64,000 nt of DNA from Paracidovorax anthurii (GTDB taxonomy: Bacteria; Pseudomonadota; Gammaproteobacteria; Burkholderiales; Burkholderiaceae_C): contig NZ_QLTA01000003.1 in NCBI RefSeq assembly GCF_003269065.1, positions 1-64,000 of the forward strand. The letters run 5' to 3'. Under the pieces are notes generated by a model. That model worked only from the letters and a program-made list of their open reading frames with translations, had not been told where the DNA came from and did not search any database. A program made the translations under genes and the position numbers. Shown in pieces: positions 1-64,000 of the stretch (its first letter is position 1; each line of letters begins with the position of its first letter).

Positions 1-312
1 GGCCTTCAAGCGCTGCAAGCGCTCGCTGGGGCGGGTGCAAAGTGTGCTGACGGACAGCGGTTACACAGGCGAGCCCTTCGCGCAAGGCGTCAAGGACATC
101 CTGGGTGAGCATGTGACGGTGCAGATCGCCAAGAGAAGCGAGTTGCACACCTTCAAGGTCATGCCCAAGCGCTGGGTGGTTGAGCGCAGCTTTGCTTGGC
201 TGGACAAGAATCGGCGGCTATGGAAGAACTGTGAGCGATGGCTCAACACCAGCTTACAGTTCGTCCACTTGGCGTTTCTGGCTCTGCTACTCAGAAGATC
301 GTAAACACGTTC
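1..312 (+). mobile_element. Right end of an IS5-family insertion sequence
   Basis: The window opens inside an IS5-family element and contains only its 3' part. The transposase stop codon lies inside the terminal repeat, which ends at about 312 with GATCGTAAACACGTTC and is followed by TAA (313-315). The same end, with one base changed, bounds the 266-bp miniature element at 62229-62494, where a TAA duplication is visible on both sides. That TNA-type duplication fits the IS1031 group of IS5. The left end of this copy is outside the window. Confidence 0.8.
2..304 (+). CDS. IS5-family transposase, C-terminal part (5' end outside window)
   Basis: DDE transposase that would catalyse excision and insertion of its own element. 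The reading frame is open from the first base of the window, so only the C-terminal 100 residues are seen. They contain the second catalytic Asp in the context LTDSGYTG and the catalytic Glu in VVERSFAWLDKNRRL, the typical IS5 C-terminal signature. The protein ends in LLLRRS, with the stop codon inside the IS terminal repeat. Whether the copy is intact cannot be judged here. The family assignment is firm; the IS1031 subgroup is inferred from the TNA target. Confidence 0.85.
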   Translation, partial: AFKRCKRSLGRVQSVLTDSGYTGEPFAQGVKDILGEHVTVQIAKRSELHTFKVMPKRWVVERSFAWLDKNRRLWKNCERWLNTSLQFVHLAFLALLLRRS

Positions 313-362
313 TAAGATGGTCGCCTTTTCCTTCATTCCCGACGACAAGGACGCTTCTCCCC

Positions 363-866
363 ATGTGTGGTGCCGAACTCCATTCCCTTCCCGATGGCGT
401 GCAGCGCGTGGCCGCGGCCCTGCAGTCCAGCGGCCATCCGCATGCCCCGCGCATGCTGGACAACTCCGCGCGCACCGCGCAGGAGGCCGCCGACGCCCTG
501 GGCATCGCCGTGGGCCAGATCGCCAAGAGCATCATCTTCCGCCGCAAGAGCGACGACGTGGCGGTGCTGGTGGTCACCTCGGGCGACCGCCGGGTGGACG
601 AGAAGAAGGTGGAGGCGCACGTCGGCAAGGTGGGCCGCGCCGATGCGGACTTCGTGAAGGCGCGCACGGGCTTTTCCATCGGCGGCGTGTCGCCCGTGGC
701 CCATGCCCATCCGCCGGTGACGCTGATCGACCGCGAGCTGTTCCGCTTCGACGAGATCTGGGCCGCCGCGGGCCACCCGCACGGCGTCTTCCCCCTGCGG
801 CCGCAGGACCTGGAGGCGCTCACGGGGGCCCCGGTGGTGGACGTGGTCCAGGCCACGACACCATGA
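363..866 (+). CDS. YbaK/EbsC-family aminoacyl-tRNA deacylase
   Basis: A 167-residue single-domain protein of the YbaK/ProX editing family, which in characterised members hydrolyses mischarged tRNAs (for example Cys-tRNA-Pro). Family features include the N-terminal helix followed by ARTAQEAADALG, the conserved lysine region VGQIAKSIIFR, and the segment TGFSIGGVSP with the invariant GGVSP turn. The frame stays open upstream, but the ATG at 363 is chosen because the preceding codons lie in the IS end. The stop overlaps the next ATG (ATGA), so this gene, the DUF1289 gene and the isomerase gene form one transcription unit. The substrate is not deducible. Confidence 0.88.
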   Translation: MCGAELHSLPDGVQRVAAALQSSGHPHAPRMLDNSARTAQEAADALGIAVGQIAKSIIFRRKSDDVAVLVVTSGDRRVDEKKVEAHVGKVGRADADFVKARTGFSIGGVSPVAHAHPPVTLIDRELFRFDEIWAAAGHPHGVFPLRPQDLEALTGAPVVDVVQATTP

Positions 867-1138
867 ATGCTATTGAATTAATAGCTGAACGGGCAGCAAA
901 CATGGCGACGTGCGGGCATTTCGATGCAGAAAGCGAAGCCCCCGTGCCTTCGCCCTGCATCGGCGTGTGCCGCATGAGCGCCGATGGCGGCCACTGCGAG
1001 GGGTGCTTCCGCACGCTGGATGACATCCGCGACTGGTCGTCCGCCGGCCCGGCGCGCCGCCGCGCGATCTGGGCGCAACTGCTGCGCCGCGCTGGTCTGG
1101 AGGGCCTGCTGGCGCCGGGCATGGAGGGTTCGCCATGA
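863..1138 (+). CDS. DUF1289 family small Cys-rich protein
   Basis: Encodes 91 residues. The core PSPCIGVCRMSADGGHCEGCFRTLDDI holds the four-cysteine pattern of DUF1289, a short putative metal-binding family of unknown function. The start ATG overlaps the previous stop (ATGA), and the gene ends in ATGA with the next start, so translational coupling is likely. The first 14-17 codons fall inside a copy of the AT-rich dispersed repeat (868-917); a second ATG at 902 would drop most of that extension. The functional start is therefore uncertain, while the Cys-rich core is not. Confidence 0.8.
   Translation: MNAIELIAERAANMATCGHFDAESEAPVPSPCIGVCRMSADGGHCEGCFRTLDDIRDWSSAGPARRRAIWAQLLRRAGLEGLLAPGMEGSP
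868..917 (+). repeat. AT-rich dispersed repeat R1, copy at the DUF1289 gene start
   Basis: TGCTATTGAATTAATAGC, spacer, then CATGGCGACGTGCGGGC. It provides the first codons of the DUF1289 gene. Confidence 0.7.
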
Positions 1139-1794
1139 AGCACATCGTTTTCTACCTGGATTTCGTCTCGCCCTATGCCTGGCTGGCGTTCGAGCGGCTG
1201 CCCCAGGTGCTCGAAGGCCTGAGCCATTCGGTGGAATACCGCCCCGTGCTGCTGGGCGCGCTGCTGCAGCAGCACGGCAACCCCGGCCCCGCCGGTATCG
1301 CGCCCAAGCGCGACTGGACCTACCGCCATGCCGAATGGCTGGGCCATGCGCTGGGCACGGGGCTGGACATGCCCGCGCGGCATCCCTTCAACCCGCTGCC
1401 GCTCCTGCGGGAGTCGCTCGCCTGCAGCGAGGACGGCGCCATCAACCGCTTCGTGGCGGGCACCGTGCTGCGCCACGTGTGGCGGGGGGGCGCCGATGCG
1501 CTCGACCCCGCGCGGCTGGCGCAACTGGCCGAAGCGCTGGCGCCGCAGCGCCGGGCCGAGGTGGCGGGCGCCGAGCCCGGCGCGCGTGCCAAGGCGCTGC
1601 TGCGGGCCAACACCGACGCCGCCGCGCGCCGGGGCGTGTTCGGCGTGCCGTCCTTCGAGACGGGCGGCCGGCTCTTCTGGGGGCTGGACGGCCTGCCCAT
1701 GCTGCGGGCCTGCCTGGAGGGCGACAGCTGGTTCGACGGCCCCCGCTGGGACGCGGTGGCCGGCGTTCCCTCCGGCCTGCCGGGCGCGAGCTGA
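1135..1794 (+). CDS. 2-hydroxychromene-2-carboxylate isomerase / DsbA-like oxidoreductase
   Basis: A 219-residue thioredoxin-fold protein of the HCCA isomerase/kappa-GST family, whose members use glutathione to isomerise aromatic ring-cleavage intermediates. The N-terminus YLDFVSPYAWLAFERLP carries the SPYAW motif with the family's active Ser. The helical insert follows, and the C-terminal part has the cis-Pro loop GVFGVPSFETGGRLFWG. Third gene of an ATGA-coupled trio. No ring-cleavage genes lie nearby, so the physiological substrate is unknown and a general glutathione-dependent role is possible. Confidence 0.88.
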   Translation: MKHIVFYLDFVSPYAWLAFERLPQVLEGLSHSVEYRPVLLGALLQQHGNPGPAGIAPKRDWTYRHAEWLGHALGTGLDMPARHPFNPLPLLRESLACSEDGAINRFVAGTVLRHVWRGGADALDPARLAQLAEALAPQRRAEVAGAEPGARAKALLRANTDAAARRGVFGVPSFETGGRLFWGLDGLPMLRACLEGDSWFDGPRWDAVAGVPSGLPGAS

Positions 1795-1807
1795 GGGTTC
1801 CGGGGGC

Positions 1808-1840
1808 CTGCGCGACCCCTGGGAGATCGTGAACACGTTC
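1808..1840 (+). repeat. Solo end of the IS5-related MITE family
   Basis: This 33-bp stretch is identical to the reverse complement of the left end of the miniature element at 62229-62494 and ends in GATCGTGAACACGTTC followed by TCA, again a TNA trinucleotide. No partner end lies between the IS end at 312 and this site, so it appears to be a remnant. It sits 14 bp after the stop codon of the isomerase gene. Confidence 0.8.
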
Positions 1841-2116
1841 TCAGGGTTTGTCCCCGGGAAGGGTTTTCCCCCGCCGCCGGGGTCCGTCCGGACGGGGTTC
1901 CCGGGGCGGTTTTCCCGCATCGAGAAAAGCCGGGACAGGGTTGTTCCGGGGTTTGTCAGTTCCGCGTCAGCCCGTGCCGGCGGGTGCGTGGAGGAGGGGG
2001 CGCGGTTGTCAGACTTCGGTCAGACGGCGGTTCGATAGTGCGGCCCAGGTTGCACGCGGCGCTCCTCACGGGAGGCACGGTGCAGTCGCAACGATCACCT
2101 CATGGAGACAAGCACC
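1841..2116. other. Leader region of the MHS transporter gene
   Basis: Together with the solo repeat this makes a gene-free stretch of about 320 bp. It contains GC-rich inverted segments around 1865-1930 and two direct GTCAGAC heptamers one helical turn apart (2008-2014 and 2019-2025), which could be an activator site. No convincing promoter hexamers or coding potential were found. Confidence 0.4.
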
Positions 2117-3775
2117 ATGGCTACCAATGTTGCCCCCCGGCCCATGTCGCCGGAAGAGAGAAAAGTCATCTTCGCCTCGTCCCTCGGCACCGTGTTCGAG
2201 TGGTACGACTTCTATCTGTACGGTTCGCTGGCGGCCATCATCGCCAAGCAGTTCTTCAGCGGCCTGGATGCGGGCTCGGCCTTCATCTTCGCGCTGCTGG
2301 CCTTCGCGGCGGGCTTCATCGTGCGGCCCTTCGGCGCGCTGGTGTTCGGGCGCCTGGGCGACATGATCGGCCGCAAGTACACCTTCCTGGTGACCATCCT
2401 CATCATGGGCCTGTCCACCTTCATCGTGGGCATCCTGCCGACCTACGCCAGCATCGGCGTGGCGGCCCCGGTGATCCTGATCGCGCTGCGCATGCTGCAG
2501 GGCCTGGCGCTGGGCGGCGAGTACGGGGGCGCGGCCACCTACGTGGCCGAGCACGCGCCGCACGGCAAGCGCGGCGCCTACACCTCCTGGATCCAGACCA
2601 CGGCAACGCTGGGCCTGTTCCTGTCGCTGCTCGTGATCCTGGGCACCCGCACGGTCATGGGCGAGCAGGCCTTCGGCGACTGGGGCTGGCGCATCCCGTT
2701 CCTGGTGTCCATCCTGCTGCTGGGGATCTCGGTGTGGATCCGGCTGTCGCTCTCCGAGTCGCCCGCCTTCCAGAAGATGAAGGCCGAGGGCAAGACCTCC
2801 AAGGCGCCGCTCGCCGAATCGTTCGGCCAGTGGAAGAACCTCAAGATCGTGATCCTGGCGCTCATCGGCCTCACCGCCGGCCAGGCCGTCGTCTGGTACA
2901 CGGGCCAGTTCTACGCGCTCTTCTTCCTCACGCAGCAGCTCAAGGTGGATGCCGTCACGGCCAACCTGATGATCGCCGCCGCGCTGCTGATCGGCACGCC
3001 GTTCTTCATCGTGTTCGGCTCGCTCTCCGACAAGATCGGCCGCAAGCCCATCATCATGCTGGGCTGCGTGCTGGCGGTGCTGACGTACTTCCCGGTGTTC
3101 AAGGCCCTGACCGAGGCCGCCAACCCCGACCTCGCCGCCGCGCAGGCCAAGAACAAGGTCGTCATCGTGGCCGATCCGGCGGAATGCTCGTTCCAGTTCA
3201 ACCCCACGGGCACGGCCAAGTTCACGAGTTCGTGCGACATCGCCAAGCAGGTGCTGGCCGCCGGCTCGGTGAGCTATGACAACGAGGTCGCGCCGGCCGG
3301 CACGCCCGCGGTGATCAAGATCGGCGAGAAGGCCATCCCGAGCTACACCTCGCGCGGCATCTCCGCCGACGAGGCCAAGGCCAAGGACGCCGCCTTCAAG
3401 AAGGAAGTGGCCGACACGCTCAAGGCCGACGGCTACCCCGCCAAGGCGGACCCCGCGAAGATGAACAAGGTGTTGATGATCGTCATCCTGACCTACCTCG
3501 TGATCCTCGTGACCATGGTGTACGGCCCCATCGCGGCCATGCTGGTGGAGATGTTCCCCACGCGCATCCGCTACACCTCCATGAGCCTGCCCTACCACAT
3601 CGGCAACGGCTGGTTCGGCGGCCTGCTGCCCACCACCTCGTTCGCGATCGTGGCGCAGACGGGCAACATGTACAACGGCCTCTGGTACCCCATCATCATC
3701 GCGGGGGCGACGGCCATCATCGGCACCCTGTTCATCCGCGAAACCAAGGACGTGGACATCTACGCCAACGACTGA
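2117..3775 (+). CDS. MHS-family major facilitator transporter with a large loop insert
   Basis: Predicted metabolite:H+ symporter of the inner membrane (MHS group, which includes ProP, ShiA and KgtP), 552 residues. Signatures are the N-terminal FEWYDFYLYG, the first-loop GRLGDMIGRK, the MLQGLALGGEYGGA motif and the second GRK loop SDKIGRKP. The ATG at 2117 is preferred over 2102 because GGAGA lies 6 bases before it. Family members are usually near 430-450 residues; the excess is a hydrophilic segment at about 331-450, with Cys357 and Cys373, between TM helices in the C-terminal half. The substrate cannot be told from sequence. Confidence 0.9.
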   Translation: MATNVAPRPMSPEERKVIFASSLGTVFEWYDFYLYGSLAAIIAKQFFSGLDAGSAFIFALLAFAAGFIVRPFGALVFGRLGDMIGRKYTFLVTILIMGLSTFIVGILPTYASIGVAAPVILIALRMLQGLALGGEYGGAATYVAEHAPHGKRGAYTSWIQTTATLGLFLSLLVILGTRTVMGEQAFGDWGWRIPFLVSILLLGISVWIRLSLSESPAFQKMKAEGKTSKAPLAESFGQWKNLKIVILALIGLTAGQAVVWYTGQFYALFFLTQQLKVDAVTANLMIAAALLIGTPFFIVFGSLSDKIGRKPIIMLGCVLAVLTYFPVFKALTEAANPDLAAAQAKNKVVIVADPAECSFQFNPTGTAKFTSSCDIAKQVLAAGSVSYDNEVAPAGTPAVIKIGEKAIPSYTSRGISADEAKAKDAAFKKEVADTLKADGYPAKADPAKMNKVLMIVILTYLVILVTMVYGPIAAMLVEMFPTRIRYTSMSLPYHIGNGWFGGLLPTTSFAIVAQTGNMYNGLWYPIIIAGATAIIGTLFIRETKDVDIYAND

Positions 3776-4050
3776 CCGGGCGCCGCGGCGGCCGGAACAG
3801 GGTCGCCGCGGCCCTGGTGGGTGAGCAGAGGGAACCGGGCAAGGGGGCGGGTTCCGGAGGCCGGCAAGTGTGGGAAAAAAACACCAAAGTGTGGTGGCTA
3901 AACATCAGCTTTGTTATGAAAACGACTTTCAACCGTGGTAGCTAGTTTGTTACACCTAGAATTTGGCGAGTAGTTGCACCAGCATCCTGTCGCCATGGGC
4001 CAGCGCGGTGCCCTACCCCACTGTCGGAAATAAATATTCAAGGAAATCAA

Positions 4051-5061
4051 ATGCAAAAGACGAATCGTTTGGCGCTGGCTGTGCTGGCTCTCCTGGGTAG
4101 CACCGCTGCTTTCGCACAAAGCAGCATCACGCTGTATGGCCGCGTGAACACCACCGTCGAGCGTCAGGAAGACGGCAACGTGAAGACCACGGGCGTGTTC
4201 AACAACGCTTCCCGCTTCGGCTTCAAGGGCGTGGAAGACCTGGGTGGCGGCCTGAAGGCCGGCTTCCAGCTGGAAAGCGGTTTCAACTCCGACACGGGTT
4301 CCGGCACGGGCACCAACGCTGGCCTGACCTTCGCCCGCCAGAGCGAAGTGAACCTGTCCGGCAACTTCGGTATGGTCCGCCTGGGCCGCTGGACCGCCGA
4401 GTCCTACTACGCCACGGCTGACTACGTGAGCCTGCACAACCACGACACGGGCAGCTCCTCCGACGCGTTCTATCAGTACCTGATGAACGACAGCAACAAG
4501 GTCGGCTACCGCACCCCCGAGTTCGGTGGCTTCTGGGCCGAAGGTGCCGTGAGCCTGCACGAGAACCAGAACACCAGCGTGGACGGCCTGAGCCGCAAGA
4601 ACGCCTACGATCTGGCCGCCAACTACAACGCCGGTCCCCTGGCACTGGGCGCTGGCTACACGAAGCGTGGCGAAGCCCAGCAACTCGGCCTGCGCGCCCT
4701 GTACACGATGGGTGCCTTCACCTTCGGCGGCTACTACCAGCACGCCAAGCTGGACCGCTTCAACAACGTGAACGTGGACGCCAAGTTCAACAACGTGCGT
4801 CTGGCCGGTGCCTACACGCTGGGCGCTTCCGAGTTCCACGTGAACGTCGGCCGCGCATTCAAGATCAAGGCCGCTGGCGGCGATCTGGCCGGCACGGCAG
4901 CCACCCAGTACACCCTGGGCTACAACTACAACCTGAGCAAGCGCACCAAGGTGTACGGCTACTACACCAAGGTCAGCAACGGCAGCAACATCAACTACTT
5001 CACGAGCGCAGCCGGCAACGACTTCAGCTCCGTGGCAGTCGGTATCCGTCACAACTTCTGA
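4051..5061 (+). CDS. Outer-membrane porin (betaproteobacterial OmpC-like)
   Basis: A 336-residue trimeric-type porin that lets small hydrophilic solutes cross the outer membrane. A signal peptide of about 22 residues ends at AAFA/QSSITLYGRV, which is the classic first beta strand, and the protein ends in Phe (IRHNF) as needed for Bam-dependent insertion. The conserved SRFGFKGVEDLGGGLKAGFQ segment is present. AAGGAAATCAA precedes the ATG as ribosome-binding site. The 275-bp leader (3776-4050) is unusually AT-rich for this window, and codon use is restricted, as expected for a highly expressed gene. A strong terminator follows. Confidence 0.95.
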   Translation: MQKTNRLALAVLALLGSTAAFAQSSITLYGRVNTTVERQEDGNVKTTGVFNNASRFGFKGVEDLGGGLKAGFQLESGFNSDTGSGTGTNAGLTFARQSEVNLSGNFGMVRLGRWTAESYYATADYVSLHNHDTGSSSDAFYQYLMNDSNKVGYRTPEFGGFWAEGAVSLHENQNTSVDGLSRKNAYDLAANYNAGPLALGAGYTKRGEAQQLGLRALYTMGAFTFGGYYQHAKLDRFNNVNVDAKFNNVRLAGAYTLGASEFHVNVGRAFKIKAAGGDLAGTAATQYTLGYNYNLSKRTKVYGYYTKVSNGSNINYFTSAAGNDFSSVAVGIRHNF

Positions 5062-5109
5062 TCATGGCAGTGTGACGCCGGGGCGGCTCTCGTAGCGGCC
5101 ACGGCCAGG

Positions 5110-5144
5110 GCCTCACAACCCGCAGGGGCTGTGAGGCTTTTTTT
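5110..5144 (+). terminator. Rho-independent terminator of the porin gene
   Basis: An 8-bp stem GCCTCACA / TGTGAGGC followed by seven T residues, 49 bp after the porin stop codon. Confidence 0.9.
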
Positions 5145-5147
5145 ATC

Positions 5148-5302
5148 GCCGGGCCGCCCCAAGATGAAAAACGCCCCCCGGGGTGCAGCGACCACGCGCA
5201 GCGAGGGAGCGTGGGGGCCTTTTTCATCGCCGGGCCGCCCCAAGATGAAAAATACCCCCTTGGGGGGTAGCGACCCCGCGCAGCGAGGGAGCGTGGGGGC
5301 CA
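5148..5302 (+). repeat. Two tandem copies of a GC-rich dispersed repeat (R2)
   Basis: Two copies of about 72-74 bp (5148-5219 and 5229-5302) begin GCCGGGCCGCCCCAAG and end GCGAGGGAGCGTGGGGGCC. Each can fold with an outer stem formed by GATGAAAAA and TTTTTCATC-like segments and an inner CCCCC/GGGGG hairpin. They lie behind the porin terminator and may reinforce termination in both directions. A third copy is found inside the uvrA-like gene (7741-7813). Confidence 0.8.
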
Positions 5303-5345
5303 TTTTTCAACCCCATTTCCCTCAACATCGCACAAGGAGACAGGT

Positions 5346-5537
5346 ATGTGGAAGATCGTCGTTGGTTTCATCGCGTTCGCAGCGCTCTCGCTGTTCGTCA
5401 TCATGAAAGCCGGTGACAAGGTGGACATGAGTGGCGAGAAGCATGGCGCCGATGCGATCCATGCGCCTGAACCCTCGGCGACCCCGGCTTCCGCACCTGC
5501 TGCCCCGGCGGCTCCGGCCAGCGCGGCTTCGCAGTGA
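5346..5537 (+). CDS. Small single-pass membrane protein, function unknown
   Basis: A 63-residue protein with a well-placed AAGGAGACAG ribosome-binding site. Residues 4-20 (IVVGFIAFAALSLFVIM) form one hydrophobic helix, followed by a polar stretch and a Pro/Ala-rich tail ending AAPASAASQ. It would sit in the inner membrane with the flexible tail most likely in the periplasm. I do not recognise a family. The good Shine-Dalgarno sequence and position between two terminator-like structures support a real, separately transcribed gene. Confidence 0.7.
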   Translation: MWKIVVGFIAFAALSLFVIMKAGDKVDMSGEKHGADAIHAPEPSATPASAPAAPAAPASAASQ

Positions 5538-5582
5538 GATGGGGGCCCGCACCACGCGGGCCGGCCCTGACGTTCCATGAAG

Positions 5583-5611
5583 AAGGCCCGCCTGGCGCGG
5601 GCCTTGTCGTT
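5583..5611. terminator. Bidirectional hairpin between convergent genes
   Basis: A perfect 9-bp stem AAGGCCCGC / GCGGGCCTT with a 5-nt loop lies between the small membrane protein gene and the convergent binding-protein gene. The A and T ends make it a plausible terminator for both strands. Confidence 0.6.
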
Positions 5612-5666
5612 TCCGGCGGATCGCCACCCTGGCGCCCCGGCTTCCGCGCCGGGGCGGTGGCGGGCC

Positions 5667-6791
5667 TCAGCGGCGGAACTTGCCGTCGGTGCCGATGATG
5701 GACAGGTCGGCGAAGTCGAGGCCCGTGTGGTCCTCGGGGCTGAAGTTGACCTCCAGGCCGCCGATGTCAAATTTCTGGATGCCTTCGAGCGCGGCCTGCA
5801 GGCGTTCCCGCGTGGGCTTGGGGCCCGCGCGGCGCAGGCCTTCGACCAGCACCTTGGCGGCCGCGAGGCCCTCCAGCATGGCGGGGCTGACTTCCTTGCC
5901 CTGGGCCTTGGCCAGCTCATGCGCCTCGCGCACCAGCGGGAAGTTCGTGGCCCGCTCGTTGGGGAACACCTGGGTGACGATCACGCCCCGGCCGTTGGTG
6001 CCCAGGCTCTTGGCGAAGCCCGAGGAGGCATTGTTGGAGAGCGTGATGAGCTGCGCGCCCGAGCCGGCGGCGCGGAACGCCGCATAGCCTTCGGCCGTGG
6101 CGGCGCCCGAGGCGACCATGAGCACGGCCTGCGCCTGGGACTGCACCACCTTGGGGGCGATGGCGGTGAAGTCGGGCTTGGCGCGATCGAAGCGCTCCTG
6201 CAGCACGGGCTTGAGTTTCGCGGCCTCGAAGCCCTTGAGCGCGCCGGCCAGGCCGTCGGCCCCGAAGCTGTCGTCGGTGATCACCACGGCGACGCGGGTG
6301 ATGCCCATCGATGCCAGGTGGGAGATGGCTTTCTCGGCCTCGCGCTGGTAGGTGGCGCGCACGTTGAAGATGTGCTTGCGCACGGGGCGGTGCAGCACCA
6401 TCGCGCCCGTGGACGGGCCCACGAGGGGCACGCCGTACTTGTCGAGCAGCGGAATGAGGCCTTCCGTGTGGGGCGTGCCGCGCGTGAGGAAGAGCGCGAG
6501 CACGTTCTGCTCTTCGACGAGCTTGCGGGCATTGGCGAGCGTCTGCGCGGGCTCGAACTTGTCGTCCAGCGAGACCAGTTCCACCTTCTGCCCGTGGATG
6601 CCGCCCCGCGCGTTCACCGCCTGCAGGTACAGCCGGGCGCCTTCGGTGGTCTCCTGCACGCCCGCCGCGACGGGGCCGGTGAAGCCCGCGGTCTGCCCGA
6701 TGAGAAGCTGCGCCTGCGCGAGGGGCGCGGCGAGGAGGGTGGCGGCCGACAGTGCCAGGGCCGCGCCGGCTTGGCGCCAGGAAAGGGTCAT
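5667..6791 (-). CDS. ABC transporter substrate-binding protein (LivJ-like)
   Basis: A 374-residue periplasmic binding protein of the branched-chain amino acid type (Peripla_BP_6). The signal peptide ends at about APLAQA/QLLIGQTAGFTGP. The QTAGFTGPVAAGVQETTEGARLY start and the region NARKLVEEQNVLALFLTRGTPHTEG resemble LivJ-like receptors for amino acids, amides or aromatic acids. CTGGAGAACAGAC before the ATG supplies the ribosome-binding site. No permease or ATPase genes are adjacent, so it is an orphan receptor that may borrow transport components encoded elsewhere. The ligand is unknown. Confidence 0.88.
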   Translation of the reverse strand: MTLSWRQAGAALALSAATLLAAPLAQAQLLIGQTAGFTGPVAAGVQETTEGARLYLQAVNARGGIHGQKVELVSLDDKFEPAQTLANARKLVEEQNVLALFLTRGTPHTEGLIPLLDKYGVPLVGPSTGAMVLHRPVRKHIFNVRATYQREAEKAISHLASMGITRVAVVITDDSFGADGLAGALKGFEAAKLKPVLQERFDRAKPDFTAIAPKVVQSQAQAVLMVASGAATAEGYAAFRAAGSGAQLITLSNNASSGFAKSLGTNGRGVIVTQVFPNERATNFPLVREAHELAKAQGKEVSPAMLEGLAAAKVLVEGLRRAGPKPTRERLQAALEGIQKFDIGGLEVNFSPEDHTGLDFADLSIIGTDGKFRR

Positions 6792-7141
6792 GTCTGTTCT
6801 CCAGGAAATGAGAGGGATGGAGGGCCCGGGTCGGATGGCGGGGGGAATCGGACGGGGGTGGATCGTCGGGCGCGGGCCGTGCCGGTTCCGTGGCTACGCC
6901 GCCATGGTGACATGACGATGGCGCACCCGCATGGCAGTGACAAGCGGTAACAACCCTTGGATTCTGTAGCCCTTCCTGTGCGCGGGATGCGGGCGTTGCG
7001 CGGAGTTTCCAGCGACCGGAAAGAAAGAGGGCCCGATTGTCAATGTCCTTGAATGCCGCGCATGGATAAGCCGGTGCCGGGCCCGGGCAGCGGCCCGCCT
7101 TTTCCTAGAATGCTCCGCCTCCTCCTCCGAAAGATCCCCCG
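6792..7141. other. Divergent promoter region between livJ-like and uvrA-like genes
   Basis: About 350 bp with no coding potential that I can support. A TAGAAT hexamer at 7106-7111, 31 bases before the uvrA-like start, is a possible -10 element. I looked for a LexA-type CTGT-N8-ACAG box, expected for an SOS-controlled uvrA, and saw none. Confidence 0.4.
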
Positions 7142-13030
<5,889 letters not shown>

Positions 13031-13075
13031 CGTCGGGGCGCGCGCCCGGCGGGCCGCCGCGGGCGGCAGCGCGCG

Positions 13076-13981
13076 TCAGATGAAGGACGCGATCTGCCCG
13101 CCCTGGATCGCCGCCAGCATCCGCCGGTACATCTCCATCACCCGTTCGTACGCGGCCGGATCGCCGCGCAGCACGGCCGCCACGTGCGCCTGCCGGCTCG
13201 TGGCGCATTCGAACCCGTTGGCGCAGCGGATCAGCAGGTCCCAGTCGGTGCGGGGCGTGCAATCCAGCCCCAGGCCGCAGGGCAGGAGGTAGAAGGCGAG
13301 GTCCACGCCCGCGTCCGACACCTGCGGATAGAAGGTTCCGTCGAACCGGTAGCCGCGCGCGCCCGTCTGGGGGTCGGTGCGGACCGCGATGCGGGAGGCG
13401 ACGTCCTGCACGAGCAGCGGGTCCCGGGTCGCCATGAGGTCGAACAGCAGGGAGCTGCGGCGCTCCGGGGCCTGGTAGGTCGAGGTGCCCGCATGCGTCG
13501 CCATCGTGAGCAGCGGGTCTTTGCGATGGAGGCCGTCGGCGACCAGCCGCGCGATGCGGTCGTCCGCCATGTCGTCCGGCGAAAGGCCGGCGCAGCGGCT
13601 GTGCAGCGTGTTCGCCGCCGCGAGGGCCGTGTCCGCCTGGGGGGCGGCATCGGGTGCGGCAGCGCCGGGCGATGGGGCAGGCCCCTTTGGAGCCGGCATC
13701 GCGGCCAGCACGGTGCGGCACTTGCGCAGGATCTGCGTGGCGTAGAAAACGCCCCCGGCCTCGGGCCGCGCCAGGGCGCGCTGAATGAAATCGCGCAGGC
13801 CGCCGCCCTGGTTGTAGGCCTCGATGAGATCCACCGACAGCACGGTGGAAGACGAGGCCGGGGCCATGGCTTCCCCGGGATCGCGGGTGTCCGGCGTGCC
13901 GGCCTGCAGCATGCCCACGCCTGCCGCGAGCAGGAGGAGGGCGAAGGCGAGCCCCAGCCGATGGGTCGTGCGCAGATTCAT
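13076..13981 (-). CDS. Exported protein of unknown function, last gene of the amidase operon
   Basis: About 301 residues from the ATG at 13981, chosen because it is followed directly by an N-terminal hydrophobic segment (LGLAFALLLLAAGVGML) typical of a signal sequence or anchor; the frame is open further upstream to 14038. The mature part has five cysteines, two close together in LLPCGLGLDC, and a Pro/Ala-rich stretch around 100-115. I do not recognise a family. It lies downstream of the two paralogous exported proteins on the same strand, with an 84-bp gap, so it may or may not belong with them. A periplasmic location is inferred. Confidence 0.65.
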   Translation of the reverse strand: MNLRTTHRLGLAFALLLLAAGVGMLQAGTPDTRDPGEAMAPASSSTVLSVDLIEAYNQGGGLRDFIQRALARPEAGGVFYATQILRKCRTVLAAMPAPKGPAPSPGAAAPDAAPQADTALAAANTLHSRCAGLSPDDMADDRIARLVADGLHRKDPLLTMATHAGTSTYQAPERRSSLLFDLMATRDPLLVQDVASRIAVRTDPQTGARGYRFDGTFYPQVSDAGVDLAFYLLPCGLGLDCTPRTDWDLLIRCANGFECATSRQAHVAAVLRGDPAAYERVMEMYRRMLAAIQGGQIASFI

Positions 13982-14065
13982 GGAAATGGATTGAAGGCGA
14001 TGTACGGGGGCGCCGGATCGCGCCAGGCGAAACTGCATGTGTGCGTGCGAACCATTCGGGGCCGC

Positions 14066-14569
14066 CTATCTGGGCTGCGGCCCGGCCCCGGGCTTGAATT
14101 TCTGCCCGAGGATGCCTTCGCACGACGGGCAATAGAAATAGCGCGTTCTGCCCCGCTGCTCCAGCGCGCCCCAGCCCGTGGCGTCGTCCAGCGAGAGCCG
14201 CCCCTTGCCGCCGGATCGGAAGTGCACCTGGGCATGGGCTTCGCAGTCGGCCAGGTCGATGCCATGCCGGTATTCCTGCGCCGTGCCTTCGATGGCGTTG
14301 GCCCAGAAGTGGCGCACGCGCGCAGCGTCGATGCCCATGCCCGCGCAGTCGACGTCACTGCCATGGGCGCTCTGGGCCTGGTTCGTGCGGATCACGATTT
14401 TCTGAAGAGGCGAGCCCGCCATGGGGAGCGTGTGCCCTGCGTTGCCAGTGGTCCGCAGTCGCTCGGCAGCCTGTGCTTCGGACGGTGAAGAAGCCTGCAC
14501 AGGCAGCGCCGCGGTGGAGAGGAGGGCCAGCAGGCCCGCAAGCGGCCGGTGGCCGTGCTTCCTGGTCAT
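14066..14569 (-). CDS. Exported Cys-motif protein, paralogue B (candidate immunity protein)
   Basis: A 167-residue protein with a signal peptide (LLALLSTAALPVQA). It is clearly paralogous to the product of 14566-15021: both share DC..IDA.RVR.FW, the DLADC block, DATGWG.LE, TRYF.C..CE.ILG.[KE]F and a spaced CxxC near the C-terminus. The ATG overlaps the upstream stop as ATGA. Tandem duplicated periplasmic proteins directly behind a peptidoglycan amidase gene suggest immunity proteins; this is inferred from arrangement only. The four conserved cysteines could form two disulfides or bind metal. Confidence 0.7.
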   Translation of the reverse strand: MTRKHGHRPLAGLLALLSTAALPVQASSPSEAQAAERLRTTGNAGHTLPMAGSPLQKIVIRTNQAQSAHGSDVDCAGMGIDAARVRHFWANAIEGTAQEYRHGIDLADCEAHAQVHFRSGGKGRLSLDDATGWGALEQRGRTRYFYCPSCEGILGQKFKPGAGPQPR

Positions 14570-15021
14570 TTCGGCGGGTTCCCGGTGAAGAATTCCCGCC
14601 CGAGGATGTTTTCGCACGTGGCGCAGCGGAAGTAGCGCGTGCTGCCTTTCCATTCCAGTACGCCCCAGCCCGTGGCGTCATGGAGGTGCAGGGTGCCGCG
14701 TGTGCCTTGCGGGAGGTGCAGGGTGGCGGTGGCTGCACAGTCGGCAAGGTCCACATCGCGCTGAAAGTCCGAGGCCGGGCCTTCAGAGGCATGGGTCCAG
14801 AAATACCGGACGCGCTTCGCATCGATCACGAGATCGGAGCAATCGGCATCGCTTCCCGGGATGGGCTGGATGGCGCTCGGCAGCGTCATGCGTCCCAGCG
14901 GGCCAACGGTTTTGGCGGGAGGCATGGCCCTCGGGGCCTCGGCATGGATGGACAGCGACGCCAGGGCGATGGCACCCAGCATGGCGGCAGGAAGGAACGT
15001 GCGGCGGGGCATCATTGCCAT
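14566..15021 (-). CDS. Exported Cys-motif protein, paralogue A (candidate immunity protein)
   Basis: A 151-residue protein whose N-terminus (TFLPAAMLGAIALASLSIHA) looks like a signal peptide. The mature part carries the same blocks as its neighbour: DCSDLVIDAKRVRYFW, DVDLADC, LHDATGWGVLEW and TRYFRCATCENILG. The start at 15021 overlaps the end of the amidase gene by 10 bases; an ATG at 15015 would give the commoner ATGA overlap and is equally plausible. Translational coupling to the amidase gene implies joint production, as for toxin and antidote. The family is unknown to me. Confidence 0.72.
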   Translation of the reverse strand: MAMMPRRTFLPAAMLGAIALASLSIHAEAPRAMPPAKTVGPLGRMTLPSAIQPIPGSDADCSDLVIDAKRVRYFWTHASEGPASDFQRDVDLADCAATATLHLPQGTRGTLHLHDATGWGVLEWKGSTRYFRCATCENILGREFFTGNPPK

Positions 15022-15662
15022 GTCGCGGTGGACGCTTCCGTGCGGTTCTTGTGGCTGACGTCCGGATGGCGGTGCACCTCTGTTTTGGGAACGGAGAGCG
15101 TCTGCGTGATCTGGTCGATGAGGTACTGCAGCGACAGCTTCTGCGGGCCCGTCAAGGGCTCATAGACGGAGTTCTCGGTGATATAGAGTTTTCTCCGGTA
15201 TTCGCTGAGTCCGCGGGGGATGTTCTGCGGTGGTGGCGGAATCGCGACGCCCACGATCTCTATGCCGATGCTGTCAGTGTTGGAGGGATAGCGCGCGGGG
15301 ACTTCCTTGCCCATTTCCGAGGCATGGATGGCCGCGTAGCGCGTGCTGCTGTTGAGCACGATCTCCGCAGGTGCACAGGTCTTCTCGGCGATGCATCGGG
15401 CGCGCAGCCGACCCACGTGGTTGGTTTTGAAGAACATTGATGCCGTTTGGTAGATGGAGCCATCCTTGGCGATCAGGAAATGCGCACCATTGGCCTGTGG
15501 ACTGCTGTAGCTGTTGAATACAGCGCTTTCCGACGCGGTGTTGGTCTGATGGACCACGATGCCGTTGACCTTGTCCATCCGGCCCCGCTCGATCTTCATT
15601 TCCCTGCGCGCGACGATGCGGGCGTTCTGGATCACCATGCCCTGCTGATCGATGTTCAGCAT
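15012..15662 (-). CDS. Zinc N-acetylmuramoyl-L-alanine amidase (PGRP/Amidase_2 fold), candidate effector
   Basis: A 216-residue protein without a signal peptide. Amidase_2 features are His38 in IVVHQTN, the GAHFLIAKDGSIYQT strand with Tyr71, NHVG at 81-84, SIGIEIVG, and the C-terminal RHPDVSHKNRTEAS, where His199 and Glu209 or nearby residues can complete the zinc site. The enzyme should cleave the bond between MurNAc and the peptide stem. A very strong ribosome-binding site (GGAGGGAGGAC) precedes the ATG. Lack of a signal peptide plus two coupled exported partners fits a secreted antibacterial effector, but no secretion genes are nearby; a lytic housekeeping role remains possible. Confidence 0.85.
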   Translation of the reverse strand: MLNIDQQGMVIQNARIVARREMKIERGRMDKVNGIVVHQTNTASESAVFNSYSSPQANGAHFLIAKDGSIYQTASMFFKTNHVGRLRARCIAEKTCAPAEIVLNSSTRYAAIHASEMGKEVPARYPSNTDSIGIEIVGVAIPPPPQNIPRGLSEYRRKLYITENSVYEPLTGPQKLSLQYLIDQITQTLSVPKTEVHRHPDVSHKNRTEASTATWQ

Positions 15663-15953
15663 ATTTGTCCTCCCTCCGGGGCGGGAATCTAATCGTGCTC
15701 TAACAAGGATGTTGTAAGAAAAGGTTCTGGGGTGCCCTGTGGTGGCGGTGGGTCAAGATGCCTGAAGGGCGGGCCCGATGCCGGCGCGGGCCTTCATTCC
15801 TTGGGGCTGGCGTTCTTCCCAAGAGGCCCTCGCATGGCGTGCCGTGCGGCGCCACCGGCGTGCGCGCAGCACGCGGCCCGGCATGCACACGGGCCCGCGT
15901 GATCGCGTGCGCCAGGGCTGGCGCGCGGGGCGCAGGCGCCCCGCAGGGGGCGG
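15663..15953. other. Intergenic region between the amidase and harpin-like genes
   Basis: About 290 bp. An AT-rich tract next to the amidase ribosome-binding site (15690-15730) is the probable promoter of the amidase operon. The rest is GC-rich, and a strong hairpin lies at 15925-15944. Confidence 0.45.
15925..15944 (-). terminator. Hairpin downstream of the harpin-like gene
   Basis: A perfect 9-bp stem GCGGGGCGC / GCGCCCCGC with a 2-nt loop ends 9 bp beyond the stop codon of the minus-strand gene. There is no T-tract, so termination is only probable. Confidence 0.45.
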
Positions 15954-16934
15954 TCAGCGCCCCGGGTTCATCACCGCGGGATTGCGCAGGGCCTCGTTGA
16001 TGTGCTGGAGATAGGTCTGTGCGCTCGAGTTGTTGGGGTCCTCGTTGCCCGACACGTAGTAGGCCAGTCCGCCCTTCAGGCCGCCGTGGTCCTCGATGCG
16101 CTGCGCGATGTTGGACGCCGCGGTCCGCAGTTGCACCGTCACGCTGTTCTGGTACTGCTCGGTGGACACCTTCTGGCTGCCGACGCGGCTGTTGCCGGGG
16201 CCGCCGTCGGACCATTCGCGGCCATCCAGGAACTTGCGGGAGATCTGTCCCAGGCCGATCGACGTGTTGTTCTCGCCGGCGCGGTCGAGGTCCCCTTCCG
16301 CCTTCATCGCCTTGCGGAAGTCCTGCGTGAAGGCACCGGACTCCGACTGCAGCTGGGCGCGGAAGACATTGGGGTCGAGCCCGTATTCCTTGGCGGTCTC
16401 GTCCACGGCCCGGCCGAAATCGGCCTGCGTCTGGACCTTCGCATCCTTTTGCTGCTCGTCGCCGCGCAGCACGGGGAGGAATTTCGGGCTGACCTTGCTC
16501 TGCGCCTCATCGACGCTCTTCGAGCTGAAGTCGCCGGTCGAGGGCGTCTGCGCGGTGCTGGGCGAAGACGGGGTGGCAGAAGGCGTGGAAGGCGTGGTGG
16601 AGGGGGTGGTGGGTGTGGAGGGGGTCGAGGGTGTCGAAGACGTGGAAGGTGTGGACGGCGTGGCGGAGGGCGGGGACGCCGAAGAAGGTGCGGGAGCCGA
16701 CGGGCCGCCCGTGCTGGGTGCGCCGCCGCCGCCACCGCCACCGCCCGAGGCCTTGTCCCGGTTGCCTGCGTCGGTCTGCGGGTTGTTCTGGCGGTCCTTG
16801 CCCAGTCTCTGGAGCAGGCCTTCGAGCAGCGCCAGCAGCACCTGCTGGAACAGCGCCTGCGGATTGTTCTGGCCGCTTCCCCCGGCCTGCTGGGTGCGCT
16901 GGACTTGCGCTTGGGAAATCGATGAGATAGGCAT
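15954..16934 (-). CDS. Harpin-like lytic transglycosylase, probable type III secreted protein
   Basis: A 326-residue protein with three parts. Residues 1-60 are Gln/Asn/Gly-rich with an amphipathic leucine helix (LFQQVLLALLEGLLQRLG), as in Hpa1/HpaG harpins, and there is no signal peptide. Residues 62-135 are a Gly run and then a Ser/Thr/Pro linker made of TPST and SSTPS-type repeats. Residues 165-320 form a lysozyme-like transglycosylase domain with the catalytic Glu in QSESGAF (about 198) and GLGQIS (227-232). A perfect PIP box lies 69 bp upstream. Such enzymes open peptidoglycan for the Hrp secretion apparatus or are secreted with it. Combining harpin and SLT parts in one chain is notable. 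Confidence 0.82.
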   Translation of the reverse strand: MPISSISQAQVQRTQQAGGSGQNNPQALFQQVLLALLEGLLQRLGKDRQNNPQTDAGNRDKASGGGGGGGGAPSTGGPSAPAPSSASPPSATPSTPSTSSTPSTPSTPTTPSTTPSTPSATPSSPSTAQTPSTGDFSSKSVDEAQSKVSPKFLPVLRGDEQQKDAKVQTQADFGRAVDETAKEYGLDPNVFRAQLQSESGAFTQDFRKAMKAEGDLDRAGENNTSIGLGQISRKFLDGREWSDGGPGNSRVGSQKVSTEQYQNSVTVQLRTAASNIAQRIEDHGGLKGGLAYYVSGNEDPNNSSAQTYLQHINEALRNPAVMNPGR

Positions 16935-17002
16935 GGGTGGGTTCCTTGCAAAGTGTGGAATGGGCACTCTTGCAATGCCGCGCGCGAAGGGCGCGGCGGC
17001 AG

Positions 17003-17027
17003 ACGAACGGCTGCACGGACATGCGAA
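17003..17027 (-). promoter_or_regulatory. PIP box (HrpX/HrpB-type activator site)
   Basis: On the minus strand the site reads TTCGC, 15 bases, TTCGT, an exact match to the plant-inducible-promoter consensus TTCGB-N15-TTCGB. It lies 69 bp before the start of the harpin-like gene and in the correct orientation. I did not see a clear YANNNT -10 element at the usual 30-32 bp spacing. Confidence 0.75.
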
Positions 17028-17157
17028 GCGGCTGCGCATGGACTTCCGCGCCGCACGCGTTCTCCACCATCTGCACAAATCGCACACAAACGCTCGATAG
17101 TCGATCAAGGTTGGCTGCGCAGACTCCGCGGCACTCACTTTCCGGAGTCTCTCTTTC

Positions 17158-18534
17158 ATGACCATCGATGCTGCCCAGCTTCTTGCGGACGAAGCCAAGT
17201 ACTGCTCCTTCGGCGATACCGTCCACTATGTGAACCCGCCCAAGATCTTCACGGGCTGCGAAGGCAGCTACATGCTGGACGCCGAGGGAACGCAGTACCT
17301 CGATCTGCAGATGTGGTATTCGGCCGTGAACTTCGGCTACAAGAACGCGCGGCTGGAGAACGTGCTCCGCCAGCAGCTCGACACGCTGCCGCAGATCGCC
17401 AGCCAGTACCTCCATCCCACGAAGATCGAGCTGGCCAAGACCATCGCCCAGGATGCCGAGCGCAAGTGGGGCCGTCCGGGCCGCGTGCACTTCAACGTGG
17501 GCGGTGCGCAGGCCATCGAGGATTCGCTGAAGGTGGTGCGCAATGCCACCAACGGCAAGAGCCTGATGTTCGCCTTCGAGGGCGGCTACCACGGCCGCAC
17601 GCTGGGCGCGTCCAGCATCACGTCGAGCTACCGCTACCGCCGCCGCTTCGGCCACTTCGGCGATCGCGCGCAGTTCCTGCCGTTCCCCTATCCGTTCCGC
17701 CGCCCCAAGGGCATGACGTCCGAGGAATACGCGGAGTCGCTGGTGAGCGAATTCGCCCGCAAGTTCGAGAACGAATACCACGCCGTGTGGGACCCCAAGA
17801 CCCGCCAGTGCGAGTACGCCGCGTTCTATATCGAGCCGATCCAGGGCACGGGCGGCTACGTGATCCCGCCGGCCAACTACTTCAAGGGCATCAAGAAGGT
17901 GCTCGACGAGCACGGCGTGCTGCTGGTGGTCGATGAGATCCAGATGGGTTTCTGGCGCACCGGCACGCTGTGGTCGGTGGAGAACTTCGGCGTGCAGCCC
18001 GACGTGCTGGTGTTCGCCAAGGCGCTCACCAACGGCCTCAACGCGCTCTCGGGTCTCTGGGCGCGCGAGGAGCTGATCAATCCGACCATCTTCCCGCCGG
18101 GCTCCACGCATTCCACCTTCGCGTCCAACCCGCTGGGCACGGCGCTGGGGCTGGAGGTCATGAAGATGACGCACGAGATCGACTTCGGCGCCCAGGTGCG
18201 CGAGCGCGGCGCCTATTTCCTCGAAGGCCTGCGCGACCTGCAGAAGCGCCACAAGGAGATCGGCGACGTCGACGGCCTGGGCCTGGCGCTGCGCGCCGAG
18301 ATCTGCACCGAGGACGGCTTCACGCCCAATCGCGCGCTGCTCGACAAGATGGTGGACATGGGCCTCGAAGGCACGCTGGACTACCAGGGCCGCAAGCGCG
18401 GGCTGGTGCTCGACGTGGGTGGCTACTACAAGAACGTGATCACCTTCGCGCCCTCGCTGATGATCTCGCGCGCCGAGATCGACGAGGCCATGGCCCTGCT
18501 CGACCAGCTCATCACCCGCGCCAAGCGCGGCTGA
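17158..18534 (+). CDS. Class III PLP-dependent aminotransferase
   Basis: A 458-residue fold-type I aminotransferase of the omega-amino acid/ornithine group. PLP-binding features are the NVGGAQAIEDSLKVVRNAT phosphate-binding segment, FEGGYHGRTLGASS, the VVDEIQMGF cofactor Asp motif and the catalytic Lys in VLVFAKALTNG. It would transfer an amino group to or from an omega-amine, keto or semialdehyde substrate. First of three closely packed genes (2-bp gap, then ATGA overlap) with an acyltransferase-like and a ureohydrolase-like protein, suggesting a short pathway on a basic amine such as ornithine, diaminobutyrate or agmatine; that choice is speculative. Confidence 0.85.
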   Translation: MTIDAAQLLADEAKYCSFGDTVHYVNPPKIFTGCEGSYMLDAEGTQYLDLQMWYSAVNFGYKNARLENVLRQQLDTLPQIASQYLHPTKIELAKTIAQDAERKWGRPGRVHFNVGGAQAIEDSLKVVRNATNGKSLMFAFEGGYHGRTLGASSITSSYRYRRRFGHFGDRAQFLPFPYPFRRPKGMTSEEYAESLVSEFARKFENEYHAVWDPKTRQCEYAAFYIEPIQGTGGYVIPPANYFKGIKKVLDEHGVLLVVDEIQMGFWRTGTLWSVENFGVQPDVLVFAKALTNGLNALSGLWAREELINPTIFPPGSTHSTFASNPLGTALGLEVMKMTHEIDFGAQVRERGAYFLEGLRDLQKRHKEIGDVDGLGLALRAEICTEDGFTPNRALLDKMVDMGLEGTLDYQGRKRGLVLDVGGYYKNVITFAPSLMISRAEIDEAMALLDQLITRAKRG

Positions 18535-18536
18535 GC

Positions 18537-19619
18537 ATGATGCGCTGGCGTAATCTGGTGGAGCCTTCGTCGCTGATGGAGCATTTTCAGCTCCATCCAT
18601 CCGAGGGGTTTACGGCGCTGGACGGGGTTCCAGTGCCTGCGTTCATGGCGCCTTTCGATCTGCTGACCACGGCAGACGAAGCATTGCGGTCGCGAGTGCT
18701 GTCATGGCCGATGCACAGGGTCTGGTCTGCATGGCTGCGCGTGCGGACGGCATTCGTGGGCAGTCCGGTGATGGAATACGCGCCGCTGCCCGATGTGCAA
18801 GAGCGGCCGCGAATACTGGCTGAAACCTTGCGGCAATCAGTCTGCGACAAATTCCCTCTGACCATCCTCAAGGATGTCCCCCGGGAATCGCCCCTACTCT
18901 CCGAGGCTGACAATGCATACGCTCGCGGATTGCTCGATGCCTGTACGCAACTGGGGTTCATTCTGGTGGAAGGTCAGGCTCTGGCCTACCTGCCCATCGA
19001 TTTTGATTCCCTTGAAGGCTATCTCGCACGGCTGTCTTCCGGTCGCCGTGCCAACCTGCGCCGCAAGTGGCGCAGCAGGCAGAGGCTGGAAGTTCGGCAT
19101 GTGCCCACAGGCGACGCATTCGCCAGCGACAATTTGGTGGATGCCCTCTACGCGCTCTACGAGGGGGTCTATGACCGCAGCCATACCCGCTTCGAGCGAT
19201 TAACGCGCGGATTCTTCGCAGCAGCGCTGCGTGACGCTGGTAGCGGAGGCATCGTGTTCGAATACCGGTTGGCTGCCACTGGCGAACTCCTGGGTTGGAA
19301 TCTCTGCTACGAGTGCTCGGGCCGGCTGGTGGACAAGTACATCGGCTTTGCCTATCCCGCAGCGCGGGAGGTCGATCTGTATTTCGTGAGCTGGATGGTG
19401 AACCTGGAATACGCGATCCGGCGTGGCCTGGATTGCTATGTCGCTGGCTGCGCCGCGCCGGAGATCAAGAAGAGCCTGGGGGCCCACTTCTCCATGACAT
19501 GTCATGCCGTGTATGTGCGTAACTCCCTGCTGCGCCTGCTGGCCCGGCGATTCAGCAGGCATTTCGAGAGCGATCGGCGCACGCTGGAATGCGCGGCGCC
19601 GCCGAGAGTCCGTGCATGA
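18537..19619 (+). CDS. GNAT-superfamily acyltransferase, BioF2/FemAB-like
   Basis: A 360-residue protein two bases behind the aminotransferase gene. The segment LPIDFDSLEGYLARLSSGRRANLRRKWR, followed by YALYEGVYDRSHTRFERLT and a strand-turn region ELLGWNLCYECSGRLVDKYIGF, matches the pattern of the BioF2-like (Acetyltransf_6) double-GNAT family, which includes FemAB-like aminoacyl transferases. It would move an acyl or aminoacyl group to an amine. GC content is visibly lower than in the aminotransferase gene. The exact substrate is unknown; co-transcription with an aminotransferase suggests it modifies that product. Confidence 0.68.
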   Translation: MMRWRNLVEPSSLMEHFQLHPSEGFTALDGVPVPAFMAPFDLLTTADEALRSRVLSWPMHRVWSAWLRVRTAFVGSPVMEYAPLPDVQERPRILAETLRQSVCDKFPLTILKDVPRESPLLSEADNAYARGLLDACTQLGFILVEGQALAYLPIDFDSLEGYLARLSSGRRANLRRKWRSRQRLEVRHVPTGDAFASDNLVDALYALYEGVYDRSHTRFERLTRGFFAAALRDAGSGGIVFEYRLAATGELLGWNLCYECSGRLVDKYIGFAYPAAREVDLYFVSWMVNLEYAIRRGLDCYVAGCAAPEIKKSLGAHFSMTCHAVYVRNSLLRLLARRFSRHFESDRRTLECAAPPRVRA

Positions 19620-20524
19620 GCCTGTTGCTGGCGGACCCCATGGTCCTGGATCTGGATGGCTCGGTGGCGGAACTACCGGGAGAGCGTCGTCTGGTGCTGG
19701 CCGATGCCTGGCAGGAGCCGTTGCGCATGGCCTGCAGTCTGCGCCGCATGCGGGCCTTTGGCGCGCTGCTTGACGAGTGCCTGCCCACGTTTCCCGAATA
19801 CGGTCCCGTGTTCACGGGCAGCGGTGATTTCCATCACCTGAGCTGGCTGCTGATTGCCCGGAGCCTTGCCGCGCGGGGCTATGGGCCGAAACAGCCGGTG
19901 CGCGTGGTCGTGCTGGACAATCACCCCGACAATATGTGGTATCCGTTCGGGGTGCATTGTGGTTCCTGGGTGCGGCATGTGGCCATGATGCCCGAGGTGT
20001 CGCATGTGCATGTGGTCGGAATCACGTCGGCTGACATCGGTCTTCGCCGTGTGTGGGAACACTCGCTGGACCCGTTGTGGTCCGGCCGGCTGACCTACTG
20101 GAGCTCGGGCGTCGATGTGCGCTGGTCGCGCTGGGCCGGCCTGGGTCGGCGGTTCCACGATTTTCCCGATGCCGATGCCGTTGCCGAGGCGTTCTGCAGA
20201 ATGCTGGAGGCGACTCCTGGCCCAACCTACCTCAGCATCGACAAGGACGTGTTTTCCCCCGAAGTTCTGCGTACGCACTGGGACCAGGGCCGGTTCATGC
20301 CCCGACATGCGGAGTCCATCGTGGACACCTTGGCTGGATCGCTGGTCGGCTGCGATGTGACGGGAGATGTCTCTGTGCACCGCTATCAGGGGATCTGGAA
20401 GCGTTGGCTCAGTGCAGTAGATGGGCAGGATATCGTCGAGGCCCATCCAGAGTTGGCCGAATGGCAGGCGATGCAGGGAAGCATCAACCTTTGGCTGCTG
20501 CGTCTGCTACAGCAGGCGCTTTGA
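19616..20524 (+). CDS. Ureohydrolase (arginase)-fold protein
   Basis: A 302-residue protein starting in an ATGA overlap with the acyltransferase gene. The metal-ligand blocks of the arginase/agmatinase/deacetylase fold can be traced: GDFHHLSW (residues about 67-74), VVVLDNHPDN with the DxHxD pattern, and SIDKDVFSP with the SxDxD pattern. It should bind a dinuclear Mn or similar centre and hydrolyse a C-N bond. Divergence from true arginases is large (the usual GGDHS and SxDVDxxDP are changed), so a novel amidinohydrolase or amide hydrolase is possible. Its 3' end overlaps the convergent transporter gene by 18 bp. Confidence 0.72.
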   Translation: MSLLLADPMVLDLDGSVAELPGERRLVLADAWQEPLRMACSLRRMRAFGALLDECLPTFPEYGPVFTGSGDFHHLSWLLIARSLAARGYGPKQPVRVVVLDNHPDNMWYPFGVHCGSWVRHVAMMPEVSHVHVVGITSADIGLRRVWEHSLDPLWSGRLTYWSSGVDVRWSRWAGLGRRFHDFPDADAVAEAFCRMLEATPGPTYLSIDKDVFSPEVLRTHWDQGRFMPRHAESIVDTLAGSLVGCDVTGDVSVHRYQGIWKRWLSAVDGQDIVEAHPELAEWQAMQGSINLWLLRLLQQAL

Positions 20525-20917
20525 TCTCTGTTCCACCGCTTGCCGGGCCTGGGCCGCTTCCCCGTAGCCCAGGCAGATGCCACCACCGCCGATCAGTAGC
20601 GCCCCGAGCCACTGTGGCCATCCCAGCGGGTCGTGAAACATCCAAGCCGACAGCAGCATCACAGGAATTACCTCCATGTGCGAGGCCGCGAAAGCCGGGC
20701 CGATGGGCGCGTGCTCCAGCAGCGTCATCCACGTGAAGAACGCGCCCACGTAGCCTACGAAGGCGCCGTAGATCCAGGGCTGGCCGAAGACCCGCAGCAG
20801 CCAGGCGCCGGAGAACTCCAGCGGCAGCGCGTGCTCGCCCGCGAGCTTGAAGCTGATCTGCGCGAGCGTGTCGAACGCGATCAGGACGAGAAAGCCGATG
20901 GCATAGAAGCGCTTCAT
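20507..20917 (-). CDS. Half-size DMT-superfamily transporter (EamA/SMR-like), subunit 2
   Basis: A 136-residue, mostly hydrophobic protein with about four membrane helices, starting at the ATG at 20917 (MKRFYAIGFLVLIAFDTLAQISFKLAGEHAL). The pattern of four helices and the GGGGICLGYGEAAQ terminal helix fits the SMR/EamA half-transporters, which work as pairs. The adjacent gene, 5 bp upstream, encodes a second such protein, so the two probably form a heterodimeric exporter. It is the last gene of an eight-gene minus-strand operon, and it overlaps the convergent ureohydrolase gene end to end. Confidence 0.78.
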   Translation of the reverse strand: MKRFYAIGFLVLIAFDTLAQISFKLAGEHALPLEFSGAWLLRVFGQPWIYGAFVGYVGAFFTWMTLLEHAPIGPAFAASHMEVIPVMLLSAWMFHDPLGWPQWLGALLIGGGGICLGYGEAAQARQAVEQRSKRLL

Positions 20918-20922
20918 GGCCT

Positions 20923-21309
20923 TCAGGCTTTCAGGCCCACGACGGCCACGCCGGCCGACACCAGCAGGATGCCCGCCACGCGCATCGGCGAGAGCGTTTC
21001 GCGGAACAGGAAGCGGCCCGCCACCATCACCGCCACGATGTTGATGGAGCCCAGCAGCACGCCGTCGGACAACGGCACCAGCGAGAGGAACGCGAGCCAC
21101 ACGAGGAACTCGGCCACGTAGCAGCCGATGCCGACCCAGAGCCAGGGGCGCCGGGCCATCCAGATCCAGCGCGCGAGGCCGCTGCCCGCGCGCGGGTCGG
21201 CCGTGGCGGCGGCCTTGAAGGCCAGCTGCCCGCCCGTGTCCACGAGCATGTTGAGCATCCAGAGCGCGGCCACGAGCGGCGTGATGCCGCCGTCCGGGGC
21301 GGGCGTCAT
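20923..21309 (-). CDS. Half-size DMT-superfamily transporter (EamA/SMR-like), subunit 1
   Basis: A 128-residue protein with four predicted helices; segments include LVAALWMLNMLVDTGGQLAF, WVGIGCYVAEFLVWLAFL and VAGILLVSAGVAVVGL. The conserved Asp-Thr-Gly-Gln-Leu-Ala-Phe-Lys block in the first helix also appears in its neighbour as DTLAQISFK, so the two are distant paralogues. The start overlaps the esterase gene stop as ATGA. It likely exports a small cationic or amphipathic compound as a pair with the next protein; the compound is unknown. Confidence 0.78.
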   Translation of the reverse strand: MTPAPDGGITPLVAALWMLNMLVDTGGQLAFKAAATADPRAGSGLARWIWMARRPWLWVGIGCYVAEFLVWLAFLSLVPLSDGVLLGSINIVAVMVAGRFLFRETLSPMRVAGILLVSAGVAVVGLKA

Positions 21310-22235
21310 GGCGCGGCCTCTGCGGTGCTCGCGGCGTGTGCGTGGGCGAGTGCCTCCACGAAGGCCACCGTGCGCGCCAGCACCGTGCGGCGCTCGCGGT
21401 CGATGGTGATCATGTGGTAGCTGTCGTCGAGCAGCACCAGTTCCACGGGCGCATGGCGCACGCCGCGCGCGATCTCGCGGGCGTTGTCCGCCGAGGCGAT
21501 GTCGTCGTTGCGTGCGTGCATCACGAGGCAGGGCGCGCGCACCGCGTCCAGGCGCCGCCGCACGTGGGCGGCCAGGGCGCGCATCTCGATCACCGACCAC
21601 CAGGGGTTGCCCGGCAGCCCGGCGGCCGCGCTGTCGCCCGAATGCATCTGCGCGACCACGCGCTCGCGCAGCGCGGCGTCCTTGATGCCGTAGGGCGGCT
21701 GCTCCATGAAGACGCTGCGCCGCCCGATGCCGAGGGCGCGGAAGAGGGGCAGCAGGAACGACAGGCGCGTGTACGCGGGCATGCTCCAGCCGTCGTAGCG
21801 GAAGGTGGGCGAGAGCGCCACCACGCCCGCGACCTGCCGGGGGCGCTCGATGGCCAGCGCGAGCGCAAGCACCGCGCCCATCGAGAGCCCGCAGGCGACG
21901 AGCGGCTGCCCGGTGCGCTGCATCAGGCGGTCCGCGCCGCGCCGCACGCTCGCCACCCAGTCCTGCCAGCGCGTGGCCACGAGATCGTCCTGCGTGCCGC
22001 AATGGCCCGCCAGCTGCACGGCCAGCACGGTGAAGCCGGCGCGGTGCAGGCCCTTGGCGATCAGGCGCATCTCGTTGGGCGTGCCGGTCAGCCCGTGGAC
22101 CAGCAGCACGCCCGTGCGCGCGTTGGCGCCGTGGCCTTCGAGCAGGTATTCGTGCTCCACGCCGTGCCGGCATGCCGTGGGGGCGGGCGCCGCGGTATCC
22201 GGCGCGGATCGGTCCGCGGTCAGCTGGGGGGTCAT
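21306..22235 (-). CDS. Alpha/beta-hydrolase, carboxylesterase/lysophospholipase-like
   Basis: A 309-residue serine hydrolase. The oxyanion-hole HGLTGTPNEM, nucleophile elbow GLSMGA, acidic residue in MHARNDDIASADNA and catalytic His in DDSYHMITIDRER are all in order, as in Est30-like carboxylesterases. No signal peptide, so it is cytoplasmic. ATGA overlaps join it to the phosphatase gene upstream and the transporter gene downstream. In this operon it could remove an acyl protecting group from an intermediate or from an imported analogue; the natural ester is not deducible. Confidence 0.85.
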   Translation of the reverse strand: MTPQLTADRSAPDTAAPAPTACRHGVEHEYLLEGHGANARTGVLLVHGLTGTPNEMRLIAKGLHRAGFTVLAVQLAGHCGTQDDLVATRWQDWVASVRRGADRLMQRTGQPLVACGLSMGAVLALALAIERPRQVAGVVALSPTFRYDGWSMPAYTRLSFLLPLFRALGIGRRSVFMEQPPYGIKDAALRERVVAQMHSGDSAAAGLPGNPWWSVIEMRALAAHVRRRLDAVRAPCLVMHARNDDIASADNAREIARGVRHAPVELVLLDDSYHMITIDRERRTVLARTVAFVEALAHAHAASTAEAAP

Positions 22236-23023
22236 GCGGCCAACTCCATCGCGCGGGCGTCCCGGGTGCCGAGGGTCGGCAGCCATTGCAGGGCCTGGGA
22301 GAAGTCGGTGAAGGGCGCGTGGGCGATGCCGTGGCTGACGCAGTGGCCGATGAGCTTGTACTTGGCCAGCACGAAGTCCGCGCGGCCGGAGACGCAGAAG
22401 TCCGACGTGCTGTCGCCCACGAACAGCACCCGCCCATGGAGCGTGCGCTGCTCCGCGAGCCGCTCGCACTTGCAGTTGCCGCTGGCGCGGGCGCAGGCCG
22501 CGCTGGCCCAGGGCGATTCCAGGCGCCATTGGCGGGGGCCGGCCTGCACCAGGCGGTTGGCGATCACGGGCAGGCCGTCCAGGCCGTGGCGTGCCAGCAC
22601 GGCCCGGATGGCGTAGTCGATGCCGTCGCTCACCACCTGCACCGGCATCCCCAGGGCCTGGGCGGCCCGCACGAAGGCGCCGAAATGCGGGTCCACGGCG
22701 ATCGTGGCGAGATGGGCGTCGAGTTCGGCGCGGTCCATGTCGAGTAGCGCCACCTGGCCTTTCATGCATTCGCGCGATCCGATCTCGCCGCGCTCCCAGG
22801 CCTCTTCGAGCGCCTCCCAGCCCGGGCGGCCGAAGCGCTGCAGCAGGGAGTCGGTCACGTCCTCCGTGCTGATGGTGCCGTCGAAGTCGCATTGCACCAT
22901 CCAGCCCGGGGACGGTTCACGGTGCAGCACCACCGGCGTGGCCGCGATGGCGTGCCTGCGCGCGGGGGTGGACGAGGAGGAGGGGAAGTGGGTCGTCATC
23001 GGTGCATCCCGTGTCGGTCTCAT
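22232..23023 (-). CDS. HAD-superfamily phosphatase (MtnX/SerB-like, subfamily IB)
   Basis: A 263-residue protein. The HAD motif I is QCDFDGTISTEDVTD, motif II corresponds to QVVSDGIDYAI, and motif III/IV is VLFVGDSTSDF, as in MtnX and phosphoserine phosphatases. It should dephosphorylate a small phospho-substrate in the cytoplasm. The start at 23023 is chosen because it forms ATGA with the upstream stop, as at every other junction of this operon; an ATG at 22999 would give a protein 8 residues shorter. A poorly conserved 33-residue N-terminal extension precedes the fold. Confidence 0.82.
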   Translation of the reverse strand: MRPTRDAPMTTHFPSSSSTPARRHAIAATPVVLHREPSPGWMVQCDFDGTISTEDVTDSLLQRFGRPGWEALEEAWERGEIGSRECMKGQVALLDMDRAELDAHLATIAVDPHFGAFVRAAQALGMPVQVVSDGIDYAIRAVLARHGLDGLPVIANRLVQAGPRQWRLESPWASAACARASGNCKCERLAEQRTLHGRVLFVGDSTSDFCVSGRADFVLAKYKLIGHCVSHGIAHAPFTDFSQALQWLPTLGTRDARAMELAA

Positions 23024-23964
23024 GGATGGAAGCGCACGCGCACGGCCTGGCCGGGGCGCGCCTGGGTGGGGGCCTGGTCGAACTCCAGGACGCATTCCAC
23101 GACCCGCACCGGGCCGCGCTGGGCGTCTTCCTGCAGCCGTCCCGCGCCGAGCACGGGGCTCATGCGCACCACGCGCGCGGGCGGCAGGGCCGTGGGCGCG
23201 GTATCGCCGTCCGTGGTGATGGAGGCGCGCATGCCGGGCTGCACCGCCGCCGCGTAGCTTTCGTTGATCTCGGCCCGCACCACGAGCGGGCGGCGCGGCA
23301 GCAGGGTGACCGCCGCCGGCCCGCCCGACGCGGACAGAAGCCGCTGCCCGACCTGCGTGGCCACGCGCACGACGGTGCCGTCCTCGGGCGCGTGCAGCTC
23401 CCGCCGGGCGCTCTGGGCATGCAGCTGCGCCAGCCGCTGGCGGGCCACGTCGGTCTCCGCGCGGGCCACCGCAAGGTCGGATTCCGCACCGCGCAGGGCC
23501 TGCTCGGCCTCTTCGGCGCGCTGCGGCTCCGCCGCGCCCGCAGCAGCGGCCTCCGCGAGCCGCGCAGCGGTGCGGCGCAGCGCGGGAAGCTGCTGCGCAC
23601 GCGCACGCTGGCGCGCCTCGGCGAGCTGCAGTTCCGCCTGCGCCACGCCGGCCTCGGCCTGGGCCCCGGCGGCCGAGAGGCGCAGCAGCAGCTGGCCGCG
23701 GGTGACGCTCTGGCCCTCCTGCACGGCCAGGGTCTCCACCGCGCCATCCTGCAGGGGCGAGAGTTCGAGCAGGCCGCCCTGCACCTCGATGCGTCCCCGG
23801 GCCATGGCCACGCCGGCGGGGGCGGCCGGGGCTGCCTGCGGGTCGGCGGGGGCGGCGTGCTCGGTGCAGGCGGCCAGCATCGCCAGGGCCATGGCCGCCA
23901 GCGCCATCGCGGCGGTCGCGCGGCGCGGCGCGGGCTGTCGGGGGGAGGGGGGGAGGCGTTTCAT
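23020..23964 (-). CDS. HlyD-family membrane fusion lipoprotein
   Basis: A 314-residue periplasmic adaptor of a tripartite efflux pump. The signal sequence ends in a lipobox (MLAAC, Cys33), so it is probably an inner-membrane-anchored lipoprotein. The N-terminal half-lipoyl motif (DGAVETLAVQEGQSVTRGQLLLRL) is followed by an Ala/Gln/Arg-rich coiled-coil hairpin (about 95-190), the second lipoyl half (APEDGTVVRVATQVGQRL) and a beta-barrel domain. It is coupled by ATGA overlap to the ABC ATPase gene upstream. It should link the FtsX-like permease to the outer-membrane channel encoded at 25861-27378. Confidence 0.87.
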   Translation of the reverse strand: MKRLPPSPRQPAPRRATAAMALAAMALAMLAACTEHAAPADPQAAPAAPAGVAMARGRIEVQGGLLELSPLQDGAVETLAVQEGQSVTRGQLLLRLSAAGAQAEAGVAQAELQLAEARQRARAQQLPALRRTAARLAEAAAAGAAEPQRAEEAEQALRGAESDLAVARAETDVARQRLAQLHAQSARRELHAPEDGTVVRVATQVGQRLLSASGGPAAVTLLPRRPLVVRAEINESYAAAVQPGMRASITTDGDTAPTALPPARVVRMSPVLGAGRLQEDAQRGPVRVVECVLEFDQAPTQARPGQAVRVRFHP

Positions 23965-24731
23965 GGGGTCGTCGCTTCGGGCTCGGTGTCCGGCTGGCGC
24001 CAGTCGCTGCGGATGGCGCCGTCTTCCATGCCGAGCACGCGGTCGGCATGGCGGACGAGGCGCGGGTCATGGCTCACGCACAGCACCGTCGTGCCGTGCG
24101 CGCGGGCGATGCGGTGGAGGATGTCGATCACGCGCTGGCCGCTGTCGGCATCCAGCGCGCTGGTGGGTTCGTCGGCGAACAGCAACTGGGGCGACTTGGC
24201 GATGGCGCGGGCGATGGCCACGCGCTGCTTCTCGCCGCCCGAGAGCTGGGCCGGGCGCATGTGCGCGCGCTGCACGAGTCCCACCTCGTCCAGCGCCTGC
24301 CGGGCGCGGTGCGCGCTCTCGCGGTGGTTCATGCCCAGATAGCCCAGCGGCAGCTGCACCTGCTCCAGCGCGGTGAGGGCCGGAAACAGGTTGAAGCCCT
24401 GGAACACGAAGCCCGTGTGGTGCAGCCGGAAGCGTTCCAGCGCCTGCGCATCGAGCGTGCCCAGGTCTTCGCCGAGCGCCATGATCCGGCCCGCGTCGGG
24501 CTTCTGCAGGCCCGAGAGCAGGGACAGCAGGGTGCTCTTGCCGCACCCCGAGGGGCCCGAGATGAGCGTGAGCTCTCCCGCGTGGATGGTCAGGCCGAGC
24601 TGGCGCAGCACCTGCACCCGCACCACGCCGGAGACGAAGGACTTGTGCAGATCCACGGCCTGCAGGCTCGGCGCACCGCGCGGTGCGCGGGCCGGTGCCG
24701 CGGGAAGGGGGCGTGTGCCGATGGAGTTCAT
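23961..24731 (-). CDS. ABC transporter ATP-binding protein (LolD/MacB type)
   Basis: A 256-residue ATPase. Walker A GPSGCGKST, the Q-loop in GFVFQGFNLFPALT, signature LSGGEKQRVAIARA, Walker B LLFADEPTSALD and the H-loop in VLCVSHD are all intact. The FQxFNL pattern and size place it in the MacB/LolD group that partners FtsX-like permeases. The start overlaps the permease stop as ATGA. It supplies energy for the tripartite exporter of this operon. Confidence 0.92.
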   Translation of the reverse strand: MNSIGTRPLPAAPARAPRGAPSLQAVDLHKSFVSGVVRVQVLRQLGLTIHAGELTLISGPSGCGKSTLLSLLSGLQKPDAGRIMALGEDLGTLDAQALERFRLHHTGFVFQGFNLFPALTALEQVQLPLGYLGMNHRESAHRARQALDEVGLVQRAHMRPAQLSGGEKQRVAIARAIAKSPQLLFADEPTSALDADSGQRVIDILHRIARAHGTTVLCVSHDPRLVRHADRVLGMEDGAIRSDWRQPDTEPEATTP

Positions 24732-25864
24732 CGCAGCAGCAGGGCGGGGTCGGCGGCCATGAGGCCGCGCATGGCGAAAATGCCCGAGAGCAGGGACACC
24801 GCGCCCACCAGGGAGGCGCAGGCGAGGGCGGTGAACGGCGTCATCGCCACGGGCACGCCGTGCGCGGAGGCGAGCGTGAGCAGCACGGCGCTGGCGCTGG
24901 CGCCCAGCAGCAGCCCCAGGCCGCCAATCCAGCAGGCCTGCTCGATCACCAGGCGCCCCAGCGCCCGGCGGCTCACCCCCAGCGCGTTGAGCACGGCGTA
25001 TTCGCGGGCCGATCCCGCCACCACGCCCATGAGCGACTGGCTGGTGACCACCGTGCCCACGAGGCACACGATGCCGACCATGAAGAGCACGGCCACGCCC
25101 GCGCCGGTGTCCAGCAGCCAATAGAGCTGGGAGCGGCGCGCGAACTGGCGCGACGTCCAGACCTCGAAGGGGCCGAAGCCCGCCGCGCCGGCGGCCAGCC
25201 GCGCCTGCACCTGGGGCGCCTGGGCCGGCGTGTGCGTGCGCGCCACCACGTAGGTGTGGCCCGCCGCGGCCTCGGAGCCGGCGATTTCGCGCGCGGAGTC
25301 CAGGGACGCCAGCACGTTCACGCCGCCCAGGCCGCGCAGTCCGTCCACCACGGCCACCACGTGGACCGGGTGGGCGTTGATCCAGGCCGTGCCGCCCACG
25401 TCGGTGCCCAGCGTGCCCAGGTCCGCGCGGTCCACGATCACGGCGCCCGGATCGCGCAAAGCGGCACGCTGCCATTCCGTCAGCAGCCGGGAGAAGAGCA
25501 TTCCGTCGGGCGCCGTGCGGATGCCCGACACGTACACCGACACCCCGCCGCCGCCGGCCTGGGTGCTGCGCCAGTCGCCGTCCACCCACAGATAGGGCTC
25601 GGTGGCGGCGACGTCGGGGTCCATGCCCAGGCGCAGGTCCACGTCGCGCCCGATCGGGCGCCCGAAATTCACGCTCTGCGTGCCCGGGTAGCCGGCCCAC
25701 AGGTTGGCTCCGGAGGCGCGCACGTACAGGGCGGCGCTGCCGAAGATGCCCAGCACCAGCGCGGCCTGCACCGCCAGCAGCACGCAGGAGAACCCCACCG
25801 CGAACACGGCGGGAACGAAGCGGCGCCACTCGTGTACCAGCGTCTTGCGGGCCAGCGCGATCAT
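24728..25864 (-). CDS. FtsX-like ABC transporter permease (MacB-type)
   Basis: A 378-residue permease with one N-terminal helix (about 17-40), a large periplasmic domain (about 45-255) and three C-terminal helices, the last ending near GIFAMRG. This is the layout of FtsX/MacB permeases, which act by mechanotransmission rather than by forming a channel. The segment GSAREYAVLNALGVSRRALGRLV is the typical cytoplasmic coupling loop. The gene is coupled on both sides by ATGA overlaps. Substrates of such pumps range from macrolides to peptides, lipids and siderophores. Confidence 0.9.
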   Translation of the reverse strand: MIALARKTLVHEWRRFVPAVFAVGFSCVLLAVQAALVLGIFGSAALYVRASGANLWAGYPGTQSVNFGRPIGRDVDLRLGMDPDVAATEPYLWVDGDWRSTQAGGGGVSVYVSGIRTAPDGMLFSRLLTEWQRAALRDPGAVIVDRADLGTLGTDVGGTAWINAHPVHVVAVVDGLRGLGGVNVLASLDSAREIAGSEAAAGHTYVVARTHTPAQAPQVQARLAAGAAGFGPFEVWTSRQFARRSQLYWLLDTGAGVAVLFMVGIVCLVGTVVTSQSLMGVVAGSAREYAVLNALGVSRRALGRLVIEQACWIGGLGLLLGASASAVLLTLASAHGVPVAMTPFTALACASLVGAVSLLSGIFAMRGLMAADPALLLR

Positions 25865-27378
25865 GGCGCCCCCCGGGCCTGTCCGCTGGCGGGGGCCGCC
25901 GCCGTGTCCAGGGCCTCCGCGGGCAGCGGGGCGCCGCCCAGCGCCTTGTAGAGGGCGACGAAGGCCAGCGCGCGCGCGTCCCGGGCGGTGGCCTGCTCCG
26001 ACTCGGCCTGCAGCAGCGCGCGCTGGGTGGCGAGCGCGTCGTATTCGCTCGCCAGACCCAGCCGCACGCGGGTGCGGGCGACCTCGGTGCGCTCGCCCCA
26101 GGCCGCCACGGCCGTTCCCAGGGCGTCGGCCCGCGCTTGCTGCGCGGAGAGCGCGGCCAGGGCGCCTTCGGCTTCCGCCACGGCGGTGCGCACGGCGCGC
26201 TCGTAGCCCAGGGCCGCGCCTTCGAGCGCCTGGGTCTGCGCATCCACCTGCATCCGCCGGCGGCCCCAGTCGAAGAGCGGGATGTCGATCACCGGCCCGA
26301 TGGCGGGGGCGTTGTCGCTGGTCGTGCGGCGGTTGCGCGTGATGTTGTATGAATAGAGCAGCGATCCCATGATCGCGATCCGGGGATAGAGCTCGGAGCG
26401 AGCCAGGCCCAAGCCGGCCGCGGCCTTGCGTACCCCGGCCTCCGCCGCGTGCACGTCGGGCCGCGTGCGCAGCAGGTCCGCGGGCAGCGATGCGAAGGCG
26501 AACGGCGGCAGGGTCGCCGCAGCCTCGGCAGCCTCCGGCGCGGTCCAGGCCGGGTCCGGCGCGACGCGGCCCAGCAGCACCGACAGGGCTTGCGCGGCCC
26601 GGGCGAGGGCTTCTTCGGGTGCGGCGCGTGCCGCGCGGGTCTGGGCGGTGCGCACGCGGGCCTGGGTGCTGTCGTCGGCCGAGCCGATCCGGGTGCGCTG
26701 GCGCACGTCGGCGAGCGTGGCGGCGCGGCCGTCGAGCGCGCCCATGCGGTCCAGCAGGTGCAGTTGCCGGCGGGCGGCCTGCAGGTCGAGGTAATTGCGC
26801 ACGACATCGGCCACCACCGCCACGCGCACGCCCTGGCTGTCGGCCTGAGCGGAGTCGGCATCGGCATCGGCCGCCGCGCGGATGCTCTCGCCCGCGCCGA
26901 ACAGGCCCAGCTCCCAGGCCATGTCGATGCTGGCGTGGAAGTAGGTGTCGGTGGCCGAGATGTCCTGCAGCGTGCGGGCCCCCGCGCTGAACGACGGGCG
27001 GAACTGCACCGCCGCGCGGCCAGCCTGCAGGCGCGCCTCGCGCAGCCGGCGGGCGGCGGCCGCGAGGTCGAGGTTCTTTTCCAGCGCTTCCTCCACCATC
27101 GCATCGAGGGTGGGGTCGCGGAAGGCTTTCCACCATGCGCGCAGCTCCGGCGCGGTCGCGCCCTGGGGCACGGGGGCGGTCCATGCCGGGGGCATGGCCG
27201 GGGCCTGCGGGCGCCCGGCGCCGCCGTCCGTTGCGGCGCAGCCGGCCAGCAGGGAGAGCGCCACGGCCAGCGGGCCGAAGCGGTGGGGGCGCAAGGGGTG
27301 GAGAAGAGAAGGCACGCGCAGGCTGGGATCGTCTTCGGGAGTGGGGTGCATTGGATCGCCCGAAGCTTTCGCGGCCAT
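25861..27378 (-). CDS. Outer-membrane factor lipoprotein (NodT/OprM family)
   Basis: A TolC-like trench channel of up to 505 residues. A signal sequence leads to the lipobox LLAGC, and the mature protein shows the repeated helical hairpins of the family: WWKAFRDPTLDAMVEEALEKNLDLAAAARRL, RPDVHAAEAGVRKAAAGLGLARSELYPRI and IDIPLFDWGRRRMQVDAQ. First gene of the eight-gene operon and divergent from the response regulator gene at 27470, which suggests control by that system. The ATG at 27351 is an alternative start; neither has a clear ribosome-binding site. Confidence 0.88.
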   Translation of the reverse strand: MAAKASGDPMHPTPEDDPSLRVPSLLHPLRPHRFGPLAVALSLLAGCAATDGGAGRPQAPAMPPAWTAPVPQGATAPELRAWWKAFRDPTLDAMVEEALEKNLDLAAAARRLREARLQAGRAAVQFRPSFSAGARTLQDISATDTYFHASIDMAWELGLFGAGESIRAAADADADSAQADSQGVRVAVVADVVRNYLDLQAARRQLHLLDRMGALDGRAATLADVRQRTRIGSADDSTQARVRTAQTRAARAAPEEALARAAQALSVLLGRVAPDPAWTAPEAAEAAATLPPFAFASLPADLLRTRPDVHAAEAGVRKAAAGLGLARSELYPRIAIMGSLLYSYNITRNRRTTSDNAPAIGPVIDIPLFDWGRRRMQVDAQTQALEGAALGYERAVRTAVAEAEGALAALSAQQARADALGTAVAAWGERTEVARTRVRLGLASEYDALATQRALLQAESEQATARDARALAFVALYKALGGAPLPAEALDTAAAPASGQARGAP

Positions 27379-27469
27379 GCATGGGATATGGAGGGTTCGT
27401 GGAGACGCAGGGGCATTGCCCGCGGCAGGCCGGCGCTATAGATAATCCAGCCAGCACCGCCTTCACTCC

Positions 27470-28210
27470 ATGAATCTCCCCGCACCTTTCCAGGCCCCGG
27501 GCCCCCTCGTCCTCGTGGTGGAGGACGAGCCGGGGATCGCCAGTGTCCTCACCGCCTACCTGGAGCGCGGCGGCATGCGGGCGCGGCAGGCATCCGACGG
27601 CCTGGATGCCCTGCGCCTCTTCCGCCAACTCAAGCCCGACATGGTCCTGCTGGACATCCACCTGCCGGGCATGGACGGGCTGGACCTGCTGCGCGCGATC
27701 CGCGAGGACGGGCAGACGCCCGTCATCATGGTCACGGCCCTGGCCGACGACGTGGACAAGCTGCTCGGCCTGCGCCTGGGCGCCGACGACTACGTGGTCA
27801 AGCCCTTCAGCCCGCCCGAGGTGGTGGCGCGCGTGCGCGCCGTGCTGCGGCGCGTGTACTCGCCGCCGGCGGCCCCGGCGCGCGGCGCGGCGCCCATCCG
27901 GGTCGGCCGCATCGAGATCGACCAGGAGGCGCATGCGGCGTTCGCCCATGGCGACGATGGCAAGGCCGTGGCGCTGCCGCTCACGCTCACCGAGTTCCGC
28001 CTGCTCGCCTGCCTCGCGGCCCAGCCCCGCCGCTGCTTCTCGCGCGGCCACCTCATCGAGCACTGCCTGCCCGAGAGCGATGCGCTCGACCGGGTGATCG
28101 ATTCCCACCTCTCCAAGCTGCGCCGCAAGCTGCAGCAGGCCGGGCAGGGCGACCTGATCGAAACCGTGCGCGGCATCGGCTACCGGCTCTGGCCCGGGGA
28201 CGCCCCCTGA
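27470..28210 (+). CDS. OmpR/PhoB-family response regulator
   Basis: A 246-residue two-domain regulator. The receiver domain has the acidic pair VVEDEP, the phosphorylated Asp62 in VLLDIHLPG, the conserved Thr in VTALAD and Lys in VVKPFSP. The DNA-binding winged helix follows, with LTLTEFRLLACLAAQP and RVIDSHLSKLRRKL...TVRGIGYRL. It is 2 bp from the sensor kinase gene and divergent, at 91 bp, from the exporter operon, so it probably controls that operon. BaeR-like systems that sense envelope stress are the closest analogy I can offer. Confidence 0.93.
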   Translation: MNLPAPFQAPGPLVLVVEDEPGIASVLTAYLERGGMRARQASDGLDALRLFRQLKPDMVLLDIHLPGMDGLDLLRAIREDGQTPVIMVTALADDVDKLLGLRLGADDYVVKPFSPPEVVARVRAVLRRVYSPPAAPARGAAPIRVGRIEIDQEAHAAFAHGDDGKAVALPLTLTEFRLLACLAAQPRRCFSRGHLIEHCLPESDALDRVIDSHLSKLRRKLQQAGQGDLIETVRGIGYRLWPGDAP

Positions 28211-28212
28211 CC

Positions 28213-29385
28213 ATGGAGCGCGCCGCCGCGATGCAGGGCCCCCTGCTCAACCGCGTCTGGGTCCGGTTCGGCCTGTGCATCGCGGCCACGGTGGTGGCCA
28301 CGATGGCCTTGCTGACGGCCAGCGTCATGCTGTTCTCCGAGATCCAGTACCGCGACTTCTACCGCAGCCTGCCCGTGGAGGTGCAGCGCGAACTCAGCGA
28401 CCTGCGCGACCGCGACATGGAGGACAGCCCCCGGGCCATGGAGATCTACGGCCACTACTGGCATGGCGATCTGCTGTTCGGGGAGAAATGGTCGCTGGTG
28501 GTGGGCCTGGTCGTGTGCCTGCCCGTCGGGCTGGTGGTGGGCTTCTGGGTGTCGCGCATCGTCACGCTGCCCCTGGCGTCCATGGCCGAGGTGGCTTCGC
28601 ACGTGGCCGTGGGCGACTTCACGCTGCGTGCCCAGCCCGGCCGATACCACGATGAGATGGCCGATATGGTGCGCCACTTCAACCAGATGATCGATTCGCT
28701 GGAGCGCATGGCCAAGGAGCGCCGCGCCACGGCGGCGTCCATCTCGCACGAGTTGCGCACGCCGCTCGCCGTGCTGCGCGTGCGGCTGCATGCGATCTGC
28801 GACGGCGTCATCGAGGCCGATGCGGCCGAGTCGCGCGCGCTGCTGGACCAGGTCGAGTACCTGGGCCGCCTCGTGGGCGATCTGCATACGCTGTCCATGG
28901 CGGAGGCGGGGCAGCTGTCGCTGGAGACCTGCACGGTGGACCTGACCGATCTGGTGCGCGATGCGCTGGCGGGCCATGCCCAGCACATCGCGGACCATGG
29001 CGTGGTGCTGGACCTGCGGCTGGACGTGCCTGCGGGGACGGCCCTCGTGGAGGTGGACCCGGACCGCATGCGGCAGATCCTGTTCAACCTCGTCGAGAAC
29101 GCCCTTCGCCATGCCGCCGGGGGGGGCTGGCTGGGCGTGGAGGTGGCCCTGACCGGCGTGGCCGTCGCGCTGCGCGTGAGCGATGCCGGTGTCGGCTTGC
29201 CGCCCCATGTGCTGGAGCGCCCGTTCGAGCGCTTCCCGCACGCGCCGGGGCGGCGCGGCGATGGCTCGGGGCTCGGCCTGTCCATCGTGCAGGCGCTGGC
29301 GCAGCGCCAGGGCGGCGGCGTGCGCGTGGAAAACCGCGCCGAGGGCGGGACCTGCTTCACGGTGGAGTTTCCGCTCGCCGCCTGA
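28213..29385 (+). CDS. Sensor histidine kinase (BaeS-like)
   Basis: A 390-residue membrane kinase. Two helices (about 18-41 and 95-117) bracket a short periplasmic sensor of about 50 residues rich in acidic and aromatic residues. HAMP, dimerisation and catalytic domains follow: the phosphorylated His179 in SISHELRTPLAVLR, N-box LFNLVENALRHA, G1 SDAGVGLP and G2 GDGSGLGLSIV. The small sensor suggests a membrane or metal/peptide stimulus. Partner of the preceding regulator; the pair lies next to the exporter genes. Confidence 0.92.
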   Translation: MERAAAMQGPLLNRVWVRFGLCIAATVVATMALLTASVMLFSEIQYRDFYRSLPVEVQRELSDLRDRDMEDSPRAMEIYGHYWHGDLLFGEKWSLVVGLVVCLPVGLVVGFWVSRIVTLPLASMAEVASHVAVGDFTLRAQPGRYHDEMADMVRHFNQMIDSLERMAKERRATAASISHELRTPLAVLRVRLHAICDGVIEADAAESRALLDQVEYLGRLVGDLHTLSMAEAGQLSLETCTVDLTDLVRDALAGHAQHIADHGVVLDLRLDVPAGTALVEVDPDRMRQILFNLVENALRHAAGGGWLGVEVALTGVAVALRVSDAGVGLPPHVLERPFERFPHAPGRRGDGSGLGLSIVQALAQRQGGGVRVENRAEGGTCFTVEFPLAA

Positions 29386-29541
29386 CGCGGTGCCGCATTC
29401 TGCGCTGCGGCACACAGTCCTACAGGGGCTGCCGCCCATGGACCACAGGGGGGGCGGGGTGCGATTCCTACGATGGGACCCCATGGCGATGCCGTTGCAG
29501 GCGTCCCCTTTTTCCATCCCTTTCGCCACCTTCCAAGAGAC

Positions 29542-30042
29542 ATGCCCCCTCATTTCCTGAAGATCTGCGCAGCCCTCGCCACCGCCGCCCTGCTCACGGC
29601 CTGCGGCGGCGGCAACGATGAAGACCCCACCCCCAGCGACCAGACCAGCGTGTTCACGGTCACCAGCGCCACCACCTCGGGCCTGAACGGCGTGTACGGC
29701 GACGGCAACCTGAATCTGACCGACGTGGAGAAGCGCAATCCGATCGGCTCGGCGCCCGAAGTGTGCACATTCCGCTTCGACGGCGCGAAGAAGGTCGGCG
29801 CGAGCGACCAGGCCTTCGGCGACGTGCGCTACCAGCCCGACGCCAACATCCTGTACGTGGCCTTCCTGACCTTCGGCGGGCGCGAATTCAGCGCCACCGA
29901 CTGGAGCGACACCTCCGTGGTGCGCGATGCCAACCAGGTGCGCATCGCCAACAAGACGCTCACCGCCACCGACGGTTCGGGCGAGCGCGTCACGGTTTCC
30001 GGCATCGTGCCCATGCGGCCCAACCGCCCCTCCGGCTGCTGA
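29542..30042 (+). CDS. Lipoprotein of unknown function
   Basis: A 166-residue protein beginning at the ATG at 29542, which has an AAGAGAC ribosome-binding site; the frame is open further upstream but that part is not signal-like. The signal peptide ends in the lipobox LLTAC (Cys21), followed by a Gly-rich linker. The mature domain (about 35-160) looks beta-rich, with TSGLNGVYGDGNLNLTDVEKRN and a single pair of cysteines (VCTF and the C-terminal SGC). No family recognised. A terminator follows, so it is a single-gene unit. Confidence 0.72.
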   Translation: MPPHFLKICAALATAALLTACGGGNDEDPTPSDQTSVFTVTSATTSGLNGVYGDGNLNLTDVEKRNPIGSAPEVCTFRFDGAKKVGASDQAFGDVRYQPDANILYVAFLTFGGREFSATDWSDTSVVRDANQVRIANKTLTATDGSGERVTVSGIVPMRPNRPSGC

Positions 30043-30086
30043 GTCCACGCTTTCGCGATTCCCCCCTCACCCCAACTTTGGGGTTT

Positions 30087-30121
30087 GCCCTGTCCTCCCC
30101 CGCGGGTGGACAGGGCTTTTT
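30087..30121 (+). terminator. Rho-independent terminator
   Basis: A 9-bp stem GCCCTGTCC / GGACAGGGC with a 12-nt loop, followed by five T residues, 45 bp after the lipoprotein gene. Confidence 0.88.
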
Positions 30122-30207
30122 CCATGGAGGCATGCCAAAGTGCATAACCCGCTCCAGCGCCCGCCTGCGTGGCCTCCCCGGCGCGGGCGATGGGACAATG
30201 GCGCCCC

Positions 30208-31287
30208 ATGACCGCAGCCGCCCCCACTTCCTCCTCTTCCGCATCCGCCCGCGCGGGCGACCTCACCATCACCCGGCCCGACGACTGGCACCTGCACGTG
30301 CGGGACGGCGAGCCCTTGCGCACCGTGGTGCCGCACACGGCCGCGCAGTTCGGGCGCGCGGTCATCATGCCCAACCTGCGCCCGCCCGTGACCACGGCCG
30401 CGCAGGCGCTCGCGTACAAGCAGCGCATCCTCGCCGCCGTGCCCGAGGGCGTGGCCTTCGAGCCGCTGATGACCCTCTATCTCACCGACAACCTCCCGCC
30501 CGAGGAGATCGCGCGCGCCAAGGAGGCCGGCGTGGTGGCCTGCAAGCTCTACCCGGCCGGCGCCACGACGAACAGCGATGCCGGCGTGACCGACCTGCGC
30601 AGGATCTACCCCGTGCTGGAGGCCATGCAGAAGGCGGGCCTGCTGCTGCTGGTGCACGGCGAGGTGACCGGCAACGACATCGACCTCTTCGACCGCGAGG
30701 CCGTCTTCATCGAGCGCCAGTTCATTCCGCTGCGCCGCGATTTCCCCGGGCTGAAGATCGTTTTCGAGCACATCACCACGCGCGAGGCCGCGCAGTACGT
30801 GGCTTCCAGCGATGCCTTCACGGCCGCCACGATCACGCCGCAGCACCTGCTGTTCAACCGCAACGCGATCTTCACGGGCGGCATCCGCCCGCACTACTAC
30901 TGCCTGCCCGTGCTCAAGCGCGAGACCCACCGCCTCGCGCTGGTGGAGGCCGCCACCAGCGGCAGCCCGAAGTTCTTCCTGGGAACGGACAGCGCGCCGC
31001 ACGCGGCCCACCTCAAGGAGCATGCCACGGGCTGCGCCGGCTGCTACAGCGCGCACGCGGCCATGGAGATGTATGCCGAGGCGTTCGACAACGCGGGCGC
31101 GCTCGACAAGCTCGAAGGCTTCGCGAGCTTCCACGGGCCGGCCTTCTACGGCCTGCCGCGCAACCCGGGCACGATCACGCTGCGCCGCGAGTCGTGGACG
31201 CCGCCCGAGAGCTTCCCGTTCGGCGAGGCGCAGTTGAAGCCGCTGCGCTCGGGCGATGCGCTGCCGTGGCGGATGGTGGCGGCATAG
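30208..31287 (+). CDS. pyrC: Dihydroorotase
   Basis: A 359-residue type II dihydroorotase, which closes carbamoyl-aspartate to dihydroorotate in pyrimidine synthesis. The binuclear zinc site is visible: DWHLHVRDG (first His pair), the lysine to be carboxylated in [21 protein letters not shown] and the final Asp in FLGTDSAPH. Also present are [10 protein letters not shown] and the carbamoyl-aspartate binding loop near [10 protein letters not shown]. The start at 30208 gives a short Ala/Ser-rich leader before the catalytic fold, and an in-frame ATG at 30169 is less likely. Confidence 0.96.
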
Positions 31288-31343
31288 CCGCGCAACCGCG
31301 TTCGTCCAGCGATGGGCTGTTGAAAAAAGAGGGAGGGCCGTGG

Positions 31344-32240
31344 ATGACCGCGTTCTTTATCGATGCAGACAACCTGTGCGCACCGTCCTGGGTGGAGGAG
31401 GCGTGCCGCGTCCTTGAGGCGCACGAGGGCGGCATGTCCGTGCGGCGCGCCTACGGCAGCGCCGAGAAGCTCAAGGGGCTGGGGGAGGTTCTTCGCACGC
31501 GGCTGATACGGCCCTACATGAACCTGTCGCTGCCGAAGAACACCACGGACGTGGCCATGGCCGTCGATGTGATGGAGCTGTCGTATGCGACGCCGCGTCC
31601 CGCGTCCATCGCCATCGGCTCCGGAGACGCCGACTTCGTGCCCCTGGTGCTGCGGCTGCGCGAGCGCGGCTTTCGCGTGGTCTGCGTCACCGAGAGAGGC
31701 AAGATGGCCGCCGAGGTCGTCTATGCCTACGACAAAGTGCATTTCGTGGGCAGCGACAGTGCGGCCCAGGAGCCGGCGGCAGTGCCCCAGGACGATGCCG
31801 CTGCCCTCGCCGTGAACCCGGCGGCGGCCAAGGCGCCGGCACCGGTGAGCCCTGCGGCCAGGAAGCCGCCAGCCAAGAAGGCCGCGGCCAAGCAGCGCGC
31901 TGCCACCGCCAAGACGGGCGCGGCGCCCGTGCCCGCCAAGAAAGCGCCGGCAAAGAAGGCGTCGCCTGCCGCCAAGAAGGCGCCGGCTTCGTCCTCTACG
32001 GCCAAGAGCGCATCTGCCGCGCCAGAGCAGGTCACGGTGCGGCACATCCTGGACCATGCGCCCGCGCTGGAAAGCGGCCAGCCGCAGCCCCTGGGCGAGA
32101 TCGCCAGGTTGCTGCATGACGCCAAGCTGCTGGGGAAGAACGCGGCCTCCACCAAGCTGTTCAAGAAGTTTCCGCACCATTTCGAGCTGCTGCCCACCCG
32201 CCAGCCGAACAAGGTGCGGTATCTCCTGCCCCCGCACTGA
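31344..32240 (+). CDS. NYN-domain (PIN-like) putative RNase with Lys/Ala-rich linker and C-terminal OST-HTH-like domain
   Basis: A 298-residue protein. Residues 1-140 form a NYN/LabA-type nuclease fold: the acidic residues in FIDADN, TTDVAMAVDVMELSY and GSGDADFVPLVLRLRERGF match the family's metal-binding Asp cluster. Residues 165-228 are a histone H1-like Lys/Ala/Pro linker (repeats of PAKKA and AAKK type). The C-terminus (about 232-298) resembles an OST-HTH/LOTUS RNA-binding domain, with GEIARLLHDAKLLGKNAASTKLFKKFPHHFEL. A GAGGGAGG ribosome-binding site is present. The next gene starts within its stop codon. RNA processing or turnover is inferred. Confidence 0.82.
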   Translation: MTAFFIDADNLCAPSWVEEACRVLEAHEGGMSVRRAYGSAEKLKGLGEVLRTRLIRPYMNLSLPKNTTDVAMAVDVMELSYATPRPASIAIGSGDADFVPLVLRLRERGFRVVCVTERGKMAAEVVYAYDKVHFVGSDSAAQEPAAVPQDDAAALAVNPAAAKAPAPVSPAARKPPAKKAAAKQRAATAKTGAAPVPAKKAPAKKASPAAKKAPASSSTAKSASAAPEQVTVRHILDHAPALESGQPQPLGEIARLLHDAKLLGKNAASTKLFKKFPHHFELLPTRQPNKVRYLLPPH

Positions 32241-33028
32241 TGCTGGCGGCGGCAAGCGTCTTCGGCGCGGAGTCCCCCTGGCTGCGGCCGTTGTCTGGCC
32301 TGGGGGTGGCGGTGGAGACGGCGTGGCGTGGCGGCCTGCCGCTGCCGGAGGCGCTGAATCGGATCGCCGGCGGCGTGGGCGGTGAGGGCGGTGCGCAAGG
32401 GCGGTGCGGCGTGCGTTTCGTTCCGCAGTCGGTCCTGGAGCCGGGCGTGCCGTATGAGCGCTTCATCCACGCCACCGGCACCGTGCCGACCCGCGGCAAC
32501 CTGCACGACTTCTTCAACGGCCTGATCTGGCTGCATTACCCACGCACCAAGCGCCTGCTGAACCGCTGGCAGGCCGAGGCCATCGCCGTGCAGGGCATCG
32601 GGGCCGTGCGCGGCCCGCTGCGGGATGCGATCACGGTGTTCGACGAGAACGGGGCAGTCCTGCTCGCGCCCGCCGCGCTGCGGGAGGCGCTCGCGGGCCG
32701 GGCCTGGCGCCGGTTGTTCGTGGACCTGCGCCCGCTCTGGGCCGAGGCGCGGCTGGTGGTGTTCGGCCACGCCTTGCTCGAACAGCTTGTCGCACCACGA
32801 AAACCGCTCACGGCCCACGTCCTCATGGGCTCCAATGCTCCTGAGAACGTAGCGAACGTGGATGCCTGGCTGGCCGGCGCGCTGGACCCGGCGCTGCTGC
32901 GGGCCAAGCCCTTCGCGCCCCTGCCCGTGCTGGGGGTGCCGGGCTGGTGGGCGGAGAACGAGAACTTTTGCTTCTATGATGACTCCTCCGTATTCCGCAG
33001 CGCCCGCCCCGCACAAAGCACACAATAG
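32240..33028 (+). CDS. DUF3025 family protein
   Basis: A 262-residue cytoplasmic protein starting in a TGATG overlap with the NYN gene. The central segment RFIHATGTVPTRGNLHDFFNGLIWLHYPRTKRLLNR and the later DLRPLWAEARLVVFGHALLEQL are the signature of DUF3025, a proteobacterial family without a known function. Conserved His and Asp residues in the first block could form a metal site. The coupling to a putative RNase gene may or may not be functional. Confidence 0.85.
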   Translation: MLAAASVFGAESPWLRPLSGLGVAVETAWRGGLPLPEALNRIAGGVGGEGGAQGRCGVRFVPQSVLEPGVPYERFIHATGTVPTRGNLHDFFNGLIWLHYPRTKRLLNRWQAEAIAVQGIGAVRGPLRDAITVFDENGAVLLAPAALREALAGRAWRRLFVDLRPLWAEARLVVFGHALLEQLVAPRKPLTAHVLMGSNAPENVANVDAWLAGALDPALLRAKPFAPLPVLGVPGWWAENENFCFYDDSSVFRSARPAQSTQ

Positions 33029-33154
33029 GGGTCCCTCCGCGCTGCCACGGTGGCTTGAAGGCCCGCGCACCATCCCCATTTTCCGGGCGTGCGGCGGGCA
33101 AGGCATCCGCCACCGCCCCACACCCAACGCTTCCCCTTCGTGGAGAAACCTTCG

Positions 33155-34027
33155 ATGAAACGAATCGCGCTATTTTTGTTGACCAACCTCGCCGTCATGG
33201 TGGTGCTGGGCGCCGTCGCCAGCCTGCTGGGCGTCAACCGCTTCCTGACGGCCAACGGGCTGAACCTGGGGGCGCTGCTCGGCTTCGCCTTCATCATGGG
33301 CTTCGGCGGCGCCATCATCTCGCTGCTCATGAGCAAGCCCATCGCCAAGTGGAGTTCCGGCGTGCGGGTCATCGACGGCACCGGCTCGCCCGACGAGGCC
33401 TGGATCGTGCAGACGGTGCGCAAGTTCGCCGACCAGGCCGGCATCGGCATGCCCGAGGTCGGCATCTTCGAGGGCGATCCCAACGCCTTCGCCACCGGCG
33501 CGTTCAAGAACAACGCCCTGGTGGCGGTGTCCACCGGCCTGCTGCAGGGCATGACCCGCGAGGAGGTCGAGGCCGTGATCGGCCACGAGGTGGCCCACAT
33601 CGCCAACGGCGACATGGTCACCATGACCCTGATCCAGGGCGTGATGAACACCTTCGTGGTGTTCCTCTCGCGCGTGATCGGCTATGCGGTGGACAGCTTC
33701 CTGCGCAGGAACGACGAGAACAGCTCCGGCCCCGGCATCGGCTACATGGTCACCACCATCGTGCTCGACATCGTGCTGGGCTTCCTTGCCTCGATGATCG
33801 TGGCCTGGTTCAGCCGCCAGCGCGAGTTCCGCGCCGACGCGGGCGCCGCCCAGCTCATGGGCCGCAAGCAGCCCATGATCAACGCGCTGGCCCGCCTGGG
33901 CGGCATGCATCCGGGCGAACTGCCCAAGAGCATGCAGGCCATGGGCATCGCCGGCGGCATCGGCAAGCTGTTCAGCACCCACCCGCCGATCGAGGAGCGC
34001 ATCGCCGCGCTGCAGGCCCGGGGCTGA
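33155..34027 (+). CDS. htpX: Membrane metalloprotease HtpX (M48B)
   Basis: A 290-residue inner-membrane zinc protease that degrades misfolded membrane proteins. Two N-terminal helices (about 4-27 and 37-57) precede the catalytic [10 protein letters not shown] motif (HExxH), two further helices follow, and the third zinc ligand lies in [24 protein letters not shown] is the usual C-terminal motif. TGGAGAAACC gives the ribosome-binding site for the ATG at 33155. It is followed by a strong terminator. Confidence 0.96.
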
Positions 34028-34078
34028 TTCCGCCCGCCCCCGCGGCACCCGTTCCGACATTCCAACATCTGGAATAAG

Positions 34079-34108
34079 GCCGCCCGGCTTGCGCCGGGCG
34101 GCTTTTTT
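34079..34108 (+). terminator. Rho-independent terminator of htpX
   Basis: A 10-bp perfect stem GCCGCCCGGC / GCCGGGCGGC with a TTGC loop and six T residues. Confidence 0.95.
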
Positions 34109-34230
34109 CATGCCCGGCGTTGCGCCAAAGCCGCACGGGATACGGGTTCGCCTTCAAGCTTTCTGCGGAGGCCGCCGATACACTGGGTTGAAACGAATTG
34201 CTTCGGTTGCCACGGCTGCCGCCTCACGCC

Positions 34231-35838
34231 ATGAACTTCCTTCGCAACGCCCGCCTCTCCGCCCGCCTCGCGCTCGCCTTCGGGGCCATCTGCGTGGTGA
34301 TGTCGCTCTCTGCCGCCGTGGGGATCTGGCGCCTGACGGAGCTGCAGGACATCACGGACGACCTGGGGGGGCCGTCCTCCGAGCGGGCCTTGCTGGCGCG
34401 CGAGCTGCATGCCATCGTGGTGCTCAGCTCCGCGCGCGCCGAGACGCTGCTGGAGATCGACAACCCCGTGTACGCGGCCCGCATCGATGCCGACCGCAAG
34501 CTCACCTCGGCGCGCTCGTCCGAAGTCCGCAAGCGGCTGGAGGCGCTGGCAGAGGACGCCGAGTCCAGGCGCATCTTCGAGGCCATCGACACGGCGGGCA
34601 ATGCCTTCCGGGCGGCGCGCGACGACCTCGTCAAGCGCCGCAAGGCGGGCGAAACCTTGCCGCCCGATGCCGTGGGCAAGCTGCTGCGGCCCACGGCCGA
34701 CCGCTATGCCGCCGCCGTGGACGAGATGGCCGAATACCAGCGCAAGCGCGTGGCCGAGGCGCGCGCCGCGGCGGAGGCCAGCGAGCGCCAGGGGATCGCC
34801 CTGCTCGTGGGGGGCTCGCTGCTGGGCCTGCTGCTGGGGCTGGGCTGCGCGCTGGTGCTGTCGCGCTCCATCCTGAGGCCGCTGTCGCGCGCGTCGTCGG
34901 TGTCCGACCGGATCGCCGAGGGGGACCTGACCTCCGTGGTGCCGCCCGCCGGCGAAGGCAACCGCGACGAGGTGCGCGCCCTGCTGGAGCGCCTGGGGGG
35001 CATGCAGCAGCGGCTCGCGGGGCTGGTGGTGGGCATGCGCCAGGCCAGTGCCTCGGTGGCCGGCGCCAGCGCCGAGATCGCGGCGGGCAACTCCGACCTG
35101 TCGGCGCGCACCGAGCAGACGGCCTCCAACCTGGAGGAGATCGCCGCCAGCATGGAGGAGCTGATCGCCACCGTGCGCCACAGCGCCGACGCGGCGCAGC
35201 AGGCCAGCACCCTGGCGGGCACCGCGAGCGACGTGGCCCGCCGGGGCCGCGATGCGGTGGAGCGCGTGGTGGGCACCATGGACGGCATCGCCCAGGCCTC
35301 CCGCAAGATCGCCGACATCACGAGCGTGATCGACGGCATCGCGTTCCAGACCAACATCCTGGCGCTCAACGCTGCCGTGGAAGCAGCCCGTGCGGGCGAG
35401 CAGGGCCGGGGCTTCGCGGTGGTGGCGGCCGAGGTGCGCAGCCTCGCGCAGCGCTCGGCCACGGCGGCCAAGGAGATCGGCACCCTCATCGGCGACAGCG
35501 TGCGCAAGGTGGACGAGGGCACCCAGCAGGTGCATGCCGCCGGCGGCACGATGGGCGAGATCGTGGGCTCGGTGGAGCAGGTGGCGACCATCATCGGCGA
35601 GATCAGCACCGCCGCCCGCGAGCAGAGCACCGGCCTGGGCCAGGTGGGCGAGGCCGTGGGCCAGCTCGACCAGATGACGCAGCAGAACGCCGCCCTGGTG
35701 GAGGAGTCCTCCGCCGCCGCGCAGGGCCTGCGCATGCAGGCGCAGCAACTGGCCGACCTGGTGGCGGCTTTCCGCCTGCCGGACGGCACCTCGGCGCCGG
35801 CGCTGCCGGGCTCGCCGATGGCCGCGCTGCCGCGCTGA
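34231..35838 (+). CDS. Methyl-accepting chemotaxis protein
   Basis: A 535-residue chemoreceptor. TM1 (about 13-31) and TM2 (about 189-212) bracket a four-helix-bundle periplasmic domain; HAMP ([22 protein letters not shown]) and the cytoplasmic signalling domain follow. The kinase-control hairpin tip reads [37 protein letters not shown], identical to the Tar/Tsr class. The C-terminus ([12 protein letters not shown]) lacks the NWETF-like tail that tethers CheR, in contrast to the receptor at 51658. The ligand cannot be predicted. Confidence 0.93.
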
Positions 35839-35962
35839 CGCCGGCCTGTGCCCGTCCCCCGGCGGGGCGGTTTGTCTTTCCTTTTCTTTACACGGCAGGC
35901 GTCGGCAGGCGGTGGGGGCGGGCGCGTTCAACCACTATCCCTTGTCTGGATGGAGCCGTTCG

Positions 35963-36325
35963 ATGTCTTTCTTCCTTTCCCATGAGCGTTCCCGCGCCGC
36001 CGGCGCCCTGGCGGCCCTGGCCGCGGCCGTGACCCTGTCGGGCTGCGTGGTGGCGCCGCCCGCGCGGCAGGTGGTCGTGGAGCAGGGCCCCATGGTGGTC
36101 GCGCCCGTCGCGCCTCCGGCGCCGTACGTGGAGACGGTGACCGTCGCCCCCTCGCCGGTGCACGTGTGGGTGGGCGGCTTCTGGGAATGGGGGGGCAGCC
36201 GCTACGCGTGGCGCCCCGGCTACTGGGCCGCGCCGCCGCGCCCGGGTGCGGTCTGGGTGCCCCACCACTGGGAGCCGGGGCCGGGCGGGTGGCGCATGCG
36301 GCCGGGCCACTGGGGGCCGCGCTGA
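35963..36325 (+). CDS. Trp-rich lipoprotein (YXWxxGxW repeat type)
   Basis: A 120-residue lipoprotein with the lipobox TLSGC (Cys28). The mature part is rich in Val/Pro and then in Trp/Gly/His, with tandem YAWRPGYW, WVPHHWEPG and WRMRPGHWGPR repeats typical of the YXWGXW family of surface or periplasmic proteins. GGAG lies 8 bases before the ATG. The role is unknown; the aromatic repeats suggest binding to peptidoglycan or other glycans. Confidence 0.82.
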   Translation: MSFFLSHERSRAAGALAALAAAVTLSGCVVAPPARQVVVEQGPMVVAPVAPPAPYVETVTVAPSPVHVWVGGFWEWGGSRYAWRPGYWAAPPRPGAVWVPHHWEPGPGGWRMRPGHWGPR

Positions 36326-36348
36326 TGCCCGTGGCGGGTGAATGCCGC

Positions 36349-38082
36349 TCAGGCCAGTAGAAGTAGAGCGCGCGCGACGGCTTCGCCCACCTTGATGCCG
36401 TCCACGCCGGCCGACAGGATGCCGCCGGCATAGCTCGCGCCCTCGCCCGCCGGATACAGGCCGGCGGTGTTGAGGCTCTGCAGGTTTTCGCCCCGGCCGA
36501 TCTTGAGCGGCGAGGAGGTGCGCGTCTCCACGCCCGTCAGCACGGCGTCGTGCATGTCGAAGCCCTTGATCTTGCGGCCGAAGGCCGGCAGCGCCTCGCG
36601 CAGCGCGGCGATGGCGTAGTCGGGCAGGGCGGCGCGCAGGTCGGTGAGGGTGACGCCGGGCCGGTACGAGGGCAGCACGTCGCCCAGCTCCCGCGAGGCG
36701 CGGCCCGCGATGAAGTCGCCCACGAGCTGGCCGGGGGCGTTGTAGTTGCCGCCGCCCAGCACGTAGGCGCCGGATTCGAGCTGGCGCTGCAGCACGATGC
36801 CCGCGAGCGGGTGGGCCGCGCCGGCGGGCAGTGCCTCCACGCCGTGCGTGGCACCCAGCGCCGCCTCGAACGCGGCCGGGTCGGAGGGATAGTCGCGCGG
36901 GTCGATGCCCACCACCATGCCTGCGTTGGCGTTGCGCTCGTTGCGCGAGTACTGGCTCATGCCGTTGGTCACCACGCGGCCGGGCTCGCTGGTGGCGGCC
37001 ACCACCGTGCCGCCGGGGCACATGCAGAAGCTGTACACCGCGCGGCCGTTGGCGGCGTGGTGCACGAGCTTGTAGTCGGCCGCGCCGAGCAGCGGGTGGC
37101 CGGTGTGCCGGCCCCAGCGCGCGCGGTCGATCACCCCCTGCGGGTGCTCGATGCGAAAGCCCACCGAGAAGGGCTTGGATTCCATGTGCACGCCGCGCGC
37201 GTACAGCATCGCGAAGGTGTCGCGCGAGCTGTGGCCCAGGGCCATCACCACGTGCGAGGCCGCGAGGTCGTGGGTGAGCCCGGTGGCCTGGTCCAGCACG
37301 CGCAGGCCGCGCAGGTGCCGGCGGCCGCCCGCGTCTTCTTCCACCGCCACGTCGGTCACGCGCTGCTGGAAGCGCACCTCGCCGCCCAGGGCGATGATCT
37401 GCTCGCGCAGCGTCTCCACCACTTTCACGAGCTTGAAGGTGCCGATGTGCGGGTGCGCGGCGTAGAGGATCTCGGGCGGGGCGCCGGCCTGCACGAACTC
37501 CTCCATCACCTTGCGGCCCAGGTGGCGCGGGTCCTTGATCTGGCTGTAGAGCTTGCCGTCGCTGAACGTGCCCGCGCCGCCCTCGCCGAACTGCACGTTG
37601 GATTCGGGGTGCAGCTCGCGCCGGCGCCACAGGCCCCAGGTGTCCTGCGTGCGCTCGCGCACGGCCCGGCCGCGCTCCAGCACGATGGGCCGAAAGCCCA
37701 TCTGCGCCAGCACCAGCGCGGCGAAGATGCCGCAGGGGCCGAAGCCCACCACCACGGGGCGCTCGCGCAGGCCGGCGGGTGCGCGGCCCACGGGCTTCCA
37801 GGCCATGTCGGGCGTGGGCTGGATGTGCGGGTGCGCCTCGTGGGGCGCGAGCAGCGCGGCCTCGTGGGCGGGCTCGGCCAGGGCGACATCGACGATGTAG
37901 ACGGCCAGCAGCTCGGGCTTGCGCGCGTCGAAGCTGCGCTTGAACACCGTGAGGTGGGTGATGTCCCCGGGCGCGATGCCCAGGATGCGTGCGGCGGCGT
38001 CGCGCAGCGCGGTGTCGGGGTGCTGCTCGCCATCGGGCGGCAAGGCGGCCAGCGGCAGCTTGATTTCGGAGAGGCGGATCAT
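36349..38082 (-). CDS. FAD-dependent dehydrogenase of the COG2509 family
   Basis: A 577-residue flavoprotein. The N-terminal ~100 residues form an extra domain (MIRLSEIKLPLAAL), followed by a Rossmann FAD-binding motif PVVVGFGPCGIFAALVLAQMG, the conserved NVQFGEGGAGTFSDGKLYSQIKD segment and the C-terminal LYPAGEGASYAGGILSAGVDGIKVGEAVA. These are diagnostic of uncharacterised FAD-dependent dehydrogenases related to GidA/HI0933-like proteins. Substrate unknown. The start at 38082 is the first ATG next to the conserved N-terminus. Confidence 0.88.
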   Translation of the reverse strand: MIRLSEIKLPLAALPPDGEQHPDTALRDAAARILGIAPGDITHLTVFKRSFDARKPELLAVYIVDVALAEPAHEAALLAPHEAHPHIQPTPDMAWKPVGRAPAGLRERPVVVGFGPCGIFAALVLAQMGFRPIVLERGRAVRERTQDTWGLWRRRELHPESNVQFGEGGAGTFSDGKLYSQIKDPRHLGRKVMEEFVQAGAPPEILYAAHPHIGTFKLVKVVETLREQIIALGGEVRFQQRVTDVAVEEDAGGRRHLRGLRVLDQATGLTHDLAASHVVMALGHSSRDTFAMLYARGVHMESKPFSVGFRIEHPQGVIDRARWGRHTGHPLLGAADYKLVHHAANGRAVYSFCMCPGGTVVAATSEPGRVVTNGMSQYSRNERNANAGMVVGIDPRDYPSDPAAFEAALGATHGVEALPAGAAHPLAGIVLQRQLESGAYVLGGGNYNAPGQLVGDFIAGRASRELGDVLPSYRPGVTLTDLRAALPDYAIAALREALPAFGRKIKGFDMHDAVLTGVETRTSSPLKIGRGENLQSLNTAGLYPAGEGASYAGGILSAGVDGIKVGEAVARALLLLA

Positions 38083-38161
38083 GGGGGTGTGCGGCCCGTG
38101 TCGATCGGGCGGTGCGGGAAAAACGGGCGAGATCATAAGCCAGGGGCCGCCCCGGAGATCG

Positions 38162-38213
38162 GTTTGCTATTTAATTTATAGCAAACAATGTAGAAAACAC
38201 GGCGACGTGGCGC
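38162..38213 (+). repeat. AT-rich dispersed repeat R1, intergenic copy
   Basis: GTTTGCTATTTAATTTATAGC, then AAACAATGTAGAAAA, then CACGGCGACGTGGCGC. The best-preserved copy: the first part is a near-perfect stem-loop (TTTGCTAT / ATAGCAAA). It lies between the flavoprotein and YbhN-like genes. Confidence 0.8.
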
Positions 38214-39253
38214 TAATCCGGCCTTTGACTGGCGCGGGAAGGCCCCCGGGAGGCCTCGCGGCCCCGCCCCGCCAGTTCCACCGCGCCGAAGGCCAGCGCC
38301 GCGAGCACCAGCGGCGCGAAGAAGTAGAGCGCCCGGTAGGCCAGCACCGCCGCCAGCGCCTGCGGGGCGGGCATGTAGGCCGACAGCACGGCCGTGCCCA
38401 CGGCCTCCAGCACGCCCAGGCCCGCCGGGATGCGCGACACCAGCCCCGCCACTGCGCCCAGCAGCACCGTGGCGAGCGCCGCCGCATAGGGCGGCTGGCC
38501 GCCCGTGAGCACCCACACGGACGCGCCCATCACCATCCAGTTGGCGGCCGAGACGGCCACCTGCAGCAGGGCCACTCGCCAGCCCGGCAGCGGGAAGGCA
38601 TGGCCCCGCCAGGCGATCGGCCGGCCGCGCCGCGCCGCGCAGGCGACGACGTAGCCCGCCGCCGCCAGCATCAGCGCGGCGCCGATCCAGCGCAGCGCGC
38701 CGGGCCCCAGGTGCCAGCCCTCGGGCAGGCGTGGCGGGCCGACCCAGAACATGGCGCCCGCCAGCGCGAGGTAGCCCAGCCAGTTGGTCACGATGCTCTG
38801 CCCCACCACCTGCCCGATGGTGCCCACGGACAGCCCCTGCCGCGAGTAGAGCCGGTAGCGCACGGTGACGCCGCCGATGATGGAGCCCAGGTTCAGCGTG
38901 AACGGATAGGCGATGAGCGTGATGCCCATCGTGCGGCCTGCCGGGAGGCCGTGCCGCGTGAAGTGCCGCCCGAAGAGATCGAAGGTGCCGTAGAGCCCGT
39001 GGCTGGCGAGCGCCAGCGCGCCGCCCGCGAGCAGCGTGGCCGGCGGCAGGGCGAGGAAGGCGGCCCACACGGCCGCCCAGTCCACGGTGCGCGCCTGCCG
39101 CACGAGCAGCGCCGCCACGAAGAGCACGAAGGCCCCGGTGGCGAGCGCCATCGCCCAGCGCCACCCGCGCCGGGCGCGCAGCCTCTGCCAGCGGCCGCGC
39201 GCCACGGCCTCGCCGCCGGCCGGCATCGGGGGGGCGCGGGAGGCGCAGGGCAT
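38213..39253 (-). CDS. YbhN-like integral membrane protein (UPF0104, LPG synthase TM region)
   Basis: A 346-residue polytopic membrane protein with 7-8 helices, of the family related to the transmembrane part of lysylphosphatidylglycerol flippase/synthase. The motifs YPFTLNLGSIIGGVTVRYRLYSRQGLS and VSRIPAGLGVLEAVGTAVL are family hallmarks. It lies 6 bp behind the clsB-like gene, the same order as ybhP-clsB-ybhN in Escherichia coli. It probably moves or senses a phospholipid; direct evidence is lacking. The first 30 residues are polar and basic, so the exact start is uncertain. Confidence 0.87.
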   Translation of the reverse strand: MPCASRAPPMPAGGEAVARGRWQRLRARRGWRWAMALATGAFVLFVAALLVRQARTVDWAAVWAAFLALPPATLLAGGALALASHGLYGTFDLFGRHFTRHGLPAGRTMGITLIAYPFTLNLGSIIGGVTVRYRLYSRQGLSVGTIGQVVGQSIVTNWLGYLALAGAMFWVGPPRLPEGWHLGPGALRWIGAALMLAAAGYVVACAARRGRPIAWRGHAFPLPGWRVALLQVAVSAANWMVMGASVWVLTGGQPPYAAALATVLLGAVAGLVSRIPAGLGVLEAVGTAVLSAYMPAPQALAAVLAYRALYFFAPLVLAALAFGAVELAGRGREASRGPSRASQRPD

Positions 39254-39259
39254 CGGGGG

Positions 39260-40537
39260 TCAGGTGGCCGAGGGCCAGCGGCCCTGCCGGTCGTCGGACG
39301 TCTCGCGCGCCCGGTCCCGGTCCGCACCGGCGCCGACCAGCGAGATCTCGGGTTCATGGCGCGGCAGCCAGCCTGCCCAGGCCGGGAACCAGCGCATGAG
39401 GTGGAAGACGCAGTAGCTGCGCAGCAGCCGCAGCCCGTCCCAGCGCCCCGGCGGCGTGGGCTCCACCTGGCGGCAGCAGTGCTCCATCAGGTGCGCGAGC
39501 CGCCCGTGCAGCGTGGCGTTGAAATCGCGGTCGCGGATGACCACGTTGGCCTCCAGGTTCAGCGACAGGCTCAGCGGATCGAGGTTGCTCGATCCCACGG
39601 TGGACCATTCGCCGTCCACCAGCGCCACCTTGCCGTGCAGGGGGCGTTCGCAGTATTCGTAGATGCGCACGCCGGCGCGCAGCAGGTGGTCGTAGAGCAT
39701 GCTCGCGGCGGTGCGCACGATGGGCATGTCGGGCTGGCCCTGCAGGATCAGGCGCACGTCCACGCCGCGCCGCGCCGCGCGGCGCATCTCGCGGATGAAG
39801 CGGTAGCCGGGGAAGAAGTAGGCGTTGGCGATCACCACGCGCTCGCGCGCGGCGCGCAGCGCCACGCGGTAGTGGCGCTCGATGTCGTTGGTGTGGGCAT
39901 GGTTGTCGCGCGTCACGAAGATCGCGTCGGCCGACCCGGTGGGAGCGATCGCCCCGGCGGCCTCGCGCGCCCGCGCGCCCCAGCGCGGCGGCCGCTGTGC
40001 GCGGCGCCGCTCGCACTGGGCCACCACGCCGAGCGCAAAGCGGTGCAGGTGGGCCACGATGGGGCCGCGCACTTCCACCGCGTAGTCCTGCTTGGCCTCG
40101 GGGCCGAAATCGGCCACGTGGTCTGCCGAGTAGTTGATGCCGCCGATGAAGCCCACCGTGCCGTCCACCACCACGATCTTGCGGTGCATGCGGCGCAGCA
40201 CGTTCAGGCGCTGGCCGAGGATGCGCCGGCCCGGGTCGAAGATGCGGAAATGCACGCCCGCCTCCACGAGCGGATCGACGAAGGACGGGGGCAGGTCCGG
40301 CGAGCCGAAGCCGTCCACCAGCACGTGCACCTGCGCGCCGTTGCGCGCGGCCTGCAGCAGCGCGGCGTGCAGGCCCCGGCCGATCTTGTCGTCGAAGAGG
40401 ATGAAGGTCTCCAGCAGCACCTCGCGCCGGGCCGCCGCGATCGCGCCGAACACGCGCGGGAAGAAGTCCTCGCCGTTCTCCAGCAGCTCGAAGCGGTTGC
40501 CCGGCACCCACCGGGAGGAGCGGCGCAGCGGCCTCAC
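39260..40537 (-). CDS. clsB: Cardiolipin synthase B-type phospholipase D protein
   Basis: A 425-residue enzyme with two phospholipase D motifs, [18 protein letters not shown] and [20 protein letters not shown], each giving His-x-Lys-x4-Asp. It joins phosphatidylglycerol molecules (or PG and PE in ClsC) into cardiolipin at the inner membrane. No ATG is suitably placed; a GTG at 40537 forms GTGA with the stop of the ybhP-like gene and puts the start at [22 protein letters not shown], which fits ClsB. The neighbours on both sides match the conserved ybhP-clsB-ybhN order. Confidence 0.92.
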
Positions 40538-41313
40538 AGCGCGATCTCCGCGGCCAGCGGCGCGTGGTCCGACAGCTTGTGCCAGGGCTTGCGCGGCAGC
40601 ACCATGGGCGCGTGCACCGCCGCGTTGCGCACATAGATGCGGTCCAGCGCCAGCAGCGGCATCGACGCGGGAAAGGTGCGCACGGCGCGCCCGTCGGCGT
40701 GCACGAACACCTCGTGCAGGCCGGCGCCCCGGCGCAGCACCTCGTGGGCGCGGCCGCGCCAGTCGTTGAAGTCGCCCGCCACGATCACGGGCTCGTCCTG
40801 CGGGAAGGTGTTGACGAGGTCGCACACGCGCCGCAACTGGCTTTGCCGGTGGTTCTCCTGCAGGCCCAGGTGCACGCAGACGGCATGCACCTGCTGCTCG
40901 TGCCCCGGGGGCTGCAGCACGCAGTGCAGCATGCCGCGCCGCTCGGGGCCGCTCACCGAGATGTCGTGGTTCTCGTAGTGGACGATGGGGAACTTGGAGA
41001 GCAGGGCGTTGCCGTGGTGGCCGCTGTCGTAGACGGCGTTGCGGCCATAGGCGTACTGGCCCCAGATCGTGTCGGCGAGGAACTCGTAGTGCGGCTCCTG
41101 CGGGAAATTGGCCACACGGTTGGCGTGGCGCTGGTGCGTGCCCAGCACCTCCTGCAGGAACACCAGGTCCGCCGAGACACCGCGCACGGCCTCGCGCAAC
41201 TCGTGCAGCATGAAACGGCGGTTGAAGGACGTGAAGCCCTTGTGCACGTTCACGGTGAGCACCTTGAACGCGATGGGGGAGGGGGTTGCTGCGTGGGAAT
41301 CCATGGATGCCAT
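40534..41313 (-). CDS. Endonuclease/exonuclease/phosphatase-family protein (YbhP-like)
   Basis: About 259 residues of the EEP fold. Catalytic elements are the N-terminal LTVNVHKG (Asn), the metal-ligand Glu in [25 protein letters not shown] and the final [10 protein letters not shown]. Members are Mg-dependent phosphodiesterases acting on DNA or phospholipid-derived phosphates; coupling to clsB hints at a lipid-related role, as proposed for YbhP. Start codons at 41337, 41313 and 41304 are in frame and none has a strong ribosome-binding site; 41313 is a compromise. Confidence 0.87.
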
Positions 41314-41656
41314 CGGTGTGAGAGGCACCGCTGCCATGGCGGGGGGCCGGCGGCCGCGGCGCTGGGTTCCGACCGATTGTTCCGGCGGGCGCGGGGCCGG
41401 GCTGTAGGACGTCGGGCCGACCGCGTGTGCAGCGCATGCGGCGGCCCCGGGGAGGCGGTATCCGTGATTCACGGTGCCACGCGCGCTGCGCGGCGCACGC
41501 TACTGGCGCTGCATCATCCGTCCGGTGGCCGCGGAGCAGGCCATGCCAGCAAACGCCGTGGAGCGGGCTTCGCCCGGCCACCGGCGTTGTCCCCCTTCCC
41601 GCGCGCAGCGCGAGAGAAGGGGGAAGGCGCGAAGCGCCACAGGGGGTTGTTTCACA
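41314..41656. other. Intergenic region with nested hairpins between clsB operon and cysK
   Basis: About 340 bp, no gene seen. Near the cysK end, inverted repeats such as CCCCCTTC/GAAGGGGG (about 41588-41622) and GGCGC-GAA-GCGCC (about 41626-41638) could terminate cysK transcription on the minus strand. The remainder shows only the promoter side of the ybhP-like gene. Confidence 0.45.
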
Positions 41657-42574
41657 TCACCCCGGCAGGAAGCCTTCCACCGACAGATAGCGCTCGCCCG
41701 TGTCGTAGTTGAAACCCAGCACCTTCGCGCCCTGCGGCAGCTCGGGCAGCTTCTGCGCGATGGCCGCGAGCGTGGCGCCCGAGGAGATGCCCACGAGCAG
41801 GCCTTCCTCGCGCGCAGCGCGGCGGGCGTATTCGCGCGCCGGCTCGGCATCGACCTGGATCACGCCGTCCAGCAGGCTGGTGTCGAGGTTCTTGGGCACG
41901 AAGCCCGCGCCGATGCCCTGGATGGGGTGGGGCGCCGGCTGGCCGCCGGAGATCACGGGCGAGGCCACGGGCTCCACGGCGAACACCTTGAGCTGCGGGA
42001 ACTTTGCCTTCAGCACGCGCGACACGCCCGTGAGGTGGCCGCCCGTGCCCACGCCCGTGATCAGCGCGTCGAAGCCCTCGGGGAAATCGGCCAGGATCTC
42101 CTGCGCCGTGGTGTGCACGTGCACTTCGATGTTGGCGGGGTTCTCGAACTGCTGCGGAATCCAGGCGCCGGGCGTCTGCGCCGCCAGCTCCTGCGCGCGG
42201 GCGATGGCGCCCTTCATGCCCTTCTCGCGCGGGGTGAGGTCGAACTGCGCGCCGTAGGCCAGCATGAGGCGGCGGCGCTCGATGCTCATGCTGTCGGGCA
42301 TCACGAGGATGAGCTTGTAGCCCTTCACGGCGGCCACCAGGGCGAGGCCGATGCCGGTGTTGCCCGAGGTGGGCTCGATGATGGTGCCGCCGGGCTGCAG
42401 CGCGCCGGAGCGCTCGGCGTCCTCGACCATGGAGAGCGCGATGCGGTCCTTGATGGAGCCGCCCGGGTTGCTGCGCTCGGACTTGACCCAGACATTCGCC
42501 CCCGCGCCGAAGAGGCGGTTGATGCGCACGTGCGGCGTGTTGCCGATGGATTGCAGGATGTTGTCGAACTTCAT
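41657..42574 (-). CDS. cysK: Cysteine synthase A (O-acetylserine sulfhydrylase)
   Basis: A 305-residue PLP enzyme making cysteine from O-acetylserine and sulfide. The lysine that binds PLP lies in [12 protein letters not shown], the substrate loop TSGNTG follows, and the phosphate-binding glycine loop [10 protein letters not shown] and the C-terminal VGISSGA are present. CysK rather than CysM is suggested by the loop [12 protein letters not shown] and the length. The ATG at 42574 starts the conserved [14 protein letters not shown]. It is downstream of rtcA but separated by 127 bp. Confidence 0.94.
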
Positions 42575-42701
42575 GGCGTCTCCACAGTGGAAAAAGGTTC
42601 CTTCAGGAACGGAAGCGGGGCATTTTGGACCACTCCAACGACACCGTCGGCATATGGTTATGTCGATCGGCGGGGCAACCCCCGGTGGCCCGGCGCCGGC
42701 T

Positions 42702-43814
42702 TCAGGCGCCGCTGGCGGCATCCACCGGATCGATGTCGATGCGCGCCGCGCCCGCCTGCTGCGTGATCGCGATGCGCACCGGCAGGCCCCGCGGAATCAG
42801 CTCGGCGTGCGTGCGCGTGTGCGGCGTGATCTCCGTGGCGGTGTAGGCGGCGCGGCGCCCGCTGCGCCACACGGCCAGCGCGAGCGGCAGCATCCACTGG
42901 TCGGCCAGGTGCGGCCCCACCGCGCCGCTGCCGCGCTGGAAGGCCCGGACCTCTTCGGCCAGGGTGCGCGCCACCTGCTCGGCGGGGATGCCGCGCGCGC
43001 CCAGCGCGCAGAACACCTCGGTCACCTCGCCGTGGTCCAGCATGGCCAGCAGGGCGTTGCCCGGCCCCTCGTTCTGCCGCGCGGGCGCGGTGCGCAGCAC
43101 GTCCTGCCGGCCGGCGTCCCAGCCCAGGTGGCGCCGCAGGGCCTCCAGCTCGCGCTGTGCGACGCTGCGCGCCAGCCCGGGGACCACGGCCTCGGCCCAG
43201 GCCTGCCGGCAGGGGCCGCGCTCCAGCAGGTCGAAGGGCGCGAGCCCGGCGGCGGCGGGCCCGATGGTGGCCTGCACCTCGCCGCCGCCCGCGGGGTGGA
43301 AGCCCCGCCGCCGCAGCGCCAGCTCCAGCCCCGCGCCCAGGCGCCGCACCAGCGGCGCGAAGGCCAGTGCGAGGAAGTCGAAGGGCGGCGCCATCGGGTT
43401 GTGCGTGCCGCCCGTGAGCTGCACGCGGCTGGGCGCCTGCGCCAGCATCAGCGCGGGCAGCACGGTCTGCAGCACCAGCATGCAACTGCCCGCGCCCGAG
43501 ATCGGGAAGCGGTATTCGCCCGGCCGCACGGCGCCGGGCGTGAAGCGCAGCGCCTGCGATCCCGGCTCGGCGCCCTCGGCCTGCCCGCCGCAGACGTCCA
43601 CGGCCGCGTGCACGCACGCGAGGTGCTGGCGCATGAGCCCGGGCTTGGGCCGCCCGGCGCGGATGCGGTCGATCCGCAGGGGGCGGCCCGTCACCATGGC
43701 CAGCGCGAGGCCGGTGCGCAGGATCTGGCCGCCGCCCTCGCCGTGCGAGCCGTCGAGGACGAGGGGAGGTGAGAGAGGGGTCGGAGAAAGCACGGTCAGT
43801 AAAGGTCGATCCAT
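42702..43814 (-). CDS. rtcA: RNA 3'-terminal phosphate cyclase
   Basis: A 370-residue RtcA, which converts RNA 3'-phosphates to 2',3'-cyclic phosphates using ATP. The family start [29 protein letters not shown] and [17 protein letters not shown] are intact, the insert domain lies in the middle, and a His-rich segment [19 protein letters not shown] near the C-terminus holds the probable nucleophilic His. The ATG at 43814 is the start nearest the conserved N-terminus. Last gene of the RNA-repair operon, after RlaP, RtcB, a Cys-rich protein and slipin. Confidence 0.93.
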
Positions 43815-43878
43815 GAAAAACGGTTCGCCGCGCGGCGTGAACGGCAGGCGCCGGCCGCGCGGCAGCGGATGGGCATCG

Positions 43879-44715
43879 TCAGCCCCCCGCGCCGTCCGCG
43901 AACCGCAGCACCGTGTCGTGCAGCAGCGCATCCAGCGCGCCGTGCCCGGGTGCGGGCAGCGCCTGCACGGGCTCGGCCGCGTTGCGGGCCAGCTCGGCCT
44001 CGATGAAGGCATGGATGCCGGGCCAGCGCGGGCTGGTGGCGGCTTCTCCGGCGCGCATCTTCACCTCCAGCAGGGCGTTGATCTCGGCGATCAGCGCCGC
44101 ATCGCGCGTGGCGTCCAGCGTCTGCTGCGCCAGCGCGGCGAAGCGCATGGGCGGCACGCCCGGCAGGCTGCGGACCCAGCGCGCCGCCAGCAGCGGGCGC
44201 AGCACGTAGAGGTACTTCTTGTAGCGCACCTCCTCGGCCTGCAGGTGCTCGCGGAAGTTCTTCTTCGCCATGGAGGCGTAGTGGTGCCAGACCTTGGCGT
44301 TGGAGAACACCTGCGCGGCCAGCGCGCGAAAGCGCGCCATGGTGCCGGCCTCCTCGCGGTACACGATGGGCGAGCACAGCCATTCCAGCAGCGTGGGGTT
44401 GGACTCGCGCATCAGCCCCAGCGCCTTGCGCAGGTCCCAGCCGTTGATGTCCAGGTCGCCGCTGATGGGCAGCTCGATCACGTCCCGGCCGGGCACCACG
44501 GTGAGATACCACGGCAGCCGGTGTACGTAGATGAAGCGCACGTCGTAGTCGCTGTCGGGCGAGGCGAAGCCCCAGCCGCGGCTGCCCGATTCGCAGGCGA
44601 AGAGCACGGTCACGCCGTGCGTGGCCTCGATGGCGCGCAGGTGCTGCATCACCTGCGCGCGCATGTGCGGCTCGACCGGATGGGCCGACCGCAGGAGTTC
44701 TTCGGGTTGTTGCAT
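43879..44715 (-). CDS. RlaP-type RNA-repair nucleotidyltransferase
   Basis: A 278-residue protein of the polymerase-beta-like nucleotidyltransferase fold found with RNA ligases (RlaP/YcgL-like, COG3541). The active site is CESGSRGWGFASPDSDYDVRFIYV, with the GS motif and the two metal-binding aspartates, followed by the helical domain EWLCSPIVYREE and KNFREHLQAEEVRYKKYLYVLRPLLAARW. It probably adds or repairs nucleotides at broken RNA ends before ligation. It lies between rtcB and rtcA in one operon; the 80-bp gap to rtcB holds an R1 repeat. Confidence 0.88.
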   Translation of the reverse strand: MQQPEELLRSAHPVEPHMRAQVMQHLRAIEATHGVTVLFACESGSRGWGFASPDSDYDVRFIYVHRLPWYLTVVPGRDVIELPISGDLDINGWDLRKALGLMRESNPTLLEWLCSPIVYREEAGTMARFRALAAQVFSNAKVWHHYASMAKKNFREHLQAEEVRYKKYLYVLRPLLAARWVRSLPGVPPMRFAALAQQTLDATRDAALIAEINALLEVKMRAGEAATSPRWPGIHAFIEAELARNAAEPVQALPAPGHGALDALLHDTVLRFADGAGG

Positions 44716-44721
44716 ATGAAA

Positions 44722-44774
44722 ACCGCCTTATGTCGGCGTTCCTTCTATCGTGTTTGCTATGAAAATCGAAGCAA
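44722..44774 (-). repeat. AT-rich dispersed repeat R1, copy inside the RNA-repair operon
   Basis: On the minus strand it reads TTGCTTCGATTTTCATAGC, then AAACACGATAGAAGG, then AACGCCGACATAAGGCGG. It fills most of the gap between rtcB and the nucleotidyltransferase gene. Confidence 0.75.
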
Positions 44775-44795
44775 TTCGGTGGAATGCGGAGGGGA

Positions 44796-46043
44796 TCAGC
44801 CCTTCACGCACACCACCTGCTTGAGCGTGTGCACCACTTCCACCAGGTCCGTCTGCGCCTCCATCACGGCATCGATGTCCTTGTAGGCCATCGGGATCTC
44901 GTCGATCACGTCGGCGTCCTTGCGGCATTCCACGCCTTCGGTGGCGGCGATCTGGTCGGCCACGGTGTAGAGCTTCCGGGCCTTGGTGCGACTCATCCTG
45001 CGGCCCGCGCCGTGGCTGCAGCTCATGAAGCTCTCGGGGTTGCCCTTGCCGCGCACGATGTAGCTCTTGGCGCCCATGCTGCCGGGGATGATGCCCAGCT
45101 CGCCGGCCCGGGCGCTCACCGCGCCCTTGCGGGTCACGAGCACGTCCTCGCCGAAGTGCGTCTCGCGCTGCACGTAGTTGTGGTGGCAGTTCACCGCCTC
45201 CACGTGCGCCTCGAAGGGCTTGCCGATCACCTGGCGCGCGGCCGCCACCACGCGCTGCATCATCACCTCGCGGTTGGCGCGCGCGAACTTCTGCGCCCAG
45301 CCCACGGCGCGCACGTAGTCGCCGAAATAGCGGGCGCCCTCCTCGAAGTAGGCCAGGTCCTTGTCGGGCAGGTTGCGCTGGTGCAGCTCGGCGTCCTTCC
45401 GGGCCAGCTCGATGAAGTGCGTGCCGATCGCGTTGCCCACGCCGCGCGAGCCGGAGTGCAGCATGAACCACACGGCGCCCGCCTCGTCCAGGCACACCTC
45501 GATGAAGTGGTTGCCGGTGCCCAGCGTGCCCAGGTGCTTGTGGTGGTTGGTCCGGGCCAGGTGCGGGTAGTCCTCGCAGATCCGGTCGAACTCGTCCTTC
45601 AGCCCGGCCCAGGCGCGGTCGGTTTCGTCGGGCGGGGTCTCCCACGCGCCCTTGTCGCGGCCCATGCGCCGCGGGTTGCTGCCGTGCGGCACGGCCTTCT
45701 CGATGGCCGAGCGCAGCGGCCCCAGGTTGTCGGGCAGATCGTTCGCGTGCAGCGTGGTCTTGCAGGCCATCATGCCGCAGCCGATGTCCACGCCCACCGC
45801 GGCCGGGATGATGGCCTTGAAGGTCGGGATCACCGAGCCCACGGTGGCGCCGATGCCGTAGTGCACGTCGGGCATGGCCGCGACGTGCCGGAAGACGATG
45901 GGCAGGCGCGCGGCGTTCTCCAGTTGCTGGCGCGCCTCGTCCTCGACGGGCACGCCTTGCGTCCACATCTTCACGGGCACGCCGTCCTCGACGGGGTGGA
46001 GCTGGTAGGAGGCGGTGGAAGGGGGGGTCTTGTGGTCGTTCAT
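44796..46043 (-). CDS. rtcB: RNA-splicing ligase RtcB
   Basis: A 415-residue GTP/Mn-dependent ligase joining 2',3'-cyclic phosphate (or 3'-phosphate) and 5'-OH RNA ends. Metal ligands are in DIGCGMMACK (Asp86, Cys89), GTGNHFIEV and the NCHHNYV block; the guanylylated His344 lies in SCSHGAGRRMSRTKA. The length equals the RtcB form of the E. coli rtcBA operon. It is the core enzyme of the operon, and the absence of archease nearby is normal for bacteria. Confidence 0.96.
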   Translation of the reverse strand: MNDHKTPPSTASYQLHPVEDGVPVKMWTQGVPVEDEARQQLENAARLPIVFRHVAAMPDVHYGIGATVGSVIPTFKAIIPAAVGVDIGCGMMACKTTLHANDLPDNLGPLRSAIEKAVPHGSNPRRMGRDKGAWETPPDETDRAWAGLKDEFDRICEDYPHLARTNHHKHLGTLGTGNHFIEVCLDEAGAVWFMLHSGSRGVGNAIGTHFIELARKDAELHQRNLPDKDLAYFEEGARYFGDYVRAVGWAQKFARANREVMMQRVVAAARQVIGKPFEAHVEAVNCHHNYVQRETHFGEDVLVTRKGAVSARAGELGIIPGSMGAKSYIVRGKGNPESFMSCSHGAGRRMSRTKARKLYTVADQIAATEGVECRKDADVIDEIPMAYKDIDAVMEAQTDLVEVVHTLKQVVCVKG

Positions 46044-46099
46044 GGTTCAGGAATTCTTGAGGGGTTGCGGGGTGGGCGCCATGCCGGTGCGGGACCGGC

Positions 46100-46951
46100 T
46101 CATCGCGCCATCGTGTCGAATACGGCGCCGATGCGCTCGTTCAGCGTGGAGCGGCAGTCGCATTCCTGCGTGCCGGGCGGCAGCCAGCCGCCGGTGGGGC
46201 AGCGGTCCATCATCTGCAGCAGCCTGGCGGTGAACCGGTCCCGGTGCGTGGGCGCGGTCAGCCAGTGTTCCACCGCCTCGCGGTAGCGGGGACGGTCCTT
46301 CGAGAACGGGCCGCCCACCTGGTGGCCGTTCAGCACGAAGCCCCAGTACGAGGCGTCCACGTAGTGCAGGGCCGACGAGTTGCTCTCGCACGCGAGCCAG
46401 TGCTCCAGCAGCGGCGCGAGGTCCACGCCGGCGTGGTCCCACATCAGCAGGACCGTGAAGGCGTCTTCTTTCCGGAAGACGCCCTGGTCCGGCTCGGCCC
46501 ACTGCTCCAGCCCCAGCGCGAAATGCGCGAGCGCGACGTCCTGTAGCGCCTGGCGCTCGCGGCCGTTGAAGGCGCCGGGCTCACAGCGGCCCACGCGGTC
46601 GAGGGATAGCTCGGTCGAATGGTGCAGCTGCGCGCCCTGCGCCAGCAGTTCCAGCAGCCGGGGCAGCAGGTACTTGATCTCGTCCGCGGGCTGCACGGTG
46701 CTCTTCACGCTGTCGTTGTACTGGTAGAAGTGCCGCGCGGTGAGCGTGCGCAGGGGCAGCCGGCGCATCTCTCGCTCCAGGGCCGCATCCATGCAGCAGG
46801 CGGTGCACACGTCCAGCAGCCCCGCGGGCGCGCGGCAGGCACCGAACACGTGGTAGGCGGCCTCGATGGACGCGTCCAGCGCGGCCTGGAGGACCGGCAG
46901 CGATGGTGCGCGCGCGGCTTCGGGCGTGGTCGTTATCGTTGTTGTCTTCAT
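46100..46951 (-). CDS. Unrecognised Cys-rich protein of the RNA-repair operon
   Basis: A 283-residue soluble protein with a strong ribosome-binding site (AGGAGG, 9 bases before the ATG at 46951). I do not recognise a family. Features include a Thr-rich N-terminus, the Cys cluster DVCTACCMD, an Asp/Trp-rich region VLLMWDHAGVDLAPLLEHWLACES, ASYWGFVLNGHQVGG, and a C-terminal CPTGGWLPPGTQECDCRS that could bind zinc with the first cluster. It sits between slipin and rtcB with 50-56 bp gaps, so it is surely co-expressed with RNA repair. A role in sensing, tethering or processing RNA is possible but unproven. Confidence 0.75.
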   Translation of the reverse strand: MKTTTITTTPEAARAPSLPVLQAALDASIEAAYHVFGACRAPAGLLDVCTACCMDAALEREMRRLPLRTLTARHFYQYNDSVKSTVQPADEIKYLLPRLLELLAQGAQLHHSTELSLDRVGRCEPGAFNGRERQALQDVALAHFALGLEQWAEPDQGVFRKEDAFTVLLMWDHAGVDLAPLLEHWLACESNSSALHYVDASYWGFVLNGHQVGGPFSKDRPRYREAVEHWLTAPTHRDRFTARLLQMMDRCPTGGWLPPGTQECDCRSTLNERIGAVFDTMAR

Positions 46952-47001
46952 GGTCGTATTCCTCCTGGGCGCCAGGCCGCGGGGCGGCCTGGCGCGGTCC
47001 G

Positions 47002-48135
47002 TCAGCGCATTTTCACGAGCCCGTTCAGCACCTGGTCCAGGCCGCCGAAGACCGAGATCTTGTCGATGCGTTCGGCCACGCGCTCCAGGGTTTCCAGCTC
47101 TTTCATGCGCAGGGCCACGGAGTTGTCCTCCATGACCTTCGCGGTGTTGAGCAGCGAGCGGGTCGCCGCCGTTTCCTCGCGGCGGCGGATCACGTTGGCC
47201 TGGGCCTGCTTTTCCGCCTGCACCACCTGGGTCAGGATGGCCTTCATGTCGCCCGGCAGCACGATGTCCTTCACGCCCGCGCTCTCCAGCCGCAGGCCGT
47301 AGGGCTGCAGCCTGGTGGCCAGGTGCGTGTTCACCACCTCGTCGATCGCCGTCTTGTCTTCCAGCAACTCGTCGAGCGTGCGGGTGCCCACGGCGGCGCG
47401 CAGGGCGAACTGCAGTTCGCGGTACAGGTGCTCGGCGGGCTTGGGCAGCTGGCGGTGGGCCAGCAGCACGTCCACGTAGCGCCAGGTGGCGCTCAGGTTG
47501 ATGCGCAGGCCGACCTTGTCGCGCGTCATGATGTCCTGGCCCGACACTTCCAGCGTCTGCAGGCGCAGGTCCACCAGTTCCGCGGCGACGTGGCGGCCGT
47601 ACTTCCAGAACGCATGCGTGCCCGCGCCCAGCAGCCGCTCGACCTTGCCGTCGATGGTGAGCAGGGCGCACATCGCGTCCGGCACCTGCACCTGCAGCAC
47701 GCCGTTCAGGCCCGCCACGGGCTTGCTGCGCAGCTGCGTCTGCACCAGCCGCGCCGCGAGGGCGGCCAGCACGTCCACGCCCTGCGCGAGGTCCACGACC
47801 TGCACGTCCACGTCCACCAGTCTTTTCCAATAAAGGCGCCGGGTGCCCGGGGGCAGGATCTCCACCAGCACGCCGTTCTCGCTGCGCAGGCCGGCCTGGG
47901 TCTCGGACAGCTCCACGCGCACGAACTCCCGTGCCACCACCTCGGGCTCGCAGGCCATCAGGTAGTCGGCCAGGCCGTGCGTGAACGCCGGCTGCTCCAG
48001 GGCGAAGGTCTCCACGCGCAGCTGGTCGGTGCCCGCGAAGAGCCAGTGCGCGCCGCTGTGCAGCACGCGCTCGAAATCGCCGTTGCGCAGCAGCAGGGCG
48101 CGTTCGTTCTTCTTGATGCGTTGGATCGTCAGCAT
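47002..48135 (-). CDS. Slipin (SPFH/band-7 protein) of the RNA-repair operon
   Basis: A 377-residue protein with AAGGAAG as ribosome-binding site. The SPFH core is at about residues 150-300, with GTHAFWKYGRHVAAELVDLRLQTLEVSGQDIMTRDKVGLRINLSATWRY and LRLESAGVKDIVLPGDMKAIL, followed by an Ala/Glu/Arg-rich coiled coil. There is also an N-terminal region of about 130 residues that looks like a degenerate SPFH repeat (HSGAHWLFAGTDQLRVETF against GAGTHAFWKYGRHVAAELVD). No clear membrane hairpin. Slipins are known neighbours of rtcB; they may scaffold repair or protect the ribosome. Confidence 0.88.
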   Translation of the reverse strand: MLTIQRIKKNERALLLRNGDFERVLHSGAHWLFAGTDQLRVETFALEQPAFTHGLADYLMACEPEVVAREFVRVELSETQAGLRSENGVLVEILPPGTRRLYWKRLVDVDVQVVDLAQGVDVLAALAARLVQTQLRSKPVAGLNGVLQVQVPDAMCALLTIDGKVERLLGAGTHAFWKYGRHVAAELVDLRLQTLEVSGQDIMTRDKVGLRINLSATWRYVDVLLAHRQLPKPAEHLYRELQFALRAAVGTRTLDELLEDKTAIDEVVNTHLATRLQPYGLRLESAGVKDIVLPGDMKAILTQVVQAEKQAQANVIRRREETAATRSLLNTAKVMEDNSVALRMKELETLERVAERIDKISVFGGLDQVLNGLVKMR

Positions 48136-48424
48136 GGTTTTCTTCCTTTTCTTCTTTCTTGCGTGTCGCCACGGGGCCTTCGGGCCCCGGATTCCAAAGG
48201 GTGCCGTTACAGCGGTGGCGGGCTGCCAGGGGGCACGGCGCGGGCGTCGCAGTGCGCCGTGCCGTCCGCCCGGGCGGGGCGGCGGCGTGGCTGGCTGCGC
48301 GCGCGGGCCGTGCCCGGGTCTGGCACGAACCGCCACCGGCTGACGGGCGAAGCGCCTGGGCGGTGGGTACCGCTGCGGCTGCTTCTCCCGCGTTCGGCGG
48401 GTGGTCTTTCGACCGTTGACGAAT
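48136..48424 (-). other. Spacer between the tRNA-like RNAs and slipin
   Basis: About 290 bp, probably transcribed as part of the operon leader. It contains a very stable inverted repeat with an UUCG-type tetraloop on the plus strand (GGGGCC-TTCG-GGCCCC, about 48172-48187), read as a CGAA loop in the operon direction, and long GC-rich tracts. No protein-coding frame could be supported. Confidence 0.5.
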
Positions 48425-48442
48425 CCCGGCGGTGAGGCCGGG
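48425..48442 (-). other. Hairpin directly after the second tRNA-like structure
   Basis: CCCGGC / GCCGGG with a 6-nt loop, extended by one T-A pair. There is no T-tract. It could be a processing signal or attenuator separating the tRNA-like RNAs from the slipin message. Confidence 0.5.
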
Positions 48443-48445
48443 AGG

Positions 48446-48516
48446 GTTTCCGGCAGGAATCGAACCTGCGCCAGGCCTTGGATGAGAAGGCTGCTCTTCC
48501 TCTGAGCTACAGAAGT
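48446..48516 (-). ncRNA. tRNA-like structure 2: full cloverleaf with CAU anticodon
   Basis: The 71 nt read on the minus strand fold as a canonical cloverleaf: TA at 8-9, D arm GCTC-AGAGGAA-GAGC, anticodon arm GCCTT-CTCATCC-AAGGC, variable loop CTGGC, T arm GCAGG-TTCGATT-CCTGC. Anticodon is CAU. Several points separate it from a real tRNA: position 37 is C instead of a purine, the two outer acceptor pairs (1-72 and 2-71) cannot form, and no CCA follows. It lies in a protein operon behind a sigma-54 promoter. It is best read as a tRNA mimic or decoy in the RNA-repair operon. Confidence 0.8.
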
Positions 48517-48569
48517 GGCGATTCCGGACTCGAACCGGACGCCCCGGAGGGCGGCTCCTTGCATCGCCA
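48516..48569 (-). ncRNA. tRNA-like structure 1: acceptor/T-arm minihelix
   Basis: Reading the minus strand, TGGCGAT pairs perfectly with ATCGCCA (7-bp acceptor stem), and directly inside the 3' strand lies a perfect T arm TCCGG-TTCGAGT-CCGGA. The D and anticodon arms are replaced by 23 nt that can form one short hairpin (GGAG-CCGCC-CTCC). This is the upper half of a tRNA, as in tmRNA or Y-RNA-type mimics. It abuts the second tRNA-like structure with no spacer. No CCA is encoded. Confidence 0.75.
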
Positions 48570-48719
48570 TGCCCGAGACACCGCGGCGGGCGGCATGCGG
48601 GGCATCGACGGCCAGGCCCCGGGAGGGGCCGGCCGGACACCCGGCACCGGAGGGGCTGGCGTTCCGCCACAACCCCGAGCCTGTGAGCGTCGCCGCTGGT
48701 CTCTGACGGATAAAGCTTC

Positions 48720-48733
48720 GCGAGATGCGTGCC
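48720..48733 (-). promoter_or_regulatory. Sigma-54 promoter of the tRNA-like/slipin/rtcBA operon
   Basis: On the minus strand CTGGCACGCATCTCGCGAAG has GG at 48733-48732 and GC at 48721-48720 with exactly 10 nt between them, the invariant -24/-12 spacing. The -24 box TGGCACG is perfect; the -12 box is TCGCG instead of TTGCA. Transcription would begin near 48708, upstream of both tRNA-like structures. This fits activation by RtcR, a sigma-54 activator encoded divergently. Confidence 0.75.
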
Positions 48734-48832
48734 AGCGTGTCGCGGAGGCTGCCGGATTTTCATAAACCATTGATTTGGAAAAGAATTCCCCGTTAGGTGC
48801 ACGAATCTGTCAACTCGCTTTGGCTGCTGGAA

Positions 48833-48848
48833 TTAGATAGCTATCTAA
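48833..48848. promoter_or_regulatory. 16-bp perfect palindrome, candidate RtcR upstream activating site
   Basis: TTAGATAGCTATCTAA lies 100 bp upstream of the sigma-54 -24 element and 18 bp before the rtcR start, in an AT-rich island. Position and symmetry suit a dimeric activator site for the operon that could also autoregulate rtcR. Binding by RtcR is inferred. Confidence 0.5.
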
Positions 48849-48866
48849 AAATATAGAAAATGGGAT

Positions 48867-50474
48867 ATGGCAAAAAACAAGGTGGTCATCGGTTTCATCG
48901 GCACCCAGCTGGATGCCGGCAGGGGTGCGGGGCGCTGGGAGAAGTGGCGCCCCACGGTCTCGCTCGCGCAGCACGAGGATTTCGCCGTGCACCGCATGGA
49001 GCTGCTCTACACCCCCGCCCATCTGGCGCTGGCGAACCAGGTGAAGGCCGACATCGCGGCCGTCTCCCCGGAAACCGAGGTGCGCCTCGTGGGCCTCGGC
49101 ATCCAAGACCCCTGGGATTTCGGCGAGGTGTACGGCGCGCTGTTCGACTGGATCCAGTCCTACCGCTTCCGCATGGAGCGCGAGGAGTACTGGGTGCACA
49201 TCACCACGGGCACGCACGTGGCGCAGATCTGCCTGTTCCTGCTGGTGGAGTCGCGCCGCATTCCCGGCGTGCTGGTGCAGACCGCGCCCCCGAAGCGCCA
49301 GCACGCGGGCGACCCCGGCAGCCATGCGCTCATCGACCTGGACCTCTCGCGCTACGACGCGCTGGCCCAACGCTTCCAGGCGGAGCGGCGCGATGCGGTG
49401 GACTTCCTCAAGAGCGGCATCGCCACGCGCAACGCGCGCTTCAACGCGCTCATCGAGGAGGTGGAGCACGTGGCGGTGCGCTCGCGCGCGCCCATCCTCT
49501 TCACCGGCCCGACGGGCGCGGGCAAGTCGCATCTGGCGCGGCGCATGTACGAGCTGAAGAAGGCGCGCCACCAGGTGGAGGGCGCGTTCGTCGAGGTCAA
49601 CTGCGCCACGCTGCACGGCGACGGCGCCGCCTCCACGCTGTTCGGGCACCGCAAGGGCGCATTCACCGGCGCGGCGGCCGAGCGCGCCGGCCTGCTGCGC
49701 ACGGCGCACGGCGGCGTGCTGTTCCTCGACGAGATCGGCGAGCTGGGCCTGGACGAGCAGGCCATGCTGCTGAAAGCCGTGGAGGAAAAGCGTTTCTACC
49801 CCCTGGGCAGCGACCGCGAGGTGGAGAGCGATTTCCAGCTCATCGCGGGCACCAACCGCGACCTGCGCGTGGAGGTGGCGGGCGGGCGTTTCCGCGAGGA
49901 CCTGTTCGCGCGCATCAACCTCTGGAGCTACCAGCTGCCCGGGCTGGCGCAGCGCCCCGAGGACATCGAGCCCAACGTGGACCACCTGCTCGCGCGCGCC
50001 GGGCAGGAGCTGGGCCGCGCGGTGCGATTGTCGGCCGAGGCCCGGGCGGCGTACCTGGGCTATGCGCAGTCGCCGCAGGCGCTCTGGAGCGGCAACTTCC
50101 GCGACCTGTCGGCCAGCGTGGTGCGGCTGGCCACCCTGGCCGAGGGCGGGCGCATCGGCCTGCCGCTGGTGGAGGCCGAGATGGCCCGGCTGCGGTGGCT
50201 GTGGGAGCCCGCGCAGGCGCCGCGGCGGCAGGAGGCGGACGGCCTGCCGGAGCTGGAGGCCCTGCTGGGGACGGCGCAGTTCGAGGCGCTGGACCTCTTC
50301 GACCGGCTGCAACTCGCGGCCGTGGTGCGTGTGTGCCGGCAGTCGCGCAGCCTCTCGGATGCCGGGCGGCAGCTGTTCCAGGCCTCGCGCATGCAGCGCA
50401 CCGCCGTCAACGACGCGGACCGGCTGCGCAAGTACCTGGGCCGGTTCGGCCTGGTGTGGGAGCGGCTGACGTGA
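48867..50474 (+). CDS. rtcR: RtcR, sigma-54-dependent activator of RNA repair
   Basis: A 535-residue regulator. The N-terminal ~190 residues are the RtcR ligand-sensing domain of the CARF type (KVVIGFIGTQLDAG, VHITTGTHVAQICLFLL), which in characterised systems responds to RNA ends with cyclic phosphate. The AAA+ domain follows: Walker A GPTGAGKS (214-221), the sigma-54-contacting GAFTGA loop (264-269), Walker B GGVLFLDEIGEL and the arginine-finger region. A C-terminal DNA-binding segment closes the protein. Divergent from the tRNA-like/slipin/rtcB operon. The start has no strong ribosome-binding site, implying low expression. Confidence 0.94.
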   Translation: MAKNKVVIGFIGTQLDAGRGAGRWEKWRPTVSLAQHEDFAVHRMELLYTPAHLALANQVKADIAAVSPETEVRLVGLGIQDPWDFGEVYGALFDWIQSYRFRMEREEYWVHITTGTHVAQICLFLLVESRRIPGVLVQTAPPKRQHAGDPGSHALIDLDLSRYDALAQRFQAERRDAVDFLKSGIATRNARFNALIEEVEHVAVRSRAPILFTGPTGAGKSHLARRMYELKKARHQVEGAFVEVNCATLHGDGAASTLFGHRKGAFTGAAAERAGLLRTAHGGVLFLDEIGELGLDEQAMLLKAVEEKRFYPLGSDREVESDFQLIAGTNRDLRVEVAGGRFREDLFARINLWSYQLPGLAQRPEDIEPNVDHLLARAGQELGRAVRLSAEARAAYLGYAQSPQALWSGNFRDLSASVVRLATLAEGGRIGLPLVEAEMARLRWLWEPAQAPRRQEADGLPELEALLGTAQFEALDLFDRLQLAAVVRVCRQSRSLSDAGRQLFQASRMQRTAVNDADRLRKYLGRFGLVWERLT

Positions 50475-50615
50475 TCGCCGCCGCGGCACCGCAGGCCTGG
50501 CCCGCAAGCGACCTTCAGGGGGCGTTTGCCCGGACCGTAGAAGAGGCCTTTCCCCAGCCGGAGAATCCTGCGGGCGGTAGCATCGTTGCACCACAGTGCC
50601 AGCTGACCAGAAGCC

Positions 50616-51269
50616 ATGCCCATCACCGAAGGTCGTGCGAAATCCGGGGCGCGCTCTCCTCTGGGTCGCCCTACCGCGCAACGGGCGCAAGAGTTGAGGC
50701 AAACCATCATCGGGGCCGCGTCGGCGCTCATGCTGCAGGACGGCTACGACGGCACCAGCATCGACGCGATCGCGGCCGCTGCCGGTGTCACCAAGCGGAC
50801 CATCTACACACGGTTCGAATCGAAGGAAAACCTGCTCCGTGAAGTGCTGACGACCGCAGCGCTGCCCGCATTGCGGCTCGAACCCGAGTTTCCATCCAGC
50901 GCCAGCATCGAGGAGAAACTCGTGCTGATCGGGATGGAAATGAATGCCGCCCTCCTGCATCCCGATATGCAGCGCTGGCTCCGGTTCGCCATCGGCGGCA
51001 TTGCGCAGCGCCCCGAACTGGCCCCGTTCGTGCACGCATTGATCGAGCAGTACCTGGCTCTGCTGGAGCGGCTTCTGGCGCCGGTCCTCGCCAGCGGAGC
51101 GCTGCGTGCCGACGACCTGGCTACCGCGGTGAAGGTTTTCGCGACCTTGATTTCGTCGCGGGCGCACAACCTCGCGACGTTTTCCCTGCCTCCGGGGTCT
51201 CTGGAAGAGCAGGCGCATTTCATACGGAAAGCCGTGGCCTTGTTCCTCGCTGGCTGCACCCGGGCATGA
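50616..51269 (+). CDS. TetR/AcrR-family regulator
   Basis: A 217-residue regulator with an N-terminal TetR helix-turn-helix, IIGAASALMLQDGYDGTSIDAIAAAAGVTKRTIYTRFESKENLLREVL, and an all-helical ligand and dimerisation domain of the TetR_C type. The first 20 residues are a basic, flexible tail. It lies 141 bp behind rtcR and is transcribed on its own. No obvious target gene is adjacent; the palindrome at 51443-51470 downstream is a candidate operator but could belong to another regulator. Confidence 0.9.
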   Translation: MPITEGRAKSGARSPLGRPTAQRAQELRQTIIGAASALMLQDGYDGTSIDAIAAAAGVTKRTIYTRFESKENLLREVLTTAALPALRLEPEFPSSASIEEKLVLIGMEMNAALLHPDMQRWLRFAIGGIAQRPELAPFVHALIEQYLALLERLLAPVLASGALRADDLATAVKVFATLISSRAHNLATFSLPPGSLEEQAHFIRKAVALFLAGCTRA

Positions 51270-51657
51270 TCGTGCCTCTTCTGGCGGCGACCTCGCACCA
51301 CCTATCTGCCCATGCGGGGAAGGCGGCATTCCTTCCGGCCACGATCCGGAATTGAGAGGGGGGACCGGGATTCCCGGAACCCCGGAGCGGCATGGATTTG
51401 CCCCGGAGTGTTGTCTCTTTGCACAGATTTCTCATTCCTATTTTTAATGAAACCTATAAGTTTCATTAAATGCTAAGATTTGAAATCTCTGGTAGGAGAA
51501 GAGGGGCAGGGCGCCGAAGGCCATCGCGGTCTGGGGCGATTTCTTTCTGTCGCACCTTTGGATTCGATGGGCAGGTGGTGCAACGGATGAGCTATTGCGT
51601 GGGCCCGCATGCCGTCGGCATGCAACAACTTTTGTCCAACAAGACAGGCCCAAAAAA
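51270..51657. other. Intergenic region upstream of the second chemoreceptor
   Basis: 388 bp without a supported gene. A GC-rich inverted segment (GGGACCGGG-ATT-CCCGGAACCC, about 51360-51382) may end the tetR message. An AT-rich island around 51420-51480 contains the 28-bp palindrome. The remainder leads to the receptor gene, whose ATG lies behind an A-run rather than a clear ribosome-binding site. Confidence 0.5.
51443..51470. promoter_or_regulatory. 28-bp perfect inverted repeat, candidate operator
   Basis: Two 11-bp arms (TTTAATGAAAC and its exact complement) around CTATAA. The only strongly AT-rich symmetric site in this part of the window. It lies between the TetR regulator gene and the chemoreceptor gene; the spacer resembles part of a -10 element. 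Confidence 0.55.
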
Positions 51658-53436
51658 ATGGAATGGTTCAAGCGACTGAAGGTAGGCACCAAGCTCATCG
51701 CCGGGTTTCTGGCGGTGGCGGCGATCGGCGCCTTGATCGGAACGGCCGGGATACTTCGCTCCAGCGAGATCAACGATCTGGCCGACCTCATGTATTTCCG
51801 CGAGATCGTGGGGTTGTCCCACGCATCCGAGGCAAACATCCAATTGATCGGTGCCAGCCGGGCCATTCGCAGCGCTGTGCTCGCCACCACCGAGGATGAG
51901 CGGCGCGCGCATGTGGCGTCGGTGCAGGCGAGTCTGAAATCCATGCATGAGGAGCTGGACAAGACCGGGAGTTTCTTCGTGACGGAAGAGGGCAAGGCCC
52001 GGGTCCGGGAAACCCAGCAGGTCGTGCAAGCCTACGATGCGGGCCTTCAGGCGGTCCTGGCGCTCCTGCAGACCGAAGCGCTGTCGAATACGCGGGTGTC
52101 CGTGTCGAAAATGAATGAAGTCCGGCAGATCGCGGACAAGGCCGACGAACTGCTGGGGCAACTGGTCGAGCGCAAAAGGGCCAATGCCAGGGAGCTGAAC
52201 GACCAGACCACCGAGATCTACGAGCAGGTGCGCTGGATCCTGATCAGCCTCACGGTCGGTGGTGTTGCTCTCGGCATCGCCATCGGCGTGCTTTTGACGC
52301 GCGGGCTGACGCGTCAACTGGGTGGCGAGCCGGCGGATGTCGCCTCGGTGGCCGGCGCCATCGCCCGGGGAGACCTCACCGTTCCCATCGATGTCTCCCG
52401 CGCAAAGCCGGGCAGTGTCGTGCTGGCCATGCAGAGGATGCAGTCGTCCCTGCGCGATGTCGTCGGGACGGTGCGTGCCAGCAGCGGCAACATCGCCGTG
52501 GGCGCGACCCAGATCGCCACGGGAAATGCAGACCTGTCGCAAAGAACCGAAGAACAGGCCAGCAACCTGGAGGAGACGGCCGCCTCGATGGAAGAGCTGA
52601 CCAGCACGGTGATGAGCAGTGCGGACACCGCGAAGCAGGCGGCAGAGCTGGCCCGGTCGGCAAGCGATGCCGCACAGAAAGGCGGAGAAGTCGTCGGACA
52701 GGTCGTATCGATGATGGGGGAGATCAATACGTCGTCGCGGAAGATCGCCGACATCATCGGCGTCATCGACGGTATTGCGTTCCAGACCAATATCCTGGCC
52801 CTGAATGCCGCGGTCGAAGCCGCCCGGGCCGGAGAGCAGGGCCGTGGCTTCGCGGTGGTCGCCAGCGAGGTCCGCAGCCTCGCACAGAAAAGCGCCGAAG
52901 CCGCCAAGGAGATCAAGACACTGATCCACGACAGCGTGGAGAAAGTGGCCAACGGAGGTCAGCTCGTCAACGCCGCAGGCACGTCCATGGAGGACATCGT
53001 CGGACAGGTCCGCAGAGTCAGCAACCTGATCCAGGAGATCACCTCGGCCACGCACGAGCAGACCTCCGGCCTCAGCCAGATCAATGAAGCGGTGATGCAG
53101 ATCGATCAGGTCACCCAGCAGAATGCCGCGCTGGTGGAAGAGTCCGCAGCCGCTGCCGACAGCCTCAACCTGCAGGTCAAGCAGCTGGTCGCGGCGGTGG
53201 GCGTGTTCAAGCTTGACGAGGTGGCGCCGCGGGTATCGCCGCCGCCGTCCGCCGTGTCGGTGGCAGGCGCCCCCCGCCCGAGCGCGCGCGACCTCTCTGC
53301 GCACAACGGCAGACGCGCCGTGCCCGCCGTGCCTTCCTCGCGCGCACCGCAGCCCGTGAAGGCCCTCGTCTCCGCCAATGCCCAGAGCGTGGCGAACGGC
53401 AACGGCAACGGCAACGGCGAGTGGGAGAGTTTCTGA
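51658..53436 (+). CDS. Methyl-accepting chemotaxis protein with CheR-tether tail
   Basis: A 592-residue chemoreceptor starting at MEWFKRLKVGTKL. TM1 (about 11-30) and TM2 (about 190-213) bracket a 4HB_MCP sensor domain; HAMP, methylation helices and the signalling hairpin ([37 protein letters not shown]) follow. A long Pro/Ala/Asn linker ends in GEWESF, close to the NWETF pentapeptide that recruits CheR and CheB. Ligand unknown. It is separate from the receptor at 34231, which lacks this tail. Confidence 0.94.
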   Translation: MEWFKRLKVGTKLIAGFLAVAAIGALIGTAGILRSSEINDLADLMYFREIVGLSHASEANIQLIGASRAIRSAVLATTEDERRAHVASVQASLKSMHEELDKTGSFFVTEEGKARVRETQQVVQAYDAGLQAVLALLQTEALSNTRVSVSKMNEVRQIADKADELLGQLVERKRANARELNDQTTEIYEQVRWILISLTVGGVALGIAIGVLLTRGLTRQLGGEPADVASVAGAIARGDLTVPIDVSRAKPGSVVLAMQRMQSSLRDVVGTVRASSGNIAVGATQIATGNADLSQRTEEQASNLEETAASMEELTSTVMSSADTAKQAAELARSASDAAQKGGEVVGQVVSMMGEINTSSRKIADIIGVIDGIAFQTNILALNAAVEAARAGEQGRGFAVVASEVRSLAQKSAEAAKEIKTLIHDSVEKVANGGQLVNAAGTSMEDIVGQVRRVSNLIQEITSATHEQTSGLSQINEAVMQIDQVTQQNAALVEESAAAADSLNLQVKQLVAAVGVFKLDEVAPRVSPPPSAVSVAGAPRPSARDLSAHNGRRAVPAVPSSRAPQPVKALVSANAQSVANGNGNGNGEWESF

Positions 53437-53590
53437 GGTCCCCGCAGCAGCCAGGGCGGGATCGGGTCGCGCGAAGACGGTGTTCATGCGCTGGTGGGCC
53501 GCGTGCGGGGCGAGTGCCCCGGCCGGGCCGAACCCGCGTGGACGCAAAGCCAGGGGCATCCGGCCCTGGACGTGAGGGATAATCCTGCCC

Positions 53591-53928
53591 GTGAAGCGCG
53601 CCAGACCGCCGCTGGTGCGATCTGGGAAACCAGGCACTGGAGGAACGTCCGGACTGCACAGGACGGCGTAGCAGCTAACGGCTGCCCACCGCGAGGTGAG
53701 GATCAGAGCAACAGAGACGAGTCCGGCGGGAGTGCCGCAAGGCAGACCAGCCGGGGTGAAACGGGCAATCTCTACGCGCAGCAATACCAAGTAGGCCAGC
53801 GTTGACGTGGTTCCGCGGAGCTGGCGGGTAGGTAGCATCGAGCCGGGTGGGCGACCCCTGGCCCAGAGTAATGGCGGTCACATGCGGGCAACCGCATGCA
53901 CAGAATCCGGCTTATCGGCGCGCTTCAC
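53591..53928 (+). ncRNA. rnpB: RNase P RNA
   Basis: The catalytic RNA that matures tRNA 5' ends. The ends pair (GTGAAGCGCGCC with GGCGCGCTTCAC) as helix P1. Universal blocks are in order: GGAGGAACGTCCGGACTGC, CAGAGCAACAGAGA, GGGTGAAACGGG, CCAAGTAGGC and ACAGAATCCGGCTTATCGG. The length, about 338 nt, is that of type A bacterial RNAs. GATAAT at 53577-53582 is a plausible -10 box, and a T-run follows the 3' end. Confidence 0.95.
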
Positions 53929-53968
53929 ACTTTTGAATGAACATCCTGCGGGCGGCTCCGCTCGGGCG

Positions 53969-55198
53969 TCAAGGGCGCTCGCAGTGCGGCGCGTGGCCGG
54001 CGCGCAGCTCGGCGGCCCGCTGCTCGGTATCGGGGTGCGTCGCGAGCAGCGACAGCAGGCGCCCGCTGCCCGAATCCTGCGGCGGCCGGGCGGCCGGAGA
54101 CGACGCGTCGCTGGCGGGCCCGCGGGGCTTTCCAGCCTCTTCCCGCGCTTCTTTCTCGTGCTGCTCGCGCGCGATCGCCAGCAGCAGGTCGGCCATCGGG
54201 GCGGTGGGCAGGCGGGCATGGCCCATGAGGGCGATGGCGTGGCAGTCGGCCTCGCGTTCGTGCGCCCGGCTGTAGGCCATGCCGGTGAGCAGCGCGCCGC
54301 CCGTGGACAGCAGGCTGGAGACGTCGCCGAGCGCCAGCCCCAGGCCGATGTTGAGCACGCCCTGCTCGACCACCGTGCGTGTGGTGTGCCGGTACACGAC
54401 GTGGCCGATCTCGTGGGCGAGTACGCCGATCAGCGCGTCGTCGCCCAGCCCCCGGCGGGCCGCCGTCTCCGCGAGGCCGTCGGTCATCACCACGGTGCCG
54501 CCGGGCAGCGCGAAGGCGTTGGCGCCCAGGCCCTTGCGGAATTCGAGCCGCAGCACCGGCCGGTAGTCCGGATAGCGCTGCGTGGCCGGCGGCATTTCCC
54601 GCACGAGCGCGTCGAAGCGCGCGCGCAGCTGGGCCTGGCGCTCCGCCGTCAGGCCTGAGCGCTTCAGGGTGCCGTCGTCCATCCTCTCCAGCGTCTGCTG
54701 CGAGAGGGTGGTTTCCCAGGAGAGTGGAACGTACCGCGTGAGCTGCGTCGCCAGCCAGGGCGTGCCGTAGCGGTAGAAGAGGGCCAGCGTGAGCACCGAG
54801 GCGAAGAGGACCACCGCGAAGGCGGTCCAGCGGGTCTGCATGCGCTGCGCGATGCCGGGGCGGTGGCCCGCGGCCTGCAGCGCGCCATGCCAGCGCGCGA
54901 TGGCGTCGCCCGCCACTTCCAGGCTGCCGCGCTCGCCCAGGTCCACCACCAGCCGGGGTGGCGGGTTGCGCGGGTTCCAGGCCTCGGGCCAGTCCACCTC
55001 GCCGTGGGCGAAGGTTACGGGCGCGGCGCCGGTTGGGTCGAGGGGGTGCAGCGTCAGCACGGGGCCGCGCGCGCCGGCCGCGATGGTGGCCAGCACGGCC
55101 CGGCCCTGGCTGCCGAGGCCGTCGAACCAGCGCGCCGGCACGGGCAGGCCCGGGTCCGCCGGGCCGGCGTGCGGGGAGGGCGTGCGGGCCGGTGCCAA
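53969..55198 (-). CDS. M48-family metalloprotease
   Basis: A 409-residue membrane-anchored zinc protease. After about 120 residues of unassigned N-terminal domain comes one helix (about 124-141), then the peptidase: ANAFALPGGTVVMTDGL, the zinc motif GVLAHEIGHVVYRH and the third ligand region READCHAIALM. A Pro/Ser/Ala-rich segment and HPDTEQRAAELRAG finish the protein. It is 7 bp behind the DUF898 gene, with which it very likely acts on membrane or periplasmic proteins. Confidence 0.9.
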   Translation of the reverse strand: MAPARTPSPHAGPADPGLPVPARWFDGLGSQGRAVLATIAAGARGPVLTLHPLDPTGAAPVTFAHGEVDWPEAWNPRNPPPRLVVDLGERGSLEVAGDAIARWHGALQAAGHRPGIAQRMQTRWTAFAVVLFASVLTLALFYRYGTPWLATQLTRYVPLSWETTLSQQTLERMDDGTLKRSGLTAERQAQLRARFDALVREMPPATQRYPDYRPVLRLEFRKGLGANAFALPGGTVVMTDGLAETAARRGLGDDALIGVLAHEIGHVVYRHTTRTVVEQGVLNIGLGLALGDVSSLLSTGGALLTGMAYSRAHEREADCHAIALMGHARLPTAPMADLLLAIAREQHEKEAREEAGKPRGPASDASSPAARPPQDSGSGRLLSLLATHPDTEQRAAELRAGHAPHCERP

Positions 55199-55205
55199 GG
55201 GAGGG

Positions 55206-56447
55206 TCAGCCGATCAGGTCCAGCCCCGCCGCGTCGGCGAGGGCGTCGCCCACGCCGCCCTGCTGCTGCCGCACGAGCTGGCCCGCCACCTGGTCCACGC
55301 CGCCCTTGACGTGCAGCGTGACGGATTCGAGCTTCATGCGGTATTCGCTCACGCGGGCGAAGGGGCGGTAGAAGCCGAGCGTGAGCAGCGTGAGGGCCAA
55401 GTTCTTGATCCTCAGCCCTACGAAGCGGCCCGCGCGCAGGTTGCACTTGAAGCGGGCCACGTGGCTCACGCCGATCTGGTTCCAGGTGAGCTGGAACATG
55501 CGGGCCTCGCGGTAGGCCCGGGCCGGCGCCGAGGCCAGCAGCATCAGGAAGCCGAAAAGGAAGACGCCCGCGACGATGAAGACGAACAGCCACAGGCCCA
55601 GGCGCTGCGCCTTGCCGGCGATGAGCATCCACGAGCCGCCGAAGGCCACGCCCAGGAGCGCGCCGATCAGCACCACGGAGAGGATGAACACCGCCACCGT
55701 GGCGAGCCACACCTTCACGAAGTCCATGTAGACGGGTTTCCAGCGGCCCGGCTCGGTGCCCAGGCGCGAGTGCAGCACCAGCATGCTGCGGTAGTTGTAT
55801 TCGAGGCGGATGAAGCACAGCACCGTGAGCAGCAGGGCCAGCGCGAGCAGGCCCCCCATGGCGCCCGTGAACTGCGGGAGTTTGCGGCCCGAGGCGCCGA
55901 GCTGGGGCTCCGGCGCGATGGCCTGCAGGCCGAACACGGTCACCAGCCACACGGCCGCGATGGCGAACACGGGCCAGCTGGCCGCGTAGACCTGGCGCCA
56001 GTTGGCGGTGAACTGCAGGCGCAGCCCGCGCCAGCGGGTGTTGGCGAGCCGGAAGCGCATGGCGCTGCCCCAGATGAGCGGCGAGAGGGCCGCGCCCGCA
56101 AGGATGAACAGGCCCACGGCCGCGTCCTGGCCCGAGCGCGCGGCGATCTGGTAGGCAGCCGTGAGGCCCAGCAGCACGACGAAGCCGAAGACCATGCGGC
56201 GCTGCTGCCCGGTGAATTCGAGCGGGCTGCCGGCCACGAAGGTGTGGCCGTAGAAGTATTGCGCGGTGCGCCGGCGCGCCCAGGGGGTGTAGAGGCCCAG
56301 GGTGACGATGCCCAGCAGCACGTTGACGATCCACACCCGGAAGTATTCGCCCCCGCTGCCCGTGAACCGGAGCGGATGCGGCTCGATGCCGTGCGATGCG
56401 AACGATGACGACATGCGGCCCGTGGGGGGCTCAACGTGCTGGTCCAT
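55206..56447 (-). CDS. DUF898 (YjgN-type) multi-span membrane protein
   Basis: A 413-residue inner-membrane protein with about eight helices. The N-terminal segment PLRFTGSGGEYFRVWIVNVLLGIVTLGLYTPWARRRTAQYFYGHT is the DUF898 signature and recurs in the second half as CNLRAGRFVGLRIKNLALTLLTLGFYRPFARVSEYR, showing an internal repeat. GAGGTAGAGG precedes the ATG at 56447. The function of DUF898 is unknown; pairing with an M48 protease is a recurrent arrangement and suggests a substrate-delivery or regulatory role. Confidence 0.9.
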   Translation of the reverse strand: MDQHVEPPTGRMSSSFASHGIEPHPLRFTGSGGEYFRVWIVNVLLGIVTLGLYTPWARRRTAQYFYGHTFVAGSPLEFTGQQRRMVFGFVVLLGLTAAYQIAARSGQDAAVGLFILAGAALSPLIWGSAMRFRLANTRWRGLRLQFTANWRQVYAASWPVFAIAAVWLVTVFGLQAIAPEPQLGASGRKLPQFTGAMGGLLALALLLTVLCFIRLEYNYRSMLVLHSRLGTEPGRWKPVYMDFVKVWLATVAVFILSVVLIGALLGVAFGGSWMLIAGKAQRLGLWLFVFIVAGVFLFGFLMLLASAPARAYREARMFQLTWNQIGVSHVARFKCNLRAGRFVGLRIKNLALTLLTLGFYRPFARVSEYRMKLESVTLHVKGGVDQVAGQLVRQQQGGVGDALADAAGLDLIG

Positions 56448-56593
56448 GGATCTACCTCTACCTCTCGAAGAGGCCGGCAGTGTAGCGCAGCAGGGTGGCA
56501 CGGCACGGGGGTGCGCAGGCGTGTAGCGCCCATCCAACGGGCGGATGGCGCTATTGTTTTAATAGTGGACGAGGGGCGGTCAGGCCTCGGGCG

Positions 56594-57397
56594 TCAGAAC
56601 CGCTCCCAGGGCAGCAGGTAGCGCCACTGGCCCTCGGGCAGTTTCGCGAGCGCCACGCGGCCGATGCGCAGGCGCCTGAGGGCCGTGACCCGCAGGCCCA
56701 CGGCCTCGCACATGGCGGGGATCTGCCCCGGACGGATGCCCTTGAGCGCGAAGCGCAGCCGTGTCTCGCTTTGCCAGCTGACCTTGGCGGGCGGCAGCGG
56801 CCGGCCGTTGAATTCCAGCCCGTGGCACAGGCGCGCGAGGCCGCCCTCGGCGATCGTGCCTTCCACGGTGGCGAGGCATTCCTGCTCCAGGGTCTCGATG
56901 TCCTCGGCCAGCCGGCGGGCCATGCGGCGGTCCTGCGTGTAGACCACGAGCCCGCTGGCCCCGTCGGCCAGCGGCGTGAAGCATTCGAGCTGGCGGAAGT
57001 GCCGCTGCAGCACGCGCACCGGCGGGCTGTCGCCGGCATGGCGCGTGCCGGGCTCCAGCAGGGCGATGGCATCGGGCGCGCCCTGGCCGCGGCCCTGCCG
57101 ATGGTCGCCCGCCGGGCCCTGGTCCAGCCCGGCCGCCCAGCCGGCGGGCTTGTGCAGCAGCAGCGTGACCGGCGGCACCTCCTGCGCGCGCGCGCCGGGC
57201 GCGACGGCCACGGCCTGGTCCGGCCGCACGCGGGTGCCGGGCAGCTCGGCCGCGAGGCCGTCCACCTGCACCCAGCCGCCTTCGATGAGCCATTCGGCCT
57301 CGCGGCGCGAGCAGCCCTGCAGCTCGGCCACGCGCCGGGACAGGCGCATGCCGTCATCGGTGCCGGAATGTTCCGTGGGGATGCGGTGCTCAGGCAT
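56594..57397 (-). CDS. S4-domain pseudouridine synthase (RluB/E/F group)
   Basis: A 267-residue rRNA-modifying enzyme. An S4 RNA-binding domain (MRLSRRVAELQGCSRREAEWLIEGGWVQVDG) precedes the catalytic domain, where LADGASGLVVYTQD occupies the place of the LDxxTSGLLLLTND motif with the active Asp. ATVEGTI and KGIRPGQIPAMCEAVGLRVTALRRLRIG are as in RluF-like enzymes. The start overlaps the end of the NUDIX-MBL gene by 8 bp. The rRNA target site cannot be told. Confidence 0.86.
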   Translation of the reverse strand: MPEHRIPTEHSGTDDGMRLSRRVAELQGCSRREAEWLIEGGWVQVDGLAAELPGTRVRPDQAVAVAPGARAQEVPPVTLLLHKPAGWAAGLDQGPAGDHRQGRGQGAPDAIALLEPGTRHAGDSPPVRVLQRHFRQLECFTPLADGASGLVVYTQDRRMARRLAEDIETLEQECLATVEGTIAEGGLARLCHGLEFNGRPLPPAKVSWQSETRLRFALKGIRPGQIPAMCEAVGLRVTALRRLRIGRVALAKLPEGQWRYLLPWERF

Positions 57398-59063
57398 GGC
57401 CGGCCTCCAGCGCGCGGATGCGCTCCACGTGCGCGAGCAGCGAGCGCTGCGCCACGGGCCACATGCGCTCGGGCACGTCGGCATAGGCGTGGCGCACCCA
57501 GTCCTCCGGGCTGCCCCCGGGCAGGGCCTGCAGGGCGGCGAGCACCTTGGCCTCGCGCGCGAGGCGGTGGGCCTTGAGCCGCGCGATCGCGCCGCGCGCG
57601 TCCTCCATGGCGTAGCCGTGCGCGGGCAGGATGAAGTCCGCGCCGTGTGCGGCGCACAGCGCATCGAGCCGGTCGAGCGAGTCGAGGTAGTCGTCCATGT
57701 GGCCGTCGGGCGGGTCGATGACGGTGGTGCTGCCGTTCAGGATGTGGTCGCCGCTGAAGAGCAGGCCGTCCTCGCGCAGCAGCAGGCAGAGGTGGTTGGC
57801 CGCGTGGCCCGGGGTGTGTATCACTTCAAGAGTATGGGTTATTTCGCCTTCATGTCGGCGTCCGCTCAGCGTGAGCAGCTCTCCATTCGATAGCGCCCGG
57901 TCGGGCGTGAAGCGGCTGGCGGCGCGCGCCGTGGGGGCGGAGGGCAGGCCCAGCACGGGCGGGCGAGGGCGGCCCGACGCGGCCACGCGATCGGCCAACG
58001 GGGCCGCGCCGGGGGAGTGGTCGGGATGGGAATGCGTGCAGACGATGGCGCGGATGTCGCCGCCGGCCGCGTGCCAGAGGCGCTCCAGGTGGGCCTCGTC
58101 GGCCGGTCCGGGGTCGATGGCGATGTGGCCGGTGGCGGGGTCGCCCACGAGGTAGCTGTTGGTGCCGGGGCCGGTCATCGCGCCAGGGTTGGGCGCGGTG
58201 AGGCGCTGCACGTTGCGCAGCAGCGGCACGGGGCGCTCCGACTGCCAGTCGAGCGGGTGCACGATCTGGCCGTCCGGGCACACCAGGGCCAGTTCGCCGA
58301 ACGGGGCCTCGTGCTCCATGTGGCGCGACTCCCGGCCGGCGAGCAGGCCCGCGCGCGGGCAGCTCGTCCAGAGCGGCCGGCCGTGCGCGACGGCGGCGAG
58401 CACCGCGTCGGCGCTGGCGAAGGCGGCCAGCCGCTCCAGCGTGCGGATGGTGGGGAAGATCATGAGGAACCGCCCGGCCGCGTGCCGTTCCAGCGCGTCG
58501 CAGGGGCGCACCCACACGGGCTCGAACTGCTCGGCCTCGTCGGCCACGGGCTCCTGGCCCTGCGGCATGCGCGCGACGAGGAACGGCACGTCGAAGCGCT
58601 TGGGCAGATCGCGGTCGGCCGTCCAGTGCGCGAGCGGGAACACCGCGTCGGCGGCCAGGCGCAGCCCGCGCGCGGCGCACTGCGCGGCGAAGGGTGCATG
58701 GCGGTCCAGCGCCGCGATGTCGGCGGCGTTGGCGAAGCGGCCGTCCGCGCGGCGCGCGAGCAGCACGCCCAGCTCCTCGAAGCTCTCGCGGAGGGCGGCG
58801 ACGGCCTGGGTGACCTGCCCGGCGTCCTGGCCGGCGCGCCGGTCGGCGCGGGCGTGCGTGGCGGCATCGGCGTCCGATGCGTCGATGGCGCCGCCGGGAA
58901 ACACGTAGGCGTCCGGCGCGAAGCTCGCATGGGGCGAGCGCCGCGTCATGAGCACCTCGACGCCCGCGCCGCCGGGCGCGTCGCGCAGCAGCAGCACGGT
59001 GGCCGCCGCGCGCGGGGCGGCGGGTTCGCGGTGGGGGTGGAGTTGTTGGGAGGGGCGGGGCAT
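57390..59063 (-). CDS. NUDIX hydrolase fused to a metallo-beta-lactamase-fold hydrolase
   Basis: A 557-residue two-domain protein starting at MPRPSQQL (59063). The N-terminal ~250 residues form a NUDIX-like domain (PGGAIDASDAD, then RESFEELGVLL; the box REx2EExG is partly kept). The C-terminal ~290 residues form an MBL fold of the LACTB2/glyoxalase II group with THSHPDHS, HTPGHAANH, SGDHILNGS and LPAHGY. It may clear acyl-CoA or nucleotide-linked compounds. The segment 57844-57896 is a copy of the R1 repeat translated in frame within the MBL domain. Confidence 0.85.
   Translation of the reverse strand: MPRPSQQLHPHREPAAPRAAATVLLLRDAPGGAGVEVLMTRRSPHASFAPDAYVFPGGAIDASDADAATHARADRRAGQDAGQVTQAVAALRESFEELGVLLARRADGRFANAADIAALDRHAPFAAQCAARGLRLAADAVFPLAHWTADRDLPKRFDVPFLVARMPQGQEPVADEAEQFEPVWVRPCDALERHAAGRFLMIFPTIRTLERLAAFASADAVLAAVAHGRPLWTSCPRAGLLAGRESRHMEHEAPFGELALVCPDGQIVHPLDWQSERPVPLLRNVQRLTAPNPGAMTGPGTNSYLVGDPATGHIAIDPGPADEAHLERLWHAAGGDIRAIVCTHSHPDHSPGAAPLADRVAASGRPRPPVLGLPSAPTARAASRFTPDRALSNGELLTLSGRRHEGEITHTLEVIHTPGHAANHLCLLLREDGLLFSGDHILNGSTTVIDPPDGHMDDYLDSLDRLDALCAAHGADFILPAHGYAMEDARGAIARLKAHRLAREAKVLAALQALPGGSPEDWVRHAYADVPERMWPVAQRSLLAHVERIRALEAGHA
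57844..57896 (-). repeat. AT-rich dispersed repeat R1, copy inside the NUDIX-MBL gene
   Basis: On the minus strand it reads GCTATCGAATGGAGAGC, a spacer, then GGACGCCGACATGAAGGCG, and is followed by an AT-rich stretch. It is translated in frame in front of the conserved HTPGH motif. Confidence 0.6.
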
Positions 59064-59105
59064 CGGGGGATTATCGGCAGCCCCGGGCCGCGCGGGCCCC
59101 GGCTC

Positions 59106-59122
59106 AGATCGTGGACACGTTT
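59106..59122 (+). repeat. Diverged solo end of the IS5-related family
   Basis: AGATCGTGGACACGTTT followed by TCA differs at two positions from the solo end at 1808-1840 and shares the same 3' flank TCAGG. It lies directly behind the stop codon of the flavin monooxygenase gene. Confidence 0.5.
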
Positions 59123-60433
59123 TCAGGCATGGGGCTCCGCCACCGGCGTCTGCCGGTGCCCCGCCGCCGTCTTGTACGCACTCACCCAGTCGGCCAGCAC
59201 GGCGGGGTCGAGCACATCGCCGATGCGCTCGAAGCCTTCGGGCGCGCGCTCTTCCACCATGTCGAGGATGGCGTCCAGCCCTTCGGCGCGGTTGAGTTCC
59301 ACGATGCGCGCCGTCATCGGCCGGCGGCCGGCCTCGTAGGCATCGAGCGCGGCGGGCAGGTCGAGCGGGTGTGCGGCCAGCGCGTCGGCGATGGCGCGCG
59401 CGTCCAGCAGGGCCTGCGTGGCGCCGTTGGAGCCGATGGGGTACATGGGGTGGGCCGCGTCGCCCAGCAGCGTCACGCCGCGGCCCTGGCGCCACCGTGG
59501 CAGCGGGTCGCGGTCCACCATGGGCCACTCCAGGATCTGCGTGGCTTCGGCGATGAGGCCGGGCACGTCGATGAAGCCGAAGCGCCAGCTGCCGAAGGTG
59601 GGCAGCAGGTCGTCCACCGAGCCGGGTTTGCTCCAGTCCTCGCGGCTGGGCGCCGCGAGGCCGCCGCCGAAGCCGTCCTCGCGCAGGCGGCGGTCGGCCA
59701 CCCAGTTGATGAGCTGCAGGCCGTCCGCGCGCGGCGGGGCGATGGGATAGACGACGAACTTCGCGCGGCGGTGGCCGGCCTGCACCATGGTGCGGCCGTC
59801 CAGGAAGGGGCGGGCCCAGGTGGTGCCGCGCCACATCATCATGCCGTTCCAGCGGGGCGCGCCCTCGTTCGGGTGGAACTGGCGGCGCAGGGCCGAGTGG
59901 ATGCCGTCGGCGCCGATCAGCAGGTCGCAGCGCAGGGTGGCGGTGCCGCCGCCCGCCAGCTCGGCGTGGGCCTGCACGCCCGCCGCGTCCTGGCTGCAGC
60001 CCGCCACGCGCGTGCCGGCGCGCACCCGGTCGGCGCCCAGGCGGCGCAGGCATTCGTTCCACAGCAGCATCTGCAGCTCGCCCCGGTGGACGCTGAACTG
60101 CGGATGGCTGTAGCCCGCCTCCGTGCCGCGCGGGTCTTCGTAGATGGGCTGGCCGTGGCGGTTGGCGAAGACCAGCGCGCGCGTGGGCACCGCCATGGCC
60201 GAGAGCGCGGGCAGCAGGCCCACGCTGTCCAGCACGGCCACCGCGTGGGGCAGCAGGTTGATGCCCACGCCCAGCGGCTGGGGGCGGGCCGCCGCTTCGC
60301 AGACGGTCACGCGGTGCCCCTGGTCCGCGAGGGCCAGCGCGGCGGCGAGGCCGCCGATGCCGCCGCCGGCGATCACGATGTCCAGGGGGTGCGGCGTGGC
60401 GGGGGGCGGGGAGGGGGTGTGCGAGGCGGTCAT
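59123..60433 (-). CDS. FAD-dependent monooxygenase (PhzS/salicylate-hydroxylase-like)
   Basis: A 436-residue single-component flavin hydroxylase. Rossmann motif IVIAGGGIGGLAAALALADQGH, the DG motif CDLLIGADGIHSALR and the second FAD motif GVTLLGDAAHPMYPIGSNGATQALLDA are intact, and the overall pattern is that of PhzS-like and 3-hydroxybenzoate-type hydroxylases. It would hydroxylate an aromatic or phenazine-like substrate using NAD(P)H. Divergent from a MarR regulator with a palindromic site between them, so it is probably induced by that substrate. Confidence 0.9.
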   Translation of the reverse strand: MTASHTPSPPPATPHPLDIVIAGGGIGGLAAALALADQGHRVTVCEAAARPQPLGVGINLLPHAVAVLDSVGLLPALSAMAVPTRALVFANRHGQPIYEDPRGTEAGYSHPQFSVHRGELQMLLWNECLRRLGADRVRAGTRVAGCSQDAAGVQAHAELAGGGTATLRCDLLIGADGIHSALRRQFHPNEGAPRWNGMMMWRGTTWARPFLDGRTMVQAGHRRAKFVVYPIAPPRADGLQLINWVADRRLREDGFGGGLAAPSREDWSKPGSVDDLLPTFGSWRFGFIDVPGLIAEATQILEWPMVDRDPLPRWRQGRGVTLLGDAAHPMYPIGSNGATQALLDARAIADALAAHPLDLPAALDAYEAGRRPMTARIVELNRAEGLDAILDMVEERAPEGFERIGDVLDPAVLADWVSAYKTAAGHRQTPVAEPHA

Positions 60434-60487
60434 GGCGAGGGTTGTCTCCGGGTCTTTCCGCTTGACGGGGATCAATGCGCGGTTCTA

Positions 60488-60506
60488 TTGTTGCCTCATG
60501 CAACAA
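60488..60506. promoter_or_regulatory. MarR-type operator overlapping the marR start codon
   Basis: TTGTTGC-CTCAT-GCAACAA is a perfect 7-bp inverted repeat located between the divergent monooxygenase and MarR genes; the ATG of the regulator is inside it. This is the usual size and place for a MarR dimer site that would block both genes. Confidence 0.7.
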
Positions 60507-61061
60507 ACCACCAGATCCGCAAAAACCCGCGGTGACCGCGCCCGCCCGGGCAACGTGGCGCCCGTCTGCCCCCATGCCGCGCCGGCCCGGGCCGACGACC
60601 CGCCCGAGGGCGAGCTGCGCCCGCTGCCGGGCCTGAGCTACGGCGTGCTGGACACGCTGATGGGCTATGCGCTGCGCCGCGCGCAGAACGCGCTGTACCT
60701 GCATTTCCAGCAGGCCGTGGGCGAGGGCGTGAGCCCCCAGCGGTTCGCGGCGCTGGTGCTGGTCATCGCCAATCCGGGCCTGCGCCAGGGCCTGCTGGCC
60801 AGGGCGATGGGGCTGCACCGCAGCGGCGGCATGCGCCTGGTGGATTGGCTCCACACGCAGGGCTGGGTGCTGCGCGAGGCCGATCCGCAGGACCGCCGCT
60901 CCTGGACGCTGCACGCCACCCCCGAGGGCGTGCAGGCCCTGGAGGCGCTCACCGCCCGGGTGCGGGCGCACGATGCCGCGCTGATCGCGGCGCTGGGCCC
61001 CGAGGGGGCGGCGCTGCAGCCGCTGCTGGAGCGGCTGGCCAGCGCGGGCTTCCCGGGCTGA
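60498..61061 (+). CDS. MarR-family transcriptional regulator
   Basis: A 187-residue winged-helix regulator. The first 40 residues are basic and Pro/Ala-rich. The core follows: a dimerisation helix (LSYGVLDTLMGYALRRAQNALYLHF), the HTH (LRQGLLARAMGLHRSGGMRLVDWLHTQGWV) and wing (READPQDRRSWTLHATPEG), ending in a C-terminal dimerisation helix. It probably represses the divergent monooxygenase gene and itself through the palindrome over its own start. A phenolic or aromatic ligand is expected. Confidence 0.9.
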   Translation: MQQTTRSAKTRGDRARPGNVAPVCPHAAPARADDPPEGELRPLPGLSYGVLDTLMGYALRRAQNALYLHFQQAVGEGVSPQRFAALVLVIANPGLRQGLLARAMGLHRSGGMRLVDWLHTQGWVLREADPQDRRSWTLHATPEGVQALEALTARVRAHDAALIAALGPEGAALQPLLERLASAGFPG

Positions 61062-61165
61062 TGTCCCCCGGGGCTGCCGGGGCGGGCGTGCGGCGCGGGG
61101 CCGCGCCGTACCCGGTGCCGGGCGGCTTCGCCACAACCACATTCGACCCACCACAGGAGACAACC

Positions 61166-62188
61166 ATGGATTCGAGTTCCTCGCGGGCACCGTCCCGCAG
61201 CGCGTCGGCACGCGGCATCGACCGGCGCGGCGCGGGCCTGGCGCTGGCCGCGCTCTGCCTGGGCATGGCCGGCGGCGCACGGGCGCAGCAGGGCGTGCAG
61301 CGCATCCTGGTCGGCTTTCCGGCGGGCGGCTCGATCGACGTGGTGGCGCGCCGCATCGCGGAGAGCTGGCGCGCGCGCACCGGCGCCACCACGGTGGTCG
61401 AGTCCCGCACGGGCGCGGGCGGCCGCATCGCGCTCGCCGCGCTCAAGGACGCGCCGCCCGACGGGCTCACGCTGGTGCTCAGCCCCTCGTCCATGCTCAC
61501 GATCTACCCGCACGTGTTCAAGCGCCTGCAGTACCGGCCCGCCACCGATTTCATTCCCGTGGCGCCGGTGGCGCTCTCGACCTGCGGCTTCATGGTGGGC
61601 CCGAAGGTGCCGGAATCGGTCAGGACGCTGCGCCAGTTCGTCGAATGGGCCAAGGGCCGCCCGGTGCTCGAGGGCTATGCCTCTCCCGCGGCGGGCGCGA
61701 TGCCGCATTTCATCGGCAGCCAGTTCGCCAGCGCGGCGGGCATCGCCCTCACGCACGTGCCCTACCGGGGCGCCGCGCCGGGCCTGCAGGAGCTGATGGG
61801 CGGGCAGGTCGCGTCGGGCTGCTTCAGCGTGGGCGACTGCCTGCCGCACATTCCCACGGGCCGCGTGCGCGTGCTGGCGGTGAGCGACACGCGGCGCTCG
61901 CGCTTCCTGCCCGACGTGCCCACCTTCGCCGAGCAGGGTTTCACGGGCATCCAGGGCGTGGAGAGCTACGGCCTCTACCTGCCCGCGCGCACGCCGGCTG
62001 CCGCCGTGGAGCGCTGGGCCGATGCGGCCCGGCAGGCGGTGCGCGAGCCGGCCGTGGTGGAGGCGCTGGCCAAGCTCGGTTTCGAGCCCGCCTCGGGCAC
62101 GCCCGAGGAGTTCGCCCGCCAGCTCACCCAGGAGCGCGACCGCTGGGGCCCCGTCGTGGCCGCCTCGGGCTTCTCGTCGGAGGAGTAG
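61166..62188 (+). CDS. Tripartite tricarboxylate transporter substrate-binding protein (Bug/TctC family)
   Basis: A 340-residue periplasmic receptor. The N-terminal region has paired arginines before a hydrophobic stretch ending at about GGARA/QQGVQRILVGFPAGGSIDVVARRIAE; the family motif FPAGGS.D...R is exact. Further Bug features are TGAGGRIALAALKDAPPDGLTL and HVPYRGAAPGLQELMGGQV. AGGAGA precedes the ATG. The ligand is a carboxylate or aromatic acid; proximity to the monooxygenase and MarR genes suggests an aromatic compound. No TctAB membrane genes are nearby. Confidence 0.92.
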   Translation: MDSSSSRAPSRSASARGIDRRGAGLALAALCLGMAGGARAQQGVQRILVGFPAGGSIDVVARRIAESWRARTGATTVVESRTGAGGRIALAALKDAPPDGLTLVLSPSSMLTIYPHVFKRLQYRPATDFIPVAPVALSTCGFMVGPKVPESVRTLRQFVEWAKGRPVLEGYASPAAGAMPHFIGSQFASAAGIALTHVPYRGAAPGLQELMGGQVASGCFSVGDCLPHIPTGRVRVLAVSDTRRSRFLPDVPTFAEQGFTGIQGVESYGLYLPARTPAAAVERWADAARQAVREPAVVEALAKLGFEPASGTPEEFARQLTQERDRWGPVVAASGFSSEE

Positions 62189-62228
62189 GGCGGCAGGCCG
62201 GGGCGTGGCGCCTGGAGCGGGCCCCTAA

Positions 62229-62494
62229 GAACGTGTTCACGATCTCCCAGGGGTCGCGCAGTGGCGTGTGCGGGTGGGATGCAAGGCGCGGTGCGCCGCC
62301 CATAGCCCGGCTATGGGCCAGCGCCGCAACGCCGCAGACCGCCCGCACACGCCACTGCCCGAAGGGTTGGAGCGAAATCGGGCGATTGAACGCCCCCGAT
62401 GCTGGCATGGGCACGAGCCCATGCGGCGCATCCGAGGCATCCACTCATCCCGATTGCGCTCCAACGCGACCCCTGCGAGATCGTGAACACGTTC
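62229..62494. mobile_element. 266-bp MITE with IS5-type ends and nested hairpins
   Basis: The 30-bp terminal repeats (62229-62258 and 62465-62494) match at 29 positions and end in the sequence found at the right end of the IS5 element at the left window edge. TAA is duplicated on both sides (62226-62228, 62495-62497), inside CCCC-TAA-GGGG. No transposase is encoded. The interior consists of two large inverted repeats: a perfect 17-bp pair (62258-62274 / 62342-62358) enclosing the hairpin CCCATAGC-CCG-GCTATGGG, and an imperfect 17-bp pair (62366-62382 / 62449-62465) enclosing GCATGGGC-ACGA-GCCCATGC. Confidence 0.88.
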
Positions 62495-62553
62495 TAAGGG
62501 GAAAAAGAGGAGAATCGGCCGCCTCGGGAACACAGCCTCCCGTCCCGCAAGGG

Positions 62554-62571
62554 TAGACGGTGTCCCGTCTA
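62554..62571. promoter_or_regulatory. Inverted repeat upstream of chrA
   Basis: TAGACGG-TGTC-CCGTCTA, 7-bp arms, 28 bp before the chrA start. It could be an operator or a leader hairpin; no regulator gene is adjacent. Confidence 0.4.
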
Positions 62572-62599
62572 AGCGCTGGAAATGCTCATTGGAGTTTCC

Positions 62600-63958
62600 A
62601 TGGACACCGTGCCGCTTTCCGCCGCCGATTCCCCGCGCCCCCCGTCCGTTTCCCTCTCCGAGGCCCTGCGTTTCTGGCTGAAGCTCGGGTTCATCGGCTT
62701 CGGCGGCCCCGCCGGCCAGATCGCGCTCATGCACGACGAGCTGGTGGACCGCCGGCGCTGGATTTCGGAGCGGCGGTTCCTGCATGCCTTGAACTACTGC
62801 ATGCTGCTCCCCGGCCCCGAGGCGCAGCAGCTCGCCACCTACCTCGGCTGGCTCCTGCACCGCACCTGGGGCGGCATCCTGGCGGGCCTGCTCTTCGTCC
62901 TGCCCTCCCTGTTCATCATGATCGCCCTGGCCTGGCTGTACATGGCCCAGGGCGACACGCCCGCGGTGGCGGGCCTCTTCCACGGCATCAAGCCGGCCGT
63001 CACGGCGCTCGTGGCGCAGGCCGCCGCGCGGGTCGGGGCGCGGTCGCTGCGCAACGGCTGGCTCGGGGCGATCGCCGCCGCGGCGTTCGTGGCCCTCTTC
63101 GCTTTCGATGTGCCGTTCCCCCTCATCGTGATGGCGGCGGCCGTGCTCGGCCATGCCGGGGGCCGATGGCGTCCCGAGGCGTTCGGAGCACGGGCGGCGG
63201 GCCCCGCCGCGGCCGGGCCGGCCCACGGGAGGGGCCCCGCGCTCATCGACGACGACACGCCCGTGCCCGGCCATGCGCGGTTCTCCTGGCGGCGCCTGCG
63301 CAACGTGTTCCTCGCCGGAGCGGGGCTCTGGCTCCTGGCCATCGGGGGGCTGGTGGCGCTGTACGGCTGGAACTCCGTCCTGGCGCAGATGGGATGGTTC
63401 TTCACCAAGGCGGCGCTGATGACCTTCGGGGGCGCCTACGCCGTGCTGCCGTATGTTTACCAGGGCGCGGTCGAGCACTTCCACTGGATCACGCCGGCCC
63501 ATATGATCGACGGCCTGGCGCTGGGCGAGACCACGCCGGGCCCGCTCATCATGGTGGTGTCGTTCGTCGCCTTCGTCGGCGGGTGGACGCAGGCCCTCTT
63601 CGGCCCCGATGCACCGCTGCTCGCCGGGGCGGTCGCGGCATCGGTGGTCACGTTCTTCACCTTCCTGCCGTCGTTCGTCTTCATCCTGCTGGGCGGCCCG
63701 TTCATCGAGTCCACGCACGGCAATCTCCGGCTCACGGCGCCCCTGGCGGGCATCACCGCGGCGGTGGTCGGTGTCATCGTGAATCTGGCGGTGTTCTTCG
63801 CCTGGCACGTCTTCTGGCCGAAGGGGCTGCACGGCGGCATCGACGGGCCGTCGGTGCTCATCGGCCTGGCGGCCGCGGTGGCGCTGATGCGCTACCGGGT
63901 GGGGGCCGTTCCGGTCATCGTCGCCGCGGGACTCGCCGGCTTCGCCCTCGGACTGTGA
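62600..63958 (+). CDS. chrA: Chromate transporter ChrA (long-chain CHR family)
   Basis: A 452-residue inner-membrane exporter of chromate. It contains two homologous halves as in bidomain CHR proteins: the first with FWLKLGFIGFGGPAGQIALMHDELV and LPGPEAQQLATYLGW, the second with GWFFTKAALMTFGGAYAVLPYV and GETTPGPLIMVVSFVAFVGGW. The N-half motif GFGGP and C-half TFGGAY plus PGP motifs are intact. The ATG at 62600 has GGAG at proper distance, and 62582 is an alternative. A 9-bp GC-rich hairpin (63975-63994) follows the gene. Confidence 0.93.
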   Translation: MDTVPLSAADSPRPPSVSLSEALRFWLKLGFIGFGGPAGQIALMHDELVDRRRWISERRFLHALNYCMLLPGPEAQQLATYLGWLLHRTWGGILAGLLFVLPSLFIMIALAWLYMAQGDTPAVAGLFHGIKPAVTALVAQAAARVGARSLRNGWLGAIAAAAFVALFAFDVPFPLIVMAAAVLGHAGGRWRPEAFGARAAGPAAAGPAHGRGPALIDDDTPVPGHARFSWRRLRNVFLAGAGLWLLAIGGLVALYGWNSVLAQMGWFFTKAALMTFGGAYAVLPYVYQGAVEHFHWITPAHMIDGLALGETTPGPLIMVVSFVAFVGGWTQALFGPDAPLLAGAVAASVVTFFTFLPSFVFILLGGPFIESTHGNLRLTAPLAGITAAVVGVIVNLAVFFAWHVFWPKGLHGGIDGPSVLIGLAAAVALMRYRVGAVPVIVAAGLAGFALGL

Positions 63959-63974
63959 GGAGGGCGGAGGGCCG

Positions 63975-63994
63975 CCGGCCCCGGGCGGGGCCGG
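63975..63994 (+). terminator. GC-rich hairpin after chrA
   Basis: CCGGCCCCG / CGGGGCCGG with a 2-nt loop, 17 bp after the stop codon. No T-tract is visible before the window ends. Confidence 0.4.
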
Positions 63995-64000
63995 GGCGCG

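Follow-up and report, generated by a model that had tools for sequence, protein, structure and literature searches.

tRNA-like modules in the leader of slipin-associated RNA-repair operons of Paracidovorax anthurii and other bacteria

The repair operon and its structured leader

The window analysed here, a stretch of 64,000 nucleotides from Paracidovorax anthurii, carries on its minus strand the genes for a slipin, a protein without a family assignment, the RNA ligase RtcB, the nucleotidyltransferase RlaP and the cyclase RtcA, in that order, and the gene for the activator RtcR runs divergently from them (Table 1). The intergenic gap between RtcR and slipin measures 731 bases and holds a -24/-12 site followed by a structured leader. 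With RtcR, RtcB, RtcA and a -24/-12 site all present, the locus belongs to the RtcR-controlled RNA repair operons. An earlier note on this DNA had described the operon as sigma-54-driven, and the comparison with relatives bears this out: a sigma-54-like leader site, searched 230-760 nt upstream of slipin, occurs in 45 of 50 relatives that have RtcR and in none of the 27 that lack it. The slipin is 90% identical to that of Paracidovorax konjaci (NZ_FOMQ01000007). Of the set G001-G016, which holds 16 further members of the genus, only G004 and G009 contain a strong match to the leader, so the operon seems to be patchily kept or transferred. A relative of the family-less protein is present in 13 of 60 loci.

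Table 1. Features of the slipin RNA-repair locus in window coordinates
Feature	Position	Strand	Basis
RtcR, sigma-54 activator, divergent from the slipin operon	48867..50474	(+)	
Sigma-54 (-24/-12) promoter-like site TGGCACGCATCTCGC	48720..48734	(-)	
Leader domain A, conserved stem GGTGC (48648-48644) / GCATGCC (48598-48592)	48573..48706, bounds approximate	(-)	RNAalifold, 18 leaders
Element B: tRNA-like acceptor stem, small hairpins, T-arm	48516..48569	(-)	
Element C: cloverleaf, 5-bp acceptor, CAU at anticodon position, without CCA	48445..48516	(-)	Rfam, ARAGORN, comparison
Hairpin directly 3' of C	48423..48442, position approximate	(-)	RNAalifold
Structured domain E, rod-like, with its end shortly before slipin	48202..48344, bounds approximate	(-)	RNAalifold
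Slipin / SPFH (Band_7) protein, three N-terminal beta-repeats	47002..48135	(-)	
Protein without Pfam or NCBIfam match (Cys-rich protein of the earlier note)	about 46100..46900	(-)	
RtcB RNA ligase	44796..46043	(-)	
RlaP nucleotidyltransferase (RNA repair pathway pol-beta family)	43879..44715	(-)	
RtcA RNA 3'-phosphate cyclase	42702..43811, start approximate	(-)	

Two abutting tRNA-like RNAs, as the earlier note had proposed, are indeed recognizable in the leader. A strict T-arm rule (five perfect pairs, G-U included, and the loop TTC[AG]AN[CT]) is satisfied at exactly two sites when the 64-kb window is scanned on both strands; these begin at 48539 and 48469 (-) and fall one in each of the elements B and C, which have base 48516 in common. 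Element C is called tRNA-Met(CAU) by ARAGORN at 48444-48516 and is matched over the full length of the Rfam tRNA model at 48445-48516 with 39.9 bits against a cut-off of 29; none of the genome's 45 tRNA matches scores lower. Its anticodon loop has 7 nt and U33, and, just as the note had stated, position 37 is C, the two outer acceptor positions are unpaired and CCA is absent. Element B also lacks CCA in the window, and its single-sequence fold consists of an acceptor, a tiny hairpin, the stem-loop CGCCC-TCCG-GGGCG and the T-arm; in a number of distant families B is present as a full cloverleaf. Its description as an acceptor/T-arm minihelix thus holds for both named parts but misses the extra small hairpins and the fuller form of B elsewhere.

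The structured leader, too, is larger than first outlined: the tandem lies within the originally proposed limits, but the structure reaches beyond them, from about 48706 to 48202 (bounds approximate). An RNAalifold comparison of 18 leaders, mostly from Acidovorax and its near kin, predicts that domain A is followed by B, C and hairpins and that a rod precedes slipin, with double-sided changes in 58 of 144 predicted pairs, the long-range part being less certain. The motif GYRTRCCG stands 15-140 nt upstream of the first T-arm in 43 of 45 tandems of the RtcR type, 10 of 24 other tandems and one of 69 control windows. When the window's C is folded alone, the minimum-energy structure is not a cloverleaf, its 5' acceptor strand pairing with the D-loop instead, and the centroid fold retains of C only the anticodon arm and the T-arm; the folding energy of 48440-48575 is ordinary for its composition (z -0.18). 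Since the cloverleaf is absent from the minimum-energy fold, it is assigned on the strength of Rfam, ARAGORN and the comparison with relatives.

Distribution, conservation and gene context of the modules

Relatives were gathered mainly by way of slipin, from 35 of 399 genomes of the family (the window's own included) and from the best 80 of 269 named loci. Of the 82 leaders examined upstream of slipin, a set left unthinned and including the window's copy, 69 contain two T-arms that satisfy the strict rule at a spacing of 60-90 nt, and 79 contain one or more. The 13 leaders that fail the strict pair rule comprise ten with a single T-arm and three with none; two of these three are cut by contig ends, the T-arms belonging to the tRNA array of L086 having been left uncounted, and one, L100, has no T-arm despite a full-length leader. 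Among 5450 shuffled leaders none showed a pair and only 22 any T-arm at all, and none of 392 downstream 1-kb windows of the relatives holds a pair. Across the phylum, slipin is present in 23 of 398 genomes (the window's locus included), and of these loci 19 have the T-arm pair and 22 at least one T-arm, the remaining one offering only about 125 bases of upstream DNA. A further sample of 369 genomes of the class yielded 21 slipin loci, 17 of them new, all of which carry at least one perfect T-arm; the pair is perfect in six and found in 14 when one mismatch is allowed, a count that includes L195, with a spacing of 46 nt, and L193, with its pair 1.3 kb upstream. Three T-arm modules stand in a row in L170 and L203. 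The family thus carries one to three predicted tRNA-like modules, usually two back to back.

Farther afield, a Bacillota record annotated as Subdoligranulum variabile shows slipin, RtcB and RlaP together, behind a leader with the motif GCGTATGCCG and one strict T-arm, to which a second can be added by eye. Scanning with the R1 model is independent of slipin but also matches every genome's tRNAs; among the matches listed and fetched there were 31 loci, 15 with slipin within 1.5 kb and 16 that are ordinary tRNA calls, and at E 1e-15 the scan missed G009, a genome of the same genus that does have the tandem. No slipin match at E 1e-10 was found among 50,697 phage records, and in IMG/VR one contig has a slipin, with just 186 bases upstream.

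For the analysis of conservation, the 69 tandems were reduced by similarity to 54 non-redundant ones, and L007, almost identical to L045, was taken out manually. Over the T-arm of B and the cloverleaf of C, 93.2% of the cells are paired, and 172 double-sided changes are observed, as against 46.9 in shuffles and 17-34 with the partners slid. Homologous loci therefore do contain the compensatory changes on which the earlier note had made its proposal depend. The D stem of C is invariant and the T-loops are nearly so; pairing is poorest in the outer acceptor of C, at 55.8% of cells, partly because of misalignment. In a set of 70 sequences (the 54 plus 16 hand-picked from phylum and plasmid loci; L156, L157, L158, L160 and L170 also have pairs and stand outside it), the acceptor of B has at least six of seven pairs in 66, with a mean of 6.29 against 5.54 for shuffled strands, a modest excess given by a search for the best 7-mer partner within 75 nt, in which single rows may be chance. 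Of the 70 B elements, 33 are followed by NCCA after 7 nt, as are 2 of the 70 C elements. The contiguous acceptor of C measures 3-5 bp in 47 of the 54 tandems, less than 3 in five and 6-7 in two, and a CCA occurs within four bases of its T stem in 45 of 54, as if buried in the acceptor. A pairing of B's CCA with the 5' TGG of C, suspected by eye, was discarded, because where the CCA is absent the 5' strand of C fits its own 3' strand.

The anticodon arm of C stays paired but otherwise behaves quite differently from the conserved body. It has the standard length of 17 nt in 30 of 54 sequences (27 of these 30 with U33), a GNRA-type tetraloop in 19 and another form in five. Over 96 close pairs, which share sequences and are not independent, divergence amounts to 0.23 in the anticodon arm, 0.19 in the flanks and 0.07 in the D/T body, and close relatives such as L092 and L097 can differ in the whole arm. 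Because the loop varies in sequence, length and type, selection appears to act on the tRNA body and not on decoding, so that decoding is, as far as can be read from these alignments, not the function of the family. Diversifying selection on the loop was considered and dropped, since the arm diverges at near the flank rate, and loss of constraint is all that is claimed. Copying of the arms from array tRNAs was likewise not seen: a comparison in 11 array loci whose C arms are standard gave a best agreement of 14 of 17 positions. In one relative (L124, about 5660-5732) the arm is a 25-nt extended hairpin.

Two types of gene context can be distinguished. Sixty loci were surveyed over 5 kb to either side of slipin; RtcB was found in 56, the strict tandem in 53, RtcR in 42, RtcA in 33, RlaP in 22 and an HNH gene in 17, and the HNH gene is present in 16 of the 18 that lack RtcR. 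These RtcR-less loci often begin with an array of ARAGORN tRNA calls, followed by the HNH gene (of the HNH_5 type in two loci tested) and then by the tandem, slipin and RtcB; L111 has 19 tRNA calls besides C upstream of its tandem. Altogether, 24 of the 69 strict tandems are without RtcR in the available stretch, some of these stretches ending at contig ends. Slipin is the constant neighbour of the modules, a constancy partly built in, as slipin was the search handle, and the predicted modules go with this one stomatin-type protein under different regulators and with different sets of repair genes. Arrays together with an HNH-like gene were seen upstream of slipin in L070, L072, L073, L077, L085, L093, L095, L096 and L111, each with RtcB in its stretch and all except L073 with the strict tandem. 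A comparable set of parts is reported from Anabaena, where TrcR represses the spare trn tRNA array and where, without TrcR, rtcB, slipin (alr0740) and an HNH gene (all8564) rise more than 8-fold (PMC10272220). The parts of this regulon lie side by side in the array-type loci of Burkholderiales, whereas in Anabaena, judging by the gene names, they are at separate places, and the available portion of that report makes no mention of a tRNA mimic (PMC10272220).

An operon of slipin and RlaP with a sigma-54-like site is matched in 1624 of 5426 complete E. coli genomes (in 1617 of them over at least 80% of the query), and its leader is likewise matched in 1624. The three E. coli leaders and one Citrobacter leader each contain one T-arm-like hairpin whose 4-bp stem fails the strict rule, and this hairpin may be a reduced relative of the modules or a chance likeness. 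An acceptor-T-arm minihelix had been read by eye in these leaders; it was given up, since the predicted folds give the T-arm-like hairpin alone, with no acceptor predicted in the two leaders folded. In the rtcBA locus of K-12, slipin is absent, rtcB and rtcR are separated by 188 bases, and there is no copy of the hairpin string. In the E. coli and Citrobacter stretches L179, L180 and L184 the operon lies downstream of rluF/yjbD and RtcB was not seen; RtcR adjoins it in Citrobacter and not in the E. coli stretches.

Relation to tRNAs and to other tRNA-like RNAs

The judgement of the earlier note that C is unlikely to be a working tRNA can be upheld: such a role is very unlikely. In place of the 7-bp acceptor with free CCA expected of a working tRNA, C has 5 bp in the window, and across the family its acceptor is short, with NCCA at the normal place in only the two of 70 sequences mentioned above. 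The expected 7-nt loop with U33 is present in the window but lost family-wide, 24 of 54 C elements having another arm length. That the modules might nevertheless be specialised, charged and translating tRNAs would accord with the intact loop of the window's C, with the frequency of U33 in standard arms and with the full cloverleaf and NCCA of B in some distant families; yet B of the present lineage is without a normal anticodon arm, and together with the state of C this makes the reading extremely unlikely. An origin as decaying remnants of the tRNA arrays of relatives is suggested by the array-type loci, with up to 19 further tRNA calls upstream of the tandem. It is nonetheless highly improbable, because the pairs are strongly conserved across families, down to the unchanging D stem and almost unchanging T-loops, because tandem and array coexist in one locus, and because in the 11 array loci compared the arms of C are not copies of any array tRNA in the same stretch.

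The operon also invites comparison with YrlA, an RNA with a tRNA-like domain that is encoded inside the RtcR-controlled rsr-yrlBA-rtcBA RNA-repair operon (PMC7790460). Both are tRNA-like RNAs inside repair operons under RtcR, the partner gene being slipin here and Rsr in the case of YrlA (PMC7790460). The YrlA model (RF02553) finds no match in 46000-51000 of the window at E up to 1, and no Ro60/Rsr (TROVE) gene occurs among the seven window proteins scanned with Pfam. With a cut-off of 69 bits, the model scores 25.2-34 in 7 of 15 loci of relatives, and a control scan of ordinary tandem tRNAs gives 26.5-30.1 bits in 4 of 15 loci; membership in the YrlA family was rejected, since these sub-threshold scores at the tandem are matched by ordinary tandem tRNAs.

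The nearest precedent comes from Pelobacter carbinolicus, in which a 'mutant tRNA', Pcar_R0061, was reported in 2012 between the divergent rtcR and stomatin-like-rtcA-rtcB genes, with a shortened acceptor that buries the CCA, with U33 lost and with reciprocal changes that keep the cloverleaf (PMC3543383). Its authors treated it as a mutated tRNA-Asn and suggested a role as substrate or guide (PMC3543383). By its description it resembles the window's C in its position between rtcR and the stomatin-like gene and in its short acceptor; the account, in the section on this gene, concerns one module of one species, and does not describe the tandem, the family, the loop variation or the array loci (PMC3543383). 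The tandem had been thought undescribed, which is too strong for the single module (PMC3543383); for the tandem and for the family, no description was found in the open-licence literature searched. The single earlier report is here extended to a family, and this is best filed among the tRNA-mimic RNAs of RNA-repair operons, not as a Y RNA. Viral tRNA-like structures and lncRNA-derived mimics are further cases of the tRNA elbow used by non-tRNAs, in other organisms and contexts (PMC4810234).

Possible roles of the tRNA mimics

As judged from sequence, the element common to all forms is the T-arm, mostly with an acceptor or a D-arm; a cleavable anticodon loop, RtcR, RtcB and RlaP appear not to be common to all. 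Since the forms share the T-arm and none of these other features, and since slipin is constant, a mimic acting in trans with slipin is preferred over a sensor for RtcR. We thus tentatively favour the reading that the modules are tRNA mimics that do not decode, are produced together with the repair proteins and probably act in trans, after processing, as partners of slipin. Broken tRNAs would switch on the operon, by RtcR and sigma-54 here and by something else in the array-type loci; the tRNA machinery would recognise B and C and perhaps trim them out of the transcript, and the freed mimics would act with slipin and the repair enzymes. The tRNA elbow is recognised by RNase P, by enzymes of 3' processing and by further factors that bind tRNA (PMC4810234). 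The most likely role of such mimics would be that of an RNA partner through which an oligomer of slipin retains or presents enzymes that handle tRNA, similar to the role of Y RNAs for Ro60/Rsr in the rsr-yrlBA-rtcBA operon; alternatively, they could act as competitors resistant to cleavage and sequester tRNA-binding toxins and nucleases. Of the earlier suggestion that the RNAs could serve slipin or the Cys-rich protein as guides, a relation to slipin is likely.

A close rival, and quite possibly the right explanation, is a leader acting in cis, with the mimics staying in the mRNA to control expression of the slipin operon: RtcB, RlaP, slipin or a tRNA-processing enzyme would bind or cut the mimic, and broken tRNAs would titrate that protein away, or the cutting itself would set the stability of the mRNA. 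The rivalry is close because the modules were always found within the leader and because an alternative fold is open to the C of the window. Their place on the coding strand of the slipin leader in the loci examined fits this explanation equally well, as does their embedding in a structured leader of 500-600 nt with a rod directly before slipin, and they are present with and without the sigma-54-like site. The variation of the modules in number and type, from one to three and from full to reduced, argues the other way, and so does the distance from the last module to slipin, about 190 to 550 nt in most loci, which is loose for a translational operator. The earlier note had further proposed that the RNAs report damage to RtcR or serve as decoys for anticodon nucleases. 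A bait or sensor, in which C is cut in the anticodon loop and its 5' fragment activates RtcR, would account for the fast divergence of the C arms relative to the body; that divergence is, however, close to the flank rate, 19 of the 54 C elements end in a GNRA-type tetraloop, and the 24 of 69 tandems without RtcR in the available stretch weaken the proposal further, leaving it quite unlikely. The same two counts tell against a cleavable decoy, while an uncleavable one remains compatible with them.

A more specific form for the partnership with slipin is offered by the vault. The vault particle is composed of the major vault protein and vault RNA. In its model, the slipin consists of three beta-repeats, an SPFH domain and a long helix, a build that may correspond to that of the major vault protein, and it shows no evident membrane anchor. 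With a second aligner, the major vault protein is aligned from residue 3-4 to 335-361 of the slipin model in four of the ten such rows listed and from about 138 on in the other six, and stomatins rank first. It is conceivable, although unlikely, that the slipin is a miniature vault protein, with vault-type repeats, an SPFH shoulder and a cap-like helix, that the tandem mimics are its vault RNA, and that the two form an on-demand, vault-like RNP during tRNA damage, housing or guiding RtcB and RlaP.

Taken on the evidence of sequence comparison, this is a family of tRNA-like RNAs kept by evolution across many bacteria and tied to RNA repair and slipin. A conserved tRNA mimic made alongside the repair enzymes would add a missing component to the account of how these enzymes find broken tRNAs or hold on to them, and slipins would gain a testable RNA partner. 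The E. coli slipin-RlaP leader, related-looking but reduced, makes part of this open to test in E. coli. Such a partnership would also link the Y RNAs of rsr operons, the spare tRNA arrays and the unexplained mutant tRNA of Pelobacter, and the repair of damaged tRNA may thus have a dedicated tRNA mimic of its own.
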